A stretch of DNA of 64,000 nt from Sphingobacteriales bacterium (GTDB lineage: Bacteria > Bacteroidota > Bacteroidia > Chitinophagales > CAIOSU01): contig JAIXUD010000011.1 in assembly GCA_027483645.1 (NCBI GenBank), positions 62,001-126,000 on the forward strand. The letters are read 5' to 3'. The position numbers and the translations under genes are program-made. The notes below the pieces were generated by a model. The model had not been told where the DNA came from. It ran no database searches and worked only from the letters and a program-made list of their open reading frames with translations. Each line of letters starts with the position of its first letter. Position 1 is the stretch's first letter. Below are positions 1 through 64,000 of the stretch, piece by piece.

Positions 1-4
1 CCAA

Positions 5-113
5 GGACCATAGACGATAGACCATGGATGCTGCAAATTTAGACCACTGACGACAGACGACGGACCACGGTTACTGCAAATTGGACCACAGCCGGCGGAC
101 CACAGTTGCTTCA
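5..113. repeat. GACC-type intergenic repeat array, copy 1
   Basis: Low-complexity DNA built from short units such as GACCATAGACGATAGACC, GACCACGGTTACTGCAAATT and GGACCACAG. The same units recur at 2144-2175, 4287-4350, 23249-23277 and 23842-23922, always between genes. I see no coding potential in it. Confidence 0.8.
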
Positions 114-413
114 ATTAATAGATTCTGGGCTTTTAGGGGCTTCGGTTTCGGCACGTTTTAACCATACATCTGCCACATGGAACATACCGAAAAACAGCAC
201 CTGCACAATGTTAGTAGGGGTTGCTAGGTTAAGCTTCCTTCCCCAAATGATGAATATTACGGTAATAAAGAAATGCCCGCCCACCGTAAGTGGCAGCAAT
301 ATGCGCATGAGCTGCGCAAAGAAACTAGCGTCCCCGCTGGTCCACGCCCAAATGCCGGCTACCCAAACACTTGCCGTCAGGGCCTTACCGCCGTATATCA
401 TGGTTTGTAACAT
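111..413 (-). CDS. Small integral membrane protein (DUF1145-like?)
   Basis: A 100-residue protein with three predicted membrane segments (about residues 10-25, 34-57 and 66-82) and a short charged C-terminus. Length and layout resemble the DUF1145/YhhL family, but I cannot confirm membership. The start could be the ATG at 413 or the ATG at 401. A TAACTTTG -7 box at 418-425 on the same strand ends only 4 nt before the first ATG, so the mRNA would be leaderless for that start, or would have about 11 nt of leader for the second. The gene ends against the GACC repeat array. No function can be assigned. Confidence 0.6.
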   Translation of the reverse strand: MLQTMIYGGKALTASVWVAGIWAWTSGDASFFAQLMRILLPLTVGGHFFITVIFIIWGRKLNLATPTNIVQVLFFGMFHVADVWLKRAETEAPKSPESIN

Positions 414-417
414 ATTG

Positions 418-425
418 CAAAGTTA
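418..425 (-). promoter_or_regulatory. -7 promoter box of the small membrane protein gene
   Basis: Reads TAACTTTG on the minus strand and matches the Bacteroidota -7 consensus TAnnTTTG. No clear TTG -33 element is visible 17-23 bp upstream. Confidence 0.45.
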
Positions 426-625
426 GTGGTTTTTATGGTGAGCGATTAGGAAATAGCACGTAGGAATTGGAAGAATTATCCTGCTCCCAGTATCGAAAGG
501 TGCTGGATCGTTTTTGGGATAACACTTCCGTCTTGTAATCGCTTCAAAAAGTCCATCGCCTGTCTTCCAAAAAAACTTATCTTAGCAAAACCCTATTCCT
601 CAACCTAATTTGTTAAGACCCCCCT

Positions 626-2062
626 ATGAAAAAGCTATTTACCCTTACCCTTTGTTTGGCCTTGTATTGCGGCGCGTTCGCTCAGGGCGAAATTGTATCG
701 TACACCAAAACCAATACCCTTACCATTGCCGATTTGGATTCGGTATTGGCGAGCTTTGGCGCTCAGGGGCTACTTACCCCTGAATACGAACTAGATGTTT
801 ACAAAGTGCTGTACCGCACTCCTTATCGCACCCTTAACAACCTGGTAACTGTGAGTGGTGCTATGGTGGTGCCAAAAAATACCCAGTGCCCCGTGCCAAT
901 GGCTATGTATATGCATGGTACGGCGAGTGACCGCACGGGCGTGCCGTCTTATGGCTCACAGGAGATGAACATAGGGCTATTGTTTGGCATGTTGGGCAAC
1001 ATTGTTGTACTACCCGATTATCTAGGCTTGGGCGATAGCGATACCTCGGTTATCGTTCACCCATATATCCACGCCTTTTCTCAAGCCAACGACGGTATCA
1101 ACATGATTCGTGCTGGCAGGCACTTGGAAGATTCGATCGGTATTACCGATAACGGGCAGTTGTTCATTTTCGGTTATTCGCAAGGCGGTTTTGCCGCAGC
1201 GGCAACTTTGAGGGAGATTGAAACCAACTACCCTACCGAGTTCAACGTAACTGCCGTGGCCCCTATGAGCGGCGCATTCGACCTTACTGGTGCCCAAAAA
1301 GACCAAATTGGTTCGGATAGCGCGTATGCTACACCGGGCTATTTGCCATACATTATCCTCAGCTACCAATCTATCTACGGCAACCTGTATGATAGCATTC
1401 AGCAAGTGCTCAAATCGCCATACGACAGCACCATGCCTGCTTTGTTTTACAGCAAAAACTATGGCATCGGTTATATTAATACCCAAGCCACACCGGTGCC
1501 GAAGGCTATGGTACAAGATAGCACCATAGCCAACTTTGAGGCCGATAGCCTGCACCCGTTGCGCTTGGCATTAGCCGAAAGCCACCTGCTAGACTGGACA
1601 CCACAAGCGCCAGTAAAGCTATTCTATTGCAGCGAAGACGAGCAGGTAACCCCCCTAAACAGTACCAATGCCTTTGCCGCCTGGACGGCCAACGGCGCCC
1701 CGAATGTGCAAATACAAAACTTGGGCGCCTACGACCATACCGGTTGCGTGCAGTACGCCCTTATCAATGGTTTGGGCTACATCAATGGTTTTAGGACTGG
1801 CTGTGTGGGCATTACCGAAAAGGATGCGAATACCTTTGAGCTGTTCCCGAACCCAAGCACTGGCCTGGTAATACTGCAAACCAAAAAAGACGCAGCAGGC
1901 ACCGTAACCGTGCAAAACCTACTAGGCCAGCAAGTACACAGCAGCGCCTTGGCCATTAGCCAAAGCCACACGCTAGACCTAAGCAACCTGCAGCCGGGCA
2001 CCTACATAGTGCGCGTACAGCAAGGTGAGGTGTTGAGTACCAAGAAGTTGATTTTGAACTAA
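626..2062 (+). CDS. Secreted alpha/beta hydrolase with T9SS sorting domain
   Basis: A 478-residue protein with a signal peptide (residues 1-20, ending CGAFAQ), a catalytic domain of about residues 50-390 and a type IX secretion C-terminal domain from about residue 398 (ELFPNPSTG ... LQPGTYIVRV ... KLILN). The nucleophile elbow GYSQG places the catalytic serine near residue 185. Probable acid and base partners are in YCSEDEQVTP and AYDHTG. The size and fold resemble secretory lipases or prolyl-oligopeptidase-like esterases, so an ester or peptide substrate outside the cell is likely but not shown. The gene stands alone: a strong terminator follows at 2104. The T9SS tag implies export to the cell surface or medium. 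Confidence 0.88.
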   Translation: MKKLFTLTLCLALYCGAFAQGEIVSYTKTNTLTIADLDSVLASFGAQGLLTPEYELDVYKVLYRTPYRTLNNLVTVSGAMVVPKNTQCPVPMAMYMHGTASDRTGVPSYGSQEMNIGLLFGMLGNIVVLPDYLGLGDSDTSVIVHPYIHAFSQANDGINMIRAGRHLEDSIGITDNGQLFIFGYSQGGFAAAATLREIETNYPTEFNVTAVAPMSGAFDLTGAQKDQIGSDSAYATPGYLPYIILSYQSIYGNLYDSIQQVLKSPYDSTMPALFYSKNYGIGYINTQATPVPKAMVQDSTIANFEADSLHPLRLALAESHLLDWTPQAPVKLFYCSEDEQVTPLNSTNAFAAWTANGAPNVQIQNLGAYDHTGCVQYALINGLGYINGFRTGCVGITEKDANTFELFPNPSTGLVILQTKKDAAGTVTVQNLLGQQVHSSALAISQSHTLDLSNLQPGTYIVRVQQGEVLSTKKLILN

Positions 2063-2103
2063 ATTTAGACACAAGATACCAGACACAAGACACAAGATTT
2101 TTT

Positions 2104-2137
2104 GACGCAAGCCGCAATTGGCTTGCGTCTTTTTTTT
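2104..2137 (+). terminator. Rho-independent terminator after the secreted hydrolase
   Basis: Perfect 10-bp stem GACGCAAGCC / GGCTTGCGTC with a 6-nt loop, followed by eight T residues. It lies 41 bp after the stop codon. Confidence 0.9.
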
Positions 2138-2143
2138 GCAGCA

Positions 2144-2175
2144 GTCCATGGACCGTCGACCATGGACCATCGACT
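2144..2175. repeat. GACC-type intergenic repeat, copy 2
   Basis: Units GTCCATGGACC, GTCGACCATGGACC and ATCGAC immediately precede the -7 box of the E1 dehydrogenase gene. Same family as 5-113. Confidence 0.7.
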
Positions 2176-2181
2176 AATAAC

Positions 2182-2189
2182 TATCTTTG
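2182..2189 (+). promoter_or_regulatory. -7 promoter box of the E1 dehydrogenase gene
   Basis: TATCTTTG matches TAnnTTTG and lies 16 nt before the ATG. No TTG is present at the -33 position. The sequence there is the GACC repeat. Confidence 0.55.
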
Positions 2190-2205
2190 TACAAACCATA
2201 CTGCT

Positions 2206-4209
2206 ATGGGTAATGCCGATGCCATCAATACTATGAAGTTTGAGCGCCGCCAGCTCACCAATGAGCAATTGCGCCAACTATATACCGCAATACTAAAACC
2301 GCGCCGCATTGAAGAAAAGATGCTGATATTGCTGCGCCAGGGCAAGGTGAGCAAGTGGTTTAGCGGCATTGGGCAAGAAGGCATCTCCGTAGGCGTAACC
2401 CAAGCATTGGAACCCGATGAGTACATACTGCCGTTGCACCGCAACTTGGGGGTGTTTACCGGCCGTAATATGCCGCTGGGGCGTTTGTTTGCCCAGTGGC
2501 AGGGCAAGATGAGTGGTTTTAGTAAGGGCCGCGAGCGGTCGTTTCACTTTGGCAGCAACGAACACCATATTGTGGGTATGATATCGCACTTGGGTCCGCA
2601 GCTTTGCGTGGCCGAAGGCATTGCCCTGAGCAATGTACTCCAAAAACGAAAGAAAATATCCGTGGCCTTTACCGGCGATGGCGGCACCAGCGAGGGCGAC
2701 TTCCACGAGGCACTGAACGTGGCCGCCGTATGGAGCCTGCCCGTGATATTCATCATAGAGAATAACGGCTACGGCCTGAGCACACCAACCAATGAGCAGT
2801 ACAAAGCCGAGAGCCTGGTAAGCCGCGCCCAAGGCTACGGCATGAAGGGCAAGCGCATTGATGGCAACAACCTGCTGGAGGTGTACCATACCATTAACGA
2901 GATAGCACAAGACATTCGAGAAACGCCTGAGCCTTGGCTGATAGAGTGCATGACGTTCCGAATGCGGGGCCACGAAGAAGCCAGCGGCGTGAAGTATGTG
3001 CCCAAAGAGCTATTTGAACTATGGCAGGTAAAAGACCCAGTAGAAAATTTCCAAAATTGGCTGTTGGCTGAAGGTGTGATTGATGATGACTTTGTAACCA
3101 ATAGCCGCAAAGCCATTGATGAGGAGATAGAGGCTGGGCTAAAACATGCTTTTGATGAAGCAGAGGTGACCCCCAACACGGCCGAGGAGATTAAGGACGT
3201 ATATGCCCCCTACTCTACCGCACCTATAGTACCCGGCGATGCCAAACGCGAAATGCGCGTGGTGGATGCCGTGAGCGATGGCCTGCGAGAAGGCATGCGC
3301 CACCATGATAACTTGGTAATAATGGGGCAAGACGTGGCCGAATATGGCGGCGTGTTTAAGATAACCGATGGCTTTGTGGATGAGTTTGGCAAGCACCGCG
3401 TGCGCAACACGCCGCTGTGTGAGAGCGCCATATTGAGTGCTGGGCTGGGCATGAGCGTGGGCGGTATGAAATCGGTAATTGAGATGCAGTTTGCCGACTT
3501 TGTGACCTCGGGCTTTAATGCCATCGTAAACAACCTAGCCAAGAGCTATTGGCGCTGGGGCCAAAATGCCGACGTGGTGGTGCGTATGCCTACCGGCGCG
3601 GGTGTTGGCGCGGGGCCGTTCCACTCGCAGAGCAACGAGAGTTGGTTTGCCCACACACCAGGCCTGAAAGTGGTATTCCCCAGTAATCCTTATGATGCCA
3701 AAGGTTTGCTGCTTGCCTCCATCGACGACCCAAACCCGGTCATGTTCTTTGAGCACAAGGCCCTGTACCGCAGCCTAAGCGGCGAGGTGCCTGAAGGCTA
3801 CTATACCCTGCCGCTAGGCAAAGCCAACATCGTGCGCGAGGGCGAAGACCTTTCCATCATTACCTACGGCATGGGCGTACACTGGGCGCTGGATGCGCTG
3901 AAGGAATTCCCCGACATCAATGCCGAAATACTTGACCTGCGCACGCTATTGCCACTAGATTACGAAGCCATAGCCGCCACCGTAAAAAAGACCGGCAAAG
4001 TAATCGTGCTGTACGAAGACACCCTCACCGCCGGCATCGGCGCTGAAGTAGCCGCTTGGATAAGCGAGCACTGCTTCACCAGCCTCGATGCCCCCGTAAT
4101 GCGAGAGGCATCGTTGGATACGCCCGTACCTTTTGCCGTAGCGCTGGAACAAAATTTCCTGCCGAAGGAGCGGTTTAAGGTGAAGTTGAAGGAGTTGGCG
4201 GAATATTAG
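2206..4209 (+). CDS. Fused alpha/beta 2-oxoacid dehydrogenase E1 component
   Basis: A 667-residue thiamine-diphosphate enzyme that decarboxylates a 2-oxoacid and transfers the acyl group to the lipoyl domain of an E2 partner. Residues about 20-320 are the E1-alpha part, with the TPP/Mg motif GDGGTSEGD at 157-165 and ENNGYG at 185-190. Residues about 345-667 are the E1-beta (transketolase-like) part, with MGQDVAEYGG and the C-terminal domain. Separate alpha and beta subunits of about 330 residues each are usual; the fusion is common in Bacteroidota. Substrate could be branched-chain 2-oxoacids or pyruvate; the sequence alone does not decide. No E2 or E3 gene is adjacent. The start is the ATG at 2206; an alternative is the ATG at 2233 (MKFERRQ). 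Confidence 0.9.
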   Translation: MGNADAINTMKFERRQLTNEQLRQLYTAILKPRRIEEKMLILLRQGKVSKWFSGIGQEGISVGVTQALEPDEYILPLHRNLGVFTGRNMPLGRLFAQWQGKMSGFSKGRERSFHFGSNEHHIVGMISHLGPQLCVAEGIALSNVLQKRKKISVAFTGDGGTSEGDFHEALNVAAVWSLPVIFIIENNGYGLSTPTNEQYKAESLVSRAQGYGMKGKRIDGNNLLEVYHTINEIAQDIRETPEPWLIECMTFRMRGHEEASGVKYVPKELFELWQVKDPVENFQNWLLAEGVIDDDFVTNSRKAIDEEIEAGLKHAFDEAEVTPNTAEEIKDVYAPYSTAPIVPGDAKREMRVVDAVSDGLREGMRHHDNLVIMGQDVAEYGGVFKITDGFVDEFGKHRVRNTPLCESAILSAGLGMSVGGMKSVIEMQFADFVTSGFNAIVNNLAKSYWRWGQNADVVVRMPTGAGVGAGPFHSQSNESWFAHTPGLKVVFPSNPYDAKGLLLASIDDPNPVMFFEHKALYRSLSGEVPEGYYTLPLGKANIVREGEDLSIITYGMGVHWALDALKEFPDINAEILDLRTLLPLDYEAIAATVKKTGKVIVLYEDTLTAGIGAEVAAWISEHCFTSLDAPVMREASLDTPVPFAVALEQNFLPKERFKVKLKELAEY

Positions 4210-4213
4210 TGGC

Positions 4214-4268
4214 GAGGCACAGCCTCTTAACTTCAATGCTGCGGAAGTTCCACTTCCGCAGAGTGGGG
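4214..4268. repeat. 55-bp double-palindrome repeat, copy A
   Basis: Contains the palindromes GAGGCACAGCCTC and CTGCGGAAGT-TCC-ACTTCCGCAG, and ends AGTGGGG. An equally long copy lies in the opposite orientation at 15354-15408, with about five mismatches. It lies 5 bp after the E1 stop codon and may form transcript-end hairpins. Confidence 0.85.
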
Positions 4269-4286
4269 GTTGGCGGAGTGGTAGTT

Positions 4287-4350
4287 GGACGATAGACGAT
4301 GGACCATGGATGCTGCAATTTGGACTGCGGACCACAGACCACGGTTGCAA
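4287..4350. repeat. GACC-type intergenic repeat, copy 3
   Basis: Closely matches 5-113, with the shared units GACGATAGACGATGGACC, ATGGATGCTGCAATTTGGAC and GGACCACAGACCACGGTTGC. Confidence 0.75.
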
Positions 4351-4494
4351 AAGTACTTTCCCAGTTTGTCATTCCGAGTTTTTACGCGAGCAAACTTCCA
4401 GTGCCCATGTAAGGAGCTTGAATTACAGGTGCATCATTTTTTCAACAACTAATACCCCTAGGCCAAAACATTTAATTAACCCCACTTAGCGGTG

Positions 4495-5724
4495 CTACCA
4501 ACAAAAACCATCCCTCGACATTGTTTTGGGCACCGTTTTGTATTTAGTGCATTTGGTGCGGCTTATTGGCCTTATTGGCGAACCCACTTTATTGCTGCCA
4601 CTAATCACTAAGTCTACCTCATTACCCTGAACATCATAAGTTCTTTGGTAATGGATGATGTTGGCAGCAACTATTTTGTAGACAACGGGCTGGCCAGCAT
4701 TTGGGTTTTTTACAGGATCAAAATTGTATTCCTCGCGTTTGGTAATGTTTCCATGGCTATCATGCTCTTCGTACGTACTGTCACTGGTTAAACCAAAGTG
4801 GCTTCGATGCACTACTATGGTACCCCCATAATCAAGGTGGGTAATGAAAGTAGAATCCAACCGGGGCAACCATTTACAATCGTTACAATGCTCTTTTGCG
4901 GCAGGATCTTGGTAACTTTCCTCATCAAACATCCCCCAATTTGGAGAGGCCCATTTGTAAGATACTTCTATGCGCAGGTGTAGCGCAGTATCACTGTATT
5001 CATCGCCGGTAATGTACTTTTTGGGGAAGCGAAATCTATCGAAGTTCCGAATGTTTTTAATATTTGGATACCATTTCCCGTTTGCTGACTTGATGTAGGC
5101 AATTTCCTCAATATCCCCGTGGGTGGCCAACCGGCTATAATCATATGTTATGCTATCCTTGTAGGTAGTGTCCTCGCCATATAATATATACGCTATCTGC
5201 CCTTGGCTGTTGTATGTAAACAATATGTTTCTTCTTGATTGCCATTCGCGGGGATAATAATAGTTTATCTTATTCACCAGGTTTCCAGAGGAATTGTAGG
5301 TAAAGGTACTTTTGGCAAAGTCTTGCTCGCCAAAAGACCATTTTCCATTTTTCCACGTATAGTCTTGCTGTAAAATTTTGTTGCCATACTTATCCAGCTC
5401 CACTATTTTTCTATACCGATACGAGGGAGAATTATTCTTACTAATGCTATAATCTATATCTTCAGACCTTAACGAGCCTTTGCTGTACGTGGTTATCCGA
5501 TAAGATGAAGTGTCGCCCCTTTCGTTCAGCTTGGAGTGTTTTATTAAATATCCTCCCACGTTGTATTCTATGGATTCAGCAATGACAAATCGCCACCCTA
5601 AAGAATCGTCTTCACTCCAATCATAACTGGTACAATAACAAGGTACACTTACTTTCGGTACAGTTTGAGTGAATGCCGATAGCGCCAGTAAAGTGAATAG
5701 GACTAAACTAGTAGCTCTTTCCAT
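4495..5724 (-). CDS. Secreted hypothetical protein with YD-like repeats
   Basis: A 409-residue protein with an N-terminal signal peptide (LVLFTLLALSAFTQ, cleavage near residue 20). The body is rich in Tyr, Asn, Lys and Asp and contains irregular segments of the type YDKYGN, TYNSSGN, TYNSQGQIAY and HDSHGNITKREEY. These look like degenerate YD/RHS-type beta repeats, but I cannot prove the family. No sorting domain or lipobox is visible, so a periplasmic location is most likely. It lies alone between repeats; its -7 box may be at 5810-5817. Function unknown. Confidence 0.7.
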   Translation of the reverse strand: MERATSLVLFTLLALSAFTQTVPKVSVPCYCTSYDWSEDDSLGWRFVIAESIEYNVGGYLIKHSKLNERGDTSSYRITTYSKGSLRSEDIDYSISKNNSPSYRYRKIVELDKYGNKILQQDYTWKNGKWSFGEQDFAKSTFTYNSSGNLVNKINYYYPREWQSRRNILFTYNSQGQIAYILYGEDTTYKDSITYDYSRLATHGDIEEIAYIKSANGKWYPNIKNIRNFDRFRFPKKYITGDEYSDTALHLRIEVSYKWASPNWGMFDEESYQDPAAKEHCNDCKWLPRLDSTFITHLDYGGTIVVHRSHFGLTSDSTYEEHDSHGNITKREEYNFDPVKNPNAGQPVVYKIVAANIIHYQRTYDVQGNEVDLVISGSNKVGSPIRPISRTKCTKYKTVPKTMSRDGFCW

Positions 5725-6013
5725 GATGCCCTTTTATGATATTTATTAAAGCAGCAGGTATTTTATACCCGGCTGATAATACAACAAAAAATCTTCTTTC
5801 AAGAAGGTACAAAGATAGGGAAATACATACTGCACAGCATTTAAGCGACACAAAATTAACCCGAACCTGGTATCTCTATCCGCCCAGAGCGCTTCGCCTA
5901 TATTCACTCTCGTCCTCGTCTTTTTCGACGAGGATGCAGCGAACACAGCATCTCCAGACGCCAGTAATTAAACCACGCTAAGCATATAGCGATATAGGAT
6001 ATAAATGAAAGTC
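5725..6013. other. Gene-free gap with a short hairpin
   Basis: No gene found. A perfect 8-bp hairpin TCCTCGTC / GACGAGGA lies at 5913-5934 without a T-run. Confidence 0.5.
5810..5817 (-). promoter_or_regulatory. Candidate -7 box for the YD-like protein gene
   Basis: TATCTTTG on the minus strand, 85 bp upstream of the start codon at 5724. No convincing -33 element. Confidence 0.35.
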
Positions 6014-6163
6014 CTAACCAGAGGCAGCAGGTTTTTTATTCCTCCTACACCGCTCACTACAATATTTTACCTCATGCCATACCTTTTCCCATTTTTTGCG
6101 CCAAACAAACTCCAAGCCACAAGTAGCGCAGGTTTTGGTGGGTAGGTGAGGTTTTTTGTGCAT
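6014..6163 (-). CDS. DUF2256 zinc-ribbon protein, 49 residues
   Basis: A short gene with ATG at 6163 and TAG at 6014-6016. The protein has two cysteine pairs, TCATCG near residues 11-16 and YCSERCRR near 34-41, separated by a Trp- and Lys-rich stretch ([11 protein letters not shown]). This is the pattern of DUF2256, a family of about 50-residue putative zinc-binding proteins of unknown role, often seen near photolyase/cryptochrome genes in other bacteria. No such gene is present here. It stands alone, 150 bp from the 3' side of the hairpin gap and 458 bp from scpB. Confidence 0.85.
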
Positions 6164-6345
6164 AAATTATTGTAACAACCGTGCCATCTACTTTGTTGCT
6201 TGAAAGCATTCAGACTAATCACTTTAAATAATTTATTTATTATCACAAGTGCTAAAACATCCCGTTAAAGCATTACCATCATAATTCAAAATCTCAATTC
6301 TTAAAAGCGGTTTAAGGGTTTCCTGATACCACTAATATTATCAAC

Positions 6346-6379
6346 CGGCCTCTAGCGAAAAATGAGGGGCCGCTTTTTT
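6346..6379 (+). terminator. Orphan terminator-like hairpin
   Basis: Stem CGGCCTCT / GAGGGGCCG (about 8 bp with one G-T pair and an 11-nt loop), followed by CTTTTTT. No plus-strand gene lies just upstream, so it may end an unannotated transcript from the 6164-6345 region. Confidence 0.55.
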
Positions 6380-6406
6380 GTGGTAATTTGTCATTGTATT
6401 ATGTGG

Positions 6407-6585
6407 CCCTCGCCTAGCCTCTCCCCCGTTCGACAAAAGCTCAGGGCAGGCTCCAGGAGAGGGACTTTATACGCCTCGCCTTCGGCTCGTTTTATTGGTC
6501 TACATACAAAAAATTTGAGCACAGGCTTCTTGCCAGAGGCAAGGAGTCTCAAATCCCTCTCCCCCTGGGAGAGGTTAGGTGAGGG
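6407..6585. repeat. 179-bp inverted-repeat element
   Basis: Ends CCCTCGCCTAGCCTCTCCC and GGGAGAGGTTAGGTGAGGG form imperfect terminal inverted repeats. The interior contains CTCCAGGAGAGGGACTT and GCCTCGCCTTCGGC. A fragment of the interior recurs at 39872-39907. No transposase. Looks like a non-autonomous or REP-like element placed just upstream of the scpB promoter. Confidence 0.7.
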
Positions 6586-6604
6586 GAAATCGTACATTTA
6601 ACCG

Positions 6605-6612
6605 TATCTTTG
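6605..6612 (+). promoter_or_regulatory. -7 promoter box of scpB
   Basis: TATCTTTG lies 9 nt before the scpB ATG, so transcription would start within a few bases of the start codon. Confidence 0.55.
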
Positions 6613-6621
6613 CCCTTTGCA

Positions 6622-7206
6622 ATGAACCTGTTACGACAACATATAGAGGCGATTATATTCGCGGCGGAGCAACCGGTAGCGTTCAAGGAGATACACGAAT
6701 GCCTGCTCACTACCTTCGGGTGGGAAGTGGTAGAAGAGGATATACAAGCATCCATAGTAGACCTGAAAGAGCGCTACGATAGCGATGATTTCTCGTTTTA
6801 CCTTACTGAAAGCGGCGGTGGATATGTGTTTATGACCAAGCGAGACTACTACCCCGTAGTAGCGACTTTGCTGAACCAAAAGGCTAACAAAAAACTGAGC
6901 ACTGCCGCGCTAGAAACGTTGGCCATAATAGCTTACAAGCAGCCGATTACCAAAGGCGAGATAGAAGAAATACGCGGCGTAAGCTGCGACTATACCATCC
7001 AGAAACTGATGGAGAAAGACTTGGTAGCCGTGGCCGGGCGGGCCACAGGGCCAGGCAAACCGCTGCTGTACAAAACCAGCGGCACCTTTATGGACCACTT
7101 CGGCATTAACAGCGCCAAAGACCTGCCCAAACTTAAAGAAATAGAAACCCAGCAAGAAAATGCCATCGGAGAAACGTCCATCGAAACCGCGCACAGCGCG
7201 AACTAA
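6622..7206 (+). CDS. scpB: Segregation and condensation protein B
   Basis: A 194-residue kleisin-associated winged-helix protein that binds ScpA and the SMC ATPase and helps compact and separate replicated chromosomes. The family signature is clear: an N-terminal winged helix beginning LRQHIEAIIFAAEQPV, then LSTAALETLAIIAYKQPITKGEIEEIRGVSCDY in the second, and GRATGPGKPLLYKTS near residue 145. The ATG at 6622 is preferred over an in-frame TTG at 6610, which overlaps the promoter box. The coding end overlaps the pseudouridine synthase gene by 47 bp, so the two are co-transcribed. Its partner scpA lies about 16 kb away at 22452-23231 on the other strand. Confidence 0.95.
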   Translation: MNLLRQHIEAIIFAAEQPVAFKEIHECLLTTFGWEVVEEDIQASIVDLKERYDSDDFSFYLTESGGGYVFMTKRDYYPVVATLLNQKANKKLSTAALETLAIIAYKQPITKGEIEEIRGVSCDYTIQKLMEKDLVAVAGRATGPGKPLLYKTSGTFMDHFGINSAKDLPKLKEIETQQENAIGETSIETAHSAN

Positions 7207-8779
7207 CCAAGCCCCCGACGAGAGGTCGGCGAAGCCAACTAAGGCTGCTGGTAAACCTTATGCCCCTAAAACCGATCGCCCGGCTTCTGACGATTGGAGC
7301 AAGCCCAAGCCTATGCGCCGCGGTGCAGAGAGCTTCGGCAACAAGCCCCGCCCTGCATCGGGTGGCAAGCCTACAGGCAAATTCGGCGATGCACGCAAAC
7401 CTTACGGTAAACCCGATGGCCCTGCTGGTGATCGCCCCTTTGGCGACCGCCCGCCCCGTGCCCCAAAACCTAAACCGGTAGGCAAGCGTGAAAGCGGCTA
7501 CGGCAAAGAAGTAAAACGCGAATACGACCCTACCCGCAAACTATACGGCAAGCCCGATGGCCCGACTGGAGACCGCCCATATAGCGACAAACTAAGAGCT
7601 GGTGCTGGTGGCGATCGCCCTTATGACGATCGCCCACGTGGCGCAGCAGGCAAGCCGCCCAAGCGCGACGGTGCTGGCTACGGCAAAGAATACCGTGGCG
7701 CTACCAACAGCCCTAAAGGCAGGTTTAGCAAGAAAGAAGAAGGTGCTGGCGAACGCCGCCCTTACGATAAACCAAGAGGCCGCAGTGGTACTGGCGATAA
7801 CCCTTACCCACCACGCGAGAACAGCGGTGCTGGCGAACGCATACGCCGCAGCAGCGCCCCAAAGCGTGGCCCGAAAAGTAGGGACGAGCGCGACCCAAAC
7901 GAATTGAGCGACGGTGCAAAGTCTTTCGTGAAATTCATTAAAGAAAAACCACCCCGCGAAGAGCCATTACCAGAAAGGTTTGAGCACAAGCCATTGGCCC
8001 CACGAGTGGGTGGCAAAGGCCCTAAAAAACCCGCTGAACCAGAAACGCCCAAAAAGGCTAATGACGGCATCCGCCTGAACAAATACATGAGCAACGCCGG
8101 TATAGCTGCCCGCCGCAAGGCCGATGAGATTATTGCCGGTGGCCAAGTAACCATTAATGGCGAAGTGGTAAAGGAAATGGGCTACAAGGTAATGCCCAAC
8201 GACAAGGTGGTGTTTCAAGGCCGTACCATAGAGCCAATGCGCAACTTGGTGTACATCCTGTTGAACAAACCGAAAGACTTTGTAACCACTACCGACGACG
8301 AGAAAGGCCGCCGCACCGTAATGGAGCTGGTAGCCAGCGCCACCGAAGAGCGTATATACCCCGTGGGCCGCTTGGATAGGGCAACTACAGGCTTGCTGCT
8401 GTTTACCAACGATGGCGAATTGGCCCAGCGCCTTACCCACCCGAGCCACGGCGTTCGCAAGGTATATGCAGTAACGCTTGATAAGCCGCTGCATCCGCAA
8501 GATTTAACCGCCATTAAAAAAGGATTGACCTTGGAAGATGGCCTGGTGCAAGTGGATGATGTAGCCTATGGCAACGAAGCCGATAAGAAAGAAATAGGCG
8601 TGGAGATACACGTGGGCAAAAACCGCATTGTACGCCGCATATTTGAGCACCTAGGCTACGATGTAGTAAAGCTTGACCGCGTAATGTACGCAGGCCTCAC
8701 TAAAAAAGACCTGCCCCGTGGCCGCTGGAAACACTTGGACGAAAGGGAGATAATTATGCTGAAGCACTTTAAGGGGTAA
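7160..8779 (+). CDS. RluB/RsuA-family rRNA pseudouridine synthase with long basic N-terminus
   Basis: A 539-residue protein. Residues about 1-290 are low-complexity, basic and Gly/Pro/Arg/Lys-rich, with repeated units such as KPYGKPDGPAGDRPFGDRP, KLYGKPDGPTGDRP and GAGERRPYDKPRG. An S4 RNA-binding domain follows (about 296-345, IRLNKYMSNAGIAARRKAD), then the catalytic domain with the pseudouridine synthase motif VGRLDRATTGLLLFTNDG, where the Asp is the catalytic nucleophile. The core of about 245 residues is the usual RluB/RsuA size; the N-terminal extension is disordered-like and probably binds RNA. The gene starts inside scpB (47-bp overlap), a pair conserved in many bacteria. The exact uridine modified cannot be told from sequence. 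Confidence 0.92.
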   Translation: MPSEKRPSKPRTARTNQAPDERSAKPTKAAGKPYAPKTDRPASDDWSKPKPMRRGAESFGNKPRPASGGKPTGKFGDARKPYGKPDGPAGDRPFGDRPPRAPKPKPVGKRESGYGKEVKREYDPTRKLYGKPDGPTGDRPYSDKLRAGAGGDRPYDDRPRGAAGKPPKRDGAGYGKEYRGATNSPKGRFSKKEEGAGERRPYDKPRGRSGTGDNPYPPRENSGAGERIRRSSAPKRGPKSRDERDPNELSDGAKSFVKFIKEKPPREEPLPERFEHKPLAPRVGGKGPKKPAEPETPKKANDGIRLNKYMSNAGIAARRKADEIIAGGQVTINGEVVKEMGYKVMPNDKVVFQGRTIEPMRNLVYILLNKPKDFVTTTDDEKGRRTVMELVASATEERIYPVGRLDRATTGLLLFTNDGELAQRLTHPSHGVRKVYAVTLDKPLHPQDLTAIKKGLTLEDGLVQVDDVAYGNEADKKEIGVEIHVGKNRIVRRIFEHLGYDVVKLDRVMYAGLTKKDLPRGRWKHLDEREIIMLKHFKG

Positions 8780-8801
8780 GGAATTATGAATACTTGATAC
8801 T

Positions 8802-8839
8802 AACACGGGCATGAAGATAGGTTTCTTTGTGCCCGTGTT
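8802..8839 (+). terminator. Hairpin after the pseudouridine synthase gene
   Basis: Perfect 10-bp stem AACACGGGCA / TGCCCGTGTT with an 18-nt loop. Only a weak GATTT follows, so termination is possible but not certain. The rest of the gap to 9027 shows nothing. Confidence 0.5.
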
Positions 8840-9027
8840 GATTTGTGGGTATGTTGCGCCGTACATTCTACCTACCAGATAAAGCTAAAAAACGGCAAGC
8901 ATGCAGTGATAAAAGTTAGGGATGTACCTTTTTACTCGTTGGGCGTTTACTAAAATACTTATGGGGCAGGGTCAAGTACCAATTACTAAGCGCCTACTTG
9001 GCATAGTTAGCTGGTAAACTGTAATGC

Positions 9028-9993
9028 TTACTTGGAGTCATTTAACACGAACTTTATGGGCACTACAAAACTCACCTTAACTGGTTGCCCTTGCTGATAG
9101 CCTGGTGTCCACTTGGGTAATTTCATAACATGCCTTACCGCCGCATTGTCCAATATCACCGAGCCTGAGGAGCGGATAATGCCCACATCCACTACGTTGC
9201 CTTCCTTATCAATGTAAAACTGCACATAGGCGGTGCCTTCCTTATTTTTTTCGCGAGCTTCTTTGGGATATTTAATAGTGGCCAAGAACTCCAGCATAGC
9301 TGTTTGCCCACCTTTAAAGCTTGGCATCACCTCGCTTTCGGTATACGTGTATTGGTTGCCCTCTTTATCATAAGATATGCCGCTTTGCAAAAGCCCCTTT
9401 TTATATTCTTCTATGCGCTGTGTGGTACCATTTTCCCTATACCATTTCCAAGTACCCGTTCTTAAACCCTTCGTTACCAAACCTATACTGCTGGTATCCC
9501 CGCTATCATAATAGGTTAAAAAACGTCCCTCGCCATTAACAATTAAATGTTCCCCACTTTTCTCGTCATAATACTCTAGATACTTCAAATAAGGCTCTTC
9601 ATCAGTTCTATCGCTATCATAATTATACTTGCTCCACAGCAATCCGTTTTCGAAATAAGAAAACCAGTCACCATCTTCCTTATCATCTACATATTTACCT
9701 TTTTGGGAGACTTGGCCGTTTTTAAAATACCATACAAACTCCCCTGTTTTACGCTTCAATCCTTTGGGGTCGAAATAGCCGCAAGTCGCCTGCTTTTCTC
9801 CGGTAATAAAGTAGTCGGTAAAGGAGTATACCTCCGTGCGTTTATTGTAGCCGGTTGGTACCCTAAAGTAAGTGGCAGTATCCTTAAATGCTATTACTTC
9901 CCAGTCGCTATCATAATAGGTGGTATCCTGTTGGGCGGCCAGGGTTAAGCAACATAATAGCGAGCCAATGATAAGTGAGAGTCCTTTTTTCAT
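9028..9993 (-). CDS. MORN-like (YwqK) protein with TonB C-terminal domain
   Basis: A 321-residue exported protein: signal peptide at residues 1-20 (LIIGSLLCCLTLAAQ), then several MORN_2/YwqK-type repeats (WYFKNGQVSQKGKY, YFENGLLWSKYNY, WYRENGTTQRIEEY), and a TonB C-terminal domain over about residues 225-315 (YPKEAREKNKEGTAYVQFYI, GSVILDNAAVRHVMKLPKW). The TonB domain suggests periplasmic contact with outer-membrane transport or envelope structures. The start is ATG at 9993; the reading frame continues upstream but without a signal-peptide-like start. A TATATTTG box ends 7 nt before this ATG. A second repeat protein of the same kind lies 0.7 kb away. Confidence 0.85.
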   Translation of the reverse strand: MKKGLSLIIGSLLCCLTLAAQQDTTYYDSDWEVIAFKDTATYFRVPTGYNKRTEVYSFTDYFITGEKQATCGYFDPKGLKRKTGEFVWYFKNGQVSQKGKYVDDKEDGDWFSYFENGLLWSKYNYDSDRTDEEPYLKYLEYYDEKSGEHLIVNGEGRFLTYYDSGDTSSIGLVTKGLRTGTWKWYRENGTTQRIEEYKKGLLQSGISYDKEGNQYTYTESEVMPSFKGGQTAMLEFLATIKYPKEAREKNKEGTAYVQFYIDKEGNVVDVGIIRSSGSVILDNAAVRHVMKLPKWTPGYQQGQPVKVSFVVPIKFVLNDSK

Positions 9994-10000
9994 AATGATG

Positions 10001-10008
10001 CAAATATA
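10001..10008 (-). promoter_or_regulatory. -7 promoter box of the YwqK-TonB gene
   Basis: TATATTTG on the minus strand, 7 nt before the ATG at 9993. A TTG is present about 24 bp further upstream, a little beyond the usual spacing. Confidence 0.5.
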
Positions 10009-10117
10009 TTGAAACCAGCGGTGGTTATACACCAACATGCAAAAATAGCTAGATAGGTTAGTGTGGCAACCATTCAGCAATATAATACGTTGTTGTATTA
10101 TGCCTAACCCAACCACT

Positions 10118-10507
10118 ATGCGCAGCATTATCCTGTTACTCACTATAATCACCCTTTTCGCCGCTTGCAAAGATAAATCGACTACTTGCGATGACGACCG
10201 CAGCTTGAACGACCGCATACAGGGCACTTGGACACTGACCGAAATATACAACCCATGGACGCAAGAAACCCGCACCCCCAATGCAGAAGAGGAGCAAACG
10301 CTGCAGTTTGGCGATAGCTTGTTGATTAGGGATTTTGAGCAAAACACCACCACGGTGAGCTATGAGATAACCGAAGCTGGCGATGGGGCGTGGCTATACT
10401 CCAACGGGGCTAGCGGCTCGCTAAAGATTGATTGCAACGTACTAACTATTGACAATACCCCTGTTGACGGCCCTAAGCAAACCTATAGCCGCTTGCTGGA
10501 TGAATGA
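10118..10507 (+). CDS. Small lipoprotein, lipocalin-like
   Basis: A 129-residue lipoprotein with a signal sequence and lipobox (LLTIITLFAAC, Cys near residue 17). The mature part begins with a short Asp-rich segment, then IQGTWTLTEIYNP, a pattern typical of small lipocalin-like lipoproteins in Bacteroidota. It continues with beta-strand-like stretches (TLQFGDSLLIRDFEQNTTTVSYEI) and YSRLLDE at the C-terminus. The start could also be the in-frame ATG at 10100, which adds six residues before the signal. Its 5' region is divergent from the YwqK-TonB gene. Function unknown. Confidence 0.75.
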   Translation: MRSIILLLTIITLFAACKDKSTTCDDDRSLNDRIQGTWTLTEIYNPWTQETRTPNAEEEQTLQFGDSLLIRDFEQNTTTVSYEITEAGDGAWLYSNGASGSLKIDCNVLTIDNTPVDGPKQTYSRLLDE

Positions 10508-10686
10508 TGTTTGGCTACGGCTAACGTAGAGCAATCGATGCCATTAGGGATAATGTGCGGTTTAAGGGCGGCCCTCAGTTGCATAGTTACGGCCATCGCA
10601 CTCCAAGCCAAGCCGATGTGGCAGTCTCTTAGGCAAGATCAAAGTGGGGGAATTTTGAAGCAACTGTCGTCCGTGGTCTAAATAAA

Positions 10687-11811
10687 CTACTGCACCAGCT
10701 TGCCGCTACGATAATACTCTTCCGACACTACTTTACCCTTGCGGTCCCATTTGGTGGCCTTACCGTCTTCCAGCCCATTGGTAAAGAAACGCTCAAATTC
10801 TTTCACGCCGTTATCGTACCAGCCGGTGAACCGGCCATTTTCTTTGCCCATCTTAAAGTTGCCCTCCGTGCTTGTTTGGCCGTTTTCGTACCAGGTTTGG
10901 CTGGTGCCGGTTTCTTTACCGTTTATATAGTTTCGTTGCCACATCTTCTGGCCATTGCGGTACCATTGGGTTATTACGCCTTGTTCTTTACCATCTACGT
11001 AATTGCCTTCAAAGCTCTTGGTGCCATCTTCAAACCATTCTATCCAAAGGCCTTCTTTCAATCCATTGTTAAAGTATACCTCAGATACTAGCTTGCCGCT
11101 GCTGTACCAAAATGGCCACTTGCCTTCGCGCTTGCCTTCTTTGTATTTGCCCTCGGCACGTTTTTGTCCGTTGCTGTACCAGTAAGTCCAGAAGCCCTCT
11201 TTTTCGCCTTTTTCAAACGTCCCTTCCGATTCCATTACCCCGTTTCGGTTGAAAAACACCCATTCTCCCTCTTTTTTATCATTTTGGTGGCTGCCTTCCT
11301 GCATCATTTGGCCATTGCCGTACCAGCGCTTAAAGGCACCCTCATACTTACCTTGCTCATGGTATGCCTCGGTAGATACTTTACCAGTTTCGAACCATGT
11401 AATTGATTTACCCGTGAGTGCGCCATTTACATAAAACGACTCAGAGCCTTTGGTGCCATCTTCAAACCAAAAAACGGAAATACTATCTTTTTGCCCATGC
11501 TTGTAAAACTCCATGAACTGCATTTGGCCATTCTCGTACCACTGGAACTCATGCCCGTGCAGGGTATCGTTTTGGTATAGGCTCTCCCGCTTTATTTGGC
11601 CGTTGGGGTATAATTCTGTCTCCTTGATTTTACGCATGTTATCACCCTTACCAATGTAAGTATAGACAAAAGCTGGCTTGCCACTGCTGTAAGCTTTAGC
11701 AATCACATCGTATGGCGTGAGGTCTTCTTGGCAACCAGCAAATACTAGAAGGAACAGCACGCTCACTAGCGATGCTGCCATACTTCGGGCGCAAACGTGT
11801 AACTGTAACAT
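10687..11811 (-). CDS. Lipoprotein with 13 tandem MORN-like (YwqK) repeats
   Basis: A 374-residue protein. The signal sequence ends in a lipobox (LLVFAGC) and is followed by about 13 tandem repeats of roughly 24 residues with the pattern WYxNGQxxxEGxYxxGKxxGxW; clear examples are WYSNGQKRAEGKYKEGKREG and WYENGQTSTEGNFKMGKENG. Such arrays form elongated beta structures. Databases often call them YwqK 'antitoxins', but no toxin gene is near. A membrane-anchored periplasmic or surface role is likely; the ligand is unknown. Start options are the ATG at 11811 (chosen), ATG at 11781 or ATG at 11853. The gap 11812-12116 holds only the M42 promoter. Confidence 0.8.
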   Translation of the reverse strand: MLQLHVCARSMAASLVSVLFLLVFAGCQEDLTPYDVIAKAYSSGKPAFVYTYIGKGDNMRKIKETELYPNGQIKRESLYQNDTLHGHEFQWYENGQMQFMEFYKHGQKDSISVFWFEDGTKGSESFYVNGALTGKSITWFETGKVSTEAYHEQGKYEGAFKRWYGNGQMMQEGSHQNDKKEGEWVFFNRNGVMESEGTFEKGEKEGFWTYWYSNGQKRAEGKYKEGKREGKWPFWYSSGKLVSEVYFNNGLKEGLWIEWFEDGTKSFEGNYVDGKEQGVITQWYRNGQKMWQRNYINGKETGTSQTWYENGQTSTEGNFKMGKENGRFTGWYDNGVKEFERFFTNGLEDGKATKWDRKGKVVSEEYYRSGKLVQ

Positions 11812-12057
11812 GTTAAAATAACCCTCCCCAATATTCATCAATGGATGCACCATAAGATGATTTCACTGCCTATAGTTCCTTCAAAAATACCCATAATAGC
11901 CTAAATATTGTGCACAAAGTGGCGTACCTAGGTAGTGAATATGACATGAAAATACCAAAAAAGCAACAAACTATACACCACCCTCACTTGAAAAAGCGAT
12001 AAAGGTATATGAGTTGCCAATATTGGCTAGCCGTTTCCAAAATCGGTGCCGAAGGTT

Positions 12058-12065
12058 TAGCTTTG
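12058..12065 (+). promoter_or_regulatory. -7 promoter box of the M42 peptidase gene
   Basis: TAGCTTTG matches TAnnTTTG, 51 nt before the ATG. No TTG lies at a suitable distance upstream. Confidence 0.45.
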
Positions 12066-12116
12066 TAGCATTGATATTGAAAGGATTAAGCCCATACCAT
12101 AATTAAAAAATACCCT

Positions 12117-13160
12117 ATGCCAGTTGATGTTGCCCTGTTAAAAGAAATATGCGAAGTGCCAGGTACTTCGGGTTTTGAACAACCGATACGTGCCGTGGTT
12201 TTGCGCGAACTGAAGAAGCTAGCCGTAGAAGTATCGGTAGATAATATGGGCAACGTGATTGCCGTAAAAAAAGGCCGCAACAACAAAAAGGTAATGGTGG
12301 CCGCTCACATGGATGAGATTGGCTTTATAGTAAGCTATATTGACGATGAGGGCTTTGTACGTTTCAACACCCTTGGCGGCTTCGACCCTAAAACCCTTAC
12401 CGCACAGCGTGTAATTATACATGGCCGCAAGGATGTAATTGGTGTAATGGGCTCAAAACCCATACACGTAATGAGCCCAGAAGAGCGCCTAAAGGTGCCT
12501 AAAACGACCGATTACTTTATCGACCTGGGTATGCCTAAGAGCGAAGTGGAAAAACTAGTGGCCATTGGCGACCCGATAACCCGCGACCGCCAGTTGATTG
12601 AAATGGGCGAGTGCGTAAACTGCAAAAGCATCGACAACCGGGTATCGGTTTACATCCTTATCGAAACGCTGAAGCAGCTGGGCGATGTGCCTTACGATGT
12701 ATATGGCGTATTTACCGTGCAAGAGGAAGTAGGCCTGCGTGGCGCTTTGGTGGCCAGCCACCACATTAGCCCCGATTTCGGCTTTGGCTTGGATACCACT
12801 ATTGCCTACGACGTACCCGGTGCCCGCCCCGAAGAGAAGATAACTGAGCTGGGCAAAGGCGTCGCTATCAAAATAATGGATACGTCATCGATAGCCGACT
12901 ACCGCATGGTGCGCTATATGAAGGAAGTGGCTACCAACCACAAAATAAAGTGGCAGCCCGAAGTACTTACTGGCGGCGGCACCGATACTGCCGGCATGCA
13001 GCACATGAGCAAGCAAGGCGTAATAGCCGGTGCGGTAAGCATACCTACCCGCCACATACACCAAGTAATTGAAATGGCCCACAAAGAAGACATACTGGGC
13101 GGCGTAGCCCTCCTAAAAAACTGCCTGCAAGACTTAGATAAGTTTGATTGGAGTTTCTGA
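12117..13160 (+). CDS. M42-family metallo-aminopeptidase
   Basis: A 347-residue enzyme of the M42 (glutamyl aminopeptidase / FrvX / endoglucanase-M) family that removes residues from the N-termini of peptides in the cytoplasm using two metal ions. Visible signatures: PGTSGFEQPIR at the N-terminus, the metal-binding AHMDEIGF near residue 63, SIDNRVSVY near residue 175, the catalytic pair in TVQEEVGLRGA near 205, and GGGTDTAGMQ plus PTRHIHQVIE toward the C-terminus. Length is normal. It has its own promoter (12058) and terminator (13212), so it is monocistronic. Many family members assemble into 12-subunit tetrahedral complexes. Older annotations as cellulases are not supported by the motifs. 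Confidence 0.93.
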   Translation: MPVDVALLKEICEVPGTSGFEQPIRAVVLRELKKLAVEVSVDNMGNVIAVKKGRNNKKVMVAAHMDEIGFIVSYIDDEGFVRFNTLGGFDPKTLTAQRVIIHGRKDVIGVMGSKPIHVMSPEERLKVPKTTDYFIDLGMPKSEVEKLVAIGDPITRDRQLIEMGECVNCKSIDNRVSVYILIETLKQLGDVPYDVYGVFTVQEEVGLRGALVASHHISPDFGFGLDTTIAYDVPGARPEEKITELGKGVAIKIMDTSSIADYRMVRYMKEVATNHKIKWQPEVLTGGGTDTAGMQHMSKQGVIAGAVSIPTRHIHQVIEMAHKEDILGGVALLKNCLQDLDKFDWSF

Positions 13161-13197
13161 TTTGGTTGATTGGTTGATTGGTTGATCAGTTAATCAG
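13161..13197. repeat. TTGATTGG low-complexity repeat
   Basis: Tandem TTGGTTGATTGGTTGATTGG followed by a partial inverse. Related TTGATTAG/ATTGGTTA units recur at 16922-17034 and 32553-32812. Confidence 0.6.
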
Positions 13198-13211
13198 GAA
13201 GATGAATAAAG

Positions 13212-13246
13212 AGGCGGTTCGATTTATCGAGCCGCCTTTTGCTTTT
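13212..13246 (+). terminator. Rho-independent terminator after the M42 peptidase
   Basis: Stem AGGCGGTTCG / CGAGCCGCCT (10 bp, one G-T pair), 6-nt loop, then TTTGCTTTT. Confidence 0.85.
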
Positions 13247-13336
13247 ACAGTGTTAATACGTGTATTGGTTAATCAGTTTGCCCTCTCTGGCTTGATTTTT
13301 GAAAAGTTCTAAGCGAGCCTGAAAATCAACCTTGTT

Positions 13337-14035
13337 ATGAAAAAGATATTGATGATACTTACCTCGCACAAAGAGCTGTTGAATACCGACAGTACCACAG
13401 GCGTGTGGCTTGGCGAGTTTACCGACCCTTATTATGAGCTGCTGGATGCAGGGTATGAAGTTACCCTAGCCAGTCCACAAGGTGGGGAACCACCTATTGA
13501 CCCCATGAGCGAGCTTACCGAAAACATTTCGGCTGCCAACCGACGCTTTAAAGAAGATGCGGTGGCGCAAGATGCTTTTAAGAATACCAAAAGGCTGGAC
13601 GATGAAGCGTTGACTGCCGATAGGTTTGATGGGCTATTCTACCCGAGTGGCCACGGCCCCATATGGGACTTGGCCAATAGCCACAAAAGCGGTACTTTGA
13701 TTCTTAATTTTCTCTCCGCCAACAAACCTGTGGCTACCGTGTGCCACGGGCCCGCCGCACTCATCAAAGCTGCCGAACTAAGCCCAGAATTGCTAAAGGG
13801 CAAACGCATGACCGGCTTTACCAATGTGGAAGAAGGATTAGCCTTGCGAAGCAACAACATACCCTACAAATTGGAAACCCGGCTGAAAGAACTAGGTGCC
13901 GATTTCCATTCAGCGCTGTTGCCATTTACCTCACATATAGAAGTGGATGGACTAATAATTACTGGGCAAAACCCTAACTCGGCAGGGCCTACAGCAAAGG
14001 CATTGATAAAGCTGTTGGAAGCATCTGCCACTTAA
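13337..14035 (+). CDS. DJ-1/PfpI-family protein (Hsp31-like)
   Basis: A 232-residue class I glutamine-amidotransferase-like protein. The nucleophile cysteine is in TVCHGPAALIK near residue 137, and the conserved glutamate and Gly-rich strand are in GLFYPSGHGPIWDL near 97. The layout matches the Hsp31/glyoxalase-III branch: cytosolic proteins that detoxify methylglyoxal or act as chaperones. Start is the ATG at 13337 (MKKILMILTSHKEL), with no alternative. Neither a paired aldehyde-stress gene nor a regulator lies next to it, so the physiological substrate stays open. Confidence 0.85.
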   Translation: MKKILMILTSHKELLNTDSTTGVWLGEFTDPYYELLDAGYEVTLASPQGGEPPIDPMSELTENISAANRRFKEDAVAQDAFKNTKRLDDEALTADRFDGLFYPSGHGPIWDLANSHKSGTLILNFLSANKPVATVCHGPAALIKAAELSPELLKGKRMTGFTNVEEGLALRSNNIPYKLETRLKELGADFHSALLPFTSHIEVDGLIITGQNPNSAGPTAKALIKLLEASAT

Positions 14036-14057
14036 TCGTCATGGCAAAGCTACTGGA

Positions 14058-14175
14058 CGAGGCGGCCCTTTAACTGGCGCGAAAGTTACTTTCGTGAATT
14101 GGAACTTGGTTCCAACAGCATGCTATATTTGTGGGAACCAAGTTCCTGTGGCACGGAAGAGGAACTTCCGCGCTA
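14058..14175. repeat. Degenerate palindromic repeats, related to the 55-bp element
   Basis: Contains CGAAAGTTACTTTCG, TTGGAACTTGGTTCCAA, GGAACCAAGTTCC and CGGAAGAGGAACTTCCG. The last resembles the inner palindrome of the copies at 4214 and 15354. It overlaps the apparent GTG-start extension of the next gene and argues against that start. Confidence 0.55.
14124..14131 (+). promoter_or_regulatory. -7 promoter box of the two-repeat acidic protein gene
   Basis: TATATTTG, preceded by a TTG 22 bp upstream. The transcript would begin inside the palindromic repeat and carry a hairpin before the ATG at 14179. Confidence 0.5.
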
Positions 14176-14178
14176 GTA

Positions 14179-14658
14179 ATGACCGAGGAAGATATAGAAG
14201 ATGCAATTGATGCCCAGATTCAAAACAACCAAGAATATATTGTAAGAACCTTGACTGAGGATGTTCTAATGAATGTTCAATTCAAGAATTCACAAGGTAT
14301 TACTTATTGGAAAACTGGGTATGTTGAAAGTGGGACGGAAATTATCGACTTAGGGGACGGTGTTGAAAGGCTAAGGCCTTGTGGTAATCCTAATGAAGAA
14401 CCTTGGCAAACAGTTTTAGACCTATCGGAAGATGCATTTTATACTCCCCTTGAAATGGAAGAGCTGATTTCTTTTGCTGGAGAGGATGCCACAGTTGTAT
14501 CCTTAGAAAATGACGAGCTTATGTTGGTTAAATTTACCAACGAAGGTTTAGAATATTGGCGTGCAGGCATTGTGGAGCAAGGCACAGAATTGGTAGATTT
14601 GGGCGACGGCCAATGGTTAGTAGTGCCTTGCGGTAATCCCTACGAACCAATTCAGTAA
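14179..14658 (+). CDS. Acidic hypothetical protein with two internal repeats
   Basis: A 159-residue acidic protein with no signal peptide, so probably cytoplasmic. Two copies of a roughly 55-residue unit are visible. The first contains VQFKNSQGITYWKTGYVESG then TEIIDLGDG and PCGNPNEEP. The second contains LVKFTNEGLEYWRAGIVEQG then TELVDLGDG and PCGNPYEP. Conserved Trp, Gly and Cys positions suggest a small beta domain duplicated by an old tandem event. I do not recognise the family. Start is the ATG at 14179 rather than the GTG at 14131, because the intervening bases are repeat DNA. The A+T content and codon use look somewhat different from the neighbours. Confidence 0.7.
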   Translation: MTEEDIEDAIDAQIQNNQEYIVRTLTEDVLMNVQFKNSQGITYWKTGYVESGTEIIDLGDGVERLRPCGNPNEEPWQTVLDLSEDAFYTPLEMEELISFAGEDATVVSLENDELMLVKFTNEGLEYWRAGIVEQGTELVDLGDGQWLVVPCGNPYEPIQ

Positions 14659-14676
14659 TAGCTACTATATTTATAG

Positions 14677-14709
14677 GGCGGCTTGTTTAGAGAACAAGCC
14701 GCCTTTTTT
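14677..14709 (+). terminator. Rho-independent terminator
   Basis: Perfect 11-bp stem GGCGGCTTGTT / AACAAGCCGCC, 5-nt loop, then TTTTTT. Confidence 0.9.
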
Positions 14710-14720
14710 AATCTTCACCT

Positions 14721-15326
14721 ATGAATCTCATCTTTGTCCCTGGGTTTATCAACTCGTTGCAAGAGTATGCAAGTATATTGGAAATGGCCCCAAAGGAGTT
14801 GCATATCTATGGGCTACATCAATTGGGAAGAGACGGAAGTTTGCCCGGCAATGAACTGTACGGCTATAAAGAGCAGTATCAGCACCTATTTGCACAAATT
14901 GATAGAAACCAAAAGTACTTTGTTTTTGGCGATTCTATGGGAGCCACTTTTGCTACCCAACTGGCCAGTGAAAACCCTTTTGTGCAAGGGTTAATTATTG
15001 GGGACTACATTCCCCGCTATCACAAGCTGACCCAAAATTGGGTAACCCAGATAAAAAGCTTTGAGGATATAGCGATGAGTGGTGAGATGATAGAGGCCAT
15101 TGCTAGGGATTCTGCAGAGATATACTTTGATGAAACCCTAGGTAGGTTACAGTGCCCCATTATGCTGCTGAAAGGGGAAAAGTCAAATTTATCTATTGAA
15201 AAACTCCCCAAAAACCCGCACATGCAAATCAAGATAGTAGTGGGTGCGGGTCATGATATATTTGAGCCTGACACAAGCAAGTTATGGCAAATGGTTTTAG
15301 ATTTTATAAGGGAAAATAACAAATAG
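14721..15326 (+). CDS. Small alpha/beta hydrolase
   Basis: A 201-residue single-domain alpha/beta hydrolase without signal peptide. The nucleophile elbow is GDSMGA, with the serine near residue 74. A candidate acid is in LLKGEKSNL and the histidine is in GAGHDIFEPDT near residue 175. The N-terminus FVPGFINSLQEY carries the usual oxyanion-hole strand. The protein is short for the family and lacks a large lid, suggesting a small esterase or thioesterase. It follows a strong terminator 12 bp upstream of its start codon, so its promoter must lie within or after the terminator; none is obvious. Substrate unknown. Confidence 0.8.
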   Translation: MNLIFVPGFINSLQEYASILEMAPKELHIYGLHQLGRDGSLPGNELYGYKEQYQHLFAQIDRNQKYFVFGDSMGATFATQLASENPFVQGLIIGDYIPRYHKLTQNWVTQIKSFEDIAMSGEMIEAIARDSAEIYFDETLGRLQCPIMLLKGEKSNLSIEKLPKNPHMQIKIVVGAGHDIFEPDTSKLWQMVLDFIRENNK

Positions 15327-15353
15327 GCGACTTTTAAAGCTATTAATGGAGCT

Positions 15354-15408
15354 CCCCACTCTGCGGAAGTTATACTTCCGCAGCACTGAAGTCAAGAGGC
15401 TGTGCCTC
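15354..15408. repeat. 55-bp double-palindrome repeat, copy B (inverted)
   Basis: Reverse complement of 4214-4268 with about five mismatches: CTGCGGAAGT-TAT-ACTTCCGCAG and GAGGCTGTGCCTC. Same length as copy A. Confidence 0.85.
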
Positions 15409-15483
15409 CAGCCATAAAAGCATCTCCCCATTTATCCCTATTTTCGTTTCCTGTCTCCCATTTCACATCTGTTATTTAACACG

Positions 15484-16926
15484 ATGACCCGCAACTTCGT
15501 TGTCAACCTGGCCTTTTTGCTGCTGCTTAACCTGCTGGTGAAGCCGATAAGCATTTTGCTGGATATACAGGTGCAGAATACCGTGGGGCCGGAGGAGTAT
15601 GGGCTGTTTTTTGCGGTGTTCAACTTCAGCTACCTATTTCAGGTGTTCTTGGATTTGGGAATCAACAACTATAACAACCGCAGCGTGGCGCAAGACGAGG
15701 GTCACCTGTACCGCTACCTGCCGGCGCTGTTTAGTTTAAAGATAATGCTGGCCGTGGGCTACGGCATCCTGAGCTATGTGGGCGGCGAGGTGGTAGGCTT
15801 TTCTGACCACCAGATGTACCTGCTCGGCTGGCTCATCGTCAATCAGTTTCTGCTGAGCATGTTGCTATTCCTACGTTCCAACCTATCGGGTATGCACCAC
15901 TTCCGTATGGATAGCATGCTTTCAGTAATGGATAAGTTCCTACTGGGCATTATACTGGCGGTGCTGTTGTTTGGCGCCGGCTTTAAGAGCGACTTCAATA
16001 TTGCTTGGTTTGTGTATGCGCAAACGGCCTCCATCAGCGTTACCGCTTTGCTAGCGGGTGCGGCGGTACTATATTATTCGGGCGAAATCAAATTCAAAAG
16101 CGATTGGCGCAGCATCGGCAAAATGCTTAAGGAAACTTTCCCCTATGCGCTCTTTGGCATATTTATGACGGTGTATTACCGTCTCGATGGGGTAATGATA
16201 GAACGTATGCTGCCCGACACCGGCGCCTACCAAGCGGGCGTGTATGCGGCATGCTACCGTTTGCTGGATGCGGCCAACATTATCGGGCTGTTGTTTGCGG
16301 GTTTGTTGCTCCCCATCTTCTCTCGCATGTTGGCCAAAAATGAAAACACAGGAGAGCTGCTCTCCTTCTCTTTTCGCGCCTTGGTAGGCGGAGCGTTTAT
16401 AGTAGCTATACTGCTGCAGTTTTTCGCCGCGCCCATTATAGATGCGCTGTATACCCAAAGCAACCCCTACTGGGCACAAGTGCTCAAAGTTTTGTTCTGG
16501 GCCTTCCCGGGCGTTAGCGTTGTGTACATATACGGTACGGTGCTGCTGGCTGCGGGTAAGCTGCGCATCATCAACATCATTACGTTTGCCACCATGGTGC
16601 TCAACATCGGGCTCAACCTCTATCTCATACCGCAATGGGAAGCCCTGGGTGCTACGGGCGCTACCATCGCCACACAGGTTATTGCCTCGCTGAGCATGAT
16701 ATACTTTGCCCACCGCCAACTGGCCATACAGTTCCCCGTGCTGGATGTGGCCCGAATGGCTCTGCTGTGTGCAGGTGTATTCTTGCTAAGCCTAGGTTCC
16801 ACCCACATCGGCATCGATTGGAAAATAAAACTGGCCCTACTCTCAATAATAGGCGCTGCCTTGGCGTTTCTGCTGCGGGTTTTTGAATGGAGGATGTTGG
16901 TCGGATTGGTGCTTAGAAAGGGTTGA
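15484..16926 (+). CDS. Polysaccharide flippase (Wzx-like)
   Basis: A 480-residue MATE/MOP-superfamily membrane protein with about 12-14 transmembrane helices. It begins NLAFLLLLNLLVKPISILLD and has the family's loop YGLFFAVFNFSYLFQVFLDL near residues 35-60. It is predicted to flip lipid-linked oligosaccharides across the inner membrane. Length is typical (about 420-500). The downstream pair of chain-length and polymerase/ligase genes supports a surface polysaccharide role. No signal or terminator separates the trio except an inverted repeat at 16922-17034. Confidence 0.87.
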   Translation: MTRNFVVNLAFLLLLNLLVKPISILLDIQVQNTVGPEEYGLFFAVFNFSYLFQVFLDLGINNYNNRSVAQDEGHLYRYLPALFSLKIMLAVGYGILSYVGGEVVGFSDHQMYLLGWLIVNQFLLSMLLFLRSNLSGMHHFRMDSMLSVMDKFLLGIILAVLLFGAGFKSDFNIAWFVYAQTASISVTALLAGAAVLYYSGEIKFKSDWRSIGKMLKETFPYALFGIFMTVYYRLDGVMIERMLPDTGAYQAGVYAACYRLLDAANIIGLLFAGLLLPIFSRMLAKNENTGELLSFSFRALVGGAFIVAILLQFFAAPIIDALYTQSNPYWAQVLKVLFWAFPGVSVVYIYGTVLLAAGKLRIINIITFATMVLNIGLNLYLIPQWEALGATGATIATQVIASLSMIYFAHRQLAIQFPVLDVARMALLCAGVFLLSLGSTHIGIDWKIKLALLSIIGAALAFLLRVFEWRMLVGLVLRKG

Positions 16927-17034
16927 TTAGTTAACTGGTTATTGGTTGATTGGTGGGAAAATAACTTATAACCATGAACCAGTAACCGTGGATGGCACCA
17001 ATTAACTAATCAACTAATAACCAATCAACCACCA
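16922..17034. repeat. Imperfect inverted repeat between flippase and chain-length genes
   Basis: Left arm near 16922-16955 (TTGATTAGTTAACTGGTTAT) pairs with the right arm near 16998-17034 (ATAACCAATCAACCACC and neighbours). Unit sequence is shared with 13161-13197 and 32553-32812. Confidence 0.65.
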
Positions 17035-17072
17035 AAAAACTTACCTTTGCACACACTAAAAAAGCTACCTCA

Positions 17073-18038
17073 ATGGAGAAATCCTATAACCTGATCGACG
17101 CACTACGGGTATTGATAAAGTGGAAGTTACCCATCCTTATTTTTGTAGTGTTAGCCTCCATCGGTGGTGTTATTGTGGCCCTTGCGCTGCCCGAATACTT
17201 CCAAAGCCAAGTGGTATTTTACCCCACCAACCCGGCCCGTACCGAAAGCTCTGTATTGTTTAGCGAGCAAACCAGCGAGTTTGCTGCCGACTTTAGCGGT
17301 ACCAAAAACGACATCAACCGCCTACTTACCATTGCTACTAGCAGCAGTGTGGTTGATTTTATGGTGAACCACTTCGATTTGGCCACCCACTACGGCTATG
17401 ATACCAGCTCAACCAGCTACAAACGCTACAAGGTAACGGAGGAGTTTAAGGACAACTACAGCGTACTGAAAACCGAAAACGGCGCTATCGAAATCAACAT
17501 CATCGATACCGACCCGCAATTGGCCGCCGATATGGTGAACATGGCCGCAGAGATGATTGACAAACTGAACAACGGAAGCCTGCAAGACAATAAGGAAAGC
17601 GTTACGGCAATGTTCAGCCAATCGTATAAAGATAAGGTGACGGAGGTGGAAACCCTTTCGGATACTTTGGCAAAGCTAAAAGGCCAATACAACATTGAAA
17701 CCATAAGCGCTGGTACAACTGATGGGATGCCCGTAATAAAAGGTACTGACCCACAAATGGTGGAGACCTACAAGGTGCTGCTGAAACGCCAAGAAAGTGC
17801 CATCATGGACCTTACCAAAATCAAAACCTTGCTGGATAGGAACGAGTCGGCCGCCAGTGCGAAGATTTCTTCTATGTTCATCATTGAGAAAGGCTACCCT
17901 GCCGAGAAAAAGGTAAAACCCATCCGTTGGGTTATCTGCCTAAGCGCCACCTTGATTTCTATCTTTTTGGGCATAGCAGGCGCCTTACTTATCGAGCGCA
18001 TGCAATACATCAAACGCGAACTAGCGAATGCTCAATAA
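17073..18038 (+). CDS. Wzz/GumC-like chain-length determinant protein
   Basis: A 321-residue inner-membrane protein with one transmembrane helix near residues 21-40 (ILIFVVLASIGGVIVALALP) and a second near 283-303. The large periplasmic region between them carries coiled-coil segments (TEVETLSDTLAKLKGQY, KRQESAIMDLTKIKTLLD). This is the polysaccharide co-polymerase layout (Wzz, pfam02706-like), which sets the length of surface polysaccharides. No C-terminal tyrosine kinase domain is present. It overlaps the next gene by 11 bp, so the two are translated from one mRNA. Confidence 0.87.
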   Translation: MEKSYNLIDALRVLIKWKLPILIFVVLASIGGVIVALALPEYFQSQVVFYPTNPARTESSVLFSEQTSEFAADFSGTKNDINRLLTIATSSSVVDFMVNHFDLATHYGYDTSSTSYKRYKVTEEFKDNYSVLKTENGAIEINIIDTDPQLAADMVNMAAEMIDKLNNGSLQDNKESVTAMFSQSYKDKVTEVETLSDTLAKLKGQYNIETISAGTTDGMPVIKGTDPQMVETYKVLLKRQESAIMDLTKIKTLLDRNESAASAKISSMFIIEKGYPAEKKVKPIRWVICLSATLISIFLGIAGALLIERMQYIKRELANAQ

Positions 18039-19476
18039 GCAAATACCGGCATATCAGCTTGGGTGGTTTGCAGGTTTTGCGTTGGTTTCGCTCATCTGCA
18101 TACTGGGCGCCTTTGCGCTGGAGCAATACCTTGCCCTGGCCGTGCCTGTAGTTATTGTTTTTGGCTATATCGCCTTCATCAATTACCGCATCATCTACTG
18201 GTTGCTGCTGTTCTCGTTGCCGCTTTCTACCGAGCTGGATATTGGCAGCGTGGGCCTTGATATGCCCGATGAGTTGCTCATGGTATCGCTCATGTTTGTT
18301 ACCTTTTTAGCGATATTGGGCAAGCCCCATTTGCTGGATTTTCGATTCATTAAGCATCCCATTATCTTGCTGCTGTTTGTGCATTTACTATTAATGGCGA
18401 TGCTGATACCCTATTCTGAGAACGGCTTGGTTACTTTGAAGTTCGTGCTGTCGAAGCTGTGGTTTTATGTGCCGTTCTTGCTCCTCACCAGCATGATTAT
18501 CAAAGAAGAGCAGGACATCAAGAAGTTCTTTTGGTACATCTTTCTACCAATGACGTTCACTATATTGGTGGTGCTGGTAAGGTACGCGGGTTATGGCTTT
18601 GCCTTTGAAGAGGTAAACAAGCCGATGATGCCGTTTTACCGCAACCACGTGTCGTATGCGTGCATGATTACCATCTTCTATCCCTTTATTTGGCTAGCAG
18701 CAACATGGTACCAGCCTGGCACTTGGAAACGCCGCATACTGCAGTGGAGCAAGGTGCTGTATTTGGTGGCCATTTACCTTTCTTATACCCGCGCTTGCTA
18801 CTTAGCAATTCTAGCCATCGGGGTTTGCTATTTGCTGATTAACTGGAACTTGCTGCGCCATGTACTGGTCGGGGCACTGGTAGCAGTATCGGTAGGGCTT
18901 ATTTATATGGCTAATGATAACAATTACTTGGATTTTGCCCCGGAATATACCAAAACCATCTACCACACCGAGTTTGGCGACCATTTGAAAGCTACGGTGG
19001 GCTTGAAAGACGTATCGAGCATGGAGCGGGTGTACCGTTGGGTGGCAGCCTTCCGAATGATTGCCGATAGGCCCATTACAGGTTTCGGGCCGGGCAACTT
19101 CTACCCATACTACCAGCGCTATACCGTTACCGATTTTCAAACCTACACCAGCGACAACCCCGAAAAATCGACAGTGCACAACTACTTTCTCCTCGTGCTG
19201 GTGGAGCAAGGCATACCAGGTTTACTCATGTTTTTAATCAGTAGCCTCGCCATCTTCTTCTATGGGCAAAAAGCCTATGCCCAAGCAACCGACCCCTACC
19301 ACCGCAAGGTAATTATGACGGTAATGCTTGCCCTAGTGTGTGTTTACGTAAATCTGCTACTGAGCGACATGATAGAAACCGATAAGGTAGGCAGCCTGTA
19401 TTATATGTGCATCAGCATTTTGGTGGTGTTTGCCCTGAAAGTACGAGGCAAACGGATACAGGATGCTGCGGAGTAA
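18028..19476 (+). CDS. O-antigen ligase/polymerase family protein
   Basis: A 482-residue membrane protein with about 11-12 transmembrane helices, starting inside the preceding gene. The long loop at about residues 300-390 contains YRWVAAFRMIADRPITGFGP and STVHNYFLLVLVEQGIPGLL, matching the Wzy_C domain shared by O-antigen polymerases and WaaL ligases. It probably joins repeat units or transfers the finished glycan in the periplasm. Which of the two reactions applies cannot be told from the sequence. No glycosyltransferase gene is nearby, so sugar assembly is encoded elsewhere. Confidence 0.87.
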   Translation: MLNKQIPAYQLGWFAGFALVSLICILGAFALEQYLALAVPVVIVFGYIAFINYRIIYWLLLFSLPLSTELDIGSVGLDMPDELLMVSLMFVTFLAILGKPHLLDFRFIKHPIILLLFVHLLLMAMLIPYSENGLVTLKFVLSKLWFYVPFLLLTSMIIKEEQDIKKFFWYIFLPMTFTILVVLVRYAGYGFAFEEVNKPMMPFYRNHVSYACMITIFYPFIWLAATWYQPGTWKRRILQWSKVLYLVAIYLSYTRACYLAILAIGVCYLLINWNLLRHVLVGALVAVSVGLIYMANDNNYLDFAPEYTKTIYHTEFGDHLKATVGLKDVSSMERVYRWVAAFRMIADRPITGFGPGNFYPYYQRYTVTDFQTYTSDNPEKSTVHNYFLLVLVEQGIPGLLMFLISSLAIFFYGQKAYAQATDPYHRKVIMTVMLALVCVYVNLLLSDMIETDKVGSLYYMCISILVVFALKVRGKRIQDAAE

Positions 19477-19511
19477 AACACCTTTGGCACCATTACAAGG
19501 TAAAGATGGTA

Positions 19512-20048
19512 TTACCTACCCGCCAATACAAAGTGCATGGCATACGGCTCGCGGATGCGGTCTTCTTCAACTAACCAGCGCATGCTCATAGAGCGGGGAA
19601 TGCGCACAGTCTCTACCGTTTGGAAGGTACCGAACACGCGATCCCAAAAACGGGTAGTTACGCCATGGTTTTTGCGTGGATTGTGGAAGTGATGATAGAA
19701 GTGATGCTTACGCAGAAACAGTAACGGCTTCAATGGCTTAGCGCTATGATAGCGGAAGTGCGTGGCCTCGTATATGCCATACATACCCATAAAACCAATA
19801 ATAAACGCCAACGCCACGCCAAACGGCAGCAGCAACGCCAACAAACCTAAAAGAAGCAAGGAGGCTAACAAGGCTGCTACAATTTTTGTGTAGATAGGGG
19901 CAAAATAGTTGGCCTTGGAATGGTGCATGGAGTGCTCTGCCTTAAAGAAGTTTTTGCCTTTATGCTCATGACCCAGAAAACGGTGCAGGAGGTATTCAGC
20001 TAGAGTCCATAGGGTGATACCGAAGGCTAGTGCGAGGATGGTATACAT
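19512..20048 (-). CDS. Fatty acid hydroxylase / sterol desaturase family protein
   Basis: A 178-residue membrane protein with a di-iron histidine-cluster pattern: EYLLHRFLGHE near residue 18, HSMHHSKANY near 39, HFRYH near 97, and LRKHHFYHHFHNPRKNHGV near 112-130. Four hydrophobic helices surround these motifs. The family hydroxylates or desaturates lipid or carotenoid substrates with oxygen; short bacterial members include beta-carotene hydroxylases and fatty acid 2-hydroxylases. Size and motif spacing fit carotenoid hydroxylase or ceramide/fatty-acid hydroxylase equally well. The gene faces the polysaccharide cluster tail to tail. Confidence 0.85.
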   Translation of the reverse strand: MYTILALAFGITLWTLAEYLLHRFLGHEHKGKNFFKAEHSMHHSKANYFAPIYTKIVAALLASLLLLGLLALLLPFGVALAFIIGFMGMYGIYEATHFRYHSAKPLKPLLFLRKHHFYHHFHNPRKNHGVTTRFWDRVFGTFQTVETVRIPRSMSMRWLVEEDRIREPYAMHFVLAGR

Positions 20049-20139
20049 AAAAAAGATTTGCCGTTAAACATTATCTCTTTCAAGATGCGTATTAACGACA
20101 AAAAGATGCATGATACCCTAAAAAAATATTGCTAGGCGA

Positions 20140-20316
20140 TTAGTTATCTCCGCGGGGCATAGGGTTGTTACTATCAGCACTATCAGGGCTATTGCCACCT
20201 TCGCCGCCACTGTTATTATAAGGCTCCGCCACATTATTATCGGCTCCATCGGCAGGGCCATCCATATCAAAAAAAATGCCACCGACTATTATTGAACGTA
20301 ATGATCTAGCAATCAA
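20140..20316 (-). CDS. Candidate small protein, hydrophobic start and Asn/Gly/Asp-rich tail
   Basis: A 58-residue reading frame from TTG at 20314-20316, or a 41-residue frame from ATG at 20263-20265, to TAA at 20140. The longer form begins with IARSLRSIIVGGIFFDM, a possible membrane helix, followed by MDGPADGADNN and a Gly/Asn/Asp/Ser-rich tail ending PMPRGDN. The upstream in-frame stop lies 36 bp before the TTG. I do not recognise a family. The gap 20049-20442 otherwise holds nothing clear, so this could be a real small gene or a chance frame. No promoter box is evident. Confidence 0.3.
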   Translation of the reverse strand: MIARSLRSIIVGGIFFDMDGPADGADNNVAEPYNNSGGEGGNSPDSADSNNPMPRGDN

Positions 20317-20442
20317 TAAGATAATTGATAACTATTGAAAAGAAGAGTGTAGAAGTATTTCTCAGTAATAAGTATTGGTCGCAATACTACTCTCAACAAA
20401 TGTGATACTGACCGGAACCGAAGTACGCAAAAAGCAACTTAT

Positions 20443-22344
20443 TTATCTCCTTCCGCCACCATTACCACCGCGGCCGCCCCTATCAAACCTCGGCTTGCTA
20501 TCAAACCTTGGGCGTTCTTCACGAACGGCATTCTGATCAGGTTTAGGGAGCTGCTTTAGTTTGGCTTCCCAAACAGCGAGCTCTTCTTTGGTGCGCTCTA
20601 TATTTTTCAGTACGCCTTCCTTCAAGGCATTAGAACCTTTGCTGTTACCAAAGAAACCGAGATTGTTTTCGTAAGTATCGATGGTCTCTTTCAACTTTTT
20701 GATTTGCTCCTGCACTTCGCGGCGCTCTTGCTCAATCATACGGCCACCACCTTCACCACTGCTTAGGCTATCCACCTTGTTTTTAAACTGAGTGAGCGTT
20801 TTCTCGGTTTTGCTCATTTTCAGCTTATCGTACTGTGCATCTAGCGCAGCTTTATAGCTATTGTTGATGGTGTCGATGTCGTTCTTTGGCACTGGGCCAA
20901 GCGTACGCCACTCCTCGTTGAATTCCTTCAACTGGGTAAGGTCTTGGTCTTTATTACCGCTCAGTTCAAAAGCCTCTACCTTGGCTATAAACTCCTGTTT
21001 GGCTTTTAGATTAACGGCTTGGCGGTCGTCTAGTGTTGCGTAGTATTGCTTTTTAGCTTCAAAAAAGTAATCACATGTTGCACGGAAACGAGTCCATAGG
21101 CGTTGGTCTTCTTTGTTGCCAGCACTCGGCGTACTCTTCCACTCATTCTGCAAGCGGATAAGGGCCTCGGTGGTATTCTTCCACTCGGTTTGATCTTTCA
21201 GGCTTTCGGCTTTGGCAATCAGGGCCATTTTAGCTTCGTTGCCCGCTTTGCTCTGCTCCTTCTGTGTACCGTAAAACTCCTTCTTCCTATGGAAGAAAAC
21301 ATTGCACGCCGCCCTAAATTCCTTATAAACTCTATCGTTTTCTTTCTTGGCCAAGTTGCCAGTAGTATTCCAGTCCTTTTGGGCTTGTAGCACCTTTTCG
21401 GTAGCCTCTTGCCACTTTTTGTGGCTGCTCAGGTCTTGGTCCAGTATATCCACTATTATCTTTCCTAAAGCCTCCTTAGCTTCCAAAGCCACTTTTTGGC
21501 GGTCGCGGATGCTATCGTAGTGCGCCTGTATGCGATCGTAAGCGGCGTTTACCCCTGCCCAAAAGTCAGTACGTATTTCCTTCCAGTGCTCTTCCTTTAC
21601 CGGGCCCATTTCGGCCCATTCGGTTTGATACACCTTCAGCATGTCATCCACTTTATTGATGGAGGTTTCGCTTTCCAGTTCTTTAGCCTTCGCTATCAAA
21701 GCTTTTTTGGCCTCGTAGTTCTTATCCAAGTCATACACCTTCAGGTCGCGGAAGATCTGCATAGTGTGGAAGAACATATCAATCTGGTGGCTATATTCGC
21801 TCTGTAGCTGCTTGTAGTTTTTGCGCGGCACGGGGCCAATGTTCTTCCAGCGCTCTTTCAAGTGATTGAAGGCATCATACGCCTGTGTAATGGTCGGGCC
21901 ATCCTTAATCAGGTTCTTCAGGTCTTCCAATACCTGTTGCTTATCCTTTAGGTTGGTGTGCTCGTCTTGCTCTTTGCGCGCCTCATACTGCTCTTTGCGG
22001 GTATTGAAACCCTGCAATAGCGCTTTTATTTTCTTATCAAGCTCTTTATCCTCGGCTGTGGGTGACACCACTTCTGCTTGCGCCGCCTCTTCTGTGGTTT
22101 TGGCTACCTCTGTAGGCTCAACAGAAGCTGCATCATCGCCCAATTCAGGCTGGGCTTCAGTGCCTTCCGTTTCGGCAACTTCGGGTGTATGCTCAGCCAC
22201 CTCAAGCTTTTGGGCCTGTTGGTGCTCTTGTTCTGTAATCTTTTGGTACTCGGTTTCCACGGCATCCACCTCAGCAATGGCCTGCTCCATATCCTCGAGT
22301 TTCAACAACTCTTCCAACCGATTTAATACTTCCTGCTTAGTCAT
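20443..22344 (-). CDS. DUF349 repeat protein, long coiled-coil
   Basis: A 633-residue acidic cytoplasmic protein with about six DUF349 units, each around 70 residues with the pattern 'WKNIGPVPR..' , 'WAEMGPVKEEHW', 'WNTTGNLAKKEND', 'WKSTPSAGNKEDQ' and 'WRTLGPVPKNDID'. The N-terminal 100 residues are Glu/Ala-rich; the C-terminus is basic and Gly/Arg-rich (RFDRGGRGGNGGGRR), suggesting nucleic-acid contact. The molecular role of DUF349 is unknown; Bacteroidota have large copies. A TATTTTTG -7 box is at 22373. Length is typical for the phylum. Confidence 0.88.
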   Translation of the reverse strand: MTKQEVLNRLEELLKLEDMEQAIAEVDAVETEYQKITEQEHQQAQKLEVAEHTPEVAETEGTEAQPELGDDAASVEPTEVAKTTEEAAQAEVVSPTAEDKELDKKIKALLQGFNTRKEQYEARKEQDEHTNLKDKQQVLEDLKNLIKDGPTITQAYDAFNHLKERWKNIGPVPRKNYKQLQSEYSHQIDMFFHTMQIFRDLKVYDLDKNYEAKKALIAKAKELESETSINKVDDMLKVYQTEWAEMGPVKEEHWKEIRTDFWAGVNAAYDRIQAHYDSIRDRQKVALEAKEALGKIIVDILDQDLSSHKKWQEATEKVLQAQKDWNTTGNLAKKENDRVYKEFRAACNVFFHRKKEFYGTQKEQSKAGNEAKMALIAKAESLKDQTEWKNTTEALIRLQNEWKSTPSAGNKEDQRLWTRFRATCDYFFEAKKQYYATLDDRQAVNLKAKQEFIAKVEAFELSGNKDQDLTQLKEFNEEWRTLGPVPKNDIDTINNSYKAALDAQYDKLKMSKTEKTLTQFKNKVDSLSSGEGGGRMIEQERREVQEQIKKLKETIDTYENNLGFFGNSKGSNALKEGVLKNIERTKEELAVWEAKLKQLPKPDQNAVREERPRFDSKPRFDRGGRGGNGGGRR

Positions 22345-22372
22345 CTTATACTACTACTTAAAACTCGTTGAG

Positions 22373-22380
22373 CAAAAATA
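22373..22380 (-). promoter_or_regulatory. -7 promoter box of the DUF349 gene
   Basis: TATTTTTG on the minus strand, 28 nt before the ATG at 22344. No clear -33 element. Confidence 0.45.
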
Positions 22381-22451
22381 ACATTTGCTCGCTAAATTGT
22401 CCATTAAATATGTGAAGGGGTTATTAGTAGACTGGTTAATTTGTTATCGGT

Positions 22452-23231
22452 TTAATCCGTTGATTGCTCCAATGGTTCAACCGAATCGGGCTCACCATCC
22501 AACAATAGTACTACAAAATTGTTGAACCCTTCCCGCAATTGTATATCAACCAATTGCAGTGCCACCAATTCGAGCATTGCCAAGAACGAAAACACAGCAT
22601 GTATTCGGTTCTCGCAATCGGCAAATAGCTCCTCAAAAGCTGTGGCGGTTTCCTTACTAAGTCTACCTAAAATAATAACCTTTTGCCCCTCAATGGTATA
22701 TGCATAGCGCACTATTGAGTGGCGTACCTCTTTCTTTTCCTCCCCATAACGCTGCAACACTTTATTGAACGCGTGCATCAGGTTGTAAAGTGATAGGCTA
22801 TGCAGTTCCGCTTCTATCGTTTTACTCTCGGTAATGGCCTCAATATCCAGCGCCGTGTTGCCTCTCTTAAATTTGCGAAGCCTATCTTCCTCCAGCACCT
22901 TTAGCTCGTCAGTTACTTCCTTGAATTTCTTGTACTCTACCAGCTTCTGCACCAGCTCTTGGCGCGGGTCAATTTCGTTGCCTTGTTCGTCCACATCTTT
23001 GCGGGGCAGCAACATCTTGGCCTTGATGCGCATTAGGGTAGCCGCCACCAGCATAAACTCACTGGCCGCTTCAATATCCAGCTCTTCCATCTGGTGCATA
23101 TAGTCAAGAAAATCTTGCGTAATGGTGCTGATGGGGATATCGTAAATATCCAACTCGTCGCGCTCAATAAAGAACAGCAACAAATCGAATGGGCCCTCAA
23201 ACTGGGGCAGGTGTATTTCGTAAGAAGCCAA
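22452..23231 (-). CDS. scpA: Segregation and condensation protein A
   Basis: A 259-residue kleisin that bridges the SMC heads and binds two ScpB molecules. The N-terminus ASYEIHLPQFEGPFDLLLFF and the following DELDIYDIPISTITQDFLDY are diagnostic; a charged linker and a C-terminal winged helix (NRIHAVFSFLAMLELVALQL) complete the family architecture. The start appears to be a TTG at 23229-23231, since no ATG or GTG lies upstream before a stop. A TATCTTTG box ends only 5 nt before this TTG, so translation would begin essentially at the transcript's 5' end. Its partner gene scpB is at 6622. Confidence 0.93.
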   Translation of the reverse strand: MASYEIHLPQFEGPFDLLLFFIERDELDIYDIPISTITQDFLDYMHQMEELDIEAASEFMLVAATLMRIKAKMLLPRKDVDEQGNEIDPRQELVQKLVEYKKFKEVTDELKVLEEDRLRKFKRGNTALDIEAITESKTIEAELHSLSLYNLMHAFNKVLQRYGEEKKEVRHSIVRYAYTIEGQKVIILGRLSKETATAFEELFADCENRIHAVFSFLAMLELVALQLVDIQLREGFNNFVVLLLDGEPDSVEPLEQSTD

Positions 23232-23236
23232 GAATA

Positions 23237-23244
23237 CAAAGATA
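23237..23244 (-). promoter_or_regulatory. -7 promoter box of scpA
   Basis: TATCTTTG on the minus strand, 5 nt before the TTG start codon. Upstream DNA is the GACC repeat. Confidence 0.55.
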
Positions 23245-23248
23245 GTTA

Positions 23249-23277
23249 GTCCACGGTCGACGGTCCATAGTCCATGG
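23249..23277. repeat. GACC-type intergenic repeat, copy 4
   Basis: GTCCACGGTCGACGGTCC and ATAGTCCATGG, the inverse orientation of the units at 5-113. Lies between the divergent scpA and carbonic anhydrase genes. Confidence 0.65.
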
Positions 23278-23325
23278 TAAAATAAATAGTCTAAATCATT
23301 ACATTAGCACATCAAACAACAAACG

Positions 23326-23838
23326 ATGGCATTGATATTACCCATAAAAGGAGTTTCGCCCGAGCTCGGGAAGAATTGCTACCTAGCCCCAAACGCTACC
23401 ATAGTAGGCGACGTGGTGATGGGCGACGAATGCAGTGTTTGGTTTAATGCCGTGGTGCGCGGCGATGTACACTGGATACGCATTGGCAACAAAGTGAACA
23501 TACAGGATGCGGCCATTATCCATTGCACTTATTTGAAGTGCCCCACTACCATCGGCAATAATGTTTCCATAGGGCATGCAGCCATTGTGCATGGTTGTAC
23601 CGTCAATGATAATGTACTGATTGGTATGCGCGCCGTGGTGATGGATAATGTGGTGATTGAAAGCGGCAGCATAATAGCCGCCGGTGCGGTGGTGCTGGAA
23701 GGCACGCATGTGGAAAGCGGCAGTATATATGCAGGTGTACCGGCGAAGAAAGTAAAGATAGTAGACGAGTTGCAGACACGCAACTTAATTGAGGGCATTG
23801 CGAATAACTACCTGATGTACTCAGAATGGCTGAAATAG
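23326..23838 (+). CDS. Gamma-class carbonic anhydrase family protein
   Basis: A 170-residue left-handed beta-helix protein with hexapeptide repeats (IVGDVVMGDECSVWFNAVVR, IGNKVNIQDAAIIHC, IGNNVSIGHAAIVHG, IESGSIIAAGAVVLEGTHV). The three metal-binding histidines are visible in AIIHC, SIGHAA and IVHGC. Trimeric gamma carbonic anhydrase-like proteins (YrdA/PaaY type) hydrate CO2 or act as thioesterases. The family's known association with phenylacetate catabolism (PaaY) is worth noting, but the paa genes are 29 kb away. Length is typical. Confidence 0.92.
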   Translation: MALILPIKGVSPELGKNCYLAPNATIVGDVVMGDECSVWFNAVVRGDVHWIRIGNKVNIQDAAIIHCTYLKCPTTIGNNVSIGHAAIVHGCTVNDNVLIGMRAVVMDNVVIESGSIIAAGAVVLEGTHVESGSIYAGVPAKKVKIVDELQTRNLIEGIANNYLMYSEWLK

Positions 23839-23841
23839 TTT

Positions 23842-23922
23842 TTGGACCATGGACGATAGACGATAGACCATCGACTGCTTCAATTTGGACCACCAACTAA
23901 AGACCAAAGACCACGATTACTA
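23842..23922. repeat. GACC-type intergenic repeat, copy 5
   Basis: GGACCATGGACGATAGAC, CGATAGACCATCGACTGC and AGACCAAAGACCACGATTAC. Closest in length and content to copy 1. Confidence 0.75.
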
Positions 23923-23958
23923 CAATAACTACCCGTTAATAAAGGCTAAATAAAACAA

Positions 23959-24645
23959 ATGGAAACGATAGAAGCTATTGCCAAACCCAAGCCAGCCTTG
24001 TATTTCATTCCTGGGTTGGCTGCTACACCAGCCATATTCCGCAATATAAAGGTGGACGATTATGACTGCCACTATTTCAAGTGGGAAGACCCCCAACCCC
24101 GCGATACTTTTACCACCTATAGTAACCGCTTGGCCCAACGTATTGATACAACCAAGCCCTTTGTGTTGGTAGGTTGTTCTTTGGGCGGGTTAATGTCTGC
24201 CGAGATAGCGAAGCATGTAAAACCTGAATGCATCATTTTAATATCCAGCCTCACCCATAGGCACCAATTTCCAAATAGATTAAAGGTGTTCCGGGTTTTT
24301 CAGTTGTACCGTATAGTTCCATACCCAGTAATTGTAAGCATGGTGGGCCAAATAAGAATGATGAAAGGCGGAGGTAACAAGGAAGAAAGCGAATTGGTGT
24401 ACCAAATGGCACGAGAAAGCACTGGTAAGTTTTTCCGCTGGGCATGTAATCAAGTGCTTTTTTGGAAACACTCCGAAAGTCACCCCAACACATACCATAT
24501 ACACGGTACAAAAGATACCCTATTCCCCATCCGCCGCATCAAACCACATTATACCATAGATGGCGGTAGCCATTTTATGGTGGTGAACGAAGGAAAGAAA
24601 ATTGAAAAGGCAATAAGGGAAATATTGGAAGGTGTTACTAAGTAA
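23959..24645 (+). CDS. Alpha/beta hydrolase
   Basis: A 228-residue hydrolase without signal peptide. The oxyanion-hole strand YFIPGLAATPAIF opens the domain. The nucleophile elbow is VGCSLGGLMSAE, with serine near residue 77; a probable acid lies in HGTKDTLFP near residue 182, and the histidine in DGGSHFMVVNEG near 199. The motif order is normal. A cytosolic esterase is likely; no substrate can be given. The gene is convergent with the Ig-like lipoprotein, with a 22-bp gap. Confidence 0.82.
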   Translation: METIEAIAKPKPALYFIPGLAATPAIFRNIKVDDYDCHYFKWEDPQPRDTFTTYSNRLAQRIDTTKPFVLVGCSLGGLMSAEIAKHVKPECIILISSLTHRHQFPNRLKVFRVFQLYRIVPYPVIVSMVGQIRMMKGGGNKEESELVYQMARESTGKFFRWACNQVLFWKHSESHPNTYHIHGTKDTLFPIRRIKPHYTIDGGSHFMVVNEGKKIEKAIREILEGVTK

Positions 24646-24667
24646 GTAAGGAATTTCTTGTGTCTTA

Positions 24668-26347
24668 CTATTTCTCCATCACAATCTCCAATTCCATTTC
24701 CCAGTTGGGTTTGAGGTCTACAGGATTGGGATGCATATAAATGCGCTCGGGCTGTAGTTTTTCGCCGTAGTTGCCCGTATCCCATTGGCGATTAAAGTTG
24801 GTATCCCTAATGATGCGAACGATGTAATTGCCTGGCACCAACTTTTCATACATTTTCACAAACTGCTCGCGGCCAGTTATTACTTCTCTAATGATGGCAG
24901 GGCTACCCCCACCAATACGCGCCTCCAAAATATACTGCAATGATGGCAATAAACTATCGATAGTAACGGTAATGGCACCATATTCATCGGCTTTGCGCGC
25001 ACTCAATTCAAAACCCAAACTATCGCTACCGATACCATACCTATCAATGATGGCACTATCTAAAAATGCAATTTTATAGGTAGCGCCGGGTTTCCAGGCA
25101 AAGTTCACCGCTACTTTCCGCTGGGCTGAATCCAAGAAATAAACCTGCGGCACTACCGACTTCACGGTATCTTCCAACATATACACGCGAGTGCTATCCA
25201 ATACCTGCGCTGGGCGATTCAACTCAAAAACAAATGGACTACCTAGCTCAAGTTTTTCTGAAACAATTGCTGATGGTGAAGCTCCTGCCCTTTTTCCCTT
25301 GGCTTCTGGTGTACCTTTAAATACCCCTGGCTTCCCAATCTTGTAGATAGAATCGGCTGTAAATGCGGGAGCCTTAACCGGAATAGAATCAGTAAGGGTA
25401 TCATTAGCTGTAACCAGTAAAATACTTTTTGAACCGGCATTGTACATGTACCAATGGTTGATGGTATCTCGCGTGGTGTTGTATTCAATAAATCCACCAC
25501 CAAAATTGAGCGTATCCAATAGCGGAGTAACGCTTAATGTCGTTACGGGCATAGAATAGATAAACTGGTTCAACCCGCGATTGCTGGTATTGCTTTCTAT
25601 CAATTGCAATCGCTTGGCATCCTCTTGAAACAACCGCAGCTCGAATGGTGGCGTTGGTGTATCGTTCACCGCTATCGGTTCTGGCCAGAACGCAATCCGC
25701 TCACTGGGGATGTCATACTTCAAATTGAAGTTCTCATCCTTAAGGGCGAATACTTTATAGTTACCTCCTCGCATGTTGCTTACGGTAAATGCACCAGATT
25801 TATCAGTGCGGCCAAAGTAGTAGGGCTTCTCTTTGTACACCACACTATCATTTAGCTGGTCGTAAAGCAAAATCAAAACACCTTCTGCCGGTATGCCCAA
25901 CTCAGCATCTACCACCCTGCCAGAAACAAAAAACGAATCCAGATAGTCCCCAGTACTAAAGACGTACTGAAAGTCAGGCAGCACATTGCTTTCGGTAATA
26001 TCTTTTACGGCAGCGGTTATGTTGATGGTATAAGTAGTACTGGAGCGAAGGCTATCTTTAAAAGTGATGACCAATTCCTTCCCTTTTACTACAAAATCAG
26101 GGAAAGGATCCATCGGTGGGGAAATCACAACTTGTTGCTGTGGGTTGTCCAGAATCACGTATTCGTCAAATAGTATTCTTACCTTTTTCTCCTTAAACTG
26201 CAACGATTTATTAAGCGGATACGAACCTAATACTTTAGGTGCCTCAACATCTTTTGGGCCACCTGTAGGTGCAACTTGATTAGCACAGGAAAAGAATAAT
26301 ACCGACAGTAAAAAACCGCCAAGAACGTTTAGCAGCTTCGCTTTCAT
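24668..26347 (-). CDS. Ig-like domain lipoprotein (SbsA/Big_5 type)
   Basis: A 559-residue lipoprotein with signal and lipobox (LLSVLFFSC) followed by NQVAPTGGPKDVEAP, a hallmark of a widespread Bacteroidota lipoprotein family. An SbsA Ig-like (Big_5) domain covers about residues 35-135 (KVLGSYPLNKSLQFKEKKVRILFDEYV, TTYTINI). A carboxypeptidase-regulatory-like region follows (VSGRVVDAELGIPAEGVLIL, TDKSGAFTVSNMRGGNYKVFAL) and more beta domains to the end. The family is thought to sit at the outer membrane; no ligand is known. The start overlaps the mnmG stop by 4 bp (ATGA), so it is translated with mnmG. Confidence 0.87.
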   Translation of the reverse strand: MKAKLLNVLGGFLLSVLFFSCANQVAPTGGPKDVEAPKVLGSYPLNKSLQFKEKKVRILFDEYVILDNPQQQVVISPPMDPFPDFVVKGKELVITFKDSLRSSTTYTINITAAVKDITESNVLPDFQYVFSTGDYLDSFFVSGRVVDAELGIPAEGVLILLYDQLNDSVVYKEKPYYFGRTDKSGAFTVSNMRGGNYKVFALKDENFNLKYDIPSERIAFWPEPIAVNDTPTPPFELRLFQEDAKRLQLIESNTSNRGLNQFIYSMPVTTLSVTPLLDTLNFGGGFIEYNTTRDTINHWYMYNAGSKSILLVTANDTLTDSIPVKAPAFTADSIYKIGKPGVFKGTPEAKGKRAGASPSAIVSEKLELGSPFVFELNRPAQVLDSTRVYMLEDTVKSVVPQVYFLDSAQRKVAVNFAWKPGATYKIAFLDSAIIDRYGIGSDSLGFELSARKADEYGAITVTIDSLLPSLQYILEARIGGGSPAIIREVITGREQFVKMYEKLVPGNYIVRIIRDTNFNRQWDTGNYGEKLQPERIYMHPNPVDLKPNWEMELEIVMEK

Positions 26348-28206
26348 CGGCCCATATAAACCATAAGTACGGAAATGTCAGAAGGCGAAACCCCACTGAT
26401 TCGGCTGGCTTGACCTAACGTAGAAGGTTTCACTTTCGTAAGCTTTTGACGAGCCTCTATAGAAAGCGAGGTAATTTTATTGAAATCGAAGTTATCGATG
26501 ATTCTAAACTCATCCAGCTTCCCGATTTTTTCGGCCATCTGATGCTCCTTCTCAATATAGCCCTCATACTTCATCGCTATCTCAGCCTGCTCTACAAACT
26601 CATTATCGAACTGGTTTAAGTATTCGTTGAGTTCGGGCAGCTGACGGCGCAACATCGGTAAGTCAATTTGCGGACGACTTAATAACGCCAACAGCTTCGT
26701 TTTTTGCGAAACCGTTGCGGTACCTTGCTCTTCTAACAATGGGTTAACCAAATCAGCGGATACACCTTCGTTCTTAAAGTACTTTTGTATCTCCGCAGCA
26801 ATGCGCACCTTATCCTTTACTCGCTCCAATCTGGCATCGCTAGCAAGCCCTAGTTTGTGACCCAACGGTGTCAACCTTATATCTGCATTATCCTGACGCA
26901 GCAAAATACGATACTCCGCCCGCGAAGTAAACATGCGGTATGGCTCGTCGGTACCTTTGGTTATCAGGTCGTCAATTAGCACCCCAATATAACCTTCCGC
27001 TCTGCCTATAATTAACGGCGACTCTTCCCTTACGGCAAGATGTGCATTGATACCAGCCATCAACCCTTGACATGCCGCTTCTTCATAGCCAGTGGTACCG
27101 TTGATTTGTCCTGCGAAGAACAGGTTCTTTACCAACTTGGTTTCTAAAGTATGGGTTAACTGTGTTGGTGGGAAGTAATCATACTCTATCGCATAGCCCG
27201 GGCGGAACATCCGCACATTCTCAAAACCTTCAATCTTACGGATGGCTTTGTATTGTACTTCTTCGGGCAATGAAGTAGAGAATCCATTTACGTACATCTC
27301 CACTGTATCCCATCCTTCAGGCTCTACAAATATCTGGTGACGGTCTTTATCGGCAAAGCGGTTTACTTTATCTTCTACCGATGGGCAATAGCGTGGGCCT
27401 AAACCTTGTATACGACCCGTAAACATAGGGCTCTTATCAAAACCCTCTTTTAATATCTCGTGTACCTCAAGGTTCGTATAGGTAATATGACAAGGCCGTT
27501 GCTTTAGTAACTTTGGCGTTTCGGTATACGAAAACTTCTCAGGGTTCTCGTCGCCGGGCTGCTCTTCCATTTTGGTATAGTCCAAACTGCGACCATCAAT
27601 GCGTGGTGGCGTACCGGTTTTCATCCTTCCAGATTCGAAACCAAGTTCTACCAACTGCTCCGTAATGCCTGTTGCTGCTTTCTCGGCAGCGCGACCCCCG
27701 CCAAACTGTTTCTCTCCTACGTGAATAATGCCATTCAAAAACGTACCATTAGTAAGCACTACAGATTTGCCTTTAATATCCAAGCCCATCCCTGTGCGTA
27801 CCCCTATCGCTCGGCCATCCTTAATCAAGAGACCGCTTACCATATCTTGCCAAAAGTCTAGGTTTGGGGTTTGCTCCAACATCATGCGCCACTCAGCTGC
27901 GAACAACATCCTGTCGCTTTGTGCCCTTGGGCTCCACATTGCAGGGCCTTTAGATTTATTGAGCATGCGGAATTGGATCATGGTCTTATCCGTCACAATT
28001 CCTGAGTATCCGCCAAGAGCATCTACTTCGCGTACTATCTGACCTTTTGCTACACCACCCATTGCTGGGTTGCAACTCATCTGTGCAATGGTGTTCATGT
28101 TCATGGTAACCAACAGCACGCGCGAACCCAAATTGGCCGAACTGGCAGCCGCCTCACAACCGGCATGACCGGCACCAACCACTATCACATCATATTCTGG
28201 AAACAT
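26344..28206 (-). CDS. mnmG: tRNA uridine-5-carboxymethylaminomethyl modification enzyme
   Basis: A 620-residue FAD- and NADH-dependent enzyme. With MnmE it installs cmnm5U at the wobble position of certain tRNAs. Signatures: VIVVGAGHAGCEAA (FAD-binding), NTIAQMSCNPAMGGVAKG, MWSPRAQSDR, PGYAIEYDYFPP, and FFAGQINGTTGYEEAA near residue 370, with the C-terminal YIEKEHQMAEK...IEARQKLTKVKP. Length is typical (about 620). No mnmE gene is in the window. The start lies just downstream of two parS sites, and historically this gene (gidA) is often close to the replication origin. Confidence 0.97.
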   Translation of the reverse strand: MFPEYDVIVVGAGHAGCEAAASSANLGSRVLLVTMNMNTIAQMSCNPAMGGVAKGQIVREVDALGGYSGIVTDKTMIQFRMLNKSKGPAMWSPRAQSDRMLFAAEWRMMLEQTPNLDFWQDMVSGLLIKDGRAIGVRTGMGLDIKGKSVVLTNGTFLNGIIHVGEKQFGGGRAAEKAATGITEQLVELGFESGRMKTGTPPRIDGRSLDYTKMEEQPGDENPEKFSYTETPKLLKQRPCHITYTNLEVHEILKEGFDKSPMFTGRIQGLGPRYCPSVEDKVNRFADKDRHQIFVEPEGWDTVEMYVNGFSTSLPEEVQYKAIRKIEGFENVRMFRPGYAIEYDYFPPTQLTHTLETKLVKNLFFAGQINGTTGYEEAACQGLMAGINAHLAVREESPLIIGRAEGYIGVLIDDLITKGTDEPYRMFTSRAEYRILLRQDNADIRLTPLGHKLGLASDARLERVKDKVRIAAEIQKYFKNEGVSADLVNPLLEEQGTATVSQKTKLLALLSRPQIDLPMLRRQLPELNEYLNQFDNEFVEQAEIAMKYEGYIEKEHQMAEKIGKLDEFRIIDNFDFNKITSLSIEARQKLTKVKPSTLGQASRISGVSPSDISVLMVYMGR

Positions 28207-28253
28207 CTTGTTGTCGTATTCAATTTTCCTTAAAAATCGTTTCTATGCTCCAA

Positions 28254-28269
28254 TGTTCCACGTGGAACA
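28254..28269. other. parS centromere-like site 1
   Basis: TGTTCCACGTGGAACA is a perfect 16-bp palindrome matching the ParB (Spo0J) binding consensus TGTTnCACGTGnAACA. It lies in the 98-bp gap between ybeY and mnmG, 63 bp from site 2. Function in ParABS segregation is inferred from the known consensus. Confidence 0.88.
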
Positions 28270-28304
28270 TCAAAAAATATTAAAAACGACAATATTTCAA
28301 AATT

Positions 28305-28754
28305 CTAGCCTTCAATTGTTCCACGTGGAACAATAAGCGTTTCAAACAGCACAAGTGCTTGATTCTCAGCCAGTCGCATTGCCTTTTGATCCTCTTTTTT
28401 CTTATCCCGAAGGCCTAATAGATGCAATATTCCGTGAATCATGACCCTACGTAGCTCCTGTTCAAAAGAAACGGCGTTTAAATCGGCGTTTTCTTGCACC
28501 CTATCAACACTAATGAAAATATCCCCGGCAATAATTTTGCCTTCGGTATAGTCGAAAGTGATGATGTCGGTATAATAATCGTGTTTGAGGTGCTCTTGGT
28601 TCATTTCCAGCAAATATTCATCGCTGCAAAAAACATAGGCAACATTGCCGAGGGCCATCTGTTTTTCCTCCACTACAATCTTAATCCATTGCTTGAGCAA
28701 TCGAGATTGTTGCAATCGAAAGGAAACGGATTCTTTGTGGAAGGTAACGGGCAC
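28305..28754 (-). CDS. ybeY: Endoribonuclease YbeY
   Basis: A 149-residue metalloenzyme of 16S rRNA maturation and ribosome quality control. The family region VFCSDEYLLEMNQEHLKHDYYTDIITFDY and GDIFISVDRVQENA is clear. The metal motif reads HGILHLLGLRD, with two histidines and an aspartate where many bacteria have the third histidine (HxxxHxxxxxH). I believe this Asp is common in Bacteroidota orthologues, so activity is not excluded. The start is a GTG at 28752-28754, 17 bp after the RsbW-like gene. The last codons contain a parS site. Confidence 0.92.
   Translation of the reverse strand: MPVTFHKESVSFRLQQSRLLKQWIKIVVEEKQMALGNVAYVFCSDEYLLEMNQEHLKHDYYTDIITFDYTEGKIIAGDIFISVDRVQENADLNAVSFEQELRRVMIHGILHLLGLRDKKKEDQKAMRLAENQALVLFETLIVPRGTIEG
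28317..28332. other. parS centromere-like site 2, inside the ybeY end
   Basis: Second perfect TGTTCCACGTGGAACA palindrome. It lies within the ybeY reading frame and encodes part of its C-terminal IVPRGTIEG. Confidence 0.88.
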
Positions 28755-28771
28755 GATTGGCCGTTTTAAAA

Positions 28772-29176
28772 TTAAATCTTAAAGTGAATCTCAACGGTTG
28801 AGCCATCATGGCTGAACACCAACAGGTCGCTCAACTGGCTCATCAAAAATACACCACGACCGGTGAGCTTCTCTAAGTTCTCTGGATCGGTAGGGTCAGG
28901 AAGGTTATTATAGTCAAAGCCATTACCTTGGTCGCTAACCGAGAAGATAAGTTTGTTACCTTCGTGTCGAGCACGGACAATTACTTCTTTGTTAGGGTCG
29001 CTTTCATTTCCGTGAATGATGGCATTGTTCACCGCTTCCGTCATAGAAATGATGATATTGCCATACACGTCATCGCCCACGTTCTCAGCATCTTTCACCT
29101 GATCGACGAAAGTTTCCAACAGTACGATATTCTCGGGAGTTGACGCTATCTTTAATTGATAATCCCTTTCCACCAT
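28772..29176 (-). CDS. RsbW-like anti-sigma factor / serine kinase (HATPase)
   Basis: A 134-residue ATPase-fold protein of the RsbW/SpoIIAB family. Motifs: N-box TEAVNNAIIHGN near residue 46-57, G1 box SDQGNGFDYNNLP near residue 82, and GRGVFLMSQLSDLL near 105. Such kinases bind and inhibit sigma factors or anti-anti-sigma partners by phosphorylation. No sigma or antagonist gene adjoins, but Bacteroidota often place this gene between DUF4175 and ybeY. ATG at 29176 is chosen over the TTG at 29191, which lies in the promoter. A TTTG-N17-TATCTTTG promoter is at 29189-29217. Confidence 0.9.
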   Translation of the reverse strand: MVERDYQLKIASTPENIVLLETFVDQVKDAENVGDDVYGNIIISMTEAVNNAIIHGNESDPNKEVIVRARHEGNKLIFSVSDQGNGFDYNNLPDPTDPENLEKLTGRGVFLMSQLSDLLVFSHDGSTVEIHFKI

Positions 29177-29188
29177 ATTTTGAGCCCT

Positions 29189-29217
29189 CAAAGATATATA
29201 ATTTTCCCAATCACAAA
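29189..29217 (-). promoter_or_regulatory. Promoter of the RsbW-like gene
   Basis: -7 box TATCTTTG at 29189-29196 and -33 TTTG at 29214-29217 with 17 bp between. The box ends 12 nt before the ATG. It overlaps the 3' end of the DUF4175 gene, so the kinase can be expressed separately. Confidence 0.65.
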
Positions 29218-32200
29218 TTGATATTCTTGAAATAACTTTCTACCAAATTTTTATAGTAAGGCTTCAAAGATGGCGGAAGCGTTTTATACAGTTGTATTTC
29301 AGCCTCGCGTTTCTTCAAATAATCCTCTAAAGAAGGTGGCATTTTTGGCTGAATATTCACCGCAGTTTCTGCTTCTCGCTTGTTATCAGTCTCCCTTTCG
29401 CGCATTGCGGTCTCTGCTTCCAGCAATTTGGTCATAATTTCTTGCTGGCGCCTCATCATCTCGCTCGTAATTTGCTTGTTTACTAACTCGGTTTCTGTCT
29501 TATTCATTTCGTCCTGCAGCTTCTTCAATTCGTCTTGCGCCGCCTTGTTTCCACCTTGAGCGTCTATCATCCCTTGTATCGCATCCCGAATCATCTTTTG
29601 CTGGGCAGCAGCCTTGGCCATCTCTTGGCTCATGCCACCCTGGCCCGGTTTATCTCCAGGCTTATCACCCGGTTTCATGCCTGGCTTATTACCCATTTCC
29701 TTCTGCATCTTGTCCAGTTGGTCATTCAACTGTTTCTGCATATCGCTCATGCTCATACTAGGCTTCTTACCTTGGCCAGGCTTCTTGCAGTTGGCGTTAC
29801 CTGGTTTCATTTCTGCCATTTGTTGTTGCATTTGCTGCAATACCTCATCAAACATCAACGCCAAGTTGTTAAAGCCCGTCATCACATACTGTTGGTTGGT
29901 GGCTGCATAGGTCTTATCTCGCTGCTCCAGCCTTTGTATGCCATTGGCCATATTCTTGTTAATGTTGCGCATCTCGTCGGTTACGAAGCCCTCAATTTGC
30001 GACACACGCTTTGCAAGGGCATATAGGCTATCCTCTACCATTTCGGCATCATCCTTTAGCTTCTTCTGCTTTTGTACCAATGACACATAGGCAGGGTCGT
30101 TAATGTTCACCTTCTTCATGTCAGCCATCAGCTCCTCTTGGTCGAATGATAGCTTCAGCAAATTGTCAAGCAACTGCCGCAGGGCTTGCATGTCCTCTTC
30201 CATTTGTTCTTGTTCCTGCTCCTGCTGCATCGCCGCCATACTTTCGCTCATTTCCTTCATCTTCTGCGCGGCGTTCTTCTGGTTTTGGCTGGCCTTCTTG
30301 TTTTTACTACCGTCAATGTTTTCTTTAGCTTGGTCCATCTCTTGGTCAGCATCCCTCATATCTTGATCCATCTCGTCAAGTGGCATTTCGCCACCCAACT
30401 CCTCGTTCAGCTTATCTAAGGCAGCCATATCTTCCTTAACCTTATCAAACTCTTTGTTCAACTCTTCCTGTTTCTTGGCCAGTTCCTCTTTTTGCTTTCC
30501 GTCTGCATTTTCGGTTTGCTTAGCCAATTCCTCTTGTTGTTTAGCTAACTCATCTAGCTTCTTGATGGTCTCATCCATCTTTTGCTCCATCTCCAACTGT
30601 TTGAACAGCGATAGCATCCGGTCTAACTCTTTCTCCAGTTGCTCATCGGTCATCTCAAACTTCTCCAACTCGTTCATCATGTCCTTCTTGCTCATCTCGT
30701 CCATCATCTTGTCGAGCTTGTCAAAAAGTTCTTTCAATTCTTCGTTCAATACTTCATCAAACAACTTCTCCAGTTGCTGTTGTTTCTGTACTACTTCAGG
30801 GCTAAATTCTTTATAATCATTCTGCTTCTCTTGGTTTTTGCTAAAATCTTCCTTAATCTGCTCTAAGTTCTGTTGCAGCTGGTTTTGCTTCTGCATCATA
30901 TCCTCAATGGACTTCTTGTCCTCCCAGCTAAGATTCTTCTTATCAATCATCTTATCCTTCAGGTCTGTAATCTCCTTCTGCAGTTCTTGCGCCTGTTTCA
31001 TGGAGGTTTCCATCATCTTCTTCAAGTCATCATTGTTCTGTGCAACCAGTTCATCCAACTGGTCAACCGTAGGCATCTCCAGTTTCATCATTGGCGTGCG
31101 GCCACTCTTGCTGCCGTTGATGCCGTCGTTGTCCCAAACTTCGAAGTAATAGGTAACATTATCACCAGGTTTCAGGCCTAGTGCCTTCATGTCCCAATAA
31201 TGATTGAACGGACTAAGGGTAGAATTCTTGTTGAAGGCAATTGGCAGAATCGTCCACTTGTCATCGTTTCCTTGACCAATCTTAAACTTCATAGTAACTG
31301 CGCGGATACCATAATCATCAGAAGCCTCGCCTGTAAAGTATCTGTAACTGGTATTATCAACGCTATCCTGAAACTCCTGTACCGAAATAGATGGGTGTTG
31401 GTCAGGCGTAACGTTGATGGTATACGTAATAGAATCGGCATTCGGAAGGTTGGTACCAGATACCTTCATCGTGTAAACAGTACTTTGCTTCAAAACCTTG
31501 GTAAACACAAAGTGATCCTTTTGGCGGTTGCTCGCTGGCAACATGGTATCACCAAGGTACATGGCAATATCACTAGCTGATTTACCATTAAAGTCCCAAA
31601 TGATTTTGGTGCCTTCTGGTACCGTTATATCGCCAGTATTTGCCAACACTTCATCGGTACGGCCGATATAGGTTGGGTAATCTAGGGCCACATTAAAACC
31701 TACTATCATTGGCTTAGGTGAAACTTCCAATTCATAATCCTTTGAATCGAAACCTGCAGCACTAAAATTGAAATCAAAACTCTTCTGCAAATTGAAGAAC
31801 TTGTAAACGAACTCGCCGCTTTTGTCCTTCTGCATTTTATAGGTATAGCCCCCCTGGTTAATGCTTACCTCATTGGGCAAGGCATCACCTTCCACCACCA
31901 TGCGCACTTCGTAATCAGAGTATTGCAGGGCTTTCAGTTTGTCATTAACTACCTTAAACTTAAATGGCGCGGGTTTTTCAAAACTGGTACCATTGTATAA
32001 CAAGCGCGTAGTACCATCAGTAATAATACTAGGAGCGGCAAAGAGAATAACTACCAATGCCAAAATAGGAACTGCCAAATACTTAAGGTATTTGCGGTTG
32101 TTGCGCAAATCGATAGCAGTCGAAAACGGAACCGGCTTAAGCGTTTCAATCTTTTGGCTGATACTCGCATTGATTAGACTGGCATCGGTAATAGATTCTG

Positions 32201-32552
32201 ACTGCTTCTTGAGTTGGAGAATGTTGAGCAGCTTATCCTCCACATTGGTAAAGTGGGTGCCAATAATTTTGGCAGCTTGCTCATGGCTAATAACCTTGCC
32301 CAACCGAGCATAACTAAGTGCCGGTAACACTACCAACCGGAAAGCCACAAAACCGGCAAACCCCAGATAACCGAAGAACAATATCTTACGGCCTATAGTT
32401 GGCAAAAACAAATAGAATTCTAAAAACGTAACGGCTAGAAACAATGCTAGTAGCAGGGCCGATGTATAAATCAGTCCACGCAAAAGTTGATTGAGATAAT
32501 ACTTTCGTATAAACTCATCCAACCGGGCTATCAGCAAATCATAATTGTTCAT
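29211..32552 (-). CDS. DUF4175 family membrane protein, long coiled-coil
   Basis: A 1113-residue protein. Transmembrane segments lie near residues 20-48, 52-75 and 155-175, then a beta-rich periplasmic part (about 190-490). The C-terminal half (about 500-960) is an unusually Gln/Lys/Glu/Met-rich coiled-coil (MMQKQNQLQQNLEQIKEDF and similar). A short Pro/Gly-rich linker with GMKPGDKPGDKPGQGG follows, then a final helical part. This is the DUF4175 family, Bacteroidota-specific and of unknown function. Its place next to the RsbW-like kinase, ybeY and mnmG is typical. The antisense strand carries long stop-free frames because of the biased composition; they are not genes. Confidence 0.92.
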   Translation of the reverse strand: MNNYDLLIARLDEFIRKYYLNQLLRGLIYTSALLLALFLAVTFLEFYLFLPTIGRKILFFGYLGFAGFVAFRLVVLPALSYARLGKVISHEQAAKIIGTHFTNVEDKLLNILQLKKQSESITDASLINASISQKIETLKPVPFSTAIDLRNNRKYLKYLAVPILALVVILFAAPSIITDGTTRLLYNGTSFEKPAPFKFKVVNDKLKALQYSDYEVRMVVEGDALPNEVSINQGGYTYKMQKDKSGEFVYKFFNLQKSFDFNFSAAGFDSKDYELEVSPKPMIVGFNVALDYPTYIGRTDEVLANTGDITVPEGTKIIWDFNGKSASDIAMYLGDTMLPASNRQKDHFVFTKVLKQSTVYTMKVSGTNLPNADSITYTINVTPDQHPSISVQEFQDSVDNTSYRYFTGEASDDYGIRAVTMKFKIGQGNDDKWTILPIAFNKNSTLSPFNHYWDMKALGLKPGDNVTYYFEVWDNDGINGSKSGRTPMMKLEMPTVDQLDELVAQNNDDLKKMMETSMKQAQELQKEITDLKDKMIDKKNLSWEDKKSIEDMMQKQNQLQQNLEQIKEDFSKNQEKQNDYKEFSPEVVQKQQQLEKLFDEVLNEELKELFDKLDKMMDEMSKKDMMNELEKFEMTDEQLEKELDRMLSLFKQLEMEQKMDETIKKLDELAKQQEELAKQTENADGKQKEELAKKQEELNKEFDKVKEDMAALDKLNEELGGEMPLDEMDQDMRDADQEMDQAKENIDGSKNKKASQNQKNAAQKMKEMSESMAAMQQEQEQEQMEEDMQALRQLLDNLLKLSFDQEELMADMKKVNINDPAYVSLVQKQKKLKDDAEMVEDSLYALAKRVSQIEGFVTDEMRNINKNMANGIQRLEQRDKTYAATNQQYVMTGFNNLALMFDEVLQQMQQQMAEMKPGNANCKKPGQGKKPSMSMSDMQKQLNDQLDKMQKEMGNKPGMKPGDKPGDKPGQGGMSQEMAKAAAQQKMIRDAIQGMIDAQGGNKAAQDELKKLQDEMNKTETELVNKQITSEMMRRQQEIMTKLLEAETAMRERETDNKREAETAVNIQPKMPPSLEDYLKKREAEIQLYKTLPPSLKPYYKNLVESYFKNINL

Positions 32553-32600
32553 TCGTTATTGGTTACTAGTTATTGGTTGTTGGTTATTGGTGCAACCCAA
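32553..32600. repeat. ATTGGTTA low-complexity repeat
   Basis: Tandem units TTATTGGTTACTAGTTATTGG, GTTGTTGGTTATTGG. A related inverse-like array is at 32783-32812 (TTACCAATAATTAATAACTAG). Together they flank the 260-bp gap between DUF4175 and the peptide-binding gene; nothing else is seen there. Confidence 0.6.
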
Positions 32601-32813
32601 TTATTCCACTAACCAAACCATCATTAATTCCTCATTTCAATCATTCCAACTACAACAACGTAATAATGCTACTTTTTATTAGTCAATATAGTATTGACGC
32701 AATCATCATGCAATAAGTTGTAAAAAGCCACCGTCTTAGCAACTATTAACTAAGTAACGTCTAAACTAATTCCAATCGTTAGTTACCAATAATTAATAAC
32801 TAGTAACTAATAA

Positions 32814-34547
32814 CTACTTCACGGGTACAAAATATACATCCCTCAGGTTCCTATATTCCATACTGTTCTGTGGGAAATTTTTCACTTTCGCCTGTAACAG
32901 CCTATGGTCTTTATAATAATAGATAGGTATTACCGCCGCATCGTCAATCATTATCTGGTCAGCTTTTAGGTACAATAGCTCGCGCTGATCAGGGTCAACC
33001 GTTATTGCAGCCTGTTCGAAAACACTATCAAAAGCAGCACTCTTGTACCTATATGAATTCAAGTAAGATCGCTCAGCCATAGTAGCTGGTATGTGCTTAC
33101 TGTAAAACAAGTTCAAGAAATTCTCAGCATCCGGATAATCGGCAACCCAACCATAGCGCCAAAATTGCGACTTACCGGTTTCTACCAACTCCAAGTGTTG
33201 GGCGAACGGAACTATGTTCATTTCTACTTCAATACCCAGGTTTTCTTTCAGCATCTTCAAAATTGCCTCAGCCACTTGCTCGTTGTGGCCACCACCGCTG
33301 TTTATTTGCAAGGTAAGTTTCGGGAATCCTTTTCCTTCAGGATAGCCAGCTTTCGCCATATACTCACGAGCTTTGGCTGGATCATAACCATATCCACGGA
33401 TAGCTTTATAGTCATAACCCGGGACGCCAGGAGGCACAATACCATTGGTAGCTGCAATGCCAGAACCCTTCAAAGTATAATTTACAATACTTTCTTTATC
33501 AATCGCATAAGTAAAGGCAATGCGCAGATCTTTGTTATTAAACAGGTCGCCCATATGCTGAAAGCCATAAAACTGGACCGCTAAAGAAGGCCTTACTTGC
33601 AACTGGTACTTTTGATAAGCGGGTTGCAATTGGTCGTCTGCAGTTACAATGTCAGAAGTCAGCTCTAGTGGCAAACGGTATAGCAAATCGATTTTACCGT
33701 TATCAAACTCTAGCAACTCTGATTTACGGTCTTTAATAAACGTTACTTTAATACCGTTCAAGTATGGCAATTGGTTGCCCAAGCTGTCTTTGCCCCAATA
33801 ATTAGTGTTTTTATCCAGGATAACATAGTTGCCCTCGTTTACTTCTTTTATGAAAAACGGACCAGTACCAACTGTTTTCACACGCATCTCTGCTCCATAC
33901 TTATCAACTGCCTCTTTAGGGAATACTGCAGTATAAGGCAAAGCCAGCATATTAAGGAAACCGGTAAAGGTGCGGTTCAACTCAATCTTCAAAGTATAAT
34001 CATCAATCACTTGAACACCTGTTACACCATCTGGCAAAGGTTGGCCATTAGCAGTAGATGCAAAATATTCTTCGCATCCTTTTACCCTACCGGCAAATAC
34101 CCAAGAACCTTGGTTGGTAGCGTTGCTTTCGCAAAGTTTGGTGAAGGTGTACTTAAAATCTTTGGCGGTTACTTCGCGGCCTTTGCCATCGGGGAACACA
34201 TCACTATCATGAAATTTTACACCTTTCCTTAAGTAAAAAGTGAAAGAAGTATAGGTACTATCAACATCCCAACGCTCGGCTAGCATGGGAACTATGGTTA
34301 AATCGGTTTGCGAAAAGCCTACCAACCCTTCGTAAATCTGGTTGGTTATACGATGGCTAGTAACTTCGGTAACATTAAGCGGATAAAGGCTTTTGAAGTT
34401 TTCTACTTCGTTCATCCTAAATATACCGCCGTAGTATCGGTCGCCTTGGGCTGGGGTCAAACTTTCAGCTTCATTTTTAGTACTGCCGCCGCAAGCCATG
34501 AACAAAAGCACACCTGATAACAGCGTGCCGAACATTGCATTTTTCAT
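32814..34547 (-). CDS. Peptide/nickel ABC transporter substrate-binding lipoprotein
   Basis: A 577-residue family-5 extracellular solute-binding protein. Signal and lipobox LLSGVLLFMAC (Cys near residue 19) anchor it to a membrane. The family core is clear: RITNQIYEGLVGFSQTDLTIVPMLAERWDVD near residues 47-80, TFYLRKGVKFHDSDVFPDG, and DLRIAFTYAIDKESIVNYTLKGSGIAATNGIVPPG near 340-375. It most likely captures oligopeptides for import. No permease or ATPase gene adjoins it, so it works with a system elsewhere or alone. It has its own promoter at 34569-34596. Length is typical. Confidence 0.9.
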   Translation of the reverse strand: MKNAMFGTLLSGVLLFMACGGSTKNEAESLTPAQGDRYYGGIFRMNEVENFKSLYPLNVTEVTSHRITNQIYEGLVGFSQTDLTIVPMLAERWDVDSTYTSFTFYLRKGVKFHDSDVFPDGKGREVTAKDFKYTFTKLCESNATNQGSWVFAGRVKGCEEYFASTANGQPLPDGVTGVQVIDDYTLKIELNRTFTGFLNMLALPYTAVFPKEAVDKYGAEMRVKTVGTGPFFIKEVNEGNYVILDKNTNYWGKDSLGNQLPYLNGIKVTFIKDRKSELLEFDNGKIDLLYRLPLELTSDIVTADDQLQPAYQKYQLQVRPSLAVQFYGFQHMGDLFNNKDLRIAFTYAIDKESIVNYTLKGSGIAATNGIVPPGVPGYDYKAIRGYGYDPAKAREYMAKAGYPEGKGFPKLTLQINSGGGHNEQVAEAILKMLKENLGIEVEMNIVPFAQHLELVETGKSQFWRYGWVADYPDAENFLNLFYSKHIPATMAERSYLNSYRYKSAAFDSVFEQAAITVDPDQRELLYLKADQIMIDDAAVIPIYYYKDHRLLQAKVKNFPQNSMEYRNLRDVYFVPVK

Positions 34548-34568
34548 GATAACTTTTTATTAACTCAG

Positions 34569-34596
34569 TAAAGTTAATGGATTTTGCGAATTGCAA
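34569..34596 (-). promoter_or_regulatory. Candidate promoter of the peptide-binding lipoprotein gene
   Basis: TAACTTTA -7 box at 34569-34576 and TTG at 34594-34596 with 17 bp between, on the minus strand. The box differs from TAnnTTTG only in its last base. Confidence 0.45.
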
Positions 34597-34850
34597 CGTT
34601 TTCAATCTTTTACGGCTCAATGTGTAGAAAATGATAATCCCACAGTAGCCATTTATCTACATTTATACCCTCACAACATATACCCTTTATTTAACGTCAT
34701 GTTTACCAAACCATGAATTGTAATGGATTGTAGCCATTATGCAATTGCAGTTCACACAATTTGTATAATTTTAGCAGTGTAGCATCTTCCCAATTGTTTT
34801 ATGGAATAATATCTACAACGAATTACTGAATGCAGGGCAGGTTGGGTAAT
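34597..34850. other. AT-rich gene-free gap
   Basis: No gene. Contains one DnaA-box-like 9-mer TTATCTACA (34653-34661, one mismatch from TTATCCACA) and no clear promoter for the DUF5686 gene. Confidence 0.4.
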
Positions 34851-37319
34851 ATGAGGATTTGGGTAATTATTACTTTGTTGCTTGTAGGTATATACCCTAC
34901 TATGGCGCAGTCTATTACCATAACTGGAAAGGTAACGGACGCCACCACCGATGAGCCGATACCTTTTGCCAACGTGTATTTTGTTGGTAACACCCTAGGT
35001 ATTGCTACCGATTTCGATGGAATATATACCATTAAAATTCCCAAAAGGGTTGATACTATTAAGGTGTCGGTGTTAGGTTATAAACCGATATCCAAAGTAA
35101 TAGGTACGAACTCATCGCAAACCATCAACTTCCAAATGGAGCGAGATGCTTACAATTTGGAGGAAATAATTATTAAGCCAGGCGAAAACCCTGCGGAGGC
35201 CATGCTCCGTAAAATCATTGAGAACAAAAAATTCAATGATAAAGATAAGTTAGACCGCTATGCTTACGAGGCTTACAACAAAACCGAAATAGACCTTTAC
35301 GATATTGAGGATAAATTTATGGACCGCAAAGTGATGCGCCCTTTCCTCTTTGTATTCGATTACCTTGATAGCACCTCCGAAGAAGATCCGTACCTACCAG
35401 CCTTCTTATCTGAATCTTTATCAAAAATATACTTCCGCAATAGCCCTAAACAGAAACGAGAGGAAATAATGGCCAGCCGTATCTCCGGCATCGATAATGA
35501 AAGCTTGAGCCAAATGATGGGCAGCTTGTATCAAGATGTAGATATTTATGATAATTGGGTGAGCTTGGTCAGTAAAGAATTTGCATCACCTATTGCTGAT
35601 AATGCGCTTAACTACTACAAATACTATTTATCTGATAGTGGCTTTATCAATGGCTTTTATTGCTACAAGATGAATTTTATACCCAGAAGCAAGAGCCACA
35701 ACACCTTTTTGGGAGATATGTGGATAGCCGATAGCAGCTACGCGGTAATGAGTATAAGCATGCAAGTGGCAGACCATGTGAATATAAATTTTATAGAGCG
35801 TAGCAGCGTAAACCAAGAGTTTCATGAAGTGGAGCCTGGTGTATGGATGATAACTAAAGACAAAATTGTAATCAAGTTTAAAGTAGTTGATAAAGCAGTA
35901 GGCATCATCGGCCGCAAAACAGCCTCGTTTCGTGATTTCGTGATTAATGATGAAAACATTGACACCGTATTTATTAATCGTGATGATATTGTATTGGCTG
36001 AAAATGTAGTGGTAAATGATGAAAAGTTCTGGGAGCAGGTAAGACACGAAGACTTATCAAAAGCGGAAGCGGGTGTATACCAAATGATAGACTCATTGCA
36101 AGATACCAAAGCGTTCCGCACTTGGATTGATATTATTGATTTGGTGTTAAACGGATATTATCAAGTAAAGTATGTGGAGTTTGGGCCGTACTCCTCTATT
36201 GTGAGCCTTAACAGTATTGAGAACTTCAGGTTCAGGATGGGTTTTAGAACTACCAGCGATTTGAGTAAACATTTCCGTGTTGGGGCTTATGGCGCATATG
36301 GTATTGGTGACAGACTTTGGAAGTATGGTGCTAATGCCATGGTGTTTATTAAAAAGAACCCCCGTGTTTATGTTGCGGGTAGCTATATGTTTGATTATGA
36401 TCTCGCTGCCACCAACGATGCACAATTTGGTAAGGACAACATTCTATCAGGATTATACAGAAGGCAAAATGTACCGCTCAAATTGAACCTTATGCGGCAG
36501 TGGAGTGCCAGCATACACAAAGAATGGAAATTTGGCTTAAGTCACTCTCTAGTTTTCCGTCATCAACAGTTTCAGCCCAAGTTTGCCTATTACTATGTAG
36601 CCAATACTGGCGATGAAAACAGTGAAGACATCGTTACCACTGATTTTATCAATACTGAAATTGACCTTAGTAGCCGTTTTGCCTACAGGGAAAAATACTT
36701 AAGTGATGATTTCGATAGAATCAGCCTTGGTACCAAACACCCTGTATTCTATTTTAGGTATCGTGCTGGTATTAAGGGCATTATGAAAAGCGATTTCGAT
36801 TATCACCGGGTAGACTTAATACTTACTGATGATTATAAGATAAAGCCCATAGGAACGCTTAATATGGATATAACCATGGGTAAGGTTTTTGGTACTTTAC
36901 CTACTCAATTACTAGAGATATTTCAAGGCAACGAAACGTTTTTTTATAATGATTACGCCTTCAACTTGATGAATGAGTATGAGTTTGTGAGCGATATGTA
37001 CATCACAATATCACTCCGCCATCACTTCGAAGGTTACTTTTTGAACAAGATACCCGGCTTTAGAAAACTAAAGTGGCGCGAAGTAATAGGCGTTAAAGCT
37101 GCATGGGGTACCTTAAGCGATGCGAATAAAGAAGCAAATAAATTCAATACTTCCATTACTGCTTTCCCCATCCCTTATATGGAAGCCAGCGCCGGCATTG
37201 AAAATATCTTCAAGCTTTTTAGAGTTGATGCAGTTTTTCGCCTTACTTACCGCGATAGGCCCGCTTACCTGTACACTACCAATTTCGGTGTAAGGGTTGG
37301 TATAGCCATTGATTTTTAA
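34851..37319 (+). CDS. DUF5686 / carboxypeptidase-regulatory-like outer-membrane protein
   Basis: An 822-residue protein. Signal peptide RIWVIITLLLVGIYPTMAQ is followed by a carboxypeptidase-regulatory-like domain (ITITGKVTDATTDEPIPFAN, YTIKIPKRVDTIKVSVLGYK). The DUF5686 region and many beta strands extend to a C-terminal barrel-like end (RVGIAIDF, aromatic final residue), suggesting an outer-membrane barrel. No TonB-dependent plug domain is visible. DUF5686 is common in Bacteroidota; its role is unknown. ATG at 34851 is preferred to the ATG at 34830, which adds residues before the signal. Confidence 0.87.
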   Translation: MRIWVIITLLLVGIYPTMAQSITITGKVTDATTDEPIPFANVYFVGNTLGIATDFDGIYTIKIPKRVDTIKVSVLGYKPISKVIGTNSSQTINFQMERDAYNLEEIIIKPGENPAEAMLRKIIENKKFNDKDKLDRYAYEAYNKTEIDLYDIEDKFMDRKVMRPFLFVFDYLDSTSEEDPYLPAFLSESLSKIYFRNSPKQKREEIMASRISGIDNESLSQMMGSLYQDVDIYDNWVSLVSKEFASPIADNALNYYKYYLSDSGFINGFYCYKMNFIPRSKSHNTFLGDMWIADSSYAVMSISMQVADHVNINFIERSSVNQEFHEVEPGVWMITKDKIVIKFKVVDKAVGIIGRKTASFRDFVINDENIDTVFINRDDIVLAENVVVNDEKFWEQVRHEDLSKAEAGVYQMIDSLQDTKAFRTWIDIIDLVLNGYYQVKYVEFGPYSSIVSLNSIENFRFRMGFRTTSDLSKHFRVGAYGAYGIGDRLWKYGANAMVFIKKNPRVYVAGSYMFDYDLAATNDAQFGKDNILSGLYRRQNVPLKLNLMRQWSASIHKEWKFGLSHSLVFRHQQFQPKFAYYYVANTGDENSEDIVTTDFINTEIDLSSRFAYREKYLSDDFDRISLGTKHPVFYFRYRAGIKGIMKSDFDYHRVDLILTDDYKIKPIGTLNMDITMGKVFGTLPTQLLEIFQGNETFFYNDYAFNLMNEYEFVSDMYITISLRHHFEGYFLNKIPGFRKLKWREVIGVKAAWGTLSDANKEANKFNTSITAFPIPYMEASAGIENIFKLFRVDAVFRLTYRDRPAYLYTTNFGVRVGIAIDF

Positions 37320-37404
37320 GTGCGGCCATAGTGTACATATTTCTATCTAATAAGCCTCCATTTAAACAAAATACCTACTTCCGTGTTTTATTTTAGTTAT
37401 CAAA

Positions 37405-37794
37405 ATGGAAGTTATGGTAAATCAAGTTAACCTTAATAAAGCCTCGAACTTACTAAGGGCTATTGCCCACCCAGTTCGTTTGGCTATAATACAGTATATA
37501 GCTGCCAATGGCTCTACCAATGTTAATAAAATATACAATACCCTTAAGCTAGAGCAATCCATTACCTCTCAGCACTTACGCGTATTGAGAACCACCGAAT
37601 TGGTAAGTACTACCCGCGATGGTAAATTTATTTACTACACCGTAAATTACGGTAAGATTCAATTACTCAACGCTCAAGTAAAGCAGTTCTTCACCAAGAA
37701 GGTTGATATTGATGCTGATCTACTTGAGGAAGAAGTATACAATGGACATGAACAACTTGCCACTGCCGTGAAATCAAAGGCCAAAGCGAGCTGA
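37405..37794 (+). CDS. ArsR-family winged-helix regulator
   Basis: A 129-residue DNA-binding protein with a winged helix of about residues 10-90: [21 protein letters not shown], recognition helix [18 protein letters not shown], wing [14 protein letters not shown]. It lacks the cysteine pair of metal-sensing ArsR proteins, so the trigger is unknown. ATG at 37405 or 37414. The 3' end overlaps the oppositely oriented nadA by 21 bp. No regulated neighbour is obvious, and whether it controls NAD genes cannot be told. Confidence 0.85.
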
Positions 37795-38781
37795 TATCTC
37801 CAACATCCTTTCTATTGATTTCTTTGAGCGCTCAATCAGCTCAGCATCCAATTTTACCTCAGGCATTTCATACTTCATACACAGGTATATCTTCTCTAGT
37901 GTATTACGTTTCATGTGTGGGCAATCGTTGCAAGCGCATGAGTTATTAGGAGGCGCTGGTATAAAGGTTTTTCCTGGTGCTTTTTTTCGCATTTGGTGTA
38001 TAATACCCGCTTCGGTAGCAACTATAAATTCTTGCGCTTCGTTTTGTTGTACATATTTCAATAACCCTGCTGTTGAGCCAATATAAGCAGCCTTATCCAA
38101 CAGTGGCGCTTCGCACTCAGGGTGGGCAATCAACACTGCCTTTGGGTGTCTTTCTTGCAAGCGTGTTATCTTCTCCAGTGAGAATATTTCGTGTACTTGG
38201 CAGGCGCCATCCCACAGCACCATATCTCTACCCGTTTTCTTTATCAAATAAGCTCCAAGGTTTTTATCCGGAGCAAAAATAATCGGTGTTTCTTTCGGTA
38301 TGCTTTCTATAATCTGTACAGCATTGGTACTGGTGCAAACTATATCACTCAAGGCTTTTATCTCGGCTGTGCAGTTTACATAGGTAACAACAACGTGGCC
38401 TGGATGTAATTTTTTGAAAGCTGCAAACTCATCGGGTGGGCAACTATCGGCCAGTGAGCAACCAGCTTTTAAATCGGGCAACAAAACCTTTTTGTTCGGG
38501 CTGAGGATTTTTGCAGTTTCAGCCATGAAATGCACTCCAGCAAAAACAATAATATCCGCATCCGTTTTAGCAGCTTCCTGGGAAAGCCCTAAACTATCCC
38601 CAATGTAATCAGCGATATCTTGAATGTCTGGGTCCTGATAGTAGTGGGCGAGAATGACAGCATTTTTTTCCTTTTTAAGTTTTTCGATTTCTTCAAACAA
38701 ATCCAACGTTGGTTCGATAAAAGTATCCAAAAAACCGCGGCTTTCTAAATGCAGTTTTGCTATGTCTAAGCTAAGGGCCAT
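37774..38781 (-). CDS. nadA: Quinolinate synthase A
   Basis: A 335-residue [4Fe-4S] enzyme that condenses iminoaspartate with dihydroxyacetone phosphate to quinolinate, the second step of de novo NAD synthesis. The three cluster cysteines lie in [12 protein letters not shown] (near residue 110), DIVCTSTNA (near 147-150) and [12 protein letters not shown] (near 280-290). The N-terminal signature is [26 protein letters not shown]. Length is normal. Its usual partner nadB is not in the window. It overlaps the ArsR gene by 21 bp, tail to tail. Confidence 0.95.
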
Positions 38782-39225
38782 TTAATGATTTATAAGATTT
38801 TAAAGAGAATTCGTTATCATCATTAAGGCTGTTTATTCGTTGGGAAGTAACTGCCTCTTTATTTGTTTGTTCAGTTGTTCTACTGTTTTATCATGCTATT
38901 AACAAGTTGTTAGGTGGCATTAGTTCTGATAATCAGTATTATTACAACGTTACCCACATGTTGTGTATTTCAGGCTTGGTTTGTAAAGAAATTTTAAATC
39001 CAAGTGGATAAGCGTTCGGCAACCTGTTGGTAAAAAGCTGAAAAATTGGTTTTGCGATTTAAAACTTTTGGCATGGTAAATTGGAAAAAACTTGTACGCA
39101 TTCCATCCCCACGTAACTAACAATAAAACGCAAGCCTGTGTTGATTTCTCATTATTTTAAAGAACTAGTACTTAGGGTAAAACCCGCTATTTTTTTGCGT
39201 AATGTGTGTAACTTTTTCCTCACTT
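38782..39225. other. 443-bp gene-free gap between nadA and nadD
   Basis: AT-rich, with no promoter box that I can place for nadA. Two 9-mers lie one mismatch from the DnaA box: TTACCCACA at 38950-38958 and AGTGGATAA at 39003-39011. No gene. Confidence 0.4.
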
Positions 39226-39804
39226 TTATTTGTAAAGGTTCATGGTTTCGATGTAAAGTCGCACTTTTTCGGGTACTAGGTATTGAATTGACAAACCTTG
39301 CTTAATACTTTGGCGAATGTAACTGGCTGAAATATCCATTTGCGGGAATTCCACTATATGAATGTTATTTCCAAGAATTTCGGGCGCCTCCGGCGCTGGG
39401 TATCCGGGGCGCTTGTATACGTATAGGGGGTAGTGTTTTAGTATGGTTTCGTAGTTCTTCCACTTATTGAAGGTAGCCAGGTTGTCGGCACCCATAATAA
39501 GCGAGAATGTATGCGTTGGGTGTTTTTCGGCAAGGTAAGCTAAGGTATCCACCGTGTACGATGGTTTAGGCAAGGAGAACTCGATGTTGTTGGCCCGGAA
39601 ACGGAAGTTGTCTTCAATGGCTTGCTCCACCATGTATAGGCGGTCATACTCGTTAAGCATACCCTCTTTGTTCTTCAGGGGGTTCTGTGGCGATACCACA
39701 AACCATATTTGCTCCATATTGGTGTATTCCAGCAATTGGTTGGCAATAACCAGATGCCCGATATGGATGGGGTTGAAGGAGCCGAAAAACAGACCGATGT
39801 GCAT
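39226..39804 (-). CDS. nadD: Nicotinate-nucleotide adenylyltransferase
   Basis: A 192-residue nucleotidyltransferase that turns nicotinate mononucleotide and ATP into deamido-NAD. Signatures: IGLFFGSFNPIHIGHL at the N-terminus (HxGH), IMGADNLATFNKW near residue 102, and the C-terminal ISASYIRQSI. ATG at 39804 is chosen over 39819. A TAGCTTTG box is at 39830-39837. With nadA, 1.4 kb away on the same strand, this places two NAD synthesis genes together. Confidence 0.95.
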   Translation of the reverse strand: MHIGLFFGSFNPIHIGHLVIANQLLEYTNMEQIWFVVSPQNPLKNKEGMLNEYDRLYMVEQAIEDNFRFRANNIEFSLPKPSYTVDTLAYLAEKHPTHTFSLIMGADNLATFNKWKNYETILKHYPLYVYKRPGYPAPEAPEILGNNIHIVEFPQMDISASYIRQSIKQGLSIQYLVPEKVRLYIETMNLYK

Positions 39805-39829
39805 AGTATATCCTCGCAATACCGAGATG

Positions 39830-39837
39830 CAAAGCTA
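39830..39837 (-). promoter_or_regulatory. -7 promoter box of nadD
   Basis: TAGCTTTG on the minus strand, 25 nt before the ATG at 39804. No clear -33 element. Confidence 0.4.
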
Positions 39838-39871
39838 CGGAAATGTTTATGGTTATCTCACCAAGCTACAA

Positions 39872-39907
39872 GCCGAAGGCGAGGCGGCAAAAGTCCCGCT
39901 CCCAGGG
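39872..39907. repeat. Fragment of the 179-bp element
   Basis: GCCGAAGGCGAGGCGGC-AAAAGTCCCGCTCC-CAGGG matches the inverse of the 6407-6585 interior (GCCGAAGGCGAGGCG ... AAAGTCCCTCTCC) with a few differences. The element's ends are not present. Confidence 0.6.
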
Positions 39908-39947
39908 ATGGACTAGTTGCGGGCGCATAACATTGTCAAACAAATGC

Positions 39948-40946
39948 CTACCACCGCACCAGTGCCGAGCCCCAAGTAAAGCCACTACCAAACGCGGCGA
40001 AACACACCAAATCGCCTTCTTTTACTTTGCCCTCCAATAAAGCCTCGCTAAAAGCAATGGGGATGGAAGCTGCCGTGGTGTTTCCGTACTTCTGTATGTT
40101 ATTGTATACTTGCTCTTTACGCAGGCCGAGGTCTTGTTGAACATATTCAGCAATGCGCAAGTTTGCTTGGTGTGGAATGAGCATATCCAAGTCGGCTATT
40201 GTAAGGTTGTTGTGCGCAAGGGCTTCATTAATCACCTCAGGGAAACGCACGATGGCGTGCTTAAATACCAATCGCCCATTCATGGTTGGAAGCAATTCGC
40301 CGTTCTCAATCATTTCAGCAGTAATGCGCTGTTTGCGATTGCTGCCTGGGTGCTCCAGCATCAGCTCTTGAGCAAATTCACCATCGCTATGTATGTGGGT
40401 AGAAAGGATGCCTTTAGTCTCGTCGTCGGTTGCTTGTACCACTATTGCCGCAGCGCCGTCGCCAAATATCACGGCCATGTTTCGTCCACGGTCGCTCAGC
40501 TCCATTACATTACTCTGTATTTCGCCACAAGCCAACAAAATGGTTTTGCACATACCCGACTTGATATAGGCGTCGGCCACCGAAAGCCCATAAATAAAGC
40601 CCGAGCATTGCTGCCTAATATCCATGGCTGGTATACCCTTCAGCCCCAAATGATGCTGCATCAATACGCCCGAGCCTGGGAAGTTGTAATCGGGGCTCAG
40701 CGTGGCGAATATGATCATATCCACGTCGCCTGCCGTTAGCCCGGCATTTTTCAACGCTATGGCTGAAGCGCGTGCGCCCATTTTAGAGACGGTATCCTCG
40801 CCCTCCTTAAAAAACCGTCGCTCCCTAATGCCAGTACGCTCTATGATCCACTCACTAGTGGTATCCATGTGTTGCGCCAGTTCATCGTTGGTTACTACCT
40901 GCTCGGGCACATAATGCCCCACGCCTGTAATGCGCGCTCTTTTCAT
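39948..40946 (-). CDS. fabH: 3-oxoacyl-ACP synthase III
   Basis: A 332-residue initiating condensing enzyme of fatty acid synthesis. The catalytic triad is visible: Cys in DIRQQCSGFIYGL (near residue 113), His in LIPHQANLRI (near 258) and Asn in QKYGNTTAASIP (near 288). N-terminal ITGVGHYVPEQVVTNDEL is typical, as is GSGFTWGSALVRW at the end. In Bacteroidota the enzyme often prefers branched acyl-CoA, which would fit an iso-branched membrane, but preference is not readable here. Isolated from other fab genes; the fabH neighbour plsX/rpmF is absent. Upstream promoter not identified. Confidence 0.95.
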   Translation of the reverse strand: MKRARITGVGHYVPEQVVTNDELAQHMDTTSEWIIERTGIRERRFFKEGEDTVSKMGARASAIALKNAGLTAGDVDMIIFATLSPDYNFPGSGVLMQHHLGLKGIPAMDIRQQCSGFIYGLSVADAYIKSGMCKTILLACGEIQSNVMELSDRGRNMAVIFGDGAAAIVVQATDDETKGILSTHIHSDGEFAQELMLEHPGSNRKQRITAEMIENGELLPTMNGRLVFKHAIVRFPEVINEALAHNNLTIADLDMLIPHQANLRIAEYVQQDLGLRKEQVYNNIQKYGNTTAASIPIAFSEALLEGKVKEGDLVCFAAFGSGFTWGSALVRW

Positions 40947-41071
40947 ACACTCACTTTGCGGGTTTCATCAATTTGCAGTTACTTTAGGTATTCATATTGT
41001 TGCTCATCCCTAGTAACCTGCGGGGGCTAAATTACCAACAATTCGCCTTAACCACTAAACTAATTTTTAGT

Positions 41072-41458
41072 ATGGACCAGAGAATCAATATTTCTAGCGG
41101 TGCGAAATGGGAAGATATTGTAGGATATTCGAGGGCGGTAAAGGTGGGCCCACTCATTGAAGTTAGCGGCACCACAGCAGTTGATGGCGATAATATAGTA
41201 GGCGAGGGAGATGCCTACCGTCAAACGCAATACATTTTGGAGAAAGCATCAAATGTGTTGCAAACACTGGGCGCCAGTATGCAAAACGTAGTTCGCACCC
41301 GCATTTATGTTACCGACATAGAACAATGGGAACAGGTAGGCAAAGCGCACGGAGAATTCTTTAAAGACATAAAACCTGCCACAGCCATGGTTGAAGTAAA
41401 AGCACTGATTGACCCCCGAATGTTGGTGGAAATTGAATTGACCGCTTGGGTAGGATGA
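41072..41458 (+). CDS. RidA family protein
   Basis: A 128-residue YjgF/YER057c/UK114-type protein. Such trimeric enzymes hydrolyse reactive imines and enamines such as 2-aminoacrylate. The active-site arginine is in VRTRIYVTDIEQWEQVGKAHGEFF (near residue 81) and a glutamate lies in VEIELTAWV at the end; the usual N-terminal INISSGAKWEDIVGYSRAV is atypical but similar. ATG at 41072 is chosen: the longer frame lacks homology. Convergent with the NlpC gene, 6 bp apart. Confidence 0.87.
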   Translation: MDQRINISSGAKWEDIVGYSRAVKVGPLIEVSGTTAVDGDNIVGEGDAYRQTQYILEKASNVLQTLGASMQNVVRTRIYVTDIEQWEQVGKAHGEFFKDIKPATAMVEVKALIDPRMLVEIELTAWVG

Positions 41459-41464
41459 TTAAAA

Positions 41465-42391
41465 TTAGAGCACGCGTTTAGCGAAAAGGAAGCGTTGCTC
41501 CCAATAATCCCAGCTAGAGGATGATGGGTCGTCAATAACCACACCGCGGGATGAAGAATGGATAAAGGCGAGGTTGCCGTTTTTATGGCTGTATACCAAT
41601 GCCACATGTGAAGTGCGTACGGCACCGTTCTTTTTATAACCATAAAAGAGCAGATCGCCGGGTTTGGTTTGTGCCAAAGGAACGGTAGTGCCAACTTTAG
41701 CCAATTCAGCAGAGCTGCGTGGCAAAATGATATTAAATTGCTTAAAGAGGTAGCTCACAAACCCTGAGCAATCGAAGCCTGTTGAGGGGTCTATACCGGC
41801 AGCGCGGTAAGGTAGGCCTAAGAAAGACCGACCCACGGCCAAAATTTGGTCGACCACTGAGTTTTGAGTGGTAAAGGTAGTGGCTGGTGCTTCGTTGGTT
41901 AAAGTGCCTACTTTGGCAACGGTAACATTGCTGGTGCTGCCTGGGTAAAGCCAAGTATACTCTTCGGTAGTATCTTTATAGATAGTTGCTAAATAGCCGT
42001 AAAGTGCTTTGGCATCTTCTTTTTTACCCTCCTTTAATAAGGTAGGGCCAATTTTAAGGGCAGCGGTGTGTATTTGCTTTTGTTCTGCAGAGAATTTGGA
42101 GAACTTTTTGCCATAAATATCCACCGCCAGCTCCAGCTGTTGTAATGCCAAAAGTAGGTTGGAGGTTTGCTTATCCAGTTTGTAATACTGCCAATGGCTT
42201 ACCGCCGCATAAAGCGGGAAAATGTACTGGTTTGGGTAGACTTCAGCAGCCTTGGCAGCCTTCTTCAGGCATTTCTCATAATCGCCCTTTAGGTACAAAT
42301 CATTGGCATGCTCAGCTTCTTTTTGCTGGGCAAATGCAGCAAAAGATATGCTAAGCAAGAGGACAAATAATATGTTCCGTAATAAGGTCAT
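41465..42391 (-). CDS. NlpC/P60-family cysteine peptidase
   Basis: A 308-residue exported protein. Signal peptide LLRNILFVLLLSISFAAFA (cleavage near residue 23) is followed by a helical, TPR-like region (residues 30-140, LYLKGDYEKCLKKAAKAAEVYPN) and a C-terminal NlpC/P60 domain with the catalytic cysteine in TGFDCSGFVSYLF (near residue 210) and the histidine in VRTSHVALVY (near 265). It likely cuts the gamma-D-Glu-DAP bond of cell-wall peptides in the periplasm. The frame continues upstream to 42592, but those codons read through the HipB operators and are not coding. A TATATTTG box ends 6 nt before the ATG. Confidence 0.88.
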   Translation of the reverse strand: MTLLRNILFVLLLSISFAAFAQQKEAEHANDLYLKGDYEKCLKKAAKAAEVYPNQYIFPLYAAVSHWQYYKLDKQTSNLLLALQQLELAVDIYGKKFSKFSAEQKQIHTAALKIGPTLLKEGKKEDAKALYGYLATIYKDTTEEYTWLYPGSTSNVTVAKVGTLTNEAPATTFTTQNSVVDQILAVGRSFLGLPYRAAGIDPSTGFDCSGFVSYLFKQFNIILPRSSAELAKVGTTVPLAQTKPGDLLFYGYKKNGAVRTSHVALVYSHKNGNLAFIHSSSRGVVIDDPSSSSWDYWEQRFLFAKRVL

Positions 42392-42397
42392 CGTGGG

Positions 42398-42405
42398 CAA
42401 ATATA
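42398..42405 (-). promoter_or_regulatory. -7 promoter box of the NlpC/P60 gene
   Basis: TATATTTG on the minus strand; only 6 nt separate it from the ATG at 42391, so the mRNA may be leaderless. Confidence 0.55.
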
Positions 42406-42444
42406 GAAACGGGGATTGAATAATGGAAATTGTGTGGGCTTTAG

Positions 42445-42462
42445 TATACCCGATAGGGTATA
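42445..42462. promoter_or_regulatory. HipB-type operator 1
   Basis: TATACCCGATAGGGTATA: perfect 7-bp inverted repeat TATACCC / GGGTATA with a 4-bp spacer. Identical half-sites at 42487-42504, with centres 42 bp apart. Confidence 0.85.
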
Positions 42463-42486
42463 AAATACAACTTTTAACCCTAATTT

Positions 42487-42504
42487 TATACCCTACAGGG
42501 TATA
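42487..42504. promoter_or_regulatory. HipB-type operator 2
   Basis: TATACCCTACAGGGTATA, the second copy. The 42-bp spacing (about four helical turns) puts both on the same DNA face. TAGGTTTA, a possible -7 box, follows at 42511-42518. Confidence 0.85.
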
Positions 42505-42545
42505 GTTGCGTAGGTTTATTAACTTTAACTAACAATTTGAAGGAA

Positions 42546-42752
42546 ATGAGTGAGCTAATCGGGTTTGTTAAAGGCAAAAGAGCGGCTACCAATTTAACTC
42601 AAGCGCAGCTAGCAGATAGGGCCGGGGTTGGCCTAAGGTTTGTTAGAGACTTAGAGCAGGGAAAAGCTACGTTGCGTTTGGATAAGGTAAATCAGGTATT
42701 GCAGTTGTTTGGACATCAACTCGGGCCCATTCCAATTGACAGAGAGGAATAG
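42546..42752 (+). CDS. HipB-like (Xre) antitoxin regulator
   Basis: A 68-residue helix-turn-helix protein of the Y4mF/HipB type. The HTH reads TNLTQAQLADRAGVGLRFVR then DLEQGKATLRLDKVNQVLQLFGHQLG, typical of antitoxins that repress their own operon and neutralise a HipA kinase. ATG at 42546 with AAGGAA just before it. Two palindromic operators lie 42-84 bp upstream. The expected hipA toxin gene does not follow; only its last 40 codons remain, shifted by +1 relative to this gene's frame (42740-42862). The antitoxin is therefore an orphan that may now act only as a repressor. Confidence 0.88.
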   Translation: MSELIGFVKGKRAATNLTQAQLADRAGVGLRFVRDLEQGKATLRLDKVNQVLQLFGHQLGPIPIDREE

Positions 42753-42862
42753 AAGAAAGCCAATGGCAACCCTTTATTGAAAAAAGCTACCTAACAATCG
42801 AAATGAAAGAGCGATATTGGGAGTTGGTTCAAAATAAGGCCAAGCAAATAGGAGTTATATAG
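42740..42862 (+). pseudogene. C-terminal remnant of a hipA toxin gene
   Basis: In the +1 frame relative to hipB, 40 codons from an upstream TGA to TAG at 42860-42862 translate as SQWQPFIEKSYLTIEMKERY followed by WELVQNKAKQIGVI. This matches the HipA C-terminal pattern (W..LI..SFLS.EMK..Y..LL..R). The whole kinase body and any HipN domain are missing. A deletion fusing the hipB end to the hipA end is the simplest explanation. No start codon is needed or seen. Confidence 0.72.
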
Positions 42863-42864
42863 GT

Positions 42865-43515
42865 ATGAGGAGATATTTTCCAATATTTGCAGCGCTACTA
42901 ACTCTCTCTGCCTGCACCAAACCCTTGCAAGAGTTCCCAGTGGAGTACCGTATTAATGTACAGAACACATGGGGGGTGGATTCTCATCCTAGCGATTACC
43001 CATCAGACCCTCGGCTAGATCCGTTTTTGGCGGTTTCGCACCGGGCTACTACCAATCTGTTCGACTTGAGTTTTCCGGCCACAGAAGGCATCAAAACCAT
43101 GGCGGAAACAGGCGTAATGGTGCGACTGGAAGAAGAAGTGGACATACAGCGTGGCGGCGACTTGGCGCTTGACCGGGCCTTGGGCGACAGGCTGGTGTTT
43201 TTTGAGACAGGCTCGGTGTTCCTAGGCTTTAACGAAACGCATACCTACCTTACGTTGTTTGCCCATATTTCCCCCAGCCCCGATTGGTTTGTAAGTGCCT
43301 ACAAAATCAATCTAAAACCCAACGGCACCTGGGTGGATACGCTGGTAATATACCCACAAGCATATGATGCCGGAACGGATTTAAGGCAAACCTTTAGGGG
43401 TACATCTATCCCAGCCAACCCGCCGCTAACTGTTTCGCTTATTAATAGCCCACCGCTGGCATTCAACGGTGTGGTTGCCCCATTGGCTAAAATTACGGTT
43501 GAGCGCATCAAGTAA
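42865..43515 (+). CDS. Hypothetical lipoprotein
   Basis: A 216-residue lipoprotein: signal with lipobox YFPIFAALLTLSAC (Cys near residue 17), then a mature part that is beta-rich, acidic near the middle (RLEEEVDIQRGGDLALDRALGDR) and has paired strands at the end (NPPLTVSLINSPPLAFNGVV). No family recognised. It starts 2 bp after the hipA remnant stop and may use the same transcript as hipB. The codon use is like that of core genes, and no transfer signs are seen. Confidence 0.78.
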   Translation: MRRYFPIFAALLTLSACTKPLQEFPVEYRINVQNTWGVDSHPSDYPSDPRLDPFLAVSHRATTNLFDLSFPATEGIKTMAETGVMVRLEEEVDIQRGGDLALDRALGDRLVFFETGSVFLGFNETHTYLTLFAHISPSPDWFVSAYKINLKPNGTWVDTLVIYPQAYDAGTDLRQTFRGTSIPANPPLTVSLINSPPLAFNGVVAPLAKITVERIK

Positions 43516-43529
43516 TCGGTTTCTTCACA

Positions 43530-43557
43530 TTGGGTTAATACAATAACCGTAATTTTG
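43530..43557 (+). promoter_or_regulatory. Promoter of the large T9SS protein gene
   Basis: TTG at 43530-43532, 17 bp, then TAATTTTG at 43550-43557. Predicted transcription start is near 43562, at the first base of the structured leader. Confidence 0.6.
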
Positions 43558-43562
43558 CACTG

Positions 43563-43621
43563 CGAGTATTTCCGCTGGTCGAAAAGACCGGCGTGTATTC
43601 ACAAAACACGGAATATACTCG
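43563..43621 (+). promoter_or_regulatory. 59-nt structured 5' leader (three-way-junction hairpin)
   Basis: Outer stem CGAGTATTTCCG / CGGAATATACTCG (one bulge). Inner stem CGCTGGTC-GAAAA-GACCGGCG (one T-G pair) and a short GTGT / ACAC stem compete for a base. It would begin within 1-2 nt of the predicted transcript start and end 48 nt before the ATG. No known riboswitch family recognised. Confidence 0.6.
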
Positions 43622-43669
43622 TACCTTGTTTTTATCTGTATTTACATCTAATTACCCAATCGCATAACC

Positions 43670-46600
43670 ATGAAAAGAAAATTACTTATCAGCCTATTAT
43701 TTATTACCGCGCTATTAACCATGGACTCGGCCTATACTAGCAGCAGCGTGCCACCTTCGGGCTATACCGGTGCGCCTGGCGAAAGCACCTGTGCGGCATC
43801 GGGCTGTCATGATACCAATGCGACCATCAACAATTCTAGCTTTTTGGCATTGACCTCCGTACCTAGTGGCCTATTTACCTCAGGCTATACCCCTGGCCAA
43901 GCGTACAACATTACCTTAAACCACAATGCCACTTCGGCAAGGTATGGTTTCGGCCTTACCGTGCTTGACCAGTTAAACAACTTACTTGCTGGAAGCATCA
44001 CCATTACGGCACCCACCACCACCGAGTTACTGTTAAATGGTGGCCGTGAGTATTTGGGTCATGAAAATGCCAACACCACTAATGCTTGGAGTTTCCAGTG
44101 GACTGCACCCGCAGCAGGAACTGATACCGTTGTATTTTATGTAGCTGGAAATGCCGCCAATGGCAACAACTCAGATTCGGGCGATTTTATTCACTTAAAT
44201 CAATTCAAACTTGCCGAAGCCCTCGCTGTATCAGGTTGCAACGAGATATTTATTTCGGAGTATGTAGAAGGCAGTGGTTTTAATAAAGCCATTGAGCTTT
44301 ACAACCCCACCAGCGCACCTATTAACCTTAACAACTATCGCATAGCGCAATACAACAACGGTAGCGCCAACCCTGGGCCATTCTCTAATCTTTCGGGTAT
44401 TATACCCGCTTATGGAACTAGGGTGTTGGTGTTGGATAAGCGCACTGGCAGCCCAGTTACAGCGGCAGCCTTGCAGGCTAAAGCAGACACTTTTATGAAC
44501 CCAACCAATACAGCTGAAGCCCTGTACTTTAATGGCGATGATGCTGTAGTGATACAACGCCTGAACGGAACGGTAGTGGATATTTTTGGCAAGCCAGGAC
44601 AAGACCCCGGCACCGCTTGGGGAAGTGGTGCTAATAGTACCGTAAACCATACTTTAGTACGCAAGCCTACCGTTACGCAGGGTGTTACTACCATCCCAAC
44701 AACCTTCGACCCTACCGTGGAGTGGGTGGCGTATGCGGAAGATTTCTTTGATTCATTAGGTTCGCACCAAAGCGTTTGCAGTCCAACCTTCTGTAATGCA
44801 TTGGTACTTACCGCTACCCCTATTGATGTTACCTGCTTTAATGCGGCCAACGGTTCAGTAGCCTTATCTACTGCAGGTGGTACTGGTAGCTACGCCTATA
44901 ACACAACGGCCACTACCGCTTTGGCACCTGGAAACTATACTTACATTGTTACTGATAACGGCAGCAACTGTACCGATACGGTTACTGTGGCCATAACACA
45001 ACCAGCATCTGGCTTGAGCGTAAACGTTACCGACCGCGACTTGAGCTGCGGCGTAACCAACGATGCCCAAGCTTATGCCGATGCAACAGGTGGTACCCCA
45101 CCATATACCTATAGCTGGAGTGGCGGCACCACCGTACCTACAGGCGACTCGATTATCAACCTTACGGCTGGTACTTATAGTGTAACAGTAACTGATGATA
45201 ACAACTGCACAACTACAGGAAGTGTACAAGTTACTGCCCCACAAACAGCGCAGCAACCTAGCGCTATTGTAGGCGATGCAAGTGTATGCCAAAGCGCAGT
45301 GGCTGAGCAGTACTCTGTAACCTCAGTAAATGGCGAAACGTATACTTGGGCCATCTCAGGTGGTGGTAATTTGTTGCCAAACGGCGCCTCGGCCGGCATT
45401 ACTTGGACTGCAGTAGGCACCTACACCATCTCAGTCACCGCAAGTACTGCCGCGTGTGGCAATGCAACCGTGCAGACCCTACAAGTTACCGTAGCAGCCG
45501 TACCCACCACACCGGTGATTACTGGTACTGATACCCTATGTGCCTTCGGTACCCAAACATACAGCGCCACCTCAACTGGAGCGGCTACATACAATTGGTC
45601 GGTATCTTCAGGGGGCGTTATCACCCCCAGCGGTGCTTCGGCTAATATAGCTTGGGCCAGCGCTGGAACACATACCATCTCTGTAACCGCCACCAACAAT
45701 TGTGGCAACAGTGCCGTAGCTACTTATGTGGTGCGGATTGGCAACCCATCAGTAAGCCTTGGCCCCGATACTACCGATTGTGGCCAAGTACAATATACTT
45801 TATCGGGTTTCAATAGCTATTTGTGGAGCACCGGTGCCACCACCAGTCAGGTAACCATTACCCAAACGGGCACGGTTGGCGTAACCGTTACTAATAACCT
45901 AGGCTGCCAAGCTAGCGATGCGGTAAATGTTACCATCACCCCAGGTGCTACCTTAACCCTTCCAGCCACCGCCAGCGATTGCGACACGGCCACAGTAACC
46001 GCGCCGGGCGGCTTTACCACATACAACTGGAGCAATGGCCAAAATACTACCTTGGGTATCTTTACTCAAGATGGCACTTATACCCTTAGTGTTACCGATG
46101 CTAATGGCTGCAATGTGAGCGATGATGTGGTTGTTACCATCTTCCCTGAGCCGGCTACGGGCATACCAGGCAATGCTAGTGGTTGCGATACTGTAGTAGT
46201 AACTGCCACAGCAGGCTATACCAACTATGTATGGAGTGATGGGCAAACTTCACAAATTGGCACCTTTACCAATCCGGGAAGTTATGGCCTTACCGTTACC
46301 GATGCCAATGGTTGCCAAGGTGTAGGAACTACTACCGTAGGCTTTAATGCCAACCCCGTGGCGAACTTTACCTTTAACGCCGTTGAATTGGATGTGGACT
46401 TTGATGCCAGCGGCAGTGCAGCCGGCAGCTACGCATGGGATTTCGGCAATGGTACCTCATCAACTGACCAGAACCCTAGCGTAACCTATGCCGCGGAAGG
46501 TACTTACACAGTAACACTGGTGGTGACTAATTCTTGCGGAAACGACACATTGGAGCAGCCCGTAACGGTAACCACCATCGGCATTGCCGATTTGATGGGC

Positions 46601-46843
46601 GTGAACGGCTTGGAAGTTTATCCGAACCCAGCCAAAGGCAATTTACAAGTAAGCTGGACCGCCACACCGGGCACCGTTACCATCGAAATTTGGAACACTA
46701 TTGGCACCCGTGTTAGCACGGTTCAGGTAGATGGAAACAATGTCACTGAAACCTTTAACGTAGCCAACTTGGTCAGCGGCATGTACCTGCTCCGCATCCA
46801 AATCGGTAGCGAGAGCAAACTGGTGAAGTTTGTGAGGGAGTAG
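43670..46843 (+). CDS. Large secreted multidomain T9SS protein
   Basis: A 1057-residue exported protein. Signal peptide at residues 1-24, then a choice-of-anchor/Reelin-like part with GAPGESTCAASGCHD (residues 38-170). A lamin-tail domain follows (CNEIFISEYVEGSGFNKAIE, residues 183-310). Two SprB-like repeats start near 388 (LTATPIDVTCFNAANGSVAL, LSVNVTDRDLSCG). PKD/Ig-like units come after (TYTWAISGGGNLLPNGAS; SLGPDTTDCGQVQYTLSGF), then a PKD domain (ANFTFNAVELDVDFDASGS), and a T9SS sorting domain near 975-1057 (LEVYPNPAKGNLQVSW ... LVKFVRE). It is probably exported to the cell surface, perhaps for adhesion or binding polysaccharide. It has its own promoter, structured leader and terminator. 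Confidence 0.9.
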   Translation: MKRKLLISLLFITALLTMDSAYTSSSVPPSGYTGAPGESTCAASGCHDTNATINNSSFLALTSVPSGLFTSGYTPGQAYNITLNHNATSARYGFGLTVLDQLNNLLAGSITITAPTTTELLLNGGREYLGHENANTTNAWSFQWTAPAAGTDTVVFYVAGNAANGNNSDSGDFIHLNQFKLAEALAVSGCNEIFISEYVEGSGFNKAIELYNPTSAPINLNNYRIAQYNNGSANPGPFSNLSGIIPAYGTRVLVLDKRTGSPVTAAALQAKADTFMNPTNTAEALYFNGDDAVVIQRLNGTVVDIFGKPGQDPGTAWGSGANSTVNHTLVRKPTVTQGVTTIPTTFDPTVEWVAYAEDFFDSLGSHQSVCSPTFCNALVLTATPIDVTCFNAANGSVALSTAGGTGSYAYNTTATTALAPGNYTYIVTDNGSNCTDTVTVAITQPASGLSVNVTDRDLSCGVTNDAQAYADATGGTPPYTYSWSGGTTVPTGDSIINLTAGTYSVTVTDDNNCTTTGSVQVTAPQTAQQPSAIVGDASVCQSAVAEQYSVTSVNGETYTWAISGGGNLLPNGASAGITWTAVGTYTISVTASTAACGNATVQTLQVTVAAVPTTPVITGTDTLCAFGTQTYSATSTGAATYNWSVSSGGVITPSGASANIAWASAGTHTISVTATNNCGNSAVATYVVRIGNPSVSLGPDTTDCGQVQYTLSGFNSYLWSTGATTSQVTITQTGTVGVTVTNNLGCQASDAVNVTITPGATLTLPATASDCDTATVTAPGGFTTYNWSNGQNTTLGIFTQDGTYTLSVTDANGCNVSDDVVVTIFPEPATGIPGNASGCDTVVVTATAGYTNYVWSDGQTSQIGTFTNPGSYGLTVTDANGCQGVGTTTVGFNANPVANFTFNAVELDVDFDASGSAAGSYAWDFGNGTSSTDQNPSVTYAAEGTYTVTLVVTNSCGNDTLEQPVTVTTIGIADLMGVNGLEVYPNPAKGNLQVSWTATPGTVTIEIWNTIGTRVSTVQVDGNNVTETFNVANLVSGMYLLRIQIGSESKLVKFVRE

Positions 46844-46874
46844 GCGGTTTACATTGTTTTAGAAGATATTAGGA

Positions 46875-46910
46875 ACGGCCCGTGCAGTGAGTGTGCGGGC
46901 CGTTTTTTTT
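46875..46910 (+). terminator. Rho-independent terminator after the T9SS protein
   Basis: Stem ACGGCCCG / CGGGCCGT (8 bp), 13-nt loop, then eight T residues. Confidence 0.85.
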
Positions 46911-46972
46911 GTTGGTTTAGTGTATAAGAAGTCGTCGTTACAAACAAAATGCCTTCATTACATACAATACGT

Positions 46973-47193
46973 CGTCATTGCGAAAGCCTACATAATATAA
47001 CGTTACGAGGTACTTCCTAATGGCTTGAAGCAATCCCCTGCACAATGGGTGATGTGCATATAACCACTACCGGAAACTCAATATATGTATTTGAGTAGTG
47101 GTTGATAAGATTCACTTTTAATCGCGGGGGATTGCTTCAAGCCATTGTAACTCATCTCTTAATTGCAGAATCAGGTAGGCTTTCGCAATGACG
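46973..47193. repeat. MITE-like inverted repeat element, copy 1 (CGTCATTGCG family)
   Basis: Outer arms CGTCATTGCGAAAGCCTAC and GTAGGCTTTCGCAATGACG are perfect 19-bp inverted repeats. Inner arms AATGGCTTGAAGCAATCCCC (47019-47038) and its inverse at 47127-47146 are perfect 20-bp. The 221-bp element has no coding frame. Relatives are at 51266-51470 and 53928-54101. Confidence 0.85.
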
Positions 47194-47288
47194 GCCGTTC
47201 GGTTTATTCGTAATAACACAAATAGAAAGAGACTGCTTTTGGCTCGAAAAATAAGTAAGGCCAATAGACTAACTTTTTTGAAAAAGTT

Positions 47289-47486
47289 TCATTGTAAGGG
47301 GGGGCACCGTGGCGCTACCTTTGGCTCTACGTATTTCGGGAAATGGCTCTCGCCTTCTGGCACCGCATTTTTGCTTGAATAGTAAGCATTTAATCCAATC
47401 AACAAGATAAGTATGGCAACAGTCATTACTAGCGCCATCCATCGGGTAGCGTACCAGCCTCTTGCTCTATCTTCAAAGCGACTCAT
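47289..47486 (-). CDS. Small membrane protein after rmuC
   Basis: A 65-residue protein with one transmembrane helix at about residues 18-36 (MALVMTVAILILLIGLNAYY), a basic N-terminus (RFEDRARGWYATRW) and a hydrophilic Pro-rich C-terminus. It starts 23 bp after the rmuC stop on the same strand and could be co-transcribed. No family recognised. The frame is long enough to be real only by context, so confidence is moderate. Confidence 0.45.
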   Translation of the reverse strand: MSRFEDRARGWYATRWMALVMTVAILILLIGLNAYYSSKNAVPEGESHFPKYVEPKVAPRCPPLQ

Positions 47487-47509
47487 TAGTTGAATTCAAG
47501 ACTATAACA

Positions 47510-48922
47510 TCATAGTGTCACCTCTTCACCCAACACCGGCAATTCCTTCTCAACGCCAGCCCTATCCAGCAATCCTTGCGGGATGGCTTTGGTGGTTTTG
47601 GCACCCATTTCACGCAGGCGTTCCACTCGGCCAATTAGGTTGCCTTTGCCGGTGCTTAGCTTGCCCATGGCATCCACGTATTCTGCTTTGCTCTCGTCAA
47701 TGCGCTTGCCCACTTTTACCAAGCTCTCCGCTAGGCCTACAAACTTATCATACAGAGCACCGCTTTGCTGTGCTATTTCTATGGCATTTTTGTTTTGGTT
47801 ATCCTGTCTCCAAATGTTGGCGATGGTTTTTAGGGTGGCTAACAGGGTAGAAGGCGTAACCAGCACAATGTTCCTATCCAGGGCGTAGGTGTACAGGTCG
47901 CCATCTTGCTGTATGGCAATACTAAACGCCGGCTCAATAGGGATAAACAGCAACACAAAATCGAGCCCGCTCAGCTCATAGATGTTTTGGTATTGCTTTT
48001 CACTCAAGCCCTTAATGTGGCTGCGCAGCGAGTTGATGTGCGATTTTAGGAATAGTATCCGTTCGTCGTCTGTTTCCGCAGCGCAGCAGCGCTCATAATC
48101 CACTAGCGACACTTTGCTATCCACCACCACGTTGCGGCCCTCAGGCAGTTTTACAATCACATCGGGCTGGTAGCGCTTGCCGTCTTCGGTAGTGTAGCTA
48201 TTTTGTATAAAGTACTCGCGGTCTTTCATTAAGCCAGAGCGCTCCAGCACCTTTTCCAATATCATTTCGCCCCAGTTGCCTTGGGTTTTGTTATCGCCTT
48301 TTAGGGCCTTGGTAAGGTTTTCGGCTTCTTTGGTCATGGTTTTGTTCAAGTCATGCAACATTTTCAGCTCGCTGCGCAGTTCGGCGCTGGTTACTATGCT
48401 TTGTTTGTGCGTATCGTCCACCTTCCGCTCAAATTCCTTAATCTTCTCCTGCAGCGGGTTCAATATCTCGCCAATGTTGGTTTTATTCTGCTCAGTAAAG
48501 CGGCGGCTCTTGTCCTCCAGTATTTCGTTGGCTATGTTCTTAAACTCGGTGGTAAACTTTTGCTGTAGCTGTTCCACTTCTTGCTTTTGCTCATCGAGGC
48601 GTTGGCGCAGGTTGGTTAGGTCGGTTTCGCGGCCCATTAGCTGGGTACTCAGTTCCAGCACCTGCTGGCGGCTGGTGGAAAGCTCTTTTTTATACAGCTC
48701 TTGCTGGGTGGCCGTATCTTGTTTGTACTGGCTATATTGTATATCCAATTGGCTGGCGCGCTCTTGGCTGCGGCTCAGGTCATTTTGTAAGGATTGGTTT
48801 TGCTGGCGGAGGGCATCCAGTTCGGTAGTGTCCGTAACCCCCTCTTCCTTCTTCGATTTGAGGTAGAAAAATATCACCACGGCGCCGAGTACCAACCCTA
48901 TTGCGAGATATAAAAAGTCCAT
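47510..48922 (-). CDS. rmuC: DNA recombination protein RmuC
   Basis: A 470-residue protein of the RmuC family, linked to limiting sequence inversions and to restriction-like cleavage. N-terminal membrane helix FLYLAIGLVLGAVVIFFYL, then a long coiled coil (residues 30-150), then the RmuC catalytic domain with LKGDNKTQGNWGEMILEKVLERSGL near residue 210, KRYQPDVIVKLPEGRNVVVDSKVSLVDYERC near 250 and LIGRVERLREMGAKTTKAIP near 445. The domain belongs to the PD-(D/E)XK-like nuclease group. Length is typical. The small membrane gene follows on the same strand. Confidence 0.93.
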   Translation of the reverse strand: MDFLYLAIGLVLGAVVIFFYLKSKKEEGVTDTTELDALRQQNQSLQNDLSRSQERASQLDIQYSQYKQDTATQQELYKKELSTSRQQVLELSTQLMGRETDLTNLRQRLDEQKQEVEQLQQKFTTEFKNIANEILEDKSRRFTEQNKTNIGEILNPLQEKIKEFERKVDDTHKQSIVTSAELRSELKMLHDLNKTMTKEAENLTKALKGDNKTQGNWGEMILEKVLERSGLMKDREYFIQNSYTTEDGKRYQPDVIVKLPEGRNVVVDSKVSLVDYERCCAAETDDERILFLKSHINSLRSHIKGLSEKQYQNIYELSGLDFVLLFIPIEPAFSIAIQQDGDLYTYALDRNIVLVTPSTLLATLKTIANIWRQDNQNKNAIEIAQQSGALYDKFVGLAESLVKVGKRIDESKAEYVDAMGKLSTGKGNLIGRVERLREMGAKTTKAIPQGLLDRAGVEKELPVLGEEVTL

Positions 48923-49247
48923 TTGCTGAAATTGTTAGTTAAAAGTACGATTCTTTTAGTGAAATGTACAAGGAGGCTGGAAAATTGAAACTGACCAACG
49001 CCATTTATTTGGCTGAGAATAAATTTCAACCAGCGACAAATGAGTCTTTAAAAAGAAATTTTTATGCCTTGATGATACTCCCACTTCAAGCCTTAGCAAC
49101 ACTCTTAAGGTTATTGCCAAATTAATATTTCCTCCAAAACACCTACATTCCCTAATATTTTCTCAAATTTGCCCGTGATAAGGCCATCCTGTTACCAACC
49201 TATCTGATAGCAGCCTCTAGGGATCTTATCAAAAACTTACTAGTGAA
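48923..49247. other. Gene-free leader region of kup
   Basis: No gene. Contains the stem GATAAG...ATCC / GGAT...CTTATC at 49177-49230 and a weak CAAATTTG near 49164. The rest shows nothing. Confidence 0.4.
49177..49230 (+). promoter_or_regulatory. Hairpin in the kup leader
   Basis: GATAAG pairs with CTTATC and ATCC with GGAT, with a 3-nt bulge and a small inner CTATC/GATAG stem. It ends 17 bp before the ATG. No known riboswitch family recognised. Confidence 0.4.
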
Positions 49248-51215
49248 ATGGACCATAACAGTAGCGCCCACAGGCTTTCGGCCGCAGGATTACTGATTAC
49301 CCTGGGTATCATCTATGGCGACATAGGAACCTCGCCTTTATACGTAATGAAGGCTATTATCGGCCACGGGCCTGATAACCTGCCAAACCCTATAAATGCA
49401 CTGGTAGTGCTGGGCGGGCTCTCGGCCATCTTTTGGACGATAACGATGCAAACCACCATTAAATACGTTTACCTTACCTTGCAGGCTGATAACAAAGGCG
49501 AAGGTGGTATATTCTCGCTGTATACCTTGGTAAGAAGAACCAAAAAGAAATGGCTGATGATACCTGCAATTATTGGCGGTAGCACTTTGTTGGCCGATGG
49601 TATTATTACACCCCCTATTTCCGTCTCCTCGGCTATTGAGGGTTTAAAGAGTTTAGATTGGCTAGGTGAGTTCAATACTGTGCCTTATGTAATAGCGATT
49701 TTGGTGGGCCTGTTTGTAATCCAGCAATTTGGAACCAGCAAGATAGGTAAACTATTTGGCCCGGTAATGCTCGTATGGTTTGTAATGTTGGCCGTGTTGG
49801 GTAGCATACAACTAGTAGGAAATATAAGTGTTTTAAAAGCCTTGAACCCCTACTATGCCTATCAACTGTTGGTAGAGTATCCTGGTGGTTTTTGGTTATT
49901 GGGGGCTGTGTTTTTGTGTACTACGGGTGCAGAGGCACTATATTCCGATTTGGGCCACTGCGGCAAGCAAAACATTCGGGTATCATGGGGTTTTGTTAAA
50001 ACAGCTTTGTTGCTTAATTACTTTGGCCAAGGAGCTTGGTTGCTTCAGTTTGATGGACAGGTACTTGAGAAAGGCACAAACCCTTTTTATGCCATCATGC
50101 CTGAATGGTTTTTGCTACCAGGTATTATAATAGCCACCCTTGCGGCTATTATAGCCAGCCAAGCTTTAATTACGGGCTCATTTACACTAATAAACGAGGC
50201 CATACGCCTCAACTTTTGGCCTAAGGTACGTATCGACTACCCCAGTTTGGCAAAAGGACAGATATACATTCCATTCGTTAATTGGATGTTGATGGTAGGC
50301 TGTATAGCCGTAGTGCTTTACTTTGAGGAGTCGAGCGCTATGGAGGCAGCATATGGCTTAGCTATTGTACTTACTATGCTTATGACCAGTATATTGGTGG
50401 TGTACTATATGTACTTAAAGCATTTCCACAAATTCCTCATTTTTGGCTTTATATTGGTGCATGGTGCTATTGAGATTGCATTTTTGGTGGCCAATTTGGA
50501 TAAGTTTGCCCATGGCGGTTTCATTACACTTATCATCGGGCTATTCTTGCTCACCATTATGTGGGTATGGTACAATGCCCGCCGCATTCGTAACCGTTAC
50601 GTGGAGTTTACCAAGCTTGACGAGTATTTGCCATTGCTAGAGCAGTTGAGCACAGACCAATCCATACCTAAATATGCTACACACTTGGTATACCTAACCA
50701 GTGCCGACAAAAAGGATGAGATTGAGACCAAAATCATCTATTCCATCATGCAAAAGCAGCCCAAACGGGCCGATATCTATTGGTTTGTGCACGTGGATGT
50801 GGTGGATGAGCCTTACACCATGTCATACAAGATAGACCATATTGCAAATAACGATGTGATACGGGTGGACTTCAAGCTTGGTTTCCGAGTGGCTCCACGC
50901 ATCAACCTATTCTTCCGCAAGGTGGTAGAAGATTTGGTGAAGGAGAAAGAAGTGGACATCAGCAGCCGATATGAATCGCTCAACAAGCGCAATGTTATTG
51001 GTGATTTCCGCTTTGTGGTAATTGAAAAAATCCTTTCCAACGATAATGAGTTGCCTATTTATGAGCAAATAGTGTTGGATATTTATAACCTGCTACGTAA
51101 AATCAGTTTACCTGAGCACAAAGCCTTCGGCCTCGATACCAGCTCCGTAGAAACCGAGAAGGTACCTTTGGTTATTGCCCCGGCAAAGGATATTAAGCTG
51201 AAGCGCATACATTAA
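49248..51215 (+). CDS. kup: KUP-family potassium uptake transporter
   Basis: A 655-residue membrane protein with about 12 transmembrane helices in the first 430 residues and a cytoplasmic C-terminal domain. The K+ transporter signature IIYGDIGTSPLYV is near residue 21, followed by LSAIFWTITMQTTIKYV, ADNKGEGGIFSLYTLVRR and GAEALYSDLGHCGKQNIRVSW. It imports K+ with protons. Length matches the family. No K+ regulator is nearby. A 53-nt hairpin is seen in its leader. Confidence 0.95.
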   Translation: MDHNSSAHRLSAAGLLITLGIIYGDIGTSPLYVMKAIIGHGPDNLPNPINALVVLGGLSAIFWTITMQTTIKYVYLTLQADNKGEGGIFSLYTLVRRTKKKWLMIPAIIGGSTLLADGIITPPISVSSAIEGLKSLDWLGEFNTVPYVIAILVGLFVIQQFGTSKIGKLFGPVMLVWFVMLAVLGSIQLVGNISVLKALNPYYAYQLLVEYPGGFWLLGAVFLCTTGAEALYSDLGHCGKQNIRVSWGFVKTALLLNYFGQGAWLLQFDGQVLEKGTNPFYAIMPEWFLLPGIIIATLAAIIASQALITGSFTLINEAIRLNFWPKVRIDYPSLAKGQIYIPFVNWMLMVGCIAVVLYFEESSAMEAAYGLAIVLTMLMTSILVVYYMYLKHFHKFLIFGFILVHGAIEIAFLVANLDKFAHGGFITLIIGLFLLTIMWVWYNARRIRNRYVEFTKLDEYLPLLEQLSTDQSIPKYATHLVYLTSADKKDEIETKIIYSIMQKQPKRADIYWFVHVDVVDEPYTMSYKIDHIANNDVIRVDFKLGFRVAPRINLFFRKVVEDLVKEKEVDISSRYESLNKRNVIGDFRFVVIEKILSNDNELPIYEQIVLDIYNLLRKISLPEHKAFGLDTSSVETEKVPLVIAPAKDIKLKRIH

Positions 51216-51265
51216 ATAAGGTATCGTCATTGCGCAGTATTTATAACGAAGGCCTTCTAAACGAA

Positions 51266-51470
51266 CGTCATTGCGAGGAACGACTTTGCGCCCTTCGCGC
51301 AATGAAGTGACGCGGCAATCCCCAGCGGATGGAAGTAAATTCACAATAACTGACACCTTAATCGTATTATGTTTTATTTCCTTGGTTATCGACCATCATT
51401 CTTCGTAGCATGGGATTGCCGCGTCACTCCAATCTCGCGAAAAGCTCGAAAGTCGTTCCTCGCAATGACG
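51266..51470. repeat. MITE-like inverted repeat element, copy 2 (CGTCATTGCG family)
   Basis: Left arm CGTCATTGCGAGGAACGACT (51266-) runs to GGCAATCCC (51323). Right arm begins GGGATTGCCGCGTCACTCC (51412) and ends CCTCGCAATGACG (51470). Arms of about 58 bp are imperfect inverse copies; a further CGTCATTGCG is at 51226. No coding frame. The gap 51216-51624 otherwise holds only the TetR promoter. Confidence 0.85.
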
Positions 51471-51551
51471 TGTATTTATAGGCTGTCTTAACCCACTCAA
51501 AATACAAACCCCCCCTCCTAACCAACCTCCCCCCATTTTTTTGCAACAAAA

Positions 51552-51583
51552 TTTGCTTCCTGTACGTTATAACAATATCTTTG
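51552..51583 (+). promoter_or_regulatory. Promoter of the TetR gene
   Basis: -33 TTTG at 51552-51555 and -7 TATCTTTG at 51576-51583 with 20 bp between. This is the best match to the Bacteroidota promoter consensus in the window. Operator follows at once. Confidence 0.75.
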
Positions 51584-51597
51584 CTAACGAACGTTAG
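51584..51597. promoter_or_regulatory. Probable TetR operator
   Basis: CTAACGAACGTTAG: perfect 6-bp inverted repeat CTAACG / CGTTAG with a 2-bp spacer, overlapping the predicted start of transcription. This would suit autorepression by the adjacent TetR protein. No copy was seen near paaA. Confidence 0.7.
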
Positions 51598-51624
51598 TTT
51601 ATTTAATCCGACAACTGCCCATAA

Positions 51625-52206
51625 ATGACCATTGAAACCCTGAACCGCAAGGATCAGATCAATCAAGTAGCTCAAAACCTCTTTCGCGAAAGGGGCTATG
51701 CCGCTACCAGTATGAGGGACTTGGCAAAGGCCATCGGTATTGAAGCCGCCAGCCTATATAGCCATATTAAAAGCAAGGAAGAACTGTTGCAGAACATTTG
51801 TTTCCGCATTGCTAATGAGTTCTTTGATGAGTACGATAGGGTGCAGAACGGTACCACCGACCCAAAGTTGCGTTTCCGCCATGCGGTTACGGCCCACACT
51901 AGGGTAGTGGCTAGCAACTTGGATGCTAGCAGTGTATTCTTCAACGAATGGAGGCACTTGAACGAGCCATCGCTTACGGAGTTTAAAAAGCAAAGGGCAG
52001 ATTACGAAGAGCGTTTTAAAGCGCTGCTGAAGGAAGGCATCGAAACTGGTGTGTTCCGCCAGGTGCAGGTGAGCTTTGCTATGAGGTTGGTATTCAGCAC
52101 ACTCAACGGTATACCTACTTGGTACCGCCCCGATGGCGCGTTGAGCCCCGATCAAATTGCCGAGCAAATTGCCGACTTCCTGTTGGAAGGACTTTTAAAC
52201 AAATAA
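51625..52206 (+). CDS. TetR/AcrR-family regulator
   Basis: A 193-residue regulator. N-terminal HTH at residues 5-51: RKDQINQVAQNLFRERGYAA then TSMRDLAKAIGIEAASLYSH with IKSKEELLQN. The C-terminal ligand domain (60-190) is all-helical. The gene sits 146 bp upstream of paaA on the same strand, so it may repress the phenylacetate epoxidase operon with phenylacetyl-CoA as inducer, as PaaR does; ligand inferred. Promoter and operator lie at 51552-51597. Confidence 0.88.
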   Translation: MTIETLNRKDQINQVAQNLFRERGYAATSMRDLAKAIGIEAASLYSHIKSKEELLQNICFRIANEFFDEYDRVQNGTTDPKLRFRHAVTAHTRVVASNLDASSVFFNEWRHLNEPSLTEFKKQRADYEERFKALLKEGIETGVFRQVQVSFAMRLVFSTLNGIPTWYRPDGALSPDQIAEQIADFLLEGLLNK

Positions 52207-52345
52207 GAGATATGAAATGAGAAATGCGAAAGCAGATATGGAATATGAATAAGAGAAAGCAACTACCATTTCATACTTCTGATTTCATACCCCACATTTA
52301 ATTTACCGTTTCATATTTCTCATTTCTGATTTCACATTTAAAATT
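52207..52345. repeat. AAATGAGAAAT-type repeat before paaA
   Basis: AT-rich units ATGAAATGAGAAATG and CATTTCATACTTCTGATTTC with inverse copies. Similar DNA precedes paaD at 54886-55073. The paaA leader lies inside it, with no clear promoter box. Confidence 0.55.
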
Positions 52346-52352
52346 TACGCCC

Positions 52353-53348
52353 ATGTACGGAGGAGGATATATACACCAAGAAGAGTCCACAAAGAAACAG
52401 CCCGAGGCTGTGGTGGAAGACCCAGCAAAATTGGCTGAGTTTCAGGCACGTATTGACCGTGGCGAAAAGATAGAGCCGCATGATTGGATGCCAACCATGT
52501 ACCGCAAGCAGCTCATTCGCATGATTGAGCAGCACGCCCACAGCGAAATTATTGGCTCACTGCCAGAAGGCACGTGGATTACCCGTGCACCAAACTTTAA
52601 GCGCAAAATGGCGCTGATAGCTAAGGTGCAGGATGAGATAGGACACGGTCACTTGCTTTATACCGCTTGCGAAACCCTTGGCAAGCCCCGCGAGCAGATG
52701 ATTAACGACCTGTTGAGCGGCAAAAGCAAGTACAGCAACGTGTTCAACTACCCGGCCGTAACTTGGGCCGATGTAACCGTTATCGGCTTTTTGATTGATG
52801 CCGCCGCCATTGTAAACCAATTGGCGAATAGCAAAGGTTCTTACGGCCCATACTGCCGTGCACTGGAAAGGATTTGTGCCGAAGAGGCGTTCCACTTAAA
52901 GCAAGGTCACGATGCTTTCGTATTCCTTGCCACTGGCACGCAACAACAGCGCGATATGCTACAAGCAGCGGTAAACCGTTGGTACAAACCCATTATCCAC
53001 TTCTTCGGCCCAAGCGATAAAGAATCGGTACACAGCGAGCAGTTGATGCGATGGAAAGTGAAAATGGCTAGCAACGACGATATGCGCAACCAGTTTTTCG
53101 ACATGTATGTGCCGAAAGTGCGCGAGGTGGGCATCGATTTCCCTGACCCGAATTTGAAGAAAGACCCCGAGACCGGCAAATGGAGCTTCAGCGACCCTGA
53201 TTGGGACGAATTTTACGAAGTAATCAAAGGCAACGGCCCGTGCAATGCCGAGCGTCTTGCCGTTCGCAAATGGGCCGAAGAAACCGGCCTCTGGGTTCGC
53301 CAAGCGTTGGCTACGCCGTACACTAAGACTACAGTGCCGTTGGCGTAA
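52353..53348 (+). CDS. paaA: Phenylacetyl-CoA epoxidase subunit A
   Basis: A 331-residue diiron oxygenase, the catalytic subunit of the complex that epoxidises phenylacetyl-CoA. Metal-binding ExxH motifs are visible in [12 protein letters not shown] (near residue 92) and [15 protein letters not shown] (near 175), and [19 protein letters not shown] is typical. Length matches (about 310-330). It heads paaABCD, but gaps of 171, 235 and 188 bp with repeats separate the genes, unusual for an operon that is normally tightly packed. The reductase gene paaE is not present. Confidence 0.94.
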
Positions 53349-53371
53349 TTTGGTTGCACATAACACGGTAC

Positions 53372-53502
53372 GCCCGAACGGGGCACAAGAATGTCAGGAT
53401 AGGACCTTTTCGCCCTATTCACATAATACGAAAAAAAGTTCTAACCCGCTGTTAGAAAGTCCTGTGGAAGCGACCTGTTCGCTTCTGCGGGATTAACGGG
53501 TT
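53372..53502. repeat. Hairpin-rich repeat between paaA and paaB
   Basis: GCCCGAACGGGGC at 53372-53384. A long hairpin at 53443-53502 has outer AACCCG / CGGGTT and inner GAAGCGA / TCGCTTC (perfect 7-bp, 5-nt loop). It ends 17 bp before paaB. It could stop or slow transcription, or stabilise mRNA ends. Confidence 0.7.
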
Positions 53503-53519
53503 CAAAAAAACGGATAAAA

Positions 53520-53897
53520 GTGAGTGAAGAAAACAATTCCCTTGACCCGCGCATACAGCGGCTCGATTTGCCCCAAGGCGAAAGCACGGTAAAGCCCAAC
53601 GAGTATTGGGGAACTTTTGAGGTATTTCTACAAGAAAAGCGCGGCAAACATCACCAGCACGTCGGCTCCCTACATGCACCAGACCAAGATATGGCGCTCA
53701 TTTTCGCCAAGGAGCAGTATGGCCGTCGCGGTAGGTGCGTAAACATGTGGGTAGTGAAGACCACTGACATCGTAGCTTTCCAACTAGAAGACGAAGATAT
53801 GTTCGCCACCACACCTGATAAAACGCACAGGGAAGCAGGGATTTACAAAGTGAGGGATAGGATACAGGAGTATCAAGAGAGACAAAAGAACGCGTAA
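53520..53897 (+). CDS. paaB: Phenylacetyl-CoA epoxidase subunit B
   Basis: A 125-residue small subunit. Family core NEYWGTFEVFLQEKRGKHHQHVGSLHAPDQDMALIFAKEQYGRR then NMWVVKTTDIVAFQLED is typical of PaaB. Start is a GTG at 53520, 17 bp after a hairpin. No alternative ATG fits the family N-terminus. The length is slightly larger than in E. coli (about 95) because of extra N- and C-terminal residues. Confidence 0.93.
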   Translation: MSEENNSLDPRIQRLDLPQGESTVKPNEYWGTFEVFLQEKRGKHHQHVGSLHAPDQDMALIFAKEQYGRRGRCVNMWVVKTTDIVAFQLEDEDMFATTPDKTHREAGIYKVRDRIQEYQERQKNA

Positions 53898-53927
53898 GCC
53901 TACGTGGCCGTAATTTCAAACAACACC

Positions 53928-54101
53928 CGTCATTGCGAGGAACGACTTTCGAGCTTTTCGCGAGATTGGAGTGACGAAGCAATCCCTTGCCACTAAGCAT
54001 GATTTATAATAAGCACAGAACTAATCACACAACACCGAAAACATAGGGATTGCCGCGTCACCTGCCTGCGCGAAAAGCTTGTCAGGTTCCTCGCAATGAC
54101 G
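53928..54101. repeat. MITE-like inverted repeat element, copy 3 (CGTCATTGCG family), inside the paa cluster
   Basis: Left arm CGTCATTGCGAGGAACGACT to AAGCAATCCC (53928-53986); right arm GGGATTGCCGCGTCACCTGC to CCTCGCAATGACG (54046-54101). The left arm is closer to the right arm of copy 2 than to the left, suggesting related mobile units. It fills the paaB-paaC gap. Confidence 0.85.
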
Positions 54102-54132
54102 CCCGACTTTTTGGTTTTATAAAGAAATAGAA

Positions 54133-54885
54133 ATGCAGAGCTTAAAAGACTTTCTATACACCATTGCCGACGACAACCTAATCCTCGGCCACCGAAACAG
54201 CGAATGGACCGGCCTAGGCCCCGTGCTTGAAGAGGACATCGCCTTCTCTAGTATGGCGCAGGATAAGGTGGGGCTGGCTTACCAGCTTTACCAATTGCTG
54301 CATACCGATATGGGTGAAGGCCACCCCGATAAGGTTGCTTTTAACCGCACGGAAACCCAGTTTAAGTGTTGCCACTTGGTGGAATACCCCATCGGCGAAT
54401 ACGATTTTAGCCTGGTGCGCCACTTTTTGTTTGACCATGCAGCTTTTGCGCGGTTCGATATGCTTACCAAGTCGGCTTACCCGGCGTTGGCGCAGTTGTC
54501 GGTAAAGGTGCGTGGCGAGTTGAAGTACCATGTGCTGCACGCCGATACTTGGATGAAGAAACTCGGTAAAGGCACCGAAGAAAGCAAGGCCCGCATGCAA
54601 ACCGCACTGAACGAGGCGTTCCCATTGGCCATGGGCATCTTCGAACCCGTTGATATGGAACAAGAGCTGATTCAACATGGTTACTTTGAAGGGGAGGCCG
54701 TGTTGAAAGAGCGTTGGCTGGCGAGCATTGCCCCGGTGATTGAGGCAGCTGGATTGAAGCTGCCTGAAATAGTACACGACAAAACCTCCTATGGCGGCCG
54801 TAAAGGCTACCATACCGAGTACCTTGCCCCACTCTTAAAAGAGATGACCGAGGTGTTCAGTATAGACCCAGAGGCGGAATGGTGA
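54133..54885 (+). CDS. paaC: Phenylacetyl-CoA epoxidase subunit C
   Basis: A 250-residue structural, catalytically inactive paralogue of PaaA that forms the complex with it. N-terminal DFLYTIADDNLILGHRNSEW and NRTETQFKCCHLVEYPIGEYDFSL match the family; the diiron ligands are degenerate, as expected. The closing LKEMTEVFSIDPEAEW is characteristic. Length is typical (about 248). ATG at 54133 follows the MITE-like element by 31 bp. Codon use is ordinary. Confidence 0.94.
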   Translation: MQSLKDFLYTIADDNLILGHRNSEWTGLGPVLEEDIAFSSMAQDKVGLAYQLYQLLHTDMGEGHPDKVAFNRTETQFKCCHLVEYPIGEYDFSLVRHFLFDHAAFARFDMLTKSAYPALAQLSVKVRGELKYHVLHADTWMKKLGKGTEESKARMQTALNEAFPLAMGIFEPVDMEQELIQHGYFEGEAVLKERWLASIAPVIEAAGLKLPEIVHDKTSYGGRKGYHTEYLAPLLKEMTEVFSIDPEAEW

Positions 54886-55070
54886 GTTCAAATGAGAAAT
54901 AAGAAAGGTGAAATAAGAAATAGTATGATGTGTTAAACCACAAAGGACACAAAGTAAAGCACGAGAGACACAAGGATAAATCTAGTGCTCTTTGTGGTAT
55001 TTTCTTAGTGTTCTTAGTGGTTAATCGAAACACGGATTTTCTTATTTCACATTTCATACCCCATATTTAA
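54886..55070. repeat. AAATGAGAAAT-type repeat before paaD
   Basis: Units such as AATGAGAAATAAGAAAGGTG and TTATTTCACATTTCATACCC match those before paaA (52207-52345). Also contains ACCACAAAGGACACAAAG and its partial inverse. Confidence 0.55.
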
Positions 55071-55073
55071 GCC

Positions 55074-55556
55074 ATGGCTACAGAAGCGCAGATTTTAATG
55101 GCCCTCCAAGAGGTGAAAGACCCCGAGATACCGGTTATCTCGGTGGTGGATTTGGGTATTATTACCAAGATTGAAGTAGGTGAGAATAACAGCGCCAAAG
55201 TAACCATGACGCCCACTTTCGTTGGCTGCCCCGCCATCAAGCACATGCAGCACGAAGTGCAAATAGCCGTGGAAGCACTAGGTTTTGATACCGTGGAAGT
55301 AGTAGTGGATTATACCACCCCTTGGAACTCCAACATGGTTTCGGAACGTGGCTTGCAGCAACTTAAAGATTTCCGCCTATCGCCACCCAAGCGCCATTGC
55401 GGCACCATCAGCATGGCCGATTTGGAGAACGCTCAGTGCCCCAACTGTTTCGGCCACAACACTACCTTGCTATCCCCTTTTGGCCCCACGCTTTGCCGCG
55501 CCATGTTTAAGTGTAATAATTGCGGCGAGGGGTTTGAGCAGTTTAAGGCGGTGTGA
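55074..55556 (+). CDS. paaD: Phenylacetate degradation protein PaaD (MIP18-like)
   Basis: A 160-residue iron-sulfur-assembly-like protein needed for a working PaaABC complex. N-terminal MIP18/DUF59 domain: LQEVKDPEIPVISVVDLGII with TPTFVGCPAIK (conserved Cys near residue 52). C-terminal zinc ribbon CPNCFGHNT (residues 122-130) and CNNCGEGFEQF (147-157). Length is typical. The next expected gene, paaE (ferredoxin-NADP reductase), is replaced by an unrelated AraC regulator. Confidence 0.93.
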   Translation: MATEAQILMALQEVKDPEIPVISVVDLGIITKIEVGENNSAKVTMTPTFVGCPAIKHMQHEVQIAVEALGFDTVEVVVDYTTPWNSNMVSERGLQQLKDFRLSPPKRHCGTISMADLENAQCPNCFGHNTTLLSPFGPTLCRAMFKCNNCGEGFEQFKAV

Positions 55557-55592
55557 TATTTAAACCACTCGAACGGCGCTATACAGCGGGTA

Positions 55593-56321
55593 ATGTTAAC
55601 CAAAATGAACATTCTAAACTTTGACACCCATAGAGGGCTGTATCTATTTGACCTAACGGAGCTGGAAACCGAATTGCATAGTCATCCTGCTATCGAAATC
55701 ATAGTTGCTTCAACAGGAAATTTTTCATTTTCAACGGCTGAGCATCATTATGAAAAGGTAACTTTTGCAGTAGTGGATAGAAATGTGGCTCATAAAATCT
55801 CAATCAATGCAAACAGTTCGGTTAGAATGGCAATGATTGAATATCACGACCTCTTGGTTATCGGAAAGCTTTCAGTAAACGGCTTCCTGCTAGATAATGG
55901 CCATTGTTGCCAAACGGATGTAAGTAACCACCTAAAATTACTTACTGATTTAGTGTCGATACTTGCGGATGCAGAAATGATGCAAAACTATGACAGCAGA
56001 GTGATTGATGTTATCCTTTTAATGGGGAGCAACAACATCGAGTATAAACAGATGATGCACTTGATAACACAAGCGGTAGGCTTATCAGAAAGTAGGATAT
56101 CCCATCTATTTAAAGTCAATGTTGGGGTATCATTAAAACGATATCTCATCTGGAATAAGTTGAAGCTAACCATCAAAAACCATTTGAGCAAAGAAGAGGA
56201 TTTGTTTGCATCCCTTTATAGGGCAGGTTTTTATGACCAACCGCACTTTATCAGAAGTTTCAAAGCAATGCTAGGTATAAGCCCGGCCAAGGCATACAAT
56301 AGCAGAATGTTACAATCTTAA
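55593..56321 (+). CDS. AraC-family transcription regulator
   Basis: A 242-residue regulator with an N-terminal cupin-like sensing part (residues 5-140, beta-rich with HSHPAIEIIVA) and a C-terminal AraC DNA-binding pair: first HTH VGLSESRISHLFKVNVGVSLKRYL, second LYRAGFYDQPHFIRSFKAMLGISPAKAY. ATG at 55593 or 55605. It follows paaD by 36 bp, so it may belong to the phenylacetate transcript, but its target is unknown. Lower GC than the paa genes, which could mean later acquisition. Confidence 0.88.
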   Translation: MLTKMNILNFDTHRGLYLFDLTELETELHSHPAIEIIVASTGNFSFSTAEHHYEKVTFAVVDRNVAHKISINANSSVRMAMIEYHDLLVIGKLSVNGFLLDNGHCCQTDVSNHLKLLTDLVSILADAEMMQNYDSRVIDVILLMGSNNIEYKQMMHLITQAVGLSESRISHLFKVNVGVSLKRYLIWNKLKLTIKNHLSKEEDLFASLYRAGFYDQPHFIRSFKAMLGISPAKAYNSRMLQS

Positions 56322-56369
56322 TTGCGTCCGCCCTTATACCTTTGCCGGGCAACCAAAAAATAACGCATC

Positions 56370-56834
56370 ATGTCAACTATTAGAAAAGTTATAGCTCAGG
56401 ATTTAAGCCAATTGAAAGCGGTAATTGATTCTACCGAAATGTTTCCATCTGAGTTATTGGATGAAATGCTTTCCGACTATTTAACCAACAAAGACTCGAA
56501 AGACATTTGGCTAACCCAAGTAGTAGATGGGCGGCCCATAGCGGTGGCATATTGCGCACCTGAAAGAATGACCGAAGGCACTTACAATCTGTATTTGATA
56601 GCGGTTCACAAAGATTTGCAAGGCCAAGGCATCGGATCGGCAATAATGCAACACATCGAAAATTTGTTAAATGAAAAAGGGGAACGTATACTACTGGTGG
56701 AAACTTCAGGGCTATCCGAATTTGAGCTAACCAGGCAGTTTTATGATAAGTGCAACTACAACAGAGAAGCCCGAATAAGAGACTTTTATAAAGAAGGCGA
56801 GGATAAAATAGTGTTCTGGAAGAAATTGAACTGA
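56370..56834 (+). CDS. GNAT-family N-acetyltransferase
   Basis: A 154-residue acetyltransferase. The acetyl-CoA-binding motif A reads YLIAVHKDLQGQGIGSAIMQHIEN (Q-x-x-G-x-G near residues 88-93). The last strand QFYDKCNYNREARIRDFYKE fits the fold. Substrate not predictable: small-molecule amine or peptide N-terminus. Starts 48 bp after the AraC gene. Confidence 0.87.
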   Translation: MSTIRKVIAQDLSQLKAVIDSTEMFPSELLDEMLSDYLTNKDSKDIWLTQVVDGRPIAVAYCAPERMTEGTYNLYLIAVHKDLQGQGIGSAIMQHIENLLNEKGERILLVETSGLSEFELTRQFYDKCNYNREARIRDFYKEGEDKIVFWKKLN

Positions 56835-56899
56835 ACCGGTAGCTTTTGCGGCGATGGATTTAAAGAGGTGTAGACTTTAATTACGGAGATTAAGAAGAA

Positions 56900-57232
56900 T
56901 TATTTCGCCGCAGCCTTAAACCATTCAACCATCAACTCCCTATCAATATCCGCCACCTTCTTAATCTTGATGTGGCGCATGTCTTTGCCGGTGCCTTCCA
57001 GCAGTCCTTTCGGGTCGTTTAGCTTACTGGCATCGTTAAAACCGAGATTTACATGGTTCTTGTTAGCCAACAAATACGCAAATGAGGTATGGGTGCTAAA
57101 AATGGGGCGGCTCCACTTAAAGCTTTCCTCCACTTGGGACACGGCCTCGTGAAGTAGTTGGCGCAGCTCATGCATAATCTGCTTATGCTCTTCGGGAGCT
57201 TCGTTGATGTATTGGGTTACTTGCTCATTCAT
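56900..57232 (-). CDS. DUF1801 domain protein
   Basis: A 110-residue YdhG/YjbR-like small protein of the DUF1801 family. Typical elements: QIMHELRQLLHEAVSQVEESFKWSRPIFS near residues 18-46 and NHVNLGFNDASKLNDP near 58-74. The fold is alpha/beta and the role is not known, although related proteins are near stress genes. Short for the family but complete. It stands between the acetyltransferase and the SH3-like gene, on the opposite strand. Confidence 0.85.
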   Translation of the reverse strand: MNEQVTQYINEAPEEHKQIMHELRQLLHEAVSQVEESFKWSRPIFSTHTSFAYLLANKNHVNLGFNDASKLNDPKGLLEGTGKDMRHIKIKKVADIDRELMVEWFKAAAK

Positions 57233-57393
57233 AATGTTTGTTTTAGCGAGCCAAAGGCTCTATGACTCAAGCACCACGCGACTGGAGTCGCGGGTGAACC
57301 AGGGTTTGTATCCGTTATATTCCGTCTCTTCGGTTGTTAAAAATAATAAACCACGGCGAGCACGGAAAAAGGCACGGAAAATAGTAACTTTAT

Positions 57394-58131
57394 TTTAAGC
57401 AAAGGGTTGTTATTATCACCTTTTTAATCTTATTCACACTAGCATCGTTCGCCCAAACCAAAGGCGATACCCTTTATGTCGCCGCCCACAGTGGTCTCAA
57501 CCTGCGCAGCGAAGCGGGCACCAAAGCTGCTAAACTAGCCGCCATCCCCAAAGAGGGGCAAGTAATTGTTTTGGCTGATGTGGATAGCACTCTTGCTTAT
57601 TCAGTTACCGAGTTTGCGGGGTTTAGCATTAAGGGTTTTTGGGTGGAGGTGGATTATAAGGGGCAAGTAGGGTACGTGTTCTCGGGGTATTTGAGTGGGT
57701 TTGTACCCGGGTCGTTAATTACTTATTCTAACAATGAAGCTTACCATGAAGACTTCATCGATTACCTCTTGCACAATTATGCCGGCGATTTAAGACCTAT
57801 AAATTATGGCAATGTACCTGATACCTGCATCAGTAATTGGTCAACTAACTTTGCCAACGGCATTACCTACTTTACCGAAGGTGCTTGTAGCGAGGGCAAC
57901 AGTTTTACTGTTAATACCATTGAATTTGAAAATCACGCTTTGCAAGAGGTATATTTATTGTTTTTAATGTTGCAAGAACTAACGGGGGATGCTATTTGGA
58001 ACAAAGAGAAAAAAGCCATTAATTGCTTCGTACCAATTAGTAATGAAGGTCCCGGCGCGGACATTGGTTGCGAATACGAAATTTACCAAAAGGGTAATAA
58101 GGTTGTAATGCGACGTTATTGCAGCTGTTAA
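57394..58131 (+). CDS. Exported SH3-like protein, start codon apparently lost
   Basis: The frame is open from the in-frame TAA at 57385. It encodes a signal peptide (KQRVVIITFLILFTLASFAQ), a bacterial SH3 domain (LYVAAHSGLNLRSEAGTKAA ... QVIVLADVDS ... FWVEVDYKGQVGYVFSGYL) and about 130 further residues with a Cys-rich C-terminus. No ATG, GTG or TTG precedes the signal in this frame; where an ATG is expected (57394-57396) the codon is TTT. The first usable TTG (57571) would cut off the signal and half of the SH3 domain. It is either a start-lost pseudogene or uses a rare ATT (57412). The 3' end faces hutH with an 11-bp gap. Confidence 0.68.
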   Translation, partial: FKQRVVIITFLILFTLASFAQTKGDTLYVAAHSGLNLRSEAGTKAAKLAAIPKEGQVIVLADVDSTLAYSVTEFAGFSIKGFWVEVDYKGQVGYVFSGYLSGFVPGSLITYSNNEAYHEDFIDYLLHNYAGDLRPINYGNVPDTCISNWSTNFANGITYFTEGACSEGNSFTVNTIEFENHALQEVYLLFLMLQELTGDAIWNKEKKAINCFVPISNEGPGADIGCEYEIYQKGNKVVMRRYCSC

Positions 58132-58142
58132 TTGCAGTTTGG

Positions 58143-59648
58143 CTAATTAATAAGCCGGTTAATACCCCTGCCCCTCAAAAACCCCACCGTCGCCTCCATA
58201 TCCTTGTACAGCTCCCTATCCTGTGCATTGAAGGTAACCACGGCGCGGTAGTCGGCACGTAGCTTTTCGATGCGGGGGCTGCTGAGTATCGGCTTGCGGA
58301 AGTCGAGCGCTTGCATGGCGGTAAGCAGCTCAATGGCAAGGATGCGCTCGGTGTTCTCGGCTACTTGGTAGGCTTGCACGGCGGCGTTGGCACCCATGCT
58401 TACGTGGTCTTCTTGCCCGGCGCTGCTGGGTATGCTGTCTATTGATGCTGGGCTACACAACTGCTTGCTTCGGCTTACCAATGATGCTGCCGTATACTGT
58501 GGTATCATCAGGCCAGAGTTAAGGCCTTCTTCCGCCGCCAAGAAGCGCGGCAGGCCACGGCTGCCCGATATGAGTTGATACGTGCGCCTTTCTGAAATGG
58601 AGCCATATTCTGCCAAAGCCAGCTTTAGGTAATCCAGCGCCAAAGCCAGCGGCTGTCCATGGAAGTTGCCGCCTGATAGTATCTCGTCTTCTTCAGGGAA
58701 AATGAGCGGGTTATCGGTTACTGAGTTGATTTCGGTCTCGAACACCTGCGCCACATGTTGCACCACATCCACGCTGGCACCGTGTACTTGTGGTATGCAG
58801 CGAAACGAGTAAGGGTCTTGCACGTAAGGCTTATGCTTTTCGGCAATCGCGCTGCCTTCGCGCCATTCGCGGATGTGCTGCGCTGCCATTGCTTGACCAG
58901 AAAAAGGCCGTACTTGGTGTATGAGAGTGTGGAAAGATTCGGTTTTAGCATCAAAAGCATCCAATGATACGGCCGCTATCATGTTGGCGTTGGCTGTGAG
59001 GCGTTTTGCCAGCAGCAGGGTTTCCACCCCATAAGCCGCCATAAACTGCGTGCCGTTCAGTAGCGCTAGTCCTTCTTTGGCTTTCAGTGTGAGCGGCTGT
59101 AATCGCTCGGCTTTCAAGGCTTCGGAAGATGCGACGGTTTGCCCATTGTAGTATACTTCTCCACGGCCAATTAATGGCAAGCTCAAGTGCGCCAGCGGTG
59201 CCAAATCGCCCGAAGCGCCCAACGAGCCCTGCTCATAGATAACGGGGATAATATCTTTGTTATAAAGCTCCAGCAACCGTTCTACCACTACCACCCGCAC
59301 ACCCGAATGGCCGAGGCCCAGGGCATGTGCCTTGAGTAACAGCATTAGTTTGATGATGGGTTTCGGCACCAGCGCCCCGATGCCGCACGAGTGGCTCAGT
59401 ACCAGGTTCTCCTGTAGTTGCTCAATCTGGCTCTTGTCGATGGCAATATCGCACATACTTCCAAAGCCCGTGTTGATGCCGTAGTATAGATTATCCGTGT
59501 CGCGCAGCTTGCCCTCTAGATACTCGCGGCACTTGGTAATGCGCTCGCGTGCCTCATCGGCTAGTACCAAATGGTGTGGCTCTGCCAACAGCGCTCGTAG
59601 CTGCTGCATGGTCAACGGACCGGCACCTATATGGAAGGGTTTGCTCAT
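58143..59648 (-). CDS. hutH: Histidine ammonia-lyase
   Basis: A 501-residue enzyme that removes ammonia from L-histidine to give urocanate. The Ala-Ser-Gly triad (residues 145-147, in EQGSLGASGDLAPLAHLSLP) forms the MIO electrophile. The selectivity pair SH at 85-86 (ENLVLSHSCGIG) matches HutH rather than tyrosine or phenylalanine lyases. Length is typical. The other hut genes (hutU, hutI, hutG) are absent. It overlaps hisS by 4 bp, so the two are co-expressed; hisS lies upstream. Confidence 0.93.
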   Translation of the reverse strand: MSKPFHIGAGPLTMQQLRALLAEPHHLVLADEARERITKCREYLEGKLRDTDNLYYGINTGFGSMCDIAIDKSQIEQLQENLVLSHSCGIGALVPKPIIKLMLLLKAHALGLGHSGVRVVVVERLLELYNKDIIPVIYEQGSLGASGDLAPLAHLSLPLIGRGEVYYNGQTVASSEALKAERLQPLTLKAKEGLALLNGTQFMAAYGVETLLLAKRLTANANMIAAVSLDAFDAKTESFHTLIHQVRPFSGQAMAAQHIREWREGSAIAEKHKPYVQDPYSFRCIPQVHGASVDVVQHVAQVFETEINSVTDNPLIFPEEDEILSGGNFHGQPLALALDYLKLALAEYGSISERRTYQLISGSRGLPRFLAAEEGLNSGLMIPQYTAASLVSRSKQLCSPASIDSIPSSAGQEDHVSMGANAAVQAYQVAENTERILAIELLTAMQALDFRKPILSSPRIEKLRADYRAVVTFNAQDRELYKDMEATVGFLRGRGINRLIN

Positions 59649-61012
59649 GCTTCTTGTTTCAACAAGATAACCAATTGTTCTATGTTGAGCTCGTTTTGCT
59701 CACCGGTTATCATGTTCTTCACGGTCAGTTTTTGGCGCTTTACTTCTTCTTCGCCTACAAAAATCACATAGTGTACGTTCTTAGCGTTGGCATATTTCAT
59801 CTGCTTGGCCATCTTATCGTCGCTGGGGAACAGCTCTGCGCTAATGTCGGCCATGTGCAGCTTTTGCAGGTAGCCAAACGCCGCCTTCTCAAACTCGCCA
59901 CCAAAGTTGATAAATAGCGCCGTAGTAGCCTGTGTAACATCGGGCGGGAACAGGTTCAACTCTTCCAGCACGTCGTAAATGCGCTCTGCGCCAAACGAGA
60001 TACCCACCCCCGAAACGCCGTTCAGGCCGAACATACCGGTAAGGTTATCGTACCGACCGCCGCCGCCGATGCTGCCCATTTCCACACCTACCGCCTTCAC
60101 TTCGAAGATGGTACCGGTGTAGTAGTTCAGTCCACGGGCAAGGGTGAGGTCAAACTCTACCTTGGCGCGGTAAAGGTGTGCTATCTCCAAGTAATTAAAC
60201 AGCATCTCCATCTCGGCTACGCCTTGTAGCCCAGTCTGGGAGTGCTTTAAGTGCTCCTTTACCTTAGCCAGCTTTTCCTTGTTCTCTAAGCCTTGGCTTT
60301 CTATAAAAAAGTGCATCACCTCAGGGTTGATGCCACGGGTTACCAACTCTTTCGTTACGCCCTCAATACCTATCTTATCTAGCTTATCAATAGCTACAGT
60401 TAGGTGTACCAGTTGGTCACTTACGCCCGCCACTTCGGCTAGGCCAGCCAATAGCTTGCGGTTGTTGATTTTGATAATTACCTCTAGGCCCAGCTTAGTA
60501 AATACCTCATCGTATATCTGTGTCAGCTCTGCTTCGTTCAGCAGGCTGTTGGTGCCCACCACATCGGCATCGCATTGGTAAAACTCCCGGTAGCGACCCT
60601 TCTGTGGCCTATCGGCACGCCATACGGGCTGTATCTGGTAACGCTTGAAGGGGAAGGCAATATCGTTCTGGTTCATCACCACGAATCTTGCAAAAGGTAT
60701 GGTGAGATCATACCGCAAACCCTTGCCACTAATGGCAAACGACAGCTTCTTGGCATCCTTGCTCTCGTATACATCAGGCTTCACGTCTTTCAGGTAGTCG
60801 CCACTATCCAGCACTTTAAACAGCAGTTGGTCGCCCTCCTCACCGTATTTGCCGGTGAGGGTTTCCAGGTTCTCCATAGTTGGCGTTTCCAGTGGCTGGT
60901 AGCCAAACTTTTCGAACACCTTGCGGATGGTGCCGAAGATGTAGTTGCGCTTATAAACCTCCTTCGGCCCGAAATCGCGGGTGCCCTTGGGGATAGAGGG
61001 TTTTACTTTCAT
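59645..61012 (-). CDS. hisS: Histidine-tRNA ligase
   Basis: A 455-residue class II aminoacyl-tRNA synthetase. Start KPSIPKGTRDFGPKEVYKRN is diagnostic; motif 2 RYREFYQCDADVVG (near 135), the histidine-specific LARGLNYYTGTIFE (near 283) and GGGRYDNLTGMFG (near 311) are clear. The C-terminal anticodon-binding part is at 350-455. ATG at 61012 is chosen rather than upstream 61054, which lacks family residues. Overlap with hutH by 4 bp links histidine catabolism and charging. Confidence 0.95.
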   Translation of the reverse strand: MKVKPSIPKGTRDFGPKEVYKRNYIFGTIRKVFEKFGYQPLETPTMENLETLTGKYGEEGDQLLFKVLDSGDYLKDVKPDVYESKDAKKLSFAISGKGLRYDLTIPFARFVVMNQNDIAFPFKRYQIQPVWRADRPQKGRYREFYQCDADVVGTNSLLNEAELTQIYDEVFTKLGLEVIIKINNRKLLAGLAEVAGVSDQLVHLTVAIDKLDKIGIEGVTKELVTRGINPEVMHFFIESQGLENKEKLAKVKEHLKHSQTGLQGVAEMEMLFNYLEIAHLYRAKVEFDLTLARGLNYYTGTIFEVKAVGVEMGSIGGGGRYDNLTGMFGLNGVSGVGISFGAERIYDVLEELNLFPPDVTQATTALFINFGGEFEKAAFGYLQKLHMADISAELFPSDDKMAKQMKYANAKNVHYVIFVGEEEVKRQKLTVKNMITGEQNELNIEQLVILLKQEA

Positions 61013-61068
61013 TGTGTTGAGTAAACTAGGAATTAGGAATGAGCAGCTAGACAATAGCTAGCAGCCTT

Positions 61069-61076
61069 CAAAGATA
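61069..61076 (-). promoter_or_regulatory. -7 promoter box of hisS
   Basis: TATCTTTG on the minus strand, 56 nt before the ATG at 61012. Confidence 0.4.
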
Positions 61077-61168
61077 GGAGGTTTTTGTGGGAAGGGGAGT
61101 GGGGTAGGTTTGATGAAGCTTTGCGCAGTGGCTGATTACTAGCAAATGTAAAAGGGTAGTATAAATAA

Positions 61169-61200
61169 AGAGAGGACATTTGCCCTCTCTCCTTATTTTT
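61169..61200 (-). terminator. Hairpin terminator between radical SAM gene and hisS
   Basis: Stem AGAGAGG / CCTCTCT (7 bp) with T-runs on both sides (TTTATTTAT on the minus strand, TTATTTTTT on the plus). It follows the radical SAM stop by about 46 bp. Confidence 0.7.
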
Positions 61201-61246
61201 TCAAAATACGACTGTTTCTAGTGTTGCAAGTTACCATTGCTGACCA

Positions 61247-62860
61247 TCAAGATACTTTGGCATACTGTTGCTGCTCTTTAAAATCTTTAGTCATTTGTTT
61301 TGCCTGCGGCATATAGTTCTTTCTTATCTGGGTTGCTCTCGGTGTTGCAAATCCCAATTTTCTGATAAAGAATGAGTACAAATGGAACAAATTATGCTTA
61401 GCATAAGCCCAAAACTCTGGATTAAGGGTACTTAGTCCTACAAGCAAATCCACCATGAAAGCCACCATTTTGCTTAAAATAGCAGGCATCCATCTTACGT
61501 GTTTTACTTCCATTTTCACCCTTAATGCTTTTGGCACTATTGGGAAAACCTTAAACAAAAATTCATAGGCAAGGTAGGTTTTGCCCATTTCCTTGTCTTT
61601 TACGTTTTTCTCGTTCCGATAAAAAAAGAATTCTTTCCCTTCATAAATTCTATCCACCTGTTCTTCGCTTAGCTCACCGGCGGCAATAGCATTGTTCATC
61701 ATTTCAGTACCGGGCAAAAAGCAGGTCCAAAAAGTTTGGATGCGCATTGGGGTTTCCTTGGCATATAGCTTTCGCGCTGTTTCTTGTGCCGAAATAGGCT
61801 CGCCAGGCAACCCAAACATATGGTCAACCTTAGGTTTAAGGCCCGCATCGTTCATGGCTTTCAATGCCTTTTCAATATGCACGCCACTTTCGTATCTTTT
61901 TAGTGTGCCTCGCTTATGGTCATCATCCATACTCTGCACGCCCATTTGCACAAAACTACCCCCTGCGTCGGCCATCCACTGCGCTACCTCGTCATCCATA
62001 TATTTAGGGTGCGTAAGGCATTGAAATGGAACCCCTATTTCGTTTTTGTACCGAATTAAAAACTCTTTAAGCCAAGGCTTATTCACGGTAAATACATCAT
62101 CTTGAAAATTTACCATTTTGATGTTGTACCGCTGCTTGGCCTCAATCAATTCGTCCATCATGTGTTCAACGCTTCGCTGGCGCACATATTTTCCCTTGTC
62201 TTTTTTACTATCGGGCAGTTCGGCGAAAAAGTTGTTGAAACAGAAAGTACAACGATAAGGGCAGCCACGAGATGCCATGGTTAGCCATAAATCGTTTACC
62301 CTTATGTGTTCTTCCCACAAAACCTTATCGAAAGCGGGTAAAGAATCCAGATCTTGGATAAACCCAGCTTGTTCACCGCGAACAATACGGCCATCTTTAG
62401 CCTTAAAACGAGTATTTACTATCGGCTCTTCTGTATACCCGCTCTCTATGCGCCTTACAATTTGTGGGAAACAGACTTCACCCTCACCCACTACTACATA
62501 ATCCACCTCAGGTTTTGCCAATACACGCTCGGGCACTGCAGATACATGAACTCCGCCCCAAACCGTTTTAATATTTGGGAAAATAATTTTTGCTTCGCGG
62601 GCAATACCCAGCATCCATTGGTAGGTTGAGGTAAGTGGCGTGAAGGCAAGTATATCGGGCTGTTGTTTGCGGATAGCCTTTATTACCTCCTCCCTATCGT
62701 CAAATATTTTGCCCAGCCATTCAATTTCCAAGTTAAACCGATCGTTAAAGAGTGCTGCACTAAAAGCCAAACCGACCTCGTGCCCTTCTCTTTTCAAAAT
62801 GGCCGACAACAAGCTTATGGCTAATTGCTCAGTTCCTATGGCGACGAACGTAATTTTCAT
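61247..62860 (-). CDS. B12-binding radical SAM protein (BchE-like)
   Basis: A 537-residue enzyme with an N-terminal B12-binding-like domain (residues 1-145, WGGVHVSAVPERVL, VDYVVVGEGEVCF) and a radical SAM core. The cluster motif is SRGCPYRCTFCFNN with cysteines at 200, 204 and 207, followed by QDDVFTVNKPWLKEFL and GVQSMDDDHKRG. No DxHxxG cobalamin motif is seen, as in the BchE/cyclase group. Such enzymes do methylation, cyclisation or C-C bond chemistry; the substrate cannot be given. ATG at 62860 is chosen because the upstream frame lacks homology. Confidence 0.87.
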   Translation of the reverse strand: MKITFVAIGTEQLAISLLSAILKREGHEVGLAFSAALFNDRFNLEIEWLGKIFDDREEVIKAIRKQQPDILAFTPLTSTYQWMLGIAREAKIIFPNIKTVWGGVHVSAVPERVLAKPEVDYVVVGEGEVCFPQIVRRIESGYTEEPIVNTRFKAKDGRIVRGEQAGFIQDLDSLPAFDKVLWEEHIRVNDLWLTMASRGCPYRCTFCFNNFFAELPDSKKDKGKYVRQRSVEHMMDELIEAKQRYNIKMVNFQDDVFTVNKPWLKEFLIRYKNEIGVPFQCLTHPKYMDDEVAQWMADAGGSFVQMGVQSMDDDHKRGTLKRYESGVHIEKALKAMNDAGLKPKVDHMFGLPGEPISAQETARKLYAKETPMRIQTFWTCFLPGTEMMNNAIAAGELSEEQVDRIYEGKEFFFYRNEKNVKDKEMGKTYLAYEFLFKVFPIVPKALRVKMEVKHVRWMPAILSKMVAFMVDLLVGLSTLNPEFWAYAKHNLFHLYSFFIRKLGFATPRATQIRKNYMPQAKQMTKDFKEQQQYAKVS

Positions 62861-63224
62861 TTCCTCTTTTTTGTAATTTTCCTTTTTTAAAATAATCATA
62901 TCATTCTTGGCTAAACATACGAAAAACAAATAGTTAACGCAAGATTTCTTATGTTAATGTTTCGAAAGGCGGATAGCTATAAATGTGTAAAGCACAGGTT
63001 TATGTGAATGGAACTTTCATATTGTTTGGCTTTGGTAAATTAATAGAATGAGGCAATACTAATAACAACCCAAATTTCGTGGCGGCTTTTATGCTGTTTT
63101 TCTATTACAAACATATGGCAAGAGGGCCTTGTAAGAGCATGATATGTAATGGGTTTGAGCGCCTGGCTTTTTTATTTTTCAACCAATAAATTAAGTATTT
63201 TTAAGCCGCACATATACGGCACAT
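62861..63224. other. Gene-free gap before the carbon-nitrogen hydrolase
   Basis: No gene. The minus-strand TATGTTTA near 62917-62924 could be a -7 box for the radical SAM gene. The plus-strand TATTTTTA near 63196 could serve the hydrolase. Neither is certain. Confidence 0.35.
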
Positions 63225-64000
63225 ATGAAGGTCAAAATAGGCTTAGGGCAATTGTTGGTTGAAGGCGGCGAACCATGGCGCAATATTGAGCGCGCACAAA
63301 AGCTGATAGCCAAAGCTGCGAAAGAAGGTTGCGACATTATTTTGCTGCCGGAAACCATTGATTTTGCTTGGACACACCCCAGTGCCCACACCGAAAGTGA
63401 GCCCATCCCCGGCCCGTTTAGCAACGTGTTTGTTGAGGAGGCCAAAAAGCACAATATCTACATCTGCGTAGGGCTTACAGAGAAAGTAGGCGAGGTGAAT
63501 TATAATACTGCCCTGTTGATTGACAACCAAGGCAACATCATTGGCAAGCACCATAAAATCAACCTTTTGGTGGTGGAGCATCCATTTTACCAAATCGGTC
63601 AAACGCTTAATGTGATTGATACGCCGTTTGGCAAAATCGGCCTCAACGTTTGCGCCGATAACTATGACGACTCGCTGCACATTGGCCACACGTTGGCCCG
63701 CATGGGTGCCCAGTTTATATTGTCGCCTAGCTCATGGACGGTGGACTACCACATAACCGAGGAAGACGACCCATACCGAGATAAGTGGGAGAAGCCATTC
63801 AGCATCCTAGCGCGACTGTACGATATAGTGGTGGTGAGCACTACCAGCGTGGGCTATATAGTGGGCGGCCCTTATGAAGGTAAGAAGATGGTGGGCTGTA
63901 GCTTGGTAGTAGGCAAAGAAGGCGTGCTGAGCAAAGGGCAGTTTAATGAATTTGCCGGGGAATTGCGTACTATTGAGTTTGAAGTGCCCGAACGCAAGGA
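63225..64000 (+). CDS. Carbon-nitrogen hydrolase (nitrilase superfamily), cut by window end
   Basis: The first 258 residues of a nitrilase-superfamily enzyme. The catalytic triad is present: Glu at 43 (ILLPETIDF), Lys at 111 (GKHHKINLL) and Cys at 143 (GLNVCADNYDD). The family typically cleaves amide C-N bonds in the cytoplasm; the subfamily cannot be told. The gene extends beyond base 64000. Start is the ATG at 63225. Confidence 0.88.
   Translation, partial: MKVKIGLGQLLVEGGEPWRNIERAQKLIAKAAKEGCDIILLPETIDFAWTHPSAHTESEPIPGPFSNVFVEEAKKHNIYICVGLTEKVGEVNYNTALLIDNQGNIIGKHHKINLLVVEHPFYQIGQTLNVIDTPFGKIGLNVCADNYDDSLHIGHTLARMGAQFILSPSSWTVDYHITEEDDPYRDKWEKPFSILARLYDIVVVSTTSVGYIVGGPYEGKKMVGCSLVVGKEGVLSKGQFNEFAGELRTIEFEVPERK

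Follow-up and report, generated by a model that had tools for sequence, protein, structure and literature searches.

Organisation of the ybeY-mnmG locus

The window analysed here, the whole stretch of 64,000 nucleotides, corresponds to C4:62001-126000 of a draft assembly of 4,270,577 bases in 23 contigs. Within it, two genes follow one another on the minus strand, ybeY first and then, after a short gap, mnmG (Table 1). The identification of YbeY comes both from a match to TIGR00043 above the cut-off and from the presence of an H-x3-H-type metal motif, HGILHLLG. Two genes upstream of ybeY, positions 29211-32552 encode a protein of 1113 aa, a long part of which is rich in K/E/Q/M; it coincides with a local dip in GC skew.

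Table 1. Features of the ybeY-mnmG junction, in window coordinates
Feature	Position	Strand	Evidence and remarks
mnmG (gidA)	26344..28206	-	TIGR00136, 829 bits
ybeY-mnmG intergenic region	28207..28304	.	98 bp, 71% A+T (base composition)
parS copy 1	28254..28269	.	TGTTCCACGTGGAACA; intergenic, 47 nt before mnmG ATG; kept in same-genus G002-G005
ybeY, rRNA maturation RNase	28305..28754	-	149 aa, GTG start as listed; TIGR00043, 97 bits, cut-off 45
ybeY last codons, IVPRGTIEG and stop	28305..28334	-	reading frame; VPRGT written by parS copy 2
parS copy 2	28317..28332	.	TGTTCCACGTGGAACA; within ybeY reading frame; same frame in G003, G004 (one mismatch), G005

The bacterial parS site is the DNA tag by which newly copied chromosomes are pulled apart. 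At the ybeY-mnmG junction, the 16-bp palindrome TGTTCCACGTGGAACA, a match to the parS consensus TGTTYCACGTGRAACA, occurs in two exact copies whose starts are 63 bp apart, with 47 bp in between, just as the initial annotation of this DNA had described them. These are the only exact copies in the whole 4.27 Mb assembly, compared with some 0.001 per genome expected from base composition, and a search of the same assembly at up to two mismatches found no further copy. In other words, the sites are few and clustered, and the genome-wide scatter that would have spoken against a centromere is absent.

The minus-strand end of ybeY reads ATT GTT CCA CGT GGA ACA ATT GAA GGC TAG. It had been proposed that the second palindrome encodes the whole nine-residue C-terminus in the ybeY frame. 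The in-frame, C-terminal overlap stands; the palindrome itself, however, writes only VPRGT and, ahead of it, a single base of the Ile codon, and the final IEG lies outside the site.

The same junction carries parS in four same-genus genomes (G002-G005). In G003 and G005 there are two exact copies 59 bp apart in the same arrangement, and G004 pairs an exact copy with one that has a single mismatch, again in the same arrangement; in these three genomes YbeY also ends in VPRGT. In G002, the two exact copies are 58 bp apart and lie just downstream of the ybeY match. At ybeY residues that are identical between the window's genome (G000) and G003-G005, the codons agree in 58-62% of cases beyond the site, compared with 4-5 of 5 within it, the latter being a small sample of five codons.

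The ParA and ParB partners

The genome also contains the proteins that such a site requires. Adjacent parA and parB genes are found on contig C14, followed by a gene for a membrane protein that we take to be DUF5683-like, and then by dapB. The encoded ParB scores 184 bits against TIGR00180 (cut-off 58) and aligns to Caulobacter ParB (6t1f/7bm8) at 6.6e-50. Read off the 6t1f alignment, it has R at position 173 and G at 201, the parS-type specificity residues, together with Y at 179, R at 184 and N for S172 (numbering of PMC7383237). R173 and G201 are conserved in all parS-binding ParB orthologs and decide between the parS and Noc sites (PMC7383237). A genome devoid of parA and parB, which had been named as grounds for abandoning the centromere, is thus not what is found. 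Taken together, the restriction of the palindrome to two genomic copies, the parA-parB operon and the R173/G201 pair in ParB argue that the two palindromes form the chromosomal parS centromere.

A second, weak ParB-like protein (C17:57490-57765, L004) adjoins a gene resembling a DNA cytosine methyltransferase, and is probably part of another, mobile or defence element.

Position of parS across the Bacteroidia

Beyond the genus, exact TGTTYCACGTGRAACA is present in 194 of 296 sampled Bacteroidia genomes, usually in one to three copies, against 2 of 296 for the reversed-motif control. The other 102 genomes are without an exact copy; as G001 and G108 illustrate, a site at mnmG with one mismatch can take its place. 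In 11 genomes, no site of up to one mismatch is farther than ~1.3 kb from mnmG, a single stray in G286 apart; the sites occur 5' of the gene and, in many cases, immediately beyond its 3' end as well. The 80 nearest MnmG loci give the same picture: leaving aside the Saprospirales relatives, the majority have sites 20-170 nt upstream of mnmG. There are other families in which several kb, or even tens of kb, separate the sites from ybeY, such that the anchoring at mnmG is general but not universal.

Further variations in number and placement were seen. In many Flavobacteriia, L039, L044, L059, L068-L077 and L085 among them, a second parS is found ~1860-1990 nt after the mnmG start, just past the stop codon, and centromere sites thus flank mnmG on both sides. 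G039 contains an array of 12 exact parS (C24:13202 onward, the first ones listed ~99 bp apart), and L042 some ten near-exact copies upstream of mnmG.

What holds the site at mnmG is a matter on which two readings can be weighed. ParB loading might, besides its part in partition, repress or time the transcription of mnmG (and ybeY), and this would account for the persistence of the site at the mnmG leader. Both the short distance from the first palindrome to the mnmG start and the frequency of parS upstream of mnmG in the class speak for such a role. The membership of mnmG (gidA) in the ancestral origin gene group (PMC2099444) nevertheless offers a simpler reason for the anchor, and regulation by ParB appears doubtful. 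Livny and colleagues may already have described the anchor in part, in their survey of parS from 2007.

Relation to the replication origin

The initial annotation had suggested that this centromere is close to the replication origin. In four of five closed Bacteroidia genomes, the GC-skew minimum indeed lies at or near parS/mnmG. As sampled, the GC skew turns from negative to positive at 2.54-2.70 Mb in G181 (parS at 2.567 Mb), at 3.49-3.88 Mb in G258 (parS at 3.639 Mb) and at 1.28-1.77 Mb in G286 (parS at 1.663 Mb); G260 has a flat curve between ~2.5 and 2.98 Mb, a stretch that includes parS (2.764 Mb) and is compatible with an origin there. The fifth genome, G108, belongs to the window's own order and has only a one-mismatch site; its skew minimum, at 2.85-3.1 Mb as against 3.70 Mb for mnmG, is 0.6-0.8 Mb away, a minimum that is poorly placed, the skew being weak and the sampling interval 250 kb. 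On the window's own contig, C4 (178.6 kb), the GC skew is too weak to place an origin, and it was dropped as a marker. The ybeY-mnmG locus has no DnaA-box cluster, only scattered one-mismatch boxes.

It might therefore be argued that the parS is genuine but that the locus is not near the origin in this organism, as the weak skew of C4 and the displacement in the same-order G108 would suggest. Set against the agreement of the four other closed genomes with an origin at or near mnmG, and against the weakness of the G108 minimum, this is an unlikely reading. The proposal of an origin-proximal centromere finds its backing in the relatives, with G108 the exception; for the window's own organism, we infer origin proximity.

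In all five closed genomes (G181, G258, G260, G286 and G108), dnaA and parB are far from parS/mnmG and, in most, far from the skew minimum too; in G258, for example, dnaA is at 1.98 Mb and parB at 1.97 Mb. The distance of dnaA from parS agrees with a study of gut bacteria, including Bacteroidetes, according to which the origin does not systematically track dnaA (PMC10197239). In the gut Bacteroidetes of the OMM12 set, the same study describes parS clusters as marking the skew origin (PMC10197239), much as in four of the five closed genomes above.

The C-terminus of YbeY

In the window, as in G003-G005, parS copy 2 is read as the end of a protein. The extent of this overlap was assessed in ybeY regions from 110 of the 296 genomes, which are the best-scoring matches of the class search, chosen by model score and without looking at parS. 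mnmG adjoins ybeY in 60 of the 110 loci, and 39 of these 60 have a site of up to one mismatch in the ybeY tail or between it and mnmG. A site forms part of the YbeY coding sequence in 14 of the 110, and a further 15 have one that begins no more than 15 bases from the ybeY stop codon; the reversed-motif control gave none in the 110 loci. A second set, the loci nearest in MnmG, has coding overlap in 22 of 59.

Where the site is translated, it is read in two frames, giving FHV[EK] at 30 sites and V[PS]R[GE]T at 8; the third frame, which would give CSTWN or a premature TGA, is used by none of the sites in the ybeY tail sets. All 48 tails with either peptide have parS beneath them (reversed-motif control 0), and none of the 48 bears the peptide without the DNA site. 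Tails with a site are also longer, at a median of 37 residues from the metal motif compared with 33, a difference whose P value takes no account of relatedness. In two loci, L123 (G255) and L273 (G022), a single YbeY tail contains two parS, one in each frame, so that FHV.. is followed by VSRET or VPRGT.

The relatives show every state: the site after the stop codon, in one frame, in the other, in both, and the gene moved away. Thus, in many relatives the site directly follows the ybeY stop codon and there is no tail, and in the same-family G006 a single parS lies two bases past the stop. In G001, of the same family, two one-mismatch sites are found ahead of mnmG while ybeY is ~207 kb away; this relocated YbeY, separated from both mnmG and parS, ends ...ENECLSML, without the added tail. 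On a tree of the YbeY core, tail state changes at least 15 times, a count that is only a rough sign of recurrence because the protein is short and the tree a quick one.

These comparisons bear on whether the tail peptide is selected for the function of YbeY, the parS match in its frame being secondary. In favour of this, many species have the peptide in frame and ending at or close to the C-terminus, with FHVE[QH] common in Flavobacteriaceae. Yet the same DNA gives two unrelated peptides, which L123 and L273 combine in a single tail; a site without a tail is frequent among relatives; the peptide does not occur apart from the site; and ybeY, once relocated, lacks it. A functional tail is therefore very unlikely. 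Rather, the initial suggestion that a DNA-binding site, and not protein function, shapes the end of YbeY is supported, as is the associated prediction that the tail would occur only where parS is present. The most likely reading of the sequences compared is that the DNA site is fixed and the YbeY tail its by-product, without a function of its own. In a narrow search of the literature, we found no earlier mention of this overlap.

Barely tenable, finally, is the notion that the pair is an mRNA element, a 16-bp stem between ybeY and mnmG acting in transcription, decay or translation: the ybeY-mnmG transcript (28235-28350, minus strand) does fold into such a stem through both sites (-39.5 kcal/mol, z -6.0), but any pair of identical palindromes would fold likewise, an Rfam search of the locus gave no match, the sequence is the exact parS consensus with a matching ParB in the genome, and, since 26 of the 39 class-level loci that carry a site have a single one, the stem cannot be a conserved feature, such that an RNA hairpin was rejected as the function.

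A probable centromere at the end of a gene

The overall picture is that of a chromosomal parS centromere at the ybeY-mnmG junction, anchored at mnmG class-wide and read into the YbeY tail as a by-product, a reading to which we attach a probability of roughly 0.9. The identity of the site, its uniqueness in the genome, its partner genes, its position across the class and the dependence of the tail upon it are observations of this analysis; binding and spreading of ParB at the site are what the sequences lead one to expect. In the mechanism that we propose, ParB, encoded elsewhere in the parA-parB-DUF5683-dapB cluster, would load on both palindromes and spread as a clamp across the ybeY-mnmG neighbourhood, after which ParA would move the duplicated region apart. 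Across the Bacteroidia, the site is anchored on the 5' side of mnmG, often a few bases from the ybeY stop codon, where gain or loss of a stop codon beside parS could turn the site into ybeY codons, repeatedly and in two frames. The site would be readable as a YbeY tail because the DNA is held constant while the C-terminus past the conserved core is free.

In its components, the system resembles the chromosomal ParABS of the Bacillus, Pseudomonas and Caulobacter type with TGTTYCACGTGRAACA, having the identical 16-bp palindrome, a ParB with R173/G201, parA beside parB, and few, clustered sites. It differs from that type in the large distance of both parAB and dnaA from parS, as seen in the closed Bacteroidia genomes examined, and in that the sites are anchored at mnmG, one of them forming stop-proximal codons of ybeY. 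A centromere site that doubles as coding sequence has a precedent in spo0J of Bacillus subtilis, where parS lies inside an open reading frame. Unlike the spo0J site, the overlap described here occupies the very C-terminal end of a single gene and recurs across a class in two frames, which argues that the peptide follows the DNA. Neither the anchor at mnmG nor the YbeY tail is reported for the OMM12 Bacteroidetes in the available portion of that work (PMC10197239).

More tentatively, a Bacteroidia centromere fixed between the ybeY stop codon and the mnmG leader may not only dictate the C-terminus of a conserved RNase in whichever frame is open, but, through the loading of ParB, could also couple partition to the expression of mnmG and ybeY, and hence to tRNA modification and ribosome maturation; we regard this wider proposal as possible rather than probable. 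As a natural example, the locus shows cleanly the end of a conserved protein being set by a DNA-binding site rather than by what the protein does. There is a practical side, too: for Bacteroidota draft genomes, in which neither dnaA nor parAB marks the origin, parS at mnmG could serve as an origin marker, as it does in most of the closed genomes checked.
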